22,554 nt of DNA from a virus. The stretch is from IMG/VR virus record IMGVR_UViG_3300042981_000193, positions 1 through 22,554 of that record. One strand, written 5' to 3'. A program made the position numbers and the translations under genes. The notes under the pieces were generated by a model. It worked only from the letters and a program-made list of their open reading frames with translations. It did not search any database and was not told the origin of the DNA. The stretch's first letter is position 1, and each line of letters begins with the position of its first letter. Positions 1 to 22,554 of this stretch are shown one piece after another.

Positions 1-90
1 GCATCCGGGCTCTGCCCTGAATGCACGAAGGAGCCTGGCGTCAGCGGCGGTCGCTGCTACCTGTGCCGCGCGAGGTCGATGCAGCCGTGA
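1..90 (+). CDS. C-terminal fragment of a zinc-ribbon protein (5' end outside window)
   Basis: Frame 1 is open from the first base to a TGA at 88-90. The last 29 residues contain CPEC and, about 15 residues later, CYLC, a CxxC...CxxC zinc-ribbon arrangement. The stop overlaps a GTG start of the helicase gene in a GTGA junction, the same coupling used throughout this operon, which supports both the stop and the downstream start. Zinc ribbons like this end many phage DNA-metabolism and DNA-binding proteins. The position next to a helicase would suit a replication protein, but too little is present to name it. Confidence 0.6.
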   Translation, partial: ASGLCPECTKEPGVSGGRCYLCRARSMQP

Positions 91-1403
91 CCGAGCTCAC
101 CCCGCCCGTCGCGATCCAAGACGAGGAGGCGATTATCGCCGAGATCCTCGACCACCCTCGCGCCATCCGCGGCGCGCTCGAGGCCCGCTTACAGCCCGAG
201 CACTTCTACTTCGAGAAGCACGCCGCGATCTTCCGCGCACAGCGTCAGGTCGCCTCCGACGGTGACCAGGCCGACGAGCCGACGACCTGGGCCAAGCTCC
301 AGGCCATGGGGTTGGCGGCGCCGGCCGAGGAAGGCGTCGAGCGCTCTTACCTCGCCTCCCTCACCGGCCGCTCGACCAACCCCTTCGGCGTCGGGCAGCG
401 GGCCCGCCGGGTAATCGACGCCGCCGGCGAACGGGCGAAGCTCGAAGGCGCCCAGCGAGTGATCGAAGGCGTGGGCGAGAACGAGGCTGAGCGCAAGGCC
501 GAGCTGCTGCAGTCCGGGCTCGAGCTGATAACCCGCGACTTCGCCGTCGAGGCCGAACCGACGAGCCGGCAGCAGCTCGGTGACGACTTCTTCGAGTACC
601 TCGAAGGCGACGAGCCAGAAGACGACCTCTTCGAGCTTCCCTTCGCCGAGCTAAACGAGTGTGTGCTCGGCGGCTACCGGCGCAAGCAAACGACCGTGCT
701 CGCGGGCTGGACCGGCATGGGCAAGAGCTGGCTGCTCGACCAGCTGCTGCGCTGCTTCTACGAGCAGGGCGCCTCGACCGCGATCTTCGCGACCGAGATG
801 TCGCGTCGCGAACGGGTCGCGCGCCACATCACCGCGACAACGGGCGTCGCGACCGAAAAGCTGCTGCGCAAGAAGCTGCTCGGGCCCGAGGAGAAATCGA
901 AGGCGCTCACCGCGCTCTCCCAGATTCCCTTCGACTATTTCGAGGCGAACGGCTGGGAGGTCGAGCAGATCTGCGAGCGGATCGTCTTCGGCGGTTACGA
1001 CGTCGCCGCGGTCGACGTGGTCAACCTGATCCCCGGCTACGAACAGAAGGTCGCCAACGCCAACCACATCAACGAGCGGCTGATGGCGGTGGCGCTGCGA
1101 GCGAACTGCCACGTGATCCTTGTCAGCCACCTCAATCGCGAGCGCGACAAGGGCCCGATCAAGCCGCGGCCGACTCCGCGCGACCTGCGTCAGACGGGGA
1201 TGCTGGAAGCCAACGCGCACGCGATCCTCTTCGTGCACCGTGACCAGGCGCAGGACGGGTCGAAGGAGCCGGGTGCCGAGATCTTCTTCCAGAAGATCCG
1301 CAACGGTGCTGATGGCGGCGTCCGCGCCGTACAGAGCTCGCGCAAGCTGATCTTCCTCCCCGAGCTCTCGGACCCGATAGCCGACGTCGTGGCGGGGCTC
1401 TGA
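87..1403 (+). CDS. DnaB-like replicative DNA helicase
   Basis: This 438-residue protein has the two-part layout of DnaB: a helical N-terminal domain (about residues 5-150) and a RecA-fold motor. Walker A is GWTGMGKS at 207-214. Walker B is the hydrophobic strand ending in Asp310 (AAVDVVNL). The sensor-like VSHLNR follows with His348, then RDLRQTG at 365-371 leading into ANAHAILFVHRDQ, the DnaB H4-type signature. In the family it forms a hexamer that unwinds DNA at the fork. I start at GTG 87 because it forms a GTGA overlap with the preceding zinc-ribbon gene and has GAGG upstream. An in-frame ATG at 21 would run through the 3' end of that gene. The length is near usual for phage DnaB. No primase is seen in the window, so any primase must be upstream or supplied by the host. 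Confidence 0.9.
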   Translation: MTELTPPVAIQDEEAIIAEILDHPRAIRGALEARLQPEHFYFEKHAAIFRAQRQVASDGDQADEPTTWAKLQAMGLAAPAEEGVERSYLASLTGRSTNPFGVGQRARRVIDAAGERAKLEGAQRVIEGVGENEAERKAELLQSGLELITRDFAVEAEPTSRQQLGDDFFEYLEGDEPEDDLFELPFAELNECVLGGYRRKQTTVLAGWTGMGKSWLLDQLLRCFYEQGASTAIFATEMSRRERVARHITATTGVATEKLLRKKLLGPEEKSKALTALSQIPFDYFEANGWEVEQICERIVFGGYDVAAVDVVNLIPGYEQKVANANHINERLMAVALRANCHVILVSHLNRERDKGPIKPRPTPRDLRQTGMLEANAHAILFVHRDQAQDGSKEPGAEIFFQKIRNGADGGVRAVQSSRKLIFLPELSDPIADVVAGL

Positions 1404-1951
1404 TGCGGTTTCCGAAGGGCACCCGCGAGGCGCTGCACGAGAGCGCCGGCAAGCCGGTCGAGATCGACTGGCCGGCGGGCCCGGTCGAGCCGGTGCCTGG
1501 TCGCCACTACAGCGTGCAGTCCTCTCAGCGCGCCGCCGAGCTACAGATCCTCGTCCTCTTCGTCGACGAGCGACCCGAGGGTTGGCGCGCGATAGTCCGC
1601 CTGCACGAGCCGGCGCGGTTACTCGGCAAATCCGGCGGCTACGTCTCCTCGACCAAGGGCGCGATGGCGACCCGCACGTCGATCGAGCCGGCGCCGCTGG
1701 GCGGCCCGCAGTTTCGGCCCGAGTTCGAGCCCGAGGCGGTGTCTGAGGCCGAGCAGCGTCAGATCACCCGCGAGGCCCACGCTCGTCAGCGTGACCGGAT
1801 CCGTGAGGCGATTGACCGGGCAGAGTCTGAGGTCGCTCGCCTCGAGGAGATCCCCGAGTTCCAGGCGTCGCGCTCGGCCATCCACTTCCAGCGCGGCCTA
1901 CTGCGCAAGCTCGAGGCCGAGCTGCTCGCCTCGCTGGGAAGGGCGGCGTGA
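1403..1951 (+). CDS. hypothetical coiled-coil protein of the replication operon
   Basis: This is 182 residues, starting at an ATG that overlaps the helicase stop (TGATG), so it is probably translationally coupled to it. The first 65 residues look like a small alpha/beta domain, including a strand of the type LQILVLFVDERPEGW followed by VRLHEPARLL. The last 70 residues (about 112-182) are charged and heptad-like and predict a coiled coil. I do not recognise the family. Position between a helicase and a small zinc finger suggests a role in replication or recombination, but this is context only. Confidence 0.75.
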   Translation: MRFPKGTREALHESAGKPVEIDWPAGPVEPVPGRHYSVQSSQRAAELQILVLFVDERPEGWRAIVRLHEPARLLGKSGGYVSSTKGAMATRTSIEPAPLGGPQFRPEFEPEAVSEAEQRQITREAHARQRDRIREAIDRAESEVARLEEIPEFQASRSAIHFQRGLLRKLEAELLASLGRAA

Positions 1952-2136
1952 GCGACCGCGCGCAATGTCCCTTCTGCCTCGCGCATGTGCAGTTGCGCGG
2001 CGATGGCGCCATGCGCGCCCACGACAAGACCTCGCGCCTCGTCAAGACCCGCTGCCGCGGCTCGGGCAAGACGAAGGAGCAGGCGCTCGAAGCAAAGGCC
2101 GGCGTACGGGCACCGTCGCCGGTCCAACCGTGGTGA
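1948..2136 (+). CDS. small zinc-finger protein
   Basis: This is 62 residues from a GTG start overlapping the previous stop (GTGA). CPFC at residues 7-10 is followed by His25 in MRAHDK and then by CRGSGK, giving a C-x2-C...H...C set. Small proteins with CPxC near the N-terminus and an H...CxGSG end are common in actinobacteriophage early regions and are presumed to bind zinc and probably nucleic acid. The finger ends by residue 40 and the basic C-terminal tail looks unstructured. The specific function is unknown. Confidence 0.7.
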   Translation: MSDRAQCPFCLAHVQLRGDGAMRAHDKTSRLVKTRCRGSGKTKEQALEAKAGVRAPSPVQPW

Positions 2137-2158
2137 CCCCGAAACCCGAGGAGGAAAC

Positions 2159-2638
2159 ATGAAGATCAAGAACAAGGACAAGCTGGTCGAGCGAGCCAAG
2201 GCACACCGCGCGTCGGATCGCTTCGTCCAGGGCGTCTATATCACTGTGATTGGGTCCGCTCCTGGCGCTTTCAGGGGCTGCGAGATTGGCTGCCTGGCGA
2301 CGCCGGTTGACGCCCGCCCCCCCGTACCGGACGACAGCCGCCGCCTTGCTCGCCGCATCGAGCGCCAGTTCGGCGTCTGCGAGGCCCTGCAGCGGACGGC
2401 CGAGGCCATCTTCGAGGACATCCCGACGCTGAGGAGGGCCTCGAATTTCGTCGTGCGCTTCGTTGAAGCGCTGCCCGAGGGAGTGGACGTTCGAGCCTCC
2501 CACGTCAGGGCCTGGGGCGAGTCAAAGGACTATTACGTCGAGCCCGAGGACGGCAGCGTGCGGGGCGGTGAGGAGATGGAACGGAAGTTTCTCTCCTGGC
2601 TGCGTGCAGGCTGTCCGGCACCCAAGGTGCCAGCATGA
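2159..2638 (+). CDS. conserved phage hypothetical protein (GC-IGC motif family)
   Basis: This is 159 residues. The reading frame stays open upstream, but I choose ATG 2159 because GAGGAGG lies just upstream and the start clears the zinc-finger gene. The layout matches a family I recall from phages and bacteria: an N-terminal ERAKAHRASDRFVQG segment, a glycine- and cysteine-containing GCEIGCLATP loop, a helical middle with AEAIFEDIP, and a C-terminal FVEALPEGVDV segment. Members of that family have no established activity, and the identification is from memory of the pattern rather than a search. The two cysteines of GCEIGC could coordinate a metal. The gene ends in an ATGA overlap with the nuclease gene, so it belongs to the same transcript. 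Confidence 0.75.
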   Translation: MKIKNKDKLVERAKAHRASDRFVQGVYITVIGSAPGAFRGCEIGCLATPVDARPPVPDDSRRLARRIERQFGVCEALQRTAEAIFEDIPTLRRASNFVVRFVEALPEGVDVRASHVRAWGESKDYYVEPEDGSVRGGEEMERKFLSWLRAGCPAPKVPA

Positions 2639-3645
2639 TCCGCGCAATCAGCTACTCGGAGGGCAACACCCTCCTCGATTGCCAGGCCAGGTGGGACTTC
2701 CGCTATGGCGACCGGCTGGCCGGCTCCTCGCTGCGCGAGAAGTCGACGCCGATCCTGCTCCGCGACGGCAAGGCGTGGGGGCGGGCGGTCGCGGCGCTGC
2801 ACGCCGACGACGAGTACGGCCTCGCGAACGCTCTCGTCGAGCTGCGCTTGGCGCTCAGGGAAGACTCCGACGAACAGAAGGAAGCTGGAACCTACGACCC
2901 CGACGAGTTTGAGCGGACGCACACCTTCCTGGGGGACGTGCTCGACCACTACGCGACGACGACCGAGCACCTGCCGATCGAGTCCCTCGAGCACGAGCTC
3001 CTCGTGCCGCTGCCCTCGCGCTCCGGCAAGGGCGACTCCAACCGCTACCGGCTACAGGTCTTCTTCGACGGGCTGCACACCGACGAGGCGGGCCGGATCT
3101 GGATCGTCGAGTTCAAGCTGCGCAAGTTGCTGTCCTCGCTCGAGCTGATCGCCGGCTCCCGCCAGATCCGCTACTACGCCTGGGCCTACCGCAAGGCGAC
3201 CGGCAACGACGTCGCCGGCGTCATCGTCGACGAGCGGCTCAAGGCGGCGCCGAAACCGGCGCGGATCCTCGACAGCGGCAAGCCGAGCCACGCGAAGGAT
3301 CAGATGACGACGCCCGAGCGGTACATCGCCGCTTGCGAGGAACGCGACGTCGAGCCGAAGCCCGAGACGATCGAATCGCTCAAGGGCCGCCGGTGGCAGC
3401 AGCGCGAGCGGATCTTCCTGACCGACGCCGAGATCGAGGAGGCGGGCACAGAGCTCGTCAGCCTCGGCCAGCAGGTCGCGGCGCTCGACGGCGGCCACGT
3501 CTACCCCGTCCGCCACCCCTCGCGTGCTCGCTGCCCCGGCTGCGCGTTCCGCGAAATCTGCACCAACCCAAACGACACCGAGCTTGTCGAGGCGCTCTTC
3601 GACAGAAAGCCTGCCAAGCGCGACAGAGAGGAGCTCCCAGCATGA
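2635..3645 (+). CDS. PD-(D/E)XK nuclease, Cas4/RecB-like, with putative Fe-S cluster
   Basis: This 336-residue protein carries the PD-(D/E)XK core: Asp145 in FFDGLH, Glu159 and Lys161 in WIVEFKL, and the QxxxY helix (QIRYYAW) at about 177-183. Four cysteines match the Cas4/AddB iron-sulfur pattern: Cys16 in LLDCQARW and Cys300, Cys303 and Cys309 in RCPGCAFREIC (Cx2Cx5C). Such enzymes resect DNA ends to give single strands. The gene overlaps its upstream neighbour and the Sak4-like ATPase by ATGA junctions. With the ATPase and the SSB-like protein it forms an exonuclease/recombinase/SSB recombination cassette. There is no nearby cas1 or cas2, so a CRISPR adaptation role is not suggested. The catalytic set looks intact. 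Confidence 0.85.
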   Translation: MIRAISYSEGNTLLDCQARWDFRYGDRLAGSSLREKSTPILLRDGKAWGRAVAALHADDEYGLANALVELRLALREDSDEQKEAGTYDPDEFERTHTFLGDVLDHYATTTEHLPIESLEHELLVPLPSRSGKGDSNRYRLQVFFDGLHTDEAGRIWIVEFKLRKLLSSLELIAGSRQIRYYAWAYRKATGNDVAGVIVDERLKAAPKPARILDSGKPSHAKDQMTTPERYIAACEERDVEPKPETIESLKGRRWQQRERIFLTDAEIEEAGTELVSLGQQVAALDGGHVYPVRHPSRARCPGCAFREICTNPNDTELVEALFDRKPAKRDREELPA

Positions 3646-4400
3646 CCCTGACATTCACGAAGCCCGACGTCGAGGCGGCGACTTGGAACGTCCTGCTCTT
3701 TGGCCCCGGCGGGAACGGCAAGACACTGGGCGCCTGCTCGGCGCCAGGCCCGGTCCTGCTCGTCAACGCCGATGGCCCTGACGGTAGCCGCAAGGCGCAC
3801 GCGACCTACGGCGAGAAGATCCGCGAGGTTCCCTTCGAGGATGCGGAGACACTCGACGAGGTCTACCTGTACCTCACGAGCGGCGAGGGGAAGGAGACCA
3901 AGACCCTCGTGCTCGATCCGGTCGGCGAGATCTACCAAAAGCTCTTCGAGCACTTCATGCCCGAGGGCGCGAACCGCAATCAGGTGCTCGCCGCGCATGG
4001 CGACACGAGCACCAAGATCGAGCGGTTCGTCAGAGCCGTCCGCGACTTGCCGATCAACGTCGTGCTCGTCTGCCACGAGGAAGTCGCCGATCAGGAGGGC
4101 GAGACTATCCGGCGCCCGCTCACCGGCGGTAAGAAACTGCCCGAGAAGTTGGTCGGCATGATGTCGATCGTCGGCTACTGCGGCGTGATACCGGCCGACA
4201 AGGAGAAAGGCACGCCGACCCGCTACGTCGCGCAGCTGGTCGAAGCCAACGGTCGACGGGCGAAGGACCGCTCGGGCGGCCTGGGCGCTGTGCGCGACAT
4301 CGACCTCACCGACTGGTTCGCCGTCGCCACCGAGGCGGCCGCGCAAGGAACCGACACCGCGCCGGCGGAGGCCGACGCCGACACGAAGGAGAAGGAGTAA
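3642..4400 (+). CDS. Sak4-like RecA-fold ATPase (AAA_24-type phage nucleotide-binding protein)
   Basis: This is 252 residues from ATG 3642 (ATGA overlap with the nuclease stop); the reading frame is open further upstream but only inside that gene. Walker A is GPGGNGKT at 21-28, close to the N-terminus as is typical for Sak4/AAA_24 proteins. Walker B is TLVLDPV with Asp92. A strand ending in VCHEE and the LTGGKKLPEKLVGMMSIVGY stretch follow the family pattern. The C-terminal 25 residues are acidic and low complexity. In characterised phages Sak4 proteins act as single-strand annealing or RecA-like recombinases and cooperate with a neighbouring SSB, which fits the next gene. Confidence 0.82.
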   Translation: MTLTFTKPDVEAATWNVLLFGPGGNGKTLGACSAPGPVLLVNADGPDGSRKAHATYGEKIREVPFEDAETLDEVYLYLTSGEGKETKTLVLDPVGEIYQKLFEHFMPEGANRNQVLAAHGDTSTKIERFVRAVRDLPINVVLVCHEEVADQEGETIRRPLTGGKKLPEKLVGMMSIVGYCGVIPADKEKGTPTRYVAQLVEANGRRAKDRSGGLGAVRDIDLTDWFAVATEAAAQGTDTAPAEADADTKEKE

Positions 4401-4859
4401 ATGGAGACGTTCGAGCTCAACCTCGACGGCGTCGACGCCTGGGGCAGCAGCATCATCCTCAGATCGGGTACGCACCCCGTGAAGGTGGTCGACGAAGAGG
4501 TCGACACGAGTGGCGGCCACCCAGTGGTGAAGGTGCAGTTGGAGGCAATCGGCGGCGAGGAAGCCGGCGGCGAGATTCGTGACTGGATCCACATCACACA
4601 GAACACGAAGGGCCGGGTCGTTCAAATCTATAAGGCGTTCGGCGTGGAGATCCCGAGCGGCAACTTCAAGTGGATCTCGCTCAAGGGCAAGCGCGCGAAG
4701 ATTCTCGTCCGCGAGGAACCGAAGCGAAGCGAACCCGACAAGAAGGTGTCGGAAGTGAAGACGTACATGCCACTCGGCGCGGACGATGTCGCCGACGCTG
4801 TCGCCGATGCCTTCCCCGGTAGCACGGCTCCCAAGACCGACGACGACATTCCGTTCTAG
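4401..4859 (+). CDS. single-stranded DNA-binding-like protein with DDDIPF tail
   Basis: This is 152 residues, starting directly after the TAA of the ATPase gene with AAGGAGAAGGAG upstream. The body looks like a beta-rich OB-like or DUF669-type fold: strands VKVVDEE, VVKVQLEAIGG and RDWIHIT, then a helix RVVQIYKAFG. It ends in an acidic tail finishing TDDDIPF, the hallmark of bacterial and phage SSBs whose terminal peptide recruits partner enzymes. The adjacent Sak4-like ATPase supports the role, because Sak4 genes commonly sit beside an SSB. I cannot tell classical SSB from DUF669 by eye. Confidence 0.7.
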   Translation: METFELNLDGVDAWGSSIILRSGTHPVKVVDEEVDTSGGHPVVKVQLEAIGGEEAGGEIRDWIHITQNTKGRVVQIYKAFGVEIPSGNFKWISLKGKRAKILVREEPKRSEPDKKVSEVKTYMPLGADDVADAVADAFPGSTAPKTDDDIPF

Positions 4860-5374
4860 TGGGCGCCCCGGTCAAAGCACAGTCGGCCGAGGTCGACCGC
4901 GCCCAAGAGGTACAGGAGAACATCAAGAAGGGGTGCAGCGCGATCCGGGGGTTGTGGGTCGCGCTCGCCAGCTATCTATATGAGTTCTTCGAGGGCAAGA
5001 TGTGGACGACGCTCGGGTACGAGACGTTCAACGAGTGGCTCGCCACACCGGAGATCGACCTCGGCCGCACGCAGGTCTATGCGTTGGTCGAGGCGTATCG
5101 CGAGTTGGTCATCGAGCGTGGGGTTGACCCGGAGACACTCGGCGCGATCGACGTATCGAAGATCGCGGTTGTGTTGCCGGCGCTCCGGGCCGGCGCCGCG
5201 TCACTCGAGGAAGCACTGTCTGACTGCGAGACTCTTTCGCGGTCAGATCTGCGCGAGAAGTACGGCCAGCAGCTACCCGAGAAGACGGGTGGTGAAGGTG
5301 GAAGCAAGGCACAGGCGGGGCCGTCGCTCGAAGAATGCGAGCAGTGCGGTCGGATGGTCGAAGCCTCGTGTTGA
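4859..5374 (+). CDS. putative DNA-binding protein with C-terminal cysteine motif
   Basis: This is 171 residues with a GTG start overlapping the TAG of the SSB gene. It is helical. Residues about 45-85 (MWTTLGYETFNEWL, then LGRTQVYALVEAYREL) resemble the segment found in phage and plasmid DNA-binding proteins where a Gly-Tyr-x-x-Phe turn is followed by a helix-turn-helix. A linker then leads to CEQCG...C at the C-terminus, a possible metal site. I do not recognise a named family. Position at the end of the recombination cassette suggests a regulatory or replication accessory role. Confidence is good that it is a gene and low on function. Confidence 0.7.
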   Translation: MGAPVKAQSAEVDRAQEVQENIKKGCSAIRGLWVALASYLYEFFEGKMWTTLGYETFNEWLATPEIDLGRTQVYALVEAYRELVIERGVDPETLGAIDVSKIAVVLPALRAGAASLEEALSDCETLSRSDLREKYGQQLPEKTGGEGGSKAQAGPSLEECEQCGRMVEASC

Positions 5375-5928
5375 AGCCTGCCGATTGGCAGACGAAGCAG
5401 TTCCACGCCGCCGGCTGGGGTTGGTACTCAGTCGAGCGGCGGGAGCCCGGCCGGTTGGAGATCGGTGGCGAGCGTCGCTGCGCGTGCTGGCTGTGGCAGT
5501 ACGACGTCGAGCAGGAGGGCGAGGACAACCGTGACTGCTCGGGCCGGATCGAAGCCTTCCACTTCGTGAGTCGTCAGCGAATCCGCAACGTGCTCTTCGC
5601 CCAGCTGCGCCACCTACCGAAAGCCGAGCGCGACGAGCTGACTTGCCTCGCTGAATGGGATCCGCGTTGGTCAGGGCCCGGATGCACCGTCCACCATCGC
5701 GCCTACGACGGCCACGTGACGAGCGGCCTCAAGATCCCGGCTGCGGCGGTTCCCCTGCACGCCTTGCGGGCCGTGGTGCACTGGGGTCTGGAGGACGAGC
5801 TGCAGAGCCATTGCAGGGACGATCTGGAGCCGGTGATCGAGGCGCGAATTGGCGTCCCTGATCGGCGGTATTCTTGTCGTGCCCGTGAGCAGCCCCTCCT
5901 CATATCCGAGGGGCAGCCAAGCGCCTGA
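5368..5928 (+). CDS. putative HNH-like nuclease, cysteine- and histidine-rich
   Basis: The protein is about 186 residues. The start is uncertain: GTG 5368 and TTG 5371 both overlap the upstream stop, and an ATG at 5335 is also in frame but lies inside the previous gene. The protein contains CACWLWQYD, then CSGRIEAFHF, then WDPRWSGPGCTVHHRAYD. The spaced Cys pairs, the EAFH and the CxxHH segment resemble the zinc-supported HNH proteins encoded near phage replication genes. The following LKIPAAAVPLHALRAVV and WGLE segments are helical. The last 25 residues are unlike the rest. A nuclease role is inferred from pattern only. Confidence 0.62.
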   Translation: MLKPADWQTKQFHAAGWGWYSVERREPGRLEIGGERRCACWLWQYDVEQEGEDNRDCSGRIEAFHFVSRQRIRNVLFAQLRHLPKAERDELTCLAEWDPRWSGPGCTVHHRAYDGHVTSGLKIPAAAVPLHALRAVVHWGLEDELQSHCRDDLEPVIEARIGVPDRRYSCRAREQPLLISEGQPSA

Positions 5929-5948
5929 GACCCCGTCCCAGTAGGGAC
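5892..5948 (+). terminator. two short hairpins at the end of the early operon
   Basis: GCCCCTC at 5892-5898 pairs with GAGGGGC at 5908-5914 (7 bp, 9-nt loop) inside the last codons of the HNH-like gene. GTCCC at 5935-5939 pairs with GGGAC at 5944-5948 (5 bp, 4-nt loop) just after its stop. Neither is followed by a T-run, so they may be weak or factor-assisted terminators, or RNA-processing structures, ahead of the separately initiated gene at 5990. Confidence 0.3.
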
Positions 5949-5989
5949 CACTGCGCTTCGAGGGCGAATTACCAACGAAGGGATTCCCG

Positions 5990-6589
5990 ATGAAGGCTTC
6001 GACTGGCAAGCAACGCCAGCACGTTCCCGAGAGCCCGCTCGACCGCGCCCACGGCAGCGAGGTCGTCTGGGCTTCGGTCGCTGAGATCTTCCACCTGACC
6101 CGCGGTGTTCGTGGCGCCAGCTACGTGTACTGCATCGGCGAGGAGGGCGACGGCGCAATCAAGATCGGCGTTGCCGTCGACCCGATAAAGCGCCTACGGC
6201 AGATGCAGACCGGCAACCCGCGCCGCCTATGCGTCGAGCGTGTGCTCTTGGGTGATCGGGCGTTGGAGCAACTTCTTCACGAGATGTGGGAACCGGCCGC
6301 GATCCCATCCGTGCGCAGCAGGGGCAAGCTCGAGGCGGCGCCCGGAACCGAGTGGTTTGCTCCCGAGATTCGTAAGCAGCTGTTCCCGATCCTTGACACG
6401 GCTGTCGCCGCGCAGGCCCGCTATGTCGAACGGACCCTTTCGGAGGGCGACGACATCCAGCCCGAAGAGTTGGAGCGGGCGTTGCGCAAGGCCGTGGATG
6501 CCCACGGATTCATTCCCCATCGCCGCAAGGGCGTTCGGCTCCTCGCGCAAGGCAGCGGTTACGCCGTCACTCGCCCATCAAGGGTTTAA
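5990..6589 (+). CDS. GIY-YIG superfamily protein (T5orf172/MUG113-like)
   Basis: This is 199 residues from ATG 5990 with CGAAGGGA upstream. The GIY-YIG-type core is seen as YVYCIG (45-50), IKIG at 57-60, the catalytic-type Arg68 in DPIKRLRQMQTGNP, Glu93 in ALEQLLHEMW, and the GTEWF strand at 119-123. That order is the T5orf172/MUG113 variant. Family members are single-domain nicking or repair-type nucleases, or DNA-binding modules, in phages. The C-terminal 70 residues are helical and basic at the end. The gene has its own ribosome-binding site and a 60-bp gap from the operon before it, so it may be separately expressed. It is the last plus-strand gene before the convergent junction. Confidence 0.8.
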   Translation: MKASTGKQRQHVPESPLDRAHGSEVVWASVAEIFHLTRGVRGASYVYCIGEEGDGAIKIGVAVDPIKRLRQMQTGNPRRLCVERVLLGDRALEQLLHEMWEPAAIPSVRSRGKLEAAPGTEWFAPEIRKQLFPILDTAVAAQARYVERTLSEGDDIQPEELERALRKAVDAHGFIPHRRKGVRLLAQGSGYAVTRPSRV

Positions 6590-6686
6590 GACTTCACCAC
6601 CCACAGATCCTCTCTCCTCCCTGTACCCCGTCGTCACGCCGCCCATTCCCAGCGGCACGATTTGCTGTGACGGCGGGGGATCTTCC

Positions 6687-6702
6687 GTCCGGCCAGCCGG
6701 AC
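6687..6702. repeat. palindromic repeat copy 1
   Basis: GTCCGGCCAGCCGGAC is a perfect 7-2-7 inverted repeat lying 6 bp before the tRNA-like gene. Its last 15 bases recur exactly at 6881-6895. It could be a protein-binding site or a short hairpin. Confidence 0.6.
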
Positions 6703-6708
6703 ACAACG

Positions 6709-6784
6709 TGTGCAGTAGAGCAGCGGCAGCTCGCCGGGGACGCCAACGCCCCGGAGGACGCGGGTTCGAGTCCCGTCTGCACAC
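6709..6784 (+). tRNA. tRNA-like gene with aberrant anticodon arm (specificity undetermined)
   Basis: The cloverleaf can be drawn by hand. A perfect 7-bp acceptor pairs TGTGCAG (6709-6715) with CTGCACA (6777-6783). The D arm is GAGC/GCTC around AGCGGCA. The variable region is AGGAC (6755-6759), and the T arm is GCGGG-TTCGAGT-CCCGT with a canonical loop. The anticodon arm is wrong: CCGGGG (6734-6739) pairs with CCCCGG (6749-6754) around a 9-nt loop, ACGCCAACG, that contains no T, so the universal U33 is missing. If the outer A and G are treated as mismatched, a 7-nt loop reading CCA (Trp) appears; GCC (Gly) is another reading. No CCA end is encoded. It may be a decayed phage tRNA, an unusual tRNA or a tRNA mimic. 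Confidence 0.6.
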
Positions 6785-6829
6785 ACCGCGCCGCGCGTCT
6801 AATCGGGAGCGCGCACTGGGCAGCGGAGA

Positions 6830-6864
6830 GCGCCCCGGGGTTCTGACTGGGTGCCCCGGGGCGC
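6830..6864. terminator. strong bidirectional-type hairpin between convergent operons
   Basis: GCGCCCCGGGG (6830-6840) pairs perfectly with CCCCGGGGCGC (6854-6864): an 11-bp all-GC stem with a 13-nt loop. On the plus strand it is followed by GTACTCTTCCCC, which is T-containing but not a clean U-tract. Its place between convergent transcription units suits a transcription barrier for the tRNA-side transcript and the minus operon. Confidence 0.6.
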
Positions 6865-6880
6865 GTACTCTTCCCCGAAA

Positions 6881-6895
6881 TCCGGCCAGCCGGAC
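6881..6895. repeat. palindromic repeat copy 2 (possible terminator of the minus operon)
   Basis: TCCGGCCAGCCGGAC matches copy 1 exactly over 15 bases. Read on the minus strand it is TCCGG-CTGG-CCGGA followed by TTT, 12 bases after the stop of the last minus-strand gene, so it may act as a short intrinsic terminator there. Copy 1 lacks the T-run on either side. Confidence 0.55.
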
Positions 6896-6906
6896 GACCG
6901 CGGCGC

Positions 6907-7137
6907 TCAGGCCCCGGAGGTTTCCGGTTGTGGTGTCCTCTCGCGTACGAGCTTGTACCCGAGAGTTCGCCCGACGCCGGCGAGCTGCACTGCCTCCGTC
7001 ATCGTCAGGTCGTCGGATCGGATCGCCCGGGCGAGCAGGTGCGCGAGTGTGTTGTCTGCCTCTCGCAGCTGCTCGCGGGCCGAGCGCCTCTCAGCGCCGG
7101 CCCGCTCTAGTGCGGTTCGCAGTTCGTCGGTTGTCAC
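6907..7137 (-). CDS. small helix-turn-helix protein
   Basis: This is 76 residues and the last gene of the minus-strand operon. Residues 1-45 are a charged helix (RTALERAGAERRSAREQLRE) likely to dimerise as a coiled coil. They are followed by TMTEAVQLAGVGRTLGYKLV at about 45-64, which fits a helix-turn-helix: an Ala-rich first helix, a Gly-Val turn, and a recognition helix RTLGYKLV. It is probably a DNA-binding regulator of phage transcription, possibly of this operon. The start overlaps the stop of the preceding gene (ATGA). A short palindrome 12 bases past its stop could be its terminator. Confidence 0.75.
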   Translation of the reverse strand: MTTDELRTALERAGAERRSAREQLREADNTLAHLLARAIRSDDLTMTEAVQLAGVGRTLGYKLVRERTPQPETSGA

Positions 7138-7502
7138 TGGCCGTGTCTCTGCGCGGCCATCGGGTCAGCCTCGACGCTTGAGGCATCCTCTGTGACCGCT
7201 TCATCGGGCTCGCCAGCTTCCGCGATGCGGCAAACGCGGTCGATCAGCGGCGGCAGCTCGCCGCCCGTTTGGAGCCGCTCGGCCCGGACTCCTGCGTCAT
7301 AGGTCAGCCGCTGAATCTGTGTCAGTGCTCCCCACGGGTCGCCGCCGTTGTTCGGTACCGCCCCCGGGTCGATGCCCTTGACCTCTGCGAGTCTGAGCAG
7401 GTCCGCTATCGCTATTGGCAGCGCGTGACTGTCTCGCACTCGTCGGTACTCGGGATTCGACGCAAGCGCGTTTTCGGCCCGCTCGATCTTCTCGTCAAAC
7501 AT
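7134..7502 (-). CDS. hypothetical protein of the accessory operon
   Basis: This is 122 residues, with its start overlapping the upstream stop (TGATG) and its stop overlapping the HTH gene. The N-terminal half is helical (DEKIERAENALASNPEYRRVRD, then IADLLRLAEVKGIDPG). The middle carries GGDPWGALTQIQRLTYDAGVR, and the last 35 residues are acidic and probably disordered. No family is recognised. Tight coupling to its neighbours and membership of an ArdA-containing operon make a host-takeover or anti-defence role possible, but nothing in the sequence shows it directly. Confidence 0.7.
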   Translation of the reverse strand: MFDEKIERAENALASNPEYRRVRDSHALPIAIADLLRLAEVKGIDPGAVPNNGGDPWGALTQIQRLTYDAGVRAERLQTGGELPPLIDRVCRIAEAGEPDEAVTEDASSVEADPMAAQRHGQ

Positions 7503-7774
7503 CAGACCGCTCCCCCTGTCAGTGCATCGGCGTAGCGGGTTTCCGACACCGCGAGCAGCATCGGTTCCCCCGCGCAGTCGCGCAACGGCTCGTCATCTCC
7601 CAACTGCCAGTAGTCATCGGCGTCGGCGCTGCACTCCTCGCCAGTAACGGGCGAGTACGCGAAGCAGCGCCGACCCTCGACGTGGCCGCCATTCGGTAGA
7701 TCGCGGCCCGGGTGCAGTTCGCGGAACCGGCGCATGTTGGCCGGCGTTGCGAGCGTGGCTGTAACCGTGCTCAT
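7502..7774 (-). CDS. hypothetical small protein
   Basis: This is 90 residues. I choose the ATG at 7774 rather than an in-frame ATG at 7780 because AAGGAGG (7783-7789 on the minus strand) lies 8 nt before 7774 but only 2 nt before 7780. After a Thr/Ala-rich leader the protein has RFRELHPGRDLPNGGHV, CFAYSPVTGEECS, and an acidic DADDYWQLGDDEP segment. The three cysteines might bind a metal. I do not recognise the family. The sequence just before the ATG, TGACC, is shared with two other start sites in this operon. Confidence 0.7.
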   Translation of the reverse strand: MSTVTATLATPANMRRFRELHPGRDLPNGGHVEGRRCFAYSPVTGEECSADADDYWQLGDDEPLRDCAGEPMLLAVSETRYADALTGGAV

Positions 7775-7812
7775 GGTCATTTCCTCCTTGTCGGTTGTCT
7801 CAAGGCCTGACG

Positions 7813-7854
7813 GCCCGCCAAGCCCTGAACGTCTCCGCTCAGGGCTCAGCGGGC
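7813..7854 (-). other. long imperfect stem-loop between two accessory genes
   Basis: GCCCGCCAAGCCCTGA (7813-7828) and TCAGGGCTCAGCGGGC (7839-7854) pair over 16 positions with two mismatches around a 10-nt loop. It begins 9 bases past the stop of the 158-residue gene and ends 24 bases before the AAGGAGG of the next. No T-run follows on the minus strand. It could be a terminator, an attenuator or an mRNA-stabilising 3' structure. Confidence 0.55.
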
Positions 7855-7863
7855 GGCCTGGGC

Positions 7864-8340
7864 CTACTTGGCGAGAACCTTCTTGCCTTCGATCCGATAG
7901 CCGCGCGTCCGCTTGCCCTTTGGCAAGACGCCAGCGAGCTGCCCCGTGTACTCGGCCTGCACCGGGTTTTGCTCCGGCACGAGTCGCGCCTCGTGGAACT
8001 GCTGCCAGCCCTCGCGGTCGTAGACGATGATCGAAGCGAACTTCGTAGGCCCGTCCACACGCTCAATCGGCTTATGGCCCTCCTCGATGGCTGCGGCGAT
8101 CTGCGCCTCTACGTTCTTCGCGCGGTAGAGCCTTTGGAGGAGATAAATCGCGGCGTCTTCGTGGCTCCCGCTATTCCGGCTGTGCTGCTCCGGGTTAGCG
8201 ATGCCGGGGATACGACCCTTAAAGCATTCGTTGTACGGAAAGCCGCCTGCCGCCTCGATCTCCTCTCGAATGGACAAATACTCGGGGAAGAACTCTGCGA
8301 CCTGCTCTAGGTCTTCGTAGTCGCGGTTGAACTCAAACAT
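7864..8340 (-). CDS. hypothetical protein of the accessory operon
   Basis: This is 158 residues from ATG at 8340 with AAAGGA about 5-6 nt upstream. The N-terminus is acidic and aromatic (FEFNRDYEDLEQVAEFFPEY). A helical middle contains EDAAIYLLQRLYRAKNVEAQ, then comes a strand FASIIVYDREGW, and the C-terminus is basic (GKRTRGYRIEGKKVLAK). The acid-to-base gradient and the single well-defined strand suggest a compact alpha/beta domain. I know of no match. It is followed by a strong stem-loop, so it may be the last cistron of one segment of the operon. Confidence 0.7.
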   Translation of the reverse strand: MFEFNRDYEDLEQVAEFFPEYLSIREEIEAAGGFPYNECFKGRIPGIANPEQHSRNSGSHEDAAIYLLQRLYRAKNVEAQIAAAIEEGHKPIERVDGPTKFASIIVYDREGWQQFHEARLVPEQNPVQAEYTGQLAGVLPKGKRTRGYRIEGKKVLAK

Positions 8341-8424
8341 CGCGTTCCTTTCGTCGTGGACGCTTCACAATCCGAGCCCTACGGCTCGACCAGGCGCGAC
8401 CGCAGCCGCGCCAAGTCGAACCGT

Positions 8425-8643
8425 TCAGGCCGCGCGAGTGCGTCGGATCTCGACGCGCAGCGTCTCGCCGCCTTCCACCAGCGGCGCAATCGACTCCCAC
8501 CGCTGCTCAATGTGCGAATGCGCGGCGCGTAGCGCGGATAGCGGCGTCTGCTCCTCGCGCGTGGCGATCTTGTGCGTCACGTCTGCCCGCTTGCCGTCTA
8601 CGCGCTCGACGCGGTCTAGGTGGATGGTGGCCGTGATCCGCAT
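8425..8643 (-). CDS. hypothetical small protein coupled to ArdA
   Basis: This is 72 residues. ATG 8643 overlaps the ArdA stop as TGATG, so I prefer it to a GTG at 8652. A predicted first strand (RITATIHLDRVERVDG) and a last strand (ETLRVEIRRTR) flank a helix (PLSALRAAHSHIEQRWESIA), giving a simple beta-alpha-beta pattern. Translational coupling to ArdA suggests the two are made together. No family is recognised. The 84 bp after it hold a small hairpin (CGAGCC/GGCTCG, 8373-8388) and no further gene. Confidence 0.65.
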   Translation of the reverse strand: MRITATIHLDRVERVDGKRADVTHKIATREEQTPLSALRAAHSHIEQRWESIAPLVEGGETLRVEIRRTRAA

Positions 8644-9158
8644 CAGAGGCACCGGAAGACGTAGCCGTGAGCCTCGCTGTAGTCCATGCTCAATTCGCGG
8701 GTGGCTCGGTCCCAGTCGATGCAGTTCATCGGCCAGCCTGCATCGTGGTCAATCGCGCCGATGTCCTCGGCCAGCTCTTCGGCGTAGTCGCGGAGAGAGT
8801 CGTACTCGCCGCAAAACGCCTCTTCGAACTGCTCGATCGCGTCGGCGATGTCTTTGTCTTGAAGGTCGCCGACGATCTCGGACCAGTAGACGAGGAACGC
8901 CTCGCCGTGCTCCTCGATGGCCTGCGCGATCTCCGCAACGCGGGAGAGCTGCGTGTATTCGCCGATCAAGTCGCCGAAGCCTTCGCGGTCCATGAGCGCG
9001 ATCTCCTCGCCGCCGCCCTTCGCCAGAACGCGTGCCGCGACCGCCTCAAGCTGCTCCAGGTCGTCGGCGTCGGTCCACTCACCGACTAGGCGCCCTTCGT
9101 TGTAGGCGTGCAGAGAACCGATCCAGACGCGCGGCGTCTCAGACGTGCATGTACTCAT
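8643..9158 (-). CDS. ardA: ArdA-like antirestriction protein
   Basis: This is 171 residues. The start is ATG 9158, with AAGGGA 8 nt upstream; an in-frame TTG at 9164 is less likely. The sequence follows ArdA: PRVWIGSLHAYNEGRLVGEW at 9-28, DREGFGDLIGEY at 57-68, VAEIAQAIEEHGEAF at 74-88, and FEEAFCGEYDSLRDYAEELA at 111-130, ending in a YVFRC-type strand. The protein is strongly acidic, as expected for a dimeric mimic of bent B-form DNA. In the family it binds type I restriction-modification enzymes and blocks restriction of incoming DNA in the host cytoplasm. Its length is normal. It anchors the interpretation of this minus-strand operon as counter-defence. The cysteine-bearing C-terminus and small-gene neighbours are not diagnostic. 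Confidence 0.87.
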   Translation of the reverse strand: MSTCTSETPRVWIGSLHAYNEGRLVGEWTDADDLEQLEAVAARVLAKGGGEEIALMDREGFGDLIGEYTQLSRVAEIAQAIEEHGEAFLVYWSEIVGDLQDKDIADAIEQFEEAFCGEYDSLRDYAEELAEDIGAIDHDAGWPMNCIDWDRATRELSMDYSEAHGYVFRCL

Positions 9159-9243
9159 GGTCAAATCCCTTCGCTTAGATGTTTGGCGAGCCTGTCGGCT
9201 CTATCCGCGCCATCCCAGTGCGAGCGACGCGGCTAGAGCAGAC

Positions 9244-9598
9244 TCAGCCCGCGCCGTTCAACTTGGCCGCGAGAGAGCGCGCCTGACGCTCAGAGAGCGA
9301 CGGCAAGTCCTGCAAGCCGTGGCCGTGACGACAGACGCCCCAGCCGAACGTACCGGCGGGCTGGCGGTTGTTCGCGTCTAGGTCGATGGCGACGTATTCC
9401 GGTTGCGGTGTGGCGACCACGATCACGCCGCCGCGCTCGCTGGATACCTGCTCGCCGTCGAGCAACCGCTCGGCAACGCTGCTTACCGATCGCGGCCTCA
9501 ACGGCGGTCGGCTTCACGTCGCTCCGGTAGCCCCGGTGGCTGCCCTCGACGTGGCGGCGGACGTGGAAGGTCGGCTCGTCTGCTTCCCTCGTGTTCAT
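9244..9598 (-). CDS. hypothetical protein split by an apparent +1 frameshift
   Basis: An ATG at 9598 overlaps the upstream stop (ATGA) and opens a frame with phage-like codon use for about 38 codons (TFHVRRHVEGSHRGYRSDV, TAVEAAIG). That frame then turns arginine-rich with poor GC3 until 9290. The +1 frame, open from about 9515, has good codon use and a sensible protein: VAERLLDGEQ, GGVIVVATPQPEYVAIDLD, GWGVC, LPSLSERQARSLAAKL, stopping at 9244. The switch lies near 9483-9500. Joined, they give about 118 residues of one alpha/beta protein of unknown function. A sequencing indel, a decayed gene or real frameshifting are all possible. If the second half is separate, its only start is TTG 9501. 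Confidence 0.6.
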
Positions 9599-9927
9599 CT
9601 GCTCGGCCCCCAGCAGAGCTCGGCCAGCTTGACCAAGGCTTCCTGCGAGCTCGTGAACTCCTCGACCACCCAGAACCCGTCATCGGTCCGAGCGGCGAGC
9701 CAGCGATCTACACGCGACCAGCAGGCATCATTGGAGTCGTACCCGAATTCGTCTTCGGCCCCGTGGCCGATGATCGTCTCGATAGCTAGGGCAAGCGGTC
9801 GGTCACCGCAACGCTCAAACCGGCTCGCCTCGCTGTCGTCTGGATCTAGGTCGGGTTCGAGGGCAAGCGCAACGCTGAGTACCTGCGCGGTTGCCCTGTC
9901 GGTGGTTGCGCGACGTGCTGCGTTCAT
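9595..9927 (-). CDS. hypothetical acidic protein, first gene of the accessory operon
   Basis: This is 110 residues from ATG 9927, with GAAGGGA 8 nt upstream. It is acidic, with helices around ATAQVLSVALALE and PLALAIETIIGHGAEDEF, an aromatic stretch WSRVDRWLAAR, a strand FWVVEEFTS and a final helix EALVKLAELCW. As the first gene after the 444-bp control region it is likely the most promoter-proximal cistron of the minus operon. No family is recognised. Small acidic proteins next to ArdA are reasonable anti-defence candidates, but this is inference from neighbourhood alone. Confidence 0.7.
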   Translation of the reverse strand: MNAARRATTDRATAQVLSVALALEPDLDPDDSEASRFERCGDRPLALAIETIIGHGAEDEFGYDSNDACWSRVDRWLAARTDDGFWVVEEFTSSQEALVKLAELCWGPSR

Positions 9928-10029
9928 AGGTCACTTCCCTTCGGGAGGGGCTGGCAGTGTGCGCATTGGTAACAGATGGTGGCCTGCCAATGCAAGGCAT
10001 TCGACGGATGGACGATGCAGCTAATCCCG

Positions 10030-10062
10030 TGAATCGGGCCTGAATCGGACCCGAATTGGGCT
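10030..10062. repeat. three tandem 11-bp direct repeats
   Basis: TGAATCGGGCC, TGAATCGGACC and CGAATTGGGCT follow one another with no gap. The consensus is YGAATYGGRCY. An 11-bp period places each copy on the same face of the helix, as in iterons and cooperative operator arrays. Confidence 0.6.
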
Positions 10063-10197
10063 CGACTCACGCACGCACGCCGACCGCAAAACCGCGCGAC
10101 GGTCGATGGCGGCAGCGCTGGCAGCCGCGACCGTGCCGCCCAGGCAGACACTGCGATAGACACACAGGGCTAAGACTTGGCTCTGTAGAGCGGAGTT

Positions 10198-10221
10198 GTG
10201 ACTGTCACTTGAATCAGTGAC
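10198..10221. promoter_or_regulatory. overlapping GTGAC inverted repeats, operator-like
   Basis: GTGAC (10198-10202), GTCAC (10204-10208) and GTGAC (10217-10221) make three half-sites in 24 bp. The first two form a 5-1-5 palindrome. The second and third form the larger inverted repeat GTCACT-6-AGTGAC. This layout is typical of a dimeric regulator binding array; no cognate regulator is proven. Confidence 0.5.
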
Positions 10222-10354
10222 CATCCGAGATTCCGCATTGCAGAGCCATTCGGCTTCACATGCGAAGGGGGGCGGGGGAGTGGGCGCGATCCGCTGCCCC
10301 TGCACGTATATATGGCCTCCCTCGCCGACAATTTCAGCCGCAAAGGGCGCCAGT

Positions 10355-10371
10355 GTGTATACACTCGCCCT
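10355..10371 (+). promoter_or_regulatory. probable leaderless promoter overlapped by a perfect palindrome
   Basis: TACACT at 10360-10365 fits the actinobacterial -10 consensus TANNNT and ends 6 nt before the A of ATG 10372, the spacing expected when transcription starts at the start codon. No ribosome-binding site precedes the ATG. The perfect 10-bp palindrome GTGTATACAC (10355-10364) overlaps this element and would suit a repressor site. No good -35 is visible. Confidence 0.5.
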
Positions 10372-10593
10372 ATGCACCGGATCGATCGCCTCCCGATCCC
10401 CTTCCGCTGGGTCGCCTACGTGGTCGTCTGGGTCGTGCTGATCGTGGCCGTCCTGATCGGTGTCTCGCTCCTGCCGGCGGCCGTGGCGGGGATCGCCTAC
10501 CTCCTGCACCTGTCGATCGGCGTCTCGGCGGTGCTGGTCACGGGCGCCTCGTTTGTCTCGCTGTACCTCTTCGGCGGCCTGCTCGACTATTGA
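10372..10593 (+). CDS. small membrane protein with two predicted transmembrane helices
   Basis: This is 73 residues from ATG 10372; the in-frame ATG at 10312 would add a poor, Arg/Lys-bearing leader and ignore the promoter-like sequence at 10355-10371. After a short basic N-terminus (MHRIDRLPIPFR) there are two hydrophobic stretches, about residues 14-35 (WVAYVVVWVVLIVAVLIG) and 38-70 (containing GIAYLLHLSIGVSAVLVTG), with almost no charged residues between. It would sit in the inner membrane. Size and topology allow a holin, superinfection-exclusion protein or toxin. None is supported specifically. Its stop overlaps the start of the RHH gene, so the two are co-expressed. Confidence 0.75.
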   Translation: MHRIDRLPIPFRWVAYVVVWVVLIVAVLIGVSLLPAAVAGIAYLLHLSIGVSAVLVTGASFVSLYLFGGLLDY

Positions 10594-10859
10594 GCCGGCG
10601 CCGGCACGTCTTCGTTCTTCGCCTCGGCGACGCCGAACACGCTGACCTGCAGAGTCGGGCAGACGCCGAGGGGATCGCGAAAGCCGACGTGGTCCGCAAG
10701 GCGCTCGGCTGGGAGGTCGAGGGGCTGATCAAGCCCGCCTCCGAGAGGCGCCCGCCGCGCAGGCGACGCCGCAGCAAGCCGAAGCCCGTCGAGGACCCCG
10801 ACCGCGGGCCCGGCGAGCGCAGCCTTGACGAGCTGATGCGTCGGTTGGGCCGCAGCTAG
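10590..10859 (+). CDS. ribbon-helix-helix DNA-binding protein
   Basis: The gene most likely starts at TTG 10590, overlapping the preceding TGA (TTGA), giving 89 residues; upstream in-frame sequence lies in the membrane-protein gene. Residues 6-12 (HVFVLRL) form the ribbon strand. Two helices follow (AEHADLQSRADAEG and KADVVRKALGWE) with the Gly-Ile turn, matching CopG/Arc/MetJ folds. The C-terminus is a long Arg/Pro/Lys-rich linker (PPRRRRRSKPKP) ending in a helix SLDELMRRLG. RHH dimers bind short palindromes and often repress their own operon, so the GTGTATACAC site in front of the operon is a natural candidate target. Confidence 0.7.
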   Translation: MSRRRHVFVLRLGDAEHADLQSRADAEGIAKADVVRKALGWEVEGLIKPASERRPPRRRRRSKPKPVEDPDRGPGERSLDELMRRLGRS

Positions 10860-10899
10860 CCCTTCCCCAGCTTGGGGCGTCGATGCCCTGCCGGGCCTA

Positions 10900-10928
10900 G
10901 CCGTTTGACGGCGGCCATCCCAAACGGC
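10900..10928 (+). other. stem-loop downstream of the RHH gene
   Basis: GCCGTTTG (10900-10907) pairs with CAAACGGC (10921-10928), 8 bp with a 13-nt loop, in the 160-bp gap after the RHH gene. No T-run follows. A small CCCC/GGGG hairpin sits just after the stop at about 10865-10877. These may end or weaken the membrane/RHH transcript. Confidence 0.45.
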
Positions 10929-11019
10929 AGAGCGGAGCCCCGCCACTTCACCCGTAGCACCCAACCACCAACTAATCGGCCTTGCCGCGGAAGCGGGCCA
11001 GCCGAGACAGGAGGCACAC

Positions 11020-11298
11020 ATGGAGCTCAAAACGGCCCTTGCCGTCTTCGAGAAGCTCGAGCAGTTTCGCTGCGACCAAGACCAACGGCTCCAGCCGGAC
11101 ACGGACAGCCCGATCTTCGACGTGCGGCTCGACGCGATCACGACCGGCGACTACTGGCGCGACTATCGGCTTCGCGTCACGTTCGGCAGTGGCATCAACT
11201 ACGTCACCGCAGAGACGATCGAGATGCTCACCGAGGCCGCAAAGCCCTTCTTCTTGAGCTGGGAGCTGCAGAACAGCGCGGTTGAGCTCACCGGCTGA
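11020..11298 (+). CDS. hypothetical protein
   Basis: This is 92 residues from ATG 11020, with CAGGAGG 6 nt upstream. An N-terminal helix (LKTALAVFEKLEQFRCDQDQ) is followed by strands FDVRLDAITTG and YRLRVTFGSG, a helix AETIEMLTEAAK and a strand FFLSWELQNSAVEL. It is a compact alpha/beta protein with no recognised family. It heads the run of small genes before the terminase. Confidence 0.7.
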   Translation: MELKTALAVFEKLEQFRCDQDQRLQPDTDSPIFDVRLDAITTGDYWRDYRLRVTFGSGINYVTAETIEMLTEAAKPFFLSWELQNSAVELTG

Positions 11299-11325
11299 CC
11301 CCTCGACTCGAAAGGAGCGTGCCCG

Positions 11326-11496
11326 ATGGCACGAGGACGCAAGCCGGCACTCGGCACCGGGCAGCGCTTTGCCCGGCTCGAGAACAGCCTCTCTCACCGC
11401 GGGGTCCGCAACCCCGCAGCGTTGGCGGCCTACATCGGCCGCCGCAAGTACGGCGCGAAGAAGTTCGCCGCGCTGAGCCATCACCGCGGTCGCTGA
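11326..11496 (+). CDS. small basic conserved phage protein
   Basis: This is 56 residues from ATG 11326 with GAAAGGAG upstream. It is highly basic, beginning MARGRKPALGTGQRF and continuing RNPAALAAYIGRRKYGAKKF. I recall very similar short proteins in many actinobacterial phages close to the terminase genes. They have no known function; charge and size suggest nucleic-acid binding. The good ribosome-binding site and codon use support it despite its short length. Confidence 0.7.
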   Translation: MARGRKPALGTGQRFARLENSLSHRGVRNPAALAAYIGRRKYGAKKFAALSHHRGR

Positions 11497-11511
11497 GGCC
11501 GCGACTAGAGA

Positions 11512-11534
11512 TCGCCCCTCCTTGTAGGGGGCGA
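11512..11534 (+). other. short hairpin between small genes
   Basis: TCGCCCC (11512-11518) pairs with GGGGCGA (11528-11534), 7 bp with a 9-nt loop, 15 bases past the stop of the small basic protein. No T-run follows, so termination is doubtful. Confidence 0.35.
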
Positions 11535-11573
11535 GGACTCCCGGCTATGGCCGCCATCCCGAAAGGACCGCTG

Positions 11574-11768
11574 ATGAAGCGCCAGAAACCGATGCGCAAC
11601 CGCAACGCGCTTGAGCTGCGGATACTCGCCCACGGCCGCGACGAGCAGAAGGCCGCCGAAGCCCGCGCCGAGCTCGACCGCCGGCGCGGCAACCTGCTGC
11701 TGGCCGTCGTGCCCGACTGGGAGAAGGCCCTGCGCGGGCCCGACTACTCCCGCTGGGAGACCAGCTAA
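11574..11768 (+). CDS. small basic hypothetical protein
   Basis: This is 64 residues. I choose ATG 11574 because GAAAGGA lies 6 nt upstream; an in-frame ATG at 11547 has no such site. It has a basic start (MKRQKPMRNRNALELR), a charged helix with EQKAAEARAELDRRRG, and an aromatic end (PDWEKALRGPDYSRWE). It stops 6 bp before the terminase small-subunit candidate. No family is recognised. Confidence 0.6.
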   Translation: MKRQKPMRNRNALELRILAHGRDEQKAAEARAELDRRRGNLLLAVVPDWEKALRGPDYSRWETS

Positions 11769-11774
11769 CGAGCC

Positions 11775-12434
11775 GTGCCCCGGCGCGACTACACATCGGA
11801 GGAAATCGACCTTGCCCTGACGATCTTCGCGCTCGAGGGCGGCCGGTCGAACCCCGTGCAGAAGATGCTCCGCGCCGCGGGCCTCAAGGTGCCGCAGGGA
11901 ACGCTCCGCGGCTGGGCCTACAAGCACCACCACGAGCGCTACGAGCGGATCGCCACCGAAGTCGAGAAGCGCGTACAGGGCCAGCTCCGCGATCAGTACC
12001 ACCGGCTCGCCCGCACCAGCGCCGAGCTCTCCGAAGACATCCTCGACCGGATCAACGCCGACCTCACCGAGCGCGACGCGCAACTGGCCGAAGTCAACGA
12101 GGCGCTGCAGCGGCTGGGCGAGATCGGCGACCACGACAAGGAAACGCTCGCCATGCGCCGCGACCTCTGGGAGATGCGCGAGCGGCTGCGGGTCGAGCTC
12201 AAGGATCTGGCCAAGCTGCTGCACGAGTCCGGCGTGATGGGCGGCATCGCGACCGAGAAGCTGCAACTGCTCACTGGCCGCCCCACCCAGCTTGTCGAGC
12301 ACAGCTTCCCCGAGATCCGCCGGGCGCTCGAGGAGAAAGGCGTGCGACTGCAGCTCGGCCAGGGCAAGGCACCGGCGCCGATCGAGCCGCCGGTGATCGA
12401 CACGAAGGCCCTCCCGGTCGGTGCCGATGCCTGA
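11775..12434 (+). CDS. putative terminase small subunit
   Basis: This is 219 residues from GTG 11775. The N-terminus (YTSEEIDLALTIFALEGG, then a turn and GTLRGWAYKHHHERY) looks like a helix-turn-helix with the Trp-Ala ending seen in terminase small subunits. A long coiled-coil region follows (about 60-155: TSAELSEDILDRINADLTER, EVNEALQRLGEIG). After it comes a segment with EKLQLLTGRPTQLVEHSF, also seen in small terminases. In that role the protein would recognise the packaging site and load the large subunit. It lies directly upstream of, and overlaps, the terminase large-subunit gene, which is the main support. Confidence 0.72.
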   Translation: MPRRDYTSEEIDLALTIFALEGGRSNPVQKMLRAAGLKVPQGTLRGWAYKHHHERYERIATEVEKRVQGQLRDQYHRLARTSAELSEDILDRINADLTERDAQLAEVNEALQRLGEIGDHDKETLAMRRDLWEMRERLRVELKDLAKLLHESGVMGGIATEKLQLLTGRPTQLVEHSFPEIRRALEEKGVRLQLGQGKAPAPIEPPVIDTKALPVGADA

Positions 12435-14094
12435 GCTGCCGCAGGGTCTCGCGGTCGAGGTCGACGACCCGGCCCTGCTCGAAGATCCCGAGGTTCTCGA
12501 GCTCCTCGCCAAGGCCAACTCGAGCCTCGACGAGAACCCGCTGCACCAGTACGTGCCTCACGAGCGTCAGCGCCCCTTCCACGAGATCCGGCTGAAAACG
12601 AAAGTCTTCACCGGCGGCAACCGCTCGGGGAAGTCGACCGCGACCGTCGTCGACTGCCTGATTCAGGCGCTCGACGTCGATGTCATCCCCGACCACCTTC
12701 GCCCCTACCGGATCTGGGGCGAGAAGTTCTATTGCCGCTTCGTTACCCCCGACTACGGCCGCGCCTTCCAGTCGGTGCTAGAGACGATCCGCAAGTGGTG
12801 CCCCAAATCGCAGCTGCGCGGCGGCGACTGGGAAAAGGCGTTCAAGGACAAGGACAAGGTCCTCTGGTTCGCCAACGGCAACTTCTTCGAGTTCCTGACG
12901 CTCGAACAGGACCCCGACGCGCGCTTCGGCGGCTCGGCCCGGCATCGTGTCGTCTTCGACGAGGAGCCCTCCGGCGAGAACGGGGAGAAGATCCGCGAAC
13001 AGTGCGCGATGCGCCTCGCCGACTATCGCGGTGACGAACTCTTCGGCTTCACCCCGCTCTCCGGCGACCTCGGTTGGGTCTTCGACGAGTTCTGGGAGCA
13101 GACGGCCGAAAGCGACGAGGCCGAGCAGCTCGCCGATCGCGTCTGGGTCAACCGCGAGCTCGGGATCCTGATGATCCAAGCCGACATCGACGAGAATCCT
13201 CACCTCGACCCCGAGGGCCGCGAGGAAGCGCTCGCCAAAATCCCGGCGCACCGCCGCGCTGCGCTCAAGTCGGGCGAGTTCAAATCGGCCAAAGGGCTCG
13301 TCTACGAGGAGTTCGACCGCGAGCTGCACGTCGTGCCGGAGGCGCACGTCGAGCGCGAGTTCATCGCCGAACTCGAACATCTCGACGGGATCGACCCCGG
13401 GCAGGTCGAGACAGCGGTCCTCTTTGCCGGCATCGACAAGAACAACCGCCTCGTCATCTACGACGAGCTGACGCTCTCGGGTCGCTCCGCGGTGCCGGAG
13501 TCCGCGGCCGAGCGCATGGCCACCGTGCGCGAAGGCTGGGGGCTCCCCGACGTCTGCAAGTACACGCTGATCGACCCGGCTGCCCGATCCCGCGACCTGG
13601 CCTCCGGCGAGCGCGTCGGCGAGGCGTGGGTCCGCGCCGGCATCCCGGTCATCTACGCGAAGAACGACCTCGAAGCGGGCGTGCTCGAGGTCAAGCGCCG
13701 GATGAACCACATGATCGCGTGCGACGAGGTCTGTCCGCGCTGTCAGGGCGCCGGCACCGAGCCCGACGCGCCCGACAACGACTGCCTGCTCTGCGGCGGC
13801 GGGGGCGCGATCAAGCGCAAGCCCTACCCGCTCGTGCTGATTTCCTCGCGCTGCGAGGGCCTGATCCGCCAGCTGCGCAAGTACCGCCAGAAACCGAAGG
13901 AGGACGGCTCCTTCGGCGTCGTCAAGCACGACGACCACAAGTGCGACGTCCTGCGCTACCTGGCGATGGAGCGCCCCATGCCGCTGCGCCGCCGCAAACG
14001 CAAACGCCAGGCCCGGGTCTGGACCCCCGGCACGGCGCCGCCCTTCAACCCTCGCCCCCGAACCCAGGGCACCGTCCTGGGCAAGTTCACCTGA
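12427..14094 (+). CDS. terminase large subunit with an inserted zinc ribbon
   Basis: This is 555 residues from ATG 12427, 8 bp inside the small-subunit gene; a GTG at 12421 is also possible. The packaging ATPase has Walker A GGNRSGKS at 63-70 and Walker B VVFDEEP with Asp178, Glu179 and Glu180. The C-terminal RNase H-like nuclease shows the acidic strand FAGIDKNNRLVIYDE, YTLIDPAARSRD, and the terminal HDDHKCDVLRY. It cuts concatemeric DNA and drives it through the portal. Unusually, Cys436, Cys439, Cys453 and Cys456 (CPRC and CLLC, each followed by a Gly-rich turn) form a DnaJ-type zinc ribbon inside the nuclease domain. The C-terminus is very basic. The identification is secure. Confidence 0.93.
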   Translation: MPELPQGLAVEVDDPALLEDPEVLELLAKANSSLDENPLHQYVPHERQRPFHEIRLKTKVFTGGNRSGKSTATVVDCLIQALDVDVIPDHLRPYRIWGEKFYCRFVTPDYGRAFQSVLETIRKWCPKSQLRGGDWEKAFKDKDKVLWFANGNFFEFLTLEQDPDARFGGSARHRVVFDEEPSGENGEKIREQCAMRLADYRGDELFGFTPLSGDLGWVFDEFWEQTAESDEAEQLADRVWVNRELGILMIQADIDENPHLDPEGREEALAKIPAHRRAALKSGEFKSAKGLVYEEFDRELHVVPEAHVEREFIAELEHLDGIDPGQVETAVLFAGIDKNNRLVIYDELTLSGRSAVPESAAERMATVREGWGLPDVCKYTLIDPAARSRDLASGERVGEAWVRAGIPVIYAKNDLEAGVLEVKRRMNHMIACDEVCPRCQGAGTEPDAPDNDCLLCGGGGAIKRKPYPLVLISSRCEGLIRQLRKYRQKPKEDGSFGVVKHDDHKCDVLRYLAMERPMPLRRRKRKRQARVWTPGTAPPFNPRPRTQGTVLGKFT

Positions 14095-14105
14095 AAGGAC
14101 TCCCC

Positions 14106-14516
14106 ATGCCCCGCCCGCGCAAGGCCAAGCTCGTCGAGCTCCCGAACCCAACCAGCTTCCCCCCTCACTGCTGCATCGTCACCGGCCGCATAGACGAGCC
14201 GGTGGTCGACTTCGGCGATCCGACGCCCAAGGCGCAGGGCCCGAACGACCCGCGCGTCTACATCCGCGCCAGCCGTGTCGAGGAGGCCGCCGAGGATCTG
14301 CTCGGCATGGTCCCTCGCAAGGAGGTCGAGGAGCTCGAAGAGCGCCTCGGGGCCGCCGAGGCAGAGACCGCCCGTCTCACCGAGCTCGTCGGCGCCGCGG
14401 AGGCCCTCGAACAGTCCCTCGAGCGGGTCAAGGCCGCGCTTGAGCCTGCCCCCGACCCAGGGGACCCAGACCAGCCAACGGCCGACGGGGACGCCGGCCA
14501 GCCACAGGAGGCATAG
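14106..14516 (+). CDS. hypothetical coiled-coil protein between terminase and portal
   Basis: This is 136 residues from ATG 14106, with GAAAGGA upstream; the long open frame before it is a shadow of the terminase. The N-terminal 60 residues hold HCCIVTGRIDEPVVDFG and DPRVYIRASRVEEAA. A coiled coil covers about 70-115 (KEVEELEERLGAAEAETARL). A Pro/Asp-rich tail ends the protein. Similar proteins occur in this slot of actinobacteriophage genomes without known function. It may be a virion or head-assembly accessory protein. Confidence 0.7.
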   Translation: MPRPRKAKLVELPNPTSFPPHCCIVTGRIDEPVVDFGDPTPKAQGPNDPRVYIRASRVEEAAEDLLGMVPRKEVEELEERLGAAEAETARLTELVGAAEALEQSLERVKAALEPAPDPGDPDQPTADGDAGQPQEA

Positions 14517-14888
14517 ATGCCCACGGTTCTCCATCTCTCCAAGAACGAGACGGCCGAGCTCTACAAGGTTGTCGCGATCGACGTCCACACCGGCGAGGTC
14601 ACGGTGCAGGCCGGCCCAGAGGCCGACCCGATCCAGGTCGGCCCCGACGATGACGTGCTGCTCGACCCACAGGGCCCCGTGCGCGTCACGGGCCCGGGGC
14701 GGCTCAAGTATTGGGTCGAGGGCGAAGCGCACGAGTTCGAGGCGCCCCGCGGCGACGCCGGCGGGCAGACCGGGTCTTACGAGTCCCGTACCACGGCGGA
14801 GCTCAAGGCCCTCGCCAAGGAGCGCGGCCTCACCGGCTACTCGAAGCTCAACAAGAAGCAGCTGATCGCTGCCCTGCGGGGCGAGTGA
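14517..14888 (+). CDS. hypothetical protein with C-terminal SAP/Rho-N-like domain
   Basis: This is 123 residues; ATG 14517 follows the upstream TAG at once, with ACAGGAGG inside the end of the previous gene. Residues 1-75 are beta-rich ([33 protein letters not shown]). The last 35 ([20 protein letters not shown], then [11 protein letters not shown]) match the helix-extended-helix of SAP, HeH and Rho-N domains, which bind nucleic acid. Phage structural operons often carry such domains on head-tail completion or capsid-associated proteins. Function is not established. Confidence 0.72.
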
Positions 14889-15112
14889 TCTACCTCGCCG
14901 CCATCTGCGTCGCGCTCGTCGCCCTGCTCGCTTACCGCGAGCGGGGCGCGGCGCTCGAGCGCCGCGAGCTCTATCAGCGCATCCAGGCGCCGGAGATGGC
15001 GGTGGTCGGGCAGGTCCGCGAGAGCCGGCCGCCGCGGCGCAAGGCACGCCCGATCGCAGCCGACGACGACGCTGCCTTCATGGAGCGAGACGGAGTGAAG
15101 AAGGATGGCTGA
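14885..15112 (+). CDS. small single-pass membrane protein
   Basis: This is 75 residues from GTG 14885, overlapping the previous TGA (GTGA). Residues 2-17 ([16 protein letters not shown]) form one hydrophobic helix. A basic helix follows ([17 protein letters not shown]), then a disordered Pro/Arg-rich and acidic tail. The predicted topology is a membrane anchor with a cytoplasmic tail. Short one-helix proteins before the portal gene are common in actinobacteriophages and their role is unknown. The end overlaps the portal start by 8 bp. Confidence 0.65.
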
Positions 15113-17243
15113 CGTCGCCTACGCTGAGCCGCCGGCGACGGAGCCGAGGGTTCGCGAAGACTGCCCGCCCGACGTCGACGAGAAACTCAAGCGCGGCCGC
15201 GACGGCCTCAGTGAAGTCTCGCCGCGGCGCCAGCTCGGGATCCGGTTTGCCAACAACCAGCACTTCGCCGAGCTAAACGAGGATCAGACCCGCGTCATCG
15301 ACATCTCGACGACGACGGTGGCGCAGGGCGGCGAAAAGCCCAGTCACCGAGTGCGCCGCTCGCACGACATCGTCTCGCCGATGTTGCAGCGGAAGATCTC
15401 CGCCGCCACCCAGCGGGAACCCGAATGGGAATCGACCGCGGTCACGTCGGACCCCGAGGACTACGCTGCTTCGAGGATCGCGATGCGGCTCGCCCGCGCC
15501 GGCTACCCGCTCTGGGGGTTCCCCGAGGCTGAGGCTAAGGCGCTGTGGTGGGCGATGGTTACCGAGGAAGCCTTCGGCCGCGCGGCTTGGAACCCGAACG
15601 TCGGGCCCTACATCGACGTCTCGGTGCACCCCGAAGCCGACTACGAAGACGAGGAAGGGAACAGGCCCTACGAGGGTCTGCCCAACCCCGAGAGGCCGGT
15701 CTATCGCGGCAGGGGCGAGATCGAGCTGACGATCTACTCCGGCCTCGAGGTTCTTTGGGAGCCCGGCGTCGACTTCGAGAAGTCGCGCTGGCACGCGGTT
15801 GAGCACGTTCGCTCGATCGAGGAGCTCGAATACGACCCCGAATTCCTTGCCGTCCCGGGCGAGAAGCTCCAGGCCGACGCGAGCACCGCGGCCTCGGGTC
15901 GGCTCACCGCACGCGAGAAGAAGGGCGCGCGGCTCTGCGTCGTCACCGAATACTTCGAGCGCCCCTGTCCTAAGCACCCGAACGGTCGGCTGTGCACCTA
16001 CGCCAACGGCCGCAAGATCTTCCCCGACGCCCCCTTCCCGCTCACGGATGGCCAGGGCAACGTCGTCGACCAGCCGCCGCTGCGCCGGCTCAAGTACGAC
16101 GTCGACGGCGCCAACGATCGCGCCAAGGGTCTTGTGCAGAAGGTGATCGACGTCGTACGCGCTCATGACCAGGCGATCAACAAGCAGTCCGAGTACAGCC
16201 AGATGGGCCTCGTCTTGCAGCTCCTGGCCCCCGAGGGCGTGCTCCTCACCGATCCGACCGACGAGCCCGGCCTAGTGATCGAGTACGACCGCATGATGGC
16301 CTCCGGCGAAAAGCCGGAATGGCGCGAGAACGCCCCATTCCCGAAGGAGCTCTTCGAGATGGAAGAACGGGCCAAGCAGCGCTTCTCCGACATCACCTTC
16401 GACCAGGACATCCCCAATCAGGTCGAATCGGGAGTGGCGATCAGCCAGGTCGTCGAACTCAGCCGCGTCGCCTGGCAGAAGTTCGTCGACGACTTCAACA
16501 ACTTTCGCTCGGACCTGATGTCCGACTGCCTCGTGATCGCGCAGCGCCGCTATGGCGCCGACCGCTTGCTCAAGTTCCGCGGCACGACAGGCTGGGAACC
16601 CGTCGGCGACTTCGAGGGCGCCGACCTGCGCAACCAGACGGACGTGCGGGTGAAGCAGTCGGCGACGCAGATGCAGACCCGCCCGCAGATCGAACAGCGG
16701 ATCATGCAGCTCGTCCAGACCTTCCCGAACGTCTTCCCGCCCGAGGTCGTGATCGAGGCGCTGAACTCGGCCACCCCCGAAAAACTCGTGCAGGGCTACG
16801 AAGAGGACGTCGGCCGGGCGCACCGCGTGATCGAGCAGCTGCGCAACGGCACCTTCTTCAACCAGCCGTTGCGGCCGGCGCTGCCCGGCGAGGAAGTGCT
16901 CGAGGAAGTCGACGGCCGCCCGATGGTCCCGGGCTGGCTGCCGCGCCCGTTCGACTCGCTGCCGGTGATGAAAGCCGCGGTCGAGAACTGGATGAAAACC
17001 GACGACTGGGATCGCTCGGACCCGAAGATCAAGGACGCCTCGCTCTTCTACTACCAGAAGCTGCTCGACCTCGAAACGCAGCGCGCCCAGCGCGAACAGG
17101 AATTGCAGACCGAACTCGCAGAAGAACAGGGCATGGCGAACGCGGCCAAGGAACAGGAACCGAAGCCCATGCCCTCACTGCCCGGCGGTGCGCCGGCTCC
17201 CGGCGGCACCCCCGTAGGCGGCGAAGCGCCGCCTACGGAATAG
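15105..17243 (+). CDS. portal protein, P22-like
   Basis: This is 712 residues, close to the 725 of the P22 portal and longer than HK97- or SPP1-type portals. GGAG lies 9 nt before ATG 15105. The N-terminal region has RRSHDIVSPMLQRKISAATQ and ESTAVTSDPEDYAASRIAMR, the residues that in this class lead into the wing domain. The middle holds DVVRAHDQAINKQSEYSQMG, the long helix region typical of the crown and stem. The C-terminus is Gln/Glu-rich (ETQRAQREQELQTELAEEQ) with a Pro/Gly tail. Twelve copies would form the DNA channel at the capsid vertex, which docks the terminase and later the adaptor. Position between terminase and scaffold supports the call. Confidence 0.85.
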   Translation: MADVAYAEPPATEPRVREDCPPDVDEKLKRGRDGLSEVSPRRQLGIRFANNQHFAELNEDQTRVIDISTTTVAQGGEKPSHRVRRSHDIVSPMLQRKISAATQREPEWESTAVTSDPEDYAASRIAMRLARAGYPLWGFPEAEAKALWWAMVTEEAFGRAAWNPNVGPYIDVSVHPEADYEDEEGNRPYEGLPNPERPVYRGRGEIELTIYSGLEVLWEPGVDFEKSRWHAVEHVRSIEELEYDPEFLAVPGEKLQADASTAASGRLTAREKKGARLCVVTEYFERPCPKHPNGRLCTYANGRKIFPDAPFPLTDGQGNVVDQPPLRRLKYDVDGANDRAKGLVQKVIDVVRAHDQAINKQSEYSQMGLVLQLLAPEGVLLTDPTDEPGLVIEYDRMMASGEKPEWRENAPFPKELFEMEERAKQRFSDITFDQDIPNQVESGVAISQVVELSRVAWQKFVDDFNNFRSDLMSDCLVIAQRRYGADRLLKFRGTTGWEPVGDFEGADLRNQTDVRVKQSATQMQTRPQIEQRIMQLVQTFPNVFPPEVVIEALNSATPEKLVQGYEEDVGRAHRVIEQLRNGTFFNQPLRPALPGEEVLEEVDGRPMVPGWLPRPFDSLPVMKAAVENWMKTDDWDRSDPKIKDASLFYYQKLLDLETQRAQREQELQTELAEEQGMANAAKEQEPKPMPSLPGGAPAPGGTPVGGEAPPTE
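17213..17237 (+). other. perfect 11-bp hairpin in the 3' end of the portal gene
   Basis: CGTAGGCGGCG (17213-17223) pairs with CGCCGCCTACG (17227-17237) around an AAG loop. It lies in the last codons of the portal gene, just before the TAG. No T-run follows. It may reduce readthrough from portal to scaffold and capsid, or protect mRNA 3' ends, helping set their expression ratio. Confidence 0.55.
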
Positions 17244-17327
17244 CGACTTCGAGCGATCAGCCCGCCAGGGCCCGCTCTCAAACCGTGCGGATCAGCCACG
17301 TCGCCCCGCACCAACCAAGGAGGCAGA

Positions 17328-18269
17328 ATGCCCCCGATCAACGAGGCCCCGGCCACGCCGGATCAGCCCGCCCTACTCGCCCCACTCGACCTGCTCCTCC
17401 ACGAGCGCGGAGTGCCGCGGTCGTTGCCCCCCGAGTTGCTGTCCTTCGCTCGGGAAAACGACTTGGTGCTGCGCGCCGAAGAGGAAGGGACCGAGCCCGG
17501 CGGCGAGACCGGAACCGAGACCGACCCCAACGGTGGCGAGGAGCCCGGATCCGAGACCCCGGAGTCCTTCATGGACTTCGACCCCGCGTCGATCCCAGAG
17601 GACGCTGACAGGGAGTGGTTGGCAAATCGCTACGGCGAGATGAACAAGCACTTCACGCAGCGGATGCAGGAGATCGGCGACGGGAGGCGCGAAGCCGAAG
17701 AGTCGCAGGCCCTCATCGAAGGTCTGCGCGACCCCGAAACGCGCCCCCACTATCTCCGGCTCCTCGGAGTTGACCTGTCGGACCCCCAGCAGCTACAGGC
17801 CCTGGGGATTGACGTCCGCCAGGCTGACGACGAGTTGTCGGGGCTGCTCGACGACGAGCCAGATCTCGAGGATCGTCTCGGGAAACTCGAAAGTGAGCGG
17901 GCCGAAGAACGCCAGCAGCGCGAAGAGAACGAACGTCTCGAAGCGCTCGACGGGCTCGCGGACGAGGAGCTCGAGGCGATCGAGGGCCAGTGGGGCCGCA
18001 AGCTCAGCAAGGACGAGGACAAGTTCCTCCGCTTCAACGCGGAGAGCAACCCTGGCCCCGATGGGCTGCCCGACTACGCCAAGGCCGCGAAACTCCTGAA
18101 AGGCATCCTCAACTCGGGTGTCGAGCAGGAGCTGAAACGGCGGCAGGAGCCGGGCAGGGGAGCACCGGGCGGCAAGCCCGGCGGCAAGGCGCTGGATCCG
18201 AACAAAGAGGAGGACCGTCTCGCCCTCGCCGCAGCCGCGGCAGAAAAGGCGATGGCCTCCGAGCAATAG
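17328..18269 (+). CDS. putative scaffolding protein
   Basis: This is 313 residues from ATG 17328, with AAGGAGG just upstream. It is strongly acidic and low complexity (Gly/Glu/Thr-rich at 48-78). A helix with DREWLANRYGEMNKHFTQRM follows, then long charged coiled coils (ERAEERQQREENERLEAL), and a basic C-terminus with an Ala-rich last helix (PNKEEDRLALAAAAAEKAMA). That composition, and position directly before the major capsid gene, are those of internal scaffolds that direct procapsid assembly through a helical C-terminal contact and then leave. No conserved family motif is needed for this call and none is seen. Confidence 0.78.
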   Translation: MPPINEAPATPDQPALLAPLDLLLHERGVPRSLPPELLSFARENDLVLRAEEEGTEPGGETGTETDPNGGEEPGSETPESFMDFDPASIPEDADREWLANRYGEMNKHFTQRMQEIGDGRREAEESQALIEGLRDPETRPHYLRLLGVDLSDPQQLQALGIDVRQADDELSGLLDDEPDLEDRLGKLESERAEERQQREENERLEALDGLADEELEAIEGQWGRKLSKDEDKFLRFNAESNPGPDGLPDYAKAAKLLKGILNSGVEQELKRRQEPGRGAPGGKPGGKALDPNKEEDRLALAAAAAEKAMASEQ

Positions 18270-18281
18270 GAGACACGCCAC

Positions 18282-19490
18282 ATGCAGAACGCCACAGCAT
18301 TCATCGCTGCGCTGAAGGAGGTGTTTCTCAGCAACTCGATCGAGAACAGTGTTTTCGTCGGAGCCCCGGCGCTCGATCAGTTCACGAAACTGACTCCGAC
18401 GGCGGAGCAGGGCGACCACGTCTCGGTCACTGTCCGCACCGGCCTCTCCGGCGGGTACTCGGCGGTGCCGCGCGATGGCTCGGCCGCCCTCAACGAAGGC
18501 ACCAACGTCGCCACCAAGAAGGCTGAATACACCTACAGCCACAACTGGTTCGACGTCATCATCGAGTCCGCGGTCATCGATGAATCGGCAACGAGCGCGC
18601 AGGCAGTCGCCCGTGCGGTCGAGGTCGAGCGTCAGGGCGCGGTCGACTCGATCAAGCGCCAGCTCCAGCGGGGGCTCTTCTCCGACGGCAGCGGCGTCAT
18701 CGCGACGGTGGAAGCGACCGCCGAAGGCGGCAGCAAAACCCTCACGCTGATCGGTGACGGCCCCAACCGCCTCAAGCGCGGTCATCTGTACCCGGGGCTC
18801 AAGATCGACATCGGCACCGCGGAAGACGAGGACTCGGTCGCCGGCGGCCGGGAAATCACCGCGGTCGACGTCGCGGAAAGCACGATCACCATCTCGGGCG
18901 AAAAAGTCGAAGTCGCCAAAAACGACACGATCTCGATCGCCAACGCTCGCGAAGGCAAAACGTCCTTCGAGATCGACGGGTTGCTGGCGATGCTCAGTGA
19001 CGAAGCCGAATACGGCAGCATCGACCCCTCGGAAGTGCCGACCTGGGCGGCCTTCGTCGAAGACACCGAACAGGAAGTGTCGACGACGGTCGTCTACAAG
19101 CTCGAAGACGAAGTTTTCCAGTCCTCGGGCGAGGAGCCGGATTGGTGCATCACCTCGGCGAAGCAGATCCGCATCCTCAGCGAAGAACTGCAGGCGCAGG
19201 TCCGCTTCAACGGCAGCGAGAGCTACAACACCGGCAAGCGCAACGGGCTGACCAGCCCACAGGGCACGCCGATCGAGCGTCACTACGACTGCCTCGATCG
19301 CTGCATGTTCATGCTGCGCAAACGGGATCTCGGCTCCGTTCGGCACGGCCAGGGTCCGCAGTGGGCCGAACCGGACAAGCCGATCCGCCACCAGCAGGGG
19401 AGCACGCGGTTCCGCGGCGACCTCGTCTGGCGCCTCAACACGGCGCTGCAGCGTCGCAACACGCACGCGGTAGCGACCAAACTCAAATAG
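18282..19490 (+). CDS. major capsid protein (HK97-fold expected)
   Basis: This is 402 residues from ATG 18282, with AGGAGA 8 nt upstream. The N-terminal segment (SNSIENSVFVGAPALDQF), the E-loop-like stretch with glycine turns (RTGLSGGYSAVPRD), and the long helix region (SAQAVARAVEVERQGAVDSI) follow the HK97-fold pattern of tailed-phage coat proteins. A beta-rich insertion lies at about 155-225 (SVAGGREITAVDVAESTITI). The size, the scaffold gene before it, and the strong terminator after it are the usual context for the most abundant virion protein. The assignment to fold and role is firm by context; a closer family name is not attempted. Confidence 0.85.
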   Translation: MQNATAFIAALKEVFLSNSIENSVFVGAPALDQFTKLTPTAEQGDHVSVTVRTGLSGGYSAVPRDGSAALNEGTNVATKKAEYTYSHNWFDVIIESAVIDESATSAQAVARAVEVERQGAVDSIKRQLQRGLFSDGSGVIATVEATAEGGSKTLTLIGDGPNRLKRGHLYPGLKIDIGTAEDEDSVAGGREITAVDVAESTITISGEKVEVAKNDTISIANAREGKTSFEIDGLLAMLSDEAEYGSIDPSEVPTWAAFVEDTEQEVSTTVVYKLEDEVFQSSGEEPDWCITSAKQIRILSEELQAQVRFNGSESYNTGKRNGLTSPQGTPIERHYDCLDRCMFMLRKRDLGSVRHGQGPQWAEPDKPIRHQQGSTRFRGDLVWRLNTALQRRNTHAVATKLK

Positions 19491-19496
19491 GAACGC

Positions 19497-19531
19497 GGGG
19501 CCGCCCCCGAAGGGGCGGCCCCTTCCTGTTT
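19497..19531 (+). terminator. intrinsic terminator after the major capsid gene
   Basis: GGGGCCGCCCC (19497-19507) pairs perfectly with GGGGCGGCCCC (19512-19522), an 11-bp stem closed by a CGAA tetraloop and followed by TTCCTGTTT. This is the clearest Rho-independent terminator in the window. Partial termination here would favour capsid over downstream tail genes. Confidence 0.85.
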
Positions 19532-19562
19532 CCCAGACCTTTCGACCGAAGGAGGACGCCGC

Positions 19563-20138
19563 ATGGGTCTTCGCCGCACAGCCTCGGGGATCACCTTCTT
19601 CGAGAGCATCAACGAACGCCGCGCGCGCATGGAGGCGTGGTGGGCGAGGGCGGACCGCCAGGCCAAGGCGCTCGAGAAGGAGCTGCGCAAGCTCGACCCG
19701 CGCTTCCGGGTGGTCTTCATCGACCCCGAGGCCGCCAACAACACACCGGAGGCTCGCGCCCCGGGAGTGCGGCCCGGGCGCTGGCACCTGAAACTCCTCA
19801 CCTCGAGGATCAACCACTACTTTGTCCTCGCCGGCCCCAATGGCGAGTACCGCGACCCCGAGCTCGCGGTCGTCGACGAGATGAAGGCGCGGGATCTCTG
19901 GCGTCGCGGGGCGCTCGAGCAGATTCGCCAGAACGAAGAGAAGGAGCTCGAGCGGCGCGAGCGCCAGCAGCAGGCCGAATCCGAGGCTCGGGTCGAGCAG
20001 GTCGCTGCTTCCTACCGCGCCGCGAAGCGCGTGCCCGGCGACGGTGGCGAGCACAAGCGCTTCGACCGCAAACGCCGCGGCGAGGGCTTGAAGTCGACCA
20101 AGGGTGGGCTGGTTCTGCCGGCCGGGGTCGAGACGTGA
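19563..20138 (+). CDS. hypothetical virion-associated protein
   Basis: This is 191 residues from ATG 19563, with CGAAGGAGG upstream, after the capsid terminator. A basic helical start (RRARMEAWWARADRQAKALE) leads to a small alpha/beta core (FRVVFIDPEAANN, WHLKLLTSRINHYFVLAG). A coiled coil at about 125-160 (EKELERRERQQQAESEARVE) and a basic tail follow. Location between capsid and adaptor is usual for minor head or completion proteins. The family is not recognised. Confidence 0.7.
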   Translation: MGLRRTASGITFFESINERRARMEAWWARADRQAKALEKELRKLDPRFRVVFIDPEAANNTPEARAPGVRPGRWHLKLLTSRINHYFVLAGPNGEYRDPELAVVDEMKARDLWRRGALEQIRQNEEKELERRERQQQAESEARVEQVAASYRAAKRVPGDGGEHKRFDRKRRGEGLKSTKGGLVLPAGVET

Positions 20139-20749
20139 CCAAGAAACAGATCCGCGAAGAAGTCATCGCGGGCGGCTTCGAGAACATCGCCGGCGAGGAA
20201 GGCGGCGAAGCCACGATCAACCGCTGGATCGAACAGGTGATCCGCGAGATATGCGACCTCAAGCCGTGGCCGTTTCTCTACGACTCCAAAGAAGGCGCGA
20301 TGCCGATGGTCATCGCCAATCTCGGGCACGTCGAGGCGGTCGTCGACCTCACCAACGCCAACCAGCTGCGCTCTGTCGACTACCGCCAGCTGATCCAGGG
20401 TGACCCCAAACTCTCCTCGGTCGGCAACGCGATGTTTTGGTTCACCGAGGACGGCGAAACGATTCAGGTGCTGCCAGCCAGCTCGGCGAACTTCAAGGTG
20501 CACTTCCGCCAGACGCCGGCCGAACTGGCTGACAACGAAGAACCGATCATCCCGGCCCCCTACCACGACCTGATCGTCGACGGCGTTCGGATCAAGGGCT
20601 ACAAGCGCACGGACAACTTCGCCGCGGCCGCGGAAGTGCTGCAGGACCAGGAGCGGCGGCTCAGCGCGATGATGCACGCTCTACTCAAGCCCAACTACGA
20701 CGGCGAGCGGCGGATCACCCGCACGGGCTCCGCCGGGGACTACCTGTAG
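20135..20749 (+). CDS. putative head-tail adaptor protein
   Basis: This is 204 residues from GTG 20135, overlapping the previous TGA (GTGA); the open frame before it is a shadow. The N-terminal helices include GGEATINRWIEQVIREICDL, then KPWPFLYDSKEG, the pattern common to adaptor proteins that bind beneath the portal ring: a helical bundle followed by a W-P-F strand. A beta domain with VEAVVDLTNAN and QVLPASSANFKVHFRQTP follows. The C-terminal helix (AAAAEVLQDQERRLSAMMHA) is also typical. In podoviruses this protein joins portal to the tail nozzle. Position just before the beta-rich protein fits. Confidence 0.7.
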   Translation: MTKKQIREEVIAGGFENIAGEEGGEATINRWIEQVIREICDLKPWPFLYDSKEGAMPMVIANLGHVEAVVDLTNANQLRSVDYRQLIQGDPKLSSVGNAMFWFTEDGETIQVLPASSANFKVHFRQTPAELADNEEPIIPAPYHDLIVDGVRIKGYKRTDNFAAAAEVLQDQERRLSAMMHALLKPNYDGERRITRTGSAGDYL

Positions 20750-22308
20750 TGCCGTCTGCTCCGCCGCCGAGGCCGATCACGTTCGGGCCCTTCGGCGGCC
20801 TCGTCCTCGACGTGCCCCCCGATGGGGTTGGCGCCGAGAACGCGATCGACCTTCTCGACGTCGACTGGGATGCGCGCGGCGTGCTCGGCTCCCGCATGGG
20901 CGTCACCGAGTTCACGACGAAACGGCCGGAAACCAACTACGACGTCATCTTCGGGGATCGCCTGGCGAACGCGACCCTCGCCCAGACCTTCACCCTTTTC
21001 GCGCGCCGTGGCACGACGCTCGTTCGCCTGGACGAAGCCGGCGAAGAGACGGCCGACACGCTCGAAGTCAGCGCCGGCCGGATCAACTTCACCCAGATCG
21101 GCGGCGGGGAGATCCTCTCGCCGATCACCTACATCGCGAATCAGGGCAAGCCCGTCAAGAAGTGGGATGGGGCGGCCTTCTCGGCGCCTACTGCGACCGT
21201 CGACGGAGTCGCCGGCAAAGCGATGCCCGAAGCGCACTTCATCGCCACCTGGCAGGACGGCGCCAACCGCCTCGTCCTCGGCAACACGACCCTGCTCGGC
21301 GGCCCGGCCGGCGCCGGCGGCTCCCCCTCGCACGTCTTCTTCTCCGAACCGGGCCAGCCAGAGAAATTTGAATCGACCGCCTTCGTCGAGCTGAACCCCG
21401 GTGACGGCGAGCAGATCTGCGGGATCGTCGAGTGGGGGCGGGAGATCTTCGTCTTCAAGGAAACCCACTTGTTCGTCTTCTACGGGATCGGCCAAGACGA
21501 AGAAGGCAAGCCTGAATTTCTCTTCCGCACGATCAATCTCGGCACTCGCTGCATCCCCCAGCTTGGTTCGTGCTCTCCCAACATCGTCGCCGGTCGCGAG
21601 GGCGTCTACTTCATCGCCCGCGACGGGGTCTGGGTGACGTCGGGCGGCGAGCCGACGCTTGTGACCGACGCACTCAGCCTCGCCGAAGATCGCCGTGAGC
21701 CGCGCGAAGAACTCGGCGGCCTTGCTCTCCCCGGCTGGGCGCAGGCGAAGGGGATCGCCTACTTGAACGACTGCCTCTACGTCGGCATCCCCGAAGTCGC
21801 CGGCGAAGGGGAACACCCGATCAAGCGCATGTTCAAGATCGACCTGCGCACGGGCAACGTCACCCTCTGGAAGACCGAACTGAACGCGCTGATGGTCTGG
21901 GAGCTCGGCTACGACGTCGCGCAGCGGCTCTTCTTCTCCGGCGCCGGCGAAAACAAGGGGGTCTACCGATACGACCCCGACAGCAGCGAAGACGCCACGG
22001 TCGAAATGGAGCCCTACTACGAATCGGGGTATGACGAGCTGGGCGATCCCGACGAAAAGACCTTCGCCCACACGAAGGTATGGGGCTCCGGCAATGTCGA
22101 TGTTGCCTTCGGCGAGGACTACGGGGCGCCCGTGAACGCCAAGACCTACAAACTTGGCGCCGGCGACGCAATCGCGCAGAAGCAGGGCCAGGGAGGCCAG
22201 ACGGCGTCGATCTTCAACTTCCGCCTCTCCGGCGCCGCCCCTTGGTCCGTGCAGCGCCTCACCCGCTATCTGCGCGAGACCCGCGTGCCGGAGACGCAGA
22301 AGCGATGA
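20749..22308 (+). CDS. putative beta-rich tail nozzle/stabilisation protein (P22 gp10-like position)
   Basis: This is 519 residues from GTG 20749, overlapping the previous TAG. The start GPFGGLVLDVPPDG, then NAIDLLDVDWDARGVLGSRM, is the recurring opening of a phage tail family where a propeller-like body follows. Repeated strands with W and G turns fit a beta-propeller: TYIANQGKPVKKW, GIVEWGREIFVFKETHLFVF, GVYFIARDGVWVTSGG, LYVGIPEVAGEGE. P22 gp10 (472 aa) has the same size, position and beta-rich nature and closes the channel after packaging. The identification is by pattern and order; a different beta-propeller tail protein remains possible. Confidence 0.62.
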   Translation: MPSAPPPRPITFGPFGGLVLDVPPDGVGAENAIDLLDVDWDARGVLGSRMGVTEFTTKRPETNYDVIFGDRLANATLAQTFTLFARRGTTLVRLDEAGEETADTLEVSAGRINFTQIGGGEILSPITYIANQGKPVKKWDGAAFSAPTATVDGVAGKAMPEAHFIATWQDGANRLVLGNTTLLGGPAGAGGSPSHVFFSEPGQPEKFESTAFVELNPGDGEQICGIVEWGREIFVFKETHLFVFYGIGQDEEGKPEFLFRTINLGTRCIPQLGSCSPNIVAGREGVYFIARDGVWVTSGGEPTLVTDALSLAEDRREPREELGGLALPGWAQAKGIAYLNDCLYVGIPEVAGEGEHPIKRMFKIDLRTGNVTLWKTELNALMVWELGYDVAQRLFFSGAGENKGVYRYDPDSSEDATVEMEPYYESGYDELGDPDEKTFAHTKVWGSGNVDVAFGEDYGAPVNAKTYKLGAGDAIAQKQGQGGQTASIFNFRLSGAAPWSVQRLTRYLRETRVPETQKR

Positions 22309-22554
22309 AGCCGCTTCCTCAGCGCGACGTCGAGGCCCGAGCGACCCGTCAAGGCGCTCCGCGCCTCACACTGGCGGACCAGAGGGCGCTCGCCTCCCTC
22401 GAGGACGAGAGCCTTCGGCGAGTTCTCGCTGAGTTGTTGCTCGCTACTCACAAGAACCAGGAAAACTTCGAGACGATCGAGCAGTGGTTCCCCGTACAGC
22501 CGGCCGATGTCGCTGAAAGTCTGCGTGGTGGAGGAGGCGGCGGCAGCGAAGGGG
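22305..22554 (+). CDS. hypothetical protein, 3' end outside window
   Basis: The ATG at 22305 overlaps the upstream TGA (ATGA), and the frame is open to the end of the window, 83 codons. A predicted helical region (ADQRALASLEDESLRRVLAE, then LATHKNQENFETIEQWFP) is followed by a glycine-rich stretch (GGGGGGSEG) like the linkers of phage tail or tail-fibre-associated proteins. Too little is present for a name. Confidence 0.65.
   Translation, partial: MKPLPQRDVEARATRQGAPRLTLADQRALASLEDESLRRVLAELLLATHKNQENFETIEQWFPVQPADVAESLRGGGGGGSEG

Follow-up and report, generated by a model that had tools for sequence, protein, structure and literature searches.

The window examined in this study (a 22,554-nucleotide phage fragment, comprising positions 1 to 22,554 of IMG/VR virus record IMGVR_UViG_3300042981_000193) harbors, between positions 6907 and 9927, a block of small genes that reads leftward on the minus strand, opposite to the remainder of the 22.5-kb fragment. 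That arrangement had been described in the original prediction, and all of the minus-strand open reading frames listed there were recovered; codon scores clearly prefer the minus strand for ArdA and for the genes at 7864 and 8425, prefer it weakly for the others, and are negative for every plus-strand reading frame opposite the block. Seven of the eight genes originally counted are intact, and the pair of reading frames at 9244-9598 corresponds to one broken gene. Three gaps, each of 84-89 nucleotides, divide the genes into four runs, and genes are coupled by the overlaps ATGA (9595/9598), TGATG (8643 and 7502) and GTGA (7134/7137), of which the first two kinds had been predicted and all are seen directly in the sequence. 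At the left, just outside the block, lies a plus-strand tRNA-Gly(gcc) gene (6708-6787, from ARAGORN and a scan), and a GC-rich, terminator-like inverted repeat (6830-6864, strand unassigned, fold z -5.1) occupies the convergent junction of tRNA and block; at the right, a conserved plus-strand element with a TATATAT core (10263-10373), detected by blastn at 64-76% identity in related phages, probably serves as promoter region for the packaging module, which is read rightward. Neither the tRNA, nor this boundary element, nor the structures in the gaps between genes figured in the original prediction.

The promoter-proximal gene of the block (9595-9927, an open reading frame with a weak codon score) encodes a 110-residue acidic protein (net charge -11) for which no relative was found among the phages, plasmids or viral contigs searched. 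The two reading frames that follow (9244-9501 and 9290-9598) were demonstrated by tblastn and MAFFT alignment to be halves of one gene, since the relative L057 (equivalent to L038) contains a single intact 122-codon homologue; the frame is shifted in the window because 32 nucleotides are missing relative to L057, a loss that may be genuine or may stem from an error of assembly. The alternative of two overlapping genes at this position was rejected on the strength of the same alignment. Downstream of ArdA, and TGATG-coupled to it, lies a gene for a 72-residue protein (8425-8643, supported by its codon score), whose matches to BrxB and FI are weak and were treated as chance. The next gene, also supported by its codon score, encodes a 158-residue protein (7864-8340) with homologues only on Curtobacterium megaplasmids, close to an RtcB RNA-ligase gene; a search of 395 Actinomycetes genomes returned nothing beyond the Curtobacterium plasmid already found, and its AlphaFold model (pLDDT 41) was unusable. 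A 90-residue protein (7502-7774/7780) displays 48-64% identity to proteins located in the same position in two relatives, and its fair model (pLDDT 77) matched no fold in the PDB. The block ends with a 122-residue acidic protein (7134-7502, net charge -9) and a 76-residue protein that begins with GTG (6907-7137). This last product had been called a helix-turn-helix protein, for which Pfam and PHROGs offered no support; what remains for the call is a weak hhalign match (E 0.0015, probability 17%), the partner being a small protein encoded near the block end in eight relatives, to which the window's product is possibly distantly related.

The identification of ArdA (8643-9158, 171 residues) was firmly borne out. 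The protein matches PF07275 over profile positions 1-154 of 155 (E 4.1e-27, 96.1 bits against a cut-off of 27), as well as phrog_2059 (E 8.6e-32) and the solved structure of Tn916 ArdA (2w82, E 7e-5), and is 37% identical to proteins such as gp81 of mycobacteriophage Lev2. It is strongly acidic (40 aspartate or glutamate residues against 11 lysine or arginine, for a net charge of -29), in keeping with the acidity of a DNA mimic. In its full-length profile match and its acidity it is like Tn916 Orf18 (2w82) and the ArdA-like proteins of mycobacteriophages, and is in no way unusual for a family whose genomic context varies between phages; in Lev2, the corresponding gene likewise resides within a leftward array of small unrecognized genes. 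By analogy with that family, the window's ArdA would be expected to mimic DNA and, in the early phase of infection, to counter type I restriction.

The generality of the block was established by the recovery of related phages from viral contigs, anchored first on the terminase and subsequently on the portal protein. Searches of viral contigs with single unrecognized block proteins gave no matches, and a nucleotide search of the phage collection revealed no related phages. In at least 12 relatives, small genes form a block on the opposite strand at the same place, flanked by the same early genes: the position extends from the replication genes, which run rightward and often have a tRNA behind them, to the promoter-like element belonging to the packaging genes, likewise rightward, and that boundary element is present in all relatives with a block except L063. 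A tRNA is found at the left edge in 5 of 13 phages and varies in kind, being Met, Val or degenerate in the relatives (and Gly in the window), and strong hairpins are also found at the convergent tRNA/block junction in L010 and L016. Most of the slot's genes are not common between phages, and the 70 slot proteins of 12 relatives include a matrixin-like peptidase family, zinc fingers and a weak NUDIX match. The block is thus an occupant of a fixed yet hypervariable accessory slot in high-GC tailed phages, of a lineage that is probably actinobacterial.

This distribution bears directly on the function originally proposed for the block, namely that it constitutes an anti-defence cassette in which the neighbors of ArdA each block another host defence. 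The part of that proposal concerning ArdA stands, and clusters of anti-defence genes have been described in other elements (PMC7648647); the neighbors are indeed small and two of them acidic (net -11 and -9), and the setting of ArdA in Lev2 is comparable. However, searches of the neighbors against Pfam, PHROGs and PADLOC (the last of which catalogs defence rather than counter-defence genes) gave nothing better than chance, and the role proposed for them is unsupported. Where an island is taken to comprise at least two adjacent recognized families, ArdA is the sole recognized gene here. In addition, none of the 19 related records searched contains ArdA, no recognized anti-defence family occurs among the relatives' 70 slot proteins, and proteins of such blocks are mildly acidic as a rule, with a median net charge of -0.094 per residue. 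An anti-defence island therefore appears unlikely, and the locus is better named an accessory slot, whose occupants could serve any of several functions, anti-defence among them.

Within the window, each of the three gaps between the gene runs contains one hairpin on the leftward strand. In linker 1 (9159-9243), a 50-nucleotide hairpin (-34.0 kcal/mol, z -2.3) directly follows the stop codon and precedes the ribosome-binding site of ArdA; as a fold it is unexceptional, being equaled by 5 of 200 shuffles. Linker 2 (8341-8424) contains a 44-nucleotide hairpin that begins at the stop codon (z -3.4), is 97% identical to L010 over 63 nucleotides, and was found by blastn and three-way alignment to lie between unrelated genes in L010 and L063. 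Linker 3 (7781-7863) consists of a 19-base-pair hairpin (-50.9 kcal/mol, z -5.4) and then a ribosome-binding site. The number of strong hairpins (13 in the window, against 6-12 in shuffles) was not clearly elevated and was dropped as evidence, so that the argument is carried by the position of the hairpins and by their sharing between phages. That hairpins sit immediately after stop codons, and also where tRNA and block converge, is what would be expected of ordinary intrinsic terminators or attenuators, in which case the modules would be moron-like units with their own promoter and terminator; yet no T-run follows any of the window's hairpins, and a scan for sigma-70-type promoters across 6500-10700 found none, by a method that covers actinobacterial promoters poorly.

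A second kind of linker was found in 17 gaps in nine relatives. These elements combine an acceptor stem with a T-arm, the two stacking to a total of exactly 12 base pairs, and have a fixed TTCRANY loop, two invariant initial G-C pairs and, where the D-arm would be, a stub containing GG; in 28 of 28 copies the 3' strand measures 12 nucleotides. Because only 10-16 nucleotides separate acceptor from T-arm (again in 28 of 28), leaving no anticodon arm, they are not genuine tRNAs. Covariation is pronounced, with 99.5% of cells paired (71% when shuffled) and a score of 0.670, as compared to 0.155 for shuffled and at most 0.18 for slid alignments. Neither the loop, nor the invariant pairs, nor the 12-nucleotide ruler is explained by terminators, and the terminator reading is considered rather unlikely. 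The same element was found in cultured Gordonia and Streptomyces phages, with a single copy in Mycobacterium phages: it occupies 15 of 17 long gaps in VanLee, 8 of 12 in Joe and 6 of 8 in Cafasso, is never within annotated genes, and numbers 18, 9 and 10 copies, respectively, against 0.1-0.2 in shuffles. The window's best match (E 0.057) lies outside the block and is devoid of a T-loop. Rfam returned no match at gathering scores in the window or in L066-L068, and an RNA-model search of 198 Actinomycetes genomes (32 candidates per genome, strict filters) produced no match, a weak negative. No published description of the element was found, though an earlier one is possible; a term search of the phiJoe paper turned up neither tRNA nor intergenic elements.

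The manner in which these linkers are joined to genes is equally informative. In L058, L060 and L062 the linker is 98-100% identical, and the joints are abrupt, the 200-nucleotide flanks on either side being only 36-41% identical; such identity could also reflect functional conservation without recombination. Near-identical folded elements between unrelated genes, one at each module's stop codon and all in one orientation, together with a tRNA at the slot edge, might suggest sites for an integrase acting on an integron-like array. That possibility seems very unlikely, as no recombinase was present among the subset of window genes scanned, and the stretch held in common spans the ribosome-binding site and enters an N-terminal leader, an extent easier to reconcile with homologous exchange or with function than with a short attachment site. 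Many copies have an acceptor stem that shares its first base with the stop codon, so that RNase P, cutting there, would take the stop codon off, a poor fit to simple 5' processing. Neither that overlap nor the occupancy of every intergenic gap would be needed by decoys for host enzymes that handle or cleave tRNAs (defence nucleases included), a role to which the many copies per genome and the retained acceptor and T-arm might otherwise point; the missing anticodon arm is itself consistent with a decoy, as the usual target of anticodon nucleases, and the idea nonetheless remains highly improbable.

The best explanation, to which we assign a probability of roughly 60%, is a hypervariable leftward accessory slot in which structured linkers act as punctuation and as exchange joints. 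The slot's leftward reading takes in modules that each comprise one to three genes coupled in translation; gaps of more than about 50 nucleotides between modules usually hold a structured RNA linker, which extends from the upstream stop codon to the next ribosome-binding site and is tRNA-like in most relatives and one of several long hairpins in the window. Such linkers might punctuate the leftward transcript, via RNA processing or protection of RNA ends, and might double as joints for the exchange of modules. Because the window has no tRNA-like copy, the processing idea extends to it only by analogy of position. More tentatively, the elements could represent an undescribed class of anticodon-less, tRNA-like punctuation and joints in several actinobacterial phage groups, for which the window's phage has swapped in other linkers in the same role.

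The early accessory genes of actinobacteriophages form a large pool of unassigned function, believed to include genes for counter-defence and host takeover, and the recognizable boundaries and linkers of the slot should permit systematic extraction and screening of its occupants, whether the phages are cultured or not. Should the tRNA-like linkers prove to be processed or to protect RNA ends, they would represent a new organization of a bacterial virus operon; should they be exchange joints, they would explain how arrays are shuffled with reading frames and ribosome-binding sites intact. Cafasso, VanLee, Joe and Lev2, all of them cultured, allow both ideas to be tested directly.

Several known systems resemble this arrangement in part. 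Integron cassette arrays carry a folded attC site behind each module, in one direction and with shuffled content, and the slot is alike in all three respects; its element, however, is tRNA-like in the relatives rather than an attC, and no integrase was found among the genes scanned. Morons are accessory genes that run against the main direction of transcription, and the mosaic joints of tailed phages fall at gene ends, as do those described here; the slot differs in its fixed position, its repeated structured linkers, its several consecutive modules and the lack of detected promoters of its own. In organelles, tRNA-like 't-elements' and tRNA punctuation are tRNA-shaped stretches between genes that could be cut by tRNA-processing enzymes. 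The phage linkers are likewise tRNA-shaped and intergenic, but reside in presumed early operons of phages, lack the anticodon arm, overlap stop codons and are only putatively processed. Finally, the SAS and ESAS elements of cluster K mycobacteriophages are repeated intergenic elements, with inverted repeats, located just upstream of start codons (PMC3203893), and resemble the linkers in occupying wider-than-usual gaps. The 13-base-pair cluster K repeat GGGATAGGAGCCC has no match in the window with up to two mismatches allowed, and the relatives' elements are distinguished from SAS and ESAS by carrying, in place of that motif, a tRNA-like T-loop and a 12-base-pair stack.

The IMG/VR record comprises 22,554 bases, all of which are covered by the window, and a search of a phage collection did not find a close relative. 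A first group of plus-strand products (a DnaB-like helicase, an exonuclease, a Sak4-like annealing protein and a GIY-type protein) is followed by terminase, portal, major head protein and a possible internal virion protein, and a single tRNA (tRNA-Gly, 6708-6787) was predicted. A perfect GC hairpin at 19497-19522, directly past the major head protein gene, recurs at the same place in three related phage contigs (L010, L013 and L016). An actinobacterial host was inferred from GC content and from the relatives found for ArdA and terminase. Analysis of open reading frames bore out the original prediction of a minus-strand block of small genes (6907-9927) coupled by ATGA and TGATG overlaps, and codon scores favoured minus-strand coding, with strong support for ArdA and 7864-8340 and weak support for the remaining block genes. 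Two possible operators lie upstream of the block, in the divergent region: the perfect palindrome GTCACTTGAATCAGTGAC (10204-10221) and a 44-nt dyad with 11-nt repeats (10028-10071); repeated palindromes of the GTGTGCCCACAC type on the divergent side of related blocks (L010:7692-7705, L010:8245-8256 and L016:6364-6434) may be shared ones.

The identity of ArdA (8643-9158; 171 residues, 40 acidic versus 11 basic) was confirmed by a full-length match to PF07275 (E 4.1e-27), by a match to phrog_2059 (E 8.6e-32) and by similarity to the Tn916 ArdA of solved structure. Its phage matches fell mostly in Mycobacterium, Rhodococcus and Gordonia phages, the top full-length ones being approximately 37% identical. 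Searches of its neighbours against Pfam, PHROGs and PADLOC returned no matches above chance, and three of these neighbours have relatives: the product of 7864-8340 is similar to a protein encoded close to an RtcB gene on Curtobacterium megaplasmids; 7502-7774 has counterparts in this slot in two related phages; and 9244-9598 has an intact counterpart in contig L057, relative to which the window copy is missing 32 nt and has lost its frame. A weak match suggests that the last gene (6907-7137) may be distant kin of a small protein near the block end in eight relatives.

Relatives were gathered with terminase and portal as anchors (for most, the portal protein is 70-82% identical), and the corresponding region was then fetched. 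In the window and in each of the 12 relatives studied in detail, the rightward replication genes are separated from the packaging module by a block of two to eight small minus-strand genes. A conserved element of approximately 100 nt forms the right boundary in 12 of these 13, the piece fetched for L063 stopping short of that boundary; the left edge carries tRNA-Gly in the window, tRNA-Met in L010 and L061, and tRNA-Val in L054 and L063; in several others, degenerate tRNA-like sequences are found there. Gene content differs largely between phages, with scattered sharing. Among 20 records ArdA was found in the window only, and no known anti-defence family was matched by any of the 70 proteins encoded in the relatives' blocks; those recognisable were mainly a matrixin-like peptidase family, zinc fingers and a weak NUDIX match. 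One protein family (L010:6529-6888, with homologues in L055, L058 and L060) occurs near the distal block end, and probably accounts for the three slot proteins that match the matrixin peptidase profile. The proposal that the island is an anti-defence cassette is thus supported for ArdA but not for its neighbours or the other slot proteins, and on these grounds the slot is better called accessory.

Within the window, four gene runs are set apart by three gaps of 84-89 nt, each containing a linker (9159-9243, 8341-8424 and 7781-7863) in which a long hairpin begins at the stop codon and is followed by a ribosome-binding site. These hairpins gave z-scores of -2.3, -3.4 and -5.4 against shuffles; since the window as a whole does not contain an unusual number of hairpins, the case for them is a positional one. 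Between unrelated genes in L010 lies a gap that matches the middle linker at 97% identity over 63 nt, and L063 carries a third copy.

The most striking result belongs to the window's relatives, because a covariance model of their linker found no match in the window. In nine relatives, 17 block gaps contain an element with the shape of a tRNA lacking the anticodon arm. Its acceptor stem is joined by a linker of 10-14 nt, often TTGGAGC, to a T-arm whose loop reads TTCRANY, and the next ribosome-binding site follows. Across 18 aligned copies, pair cells were paired in 99.5% of cases (71% in shuffles), both sides had changed at 8 of 12 pairs, and the covariation score was 0.670, against 0.155 when shuffled and at most 0.18 when slid; selection of copies and structure by the analyst favours the fit, but the margin is nonetheless large. 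The model returned 42 matches spread over 32 loci, some of which overlap, and every match lies in a leftward early array.

A blast search that used one copy as query turned up cultured phages, in which the elements are unannotated and lie in leftward early gene arrays: the Gordonia phages Cafasso and VanLee and the Streptomyces phage Joe. T-loop hairpins in the stretches examined numbered 10, 18 and 9, respectively (0.1-0.2 in shuffles), counts that include a few on the other strand or in a tRNA region. By published annotation, VanLee has 17 long gaps, 15 of them occupied by the element; the corresponding figures are 8 of 12 for Joe and 6 of 8 for Cafasso, and no minus-strand copy falls inside an annotated minus-strand gene of these phages. 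The ArdA-bearing mycobacteriophage Lev2 harbors one copy (L069:730-771), located 4 nt past gene 87 and with TTGACA immediately behind it, in the leftward array to which ArdA also belongs.

Several linkers also form joints between otherwise different genes. A 44-nt linker is 98-100% identical among L058, L060 and L062, where identity in the flanks (200 nt upstream, and 200 nt beyond the next start region) falls to 36-41%, the level of chance. Six proteins of relatives share a leader like MNAESEMAGADGLGGEP at their start and differ beyond it, five of them directly behind a tRNA-like linker; the carriers, in the blocks of L055, L057, L058, L060, L062 and L016, are otherwise different. On the Curtobacterium pusillum plasmid pCPAA3 (L021:8836-10001), the homologue of 7864-8340 and the next gene have a common N-terminal leader of approximately 38 residues, a further case of different proteins sharing a leader. 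Near-identical joints between unrelated genes are the trace that exchange at linkers would be expected to leave; functional conservation could possibly produce them as well.

The slot, the linkers, their covariation and the joints are direct observations. The best supported reading of them is that leftward transcription, probably early, would cross the slot, and that the linkers would act as module separators at the RNA level, perhaps through processing or protection, and as joints for exchange, with ArdA presumably inhibiting restriction in the window phage. Simple cleavage on the 5' side is disfavoured because the stop codon overlaps the first acceptor-stem base in many copies.

Neither the window nor the cultured phages had an Rfam match at curated scores, and a literature search of incomplete coverage found no published description of the tRNA-like element. 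The nearest described analogue of the linkers is the start-associated sequences of cluster K, which differ from them in sequence. Counted from the T-loop to the discriminator position, the 3' strand is 12 nt long in all 28 copies measured in relatives and Gordonia phages (11 nt in Joe), the same length as the 7 + 5 base pairs of a tRNA.
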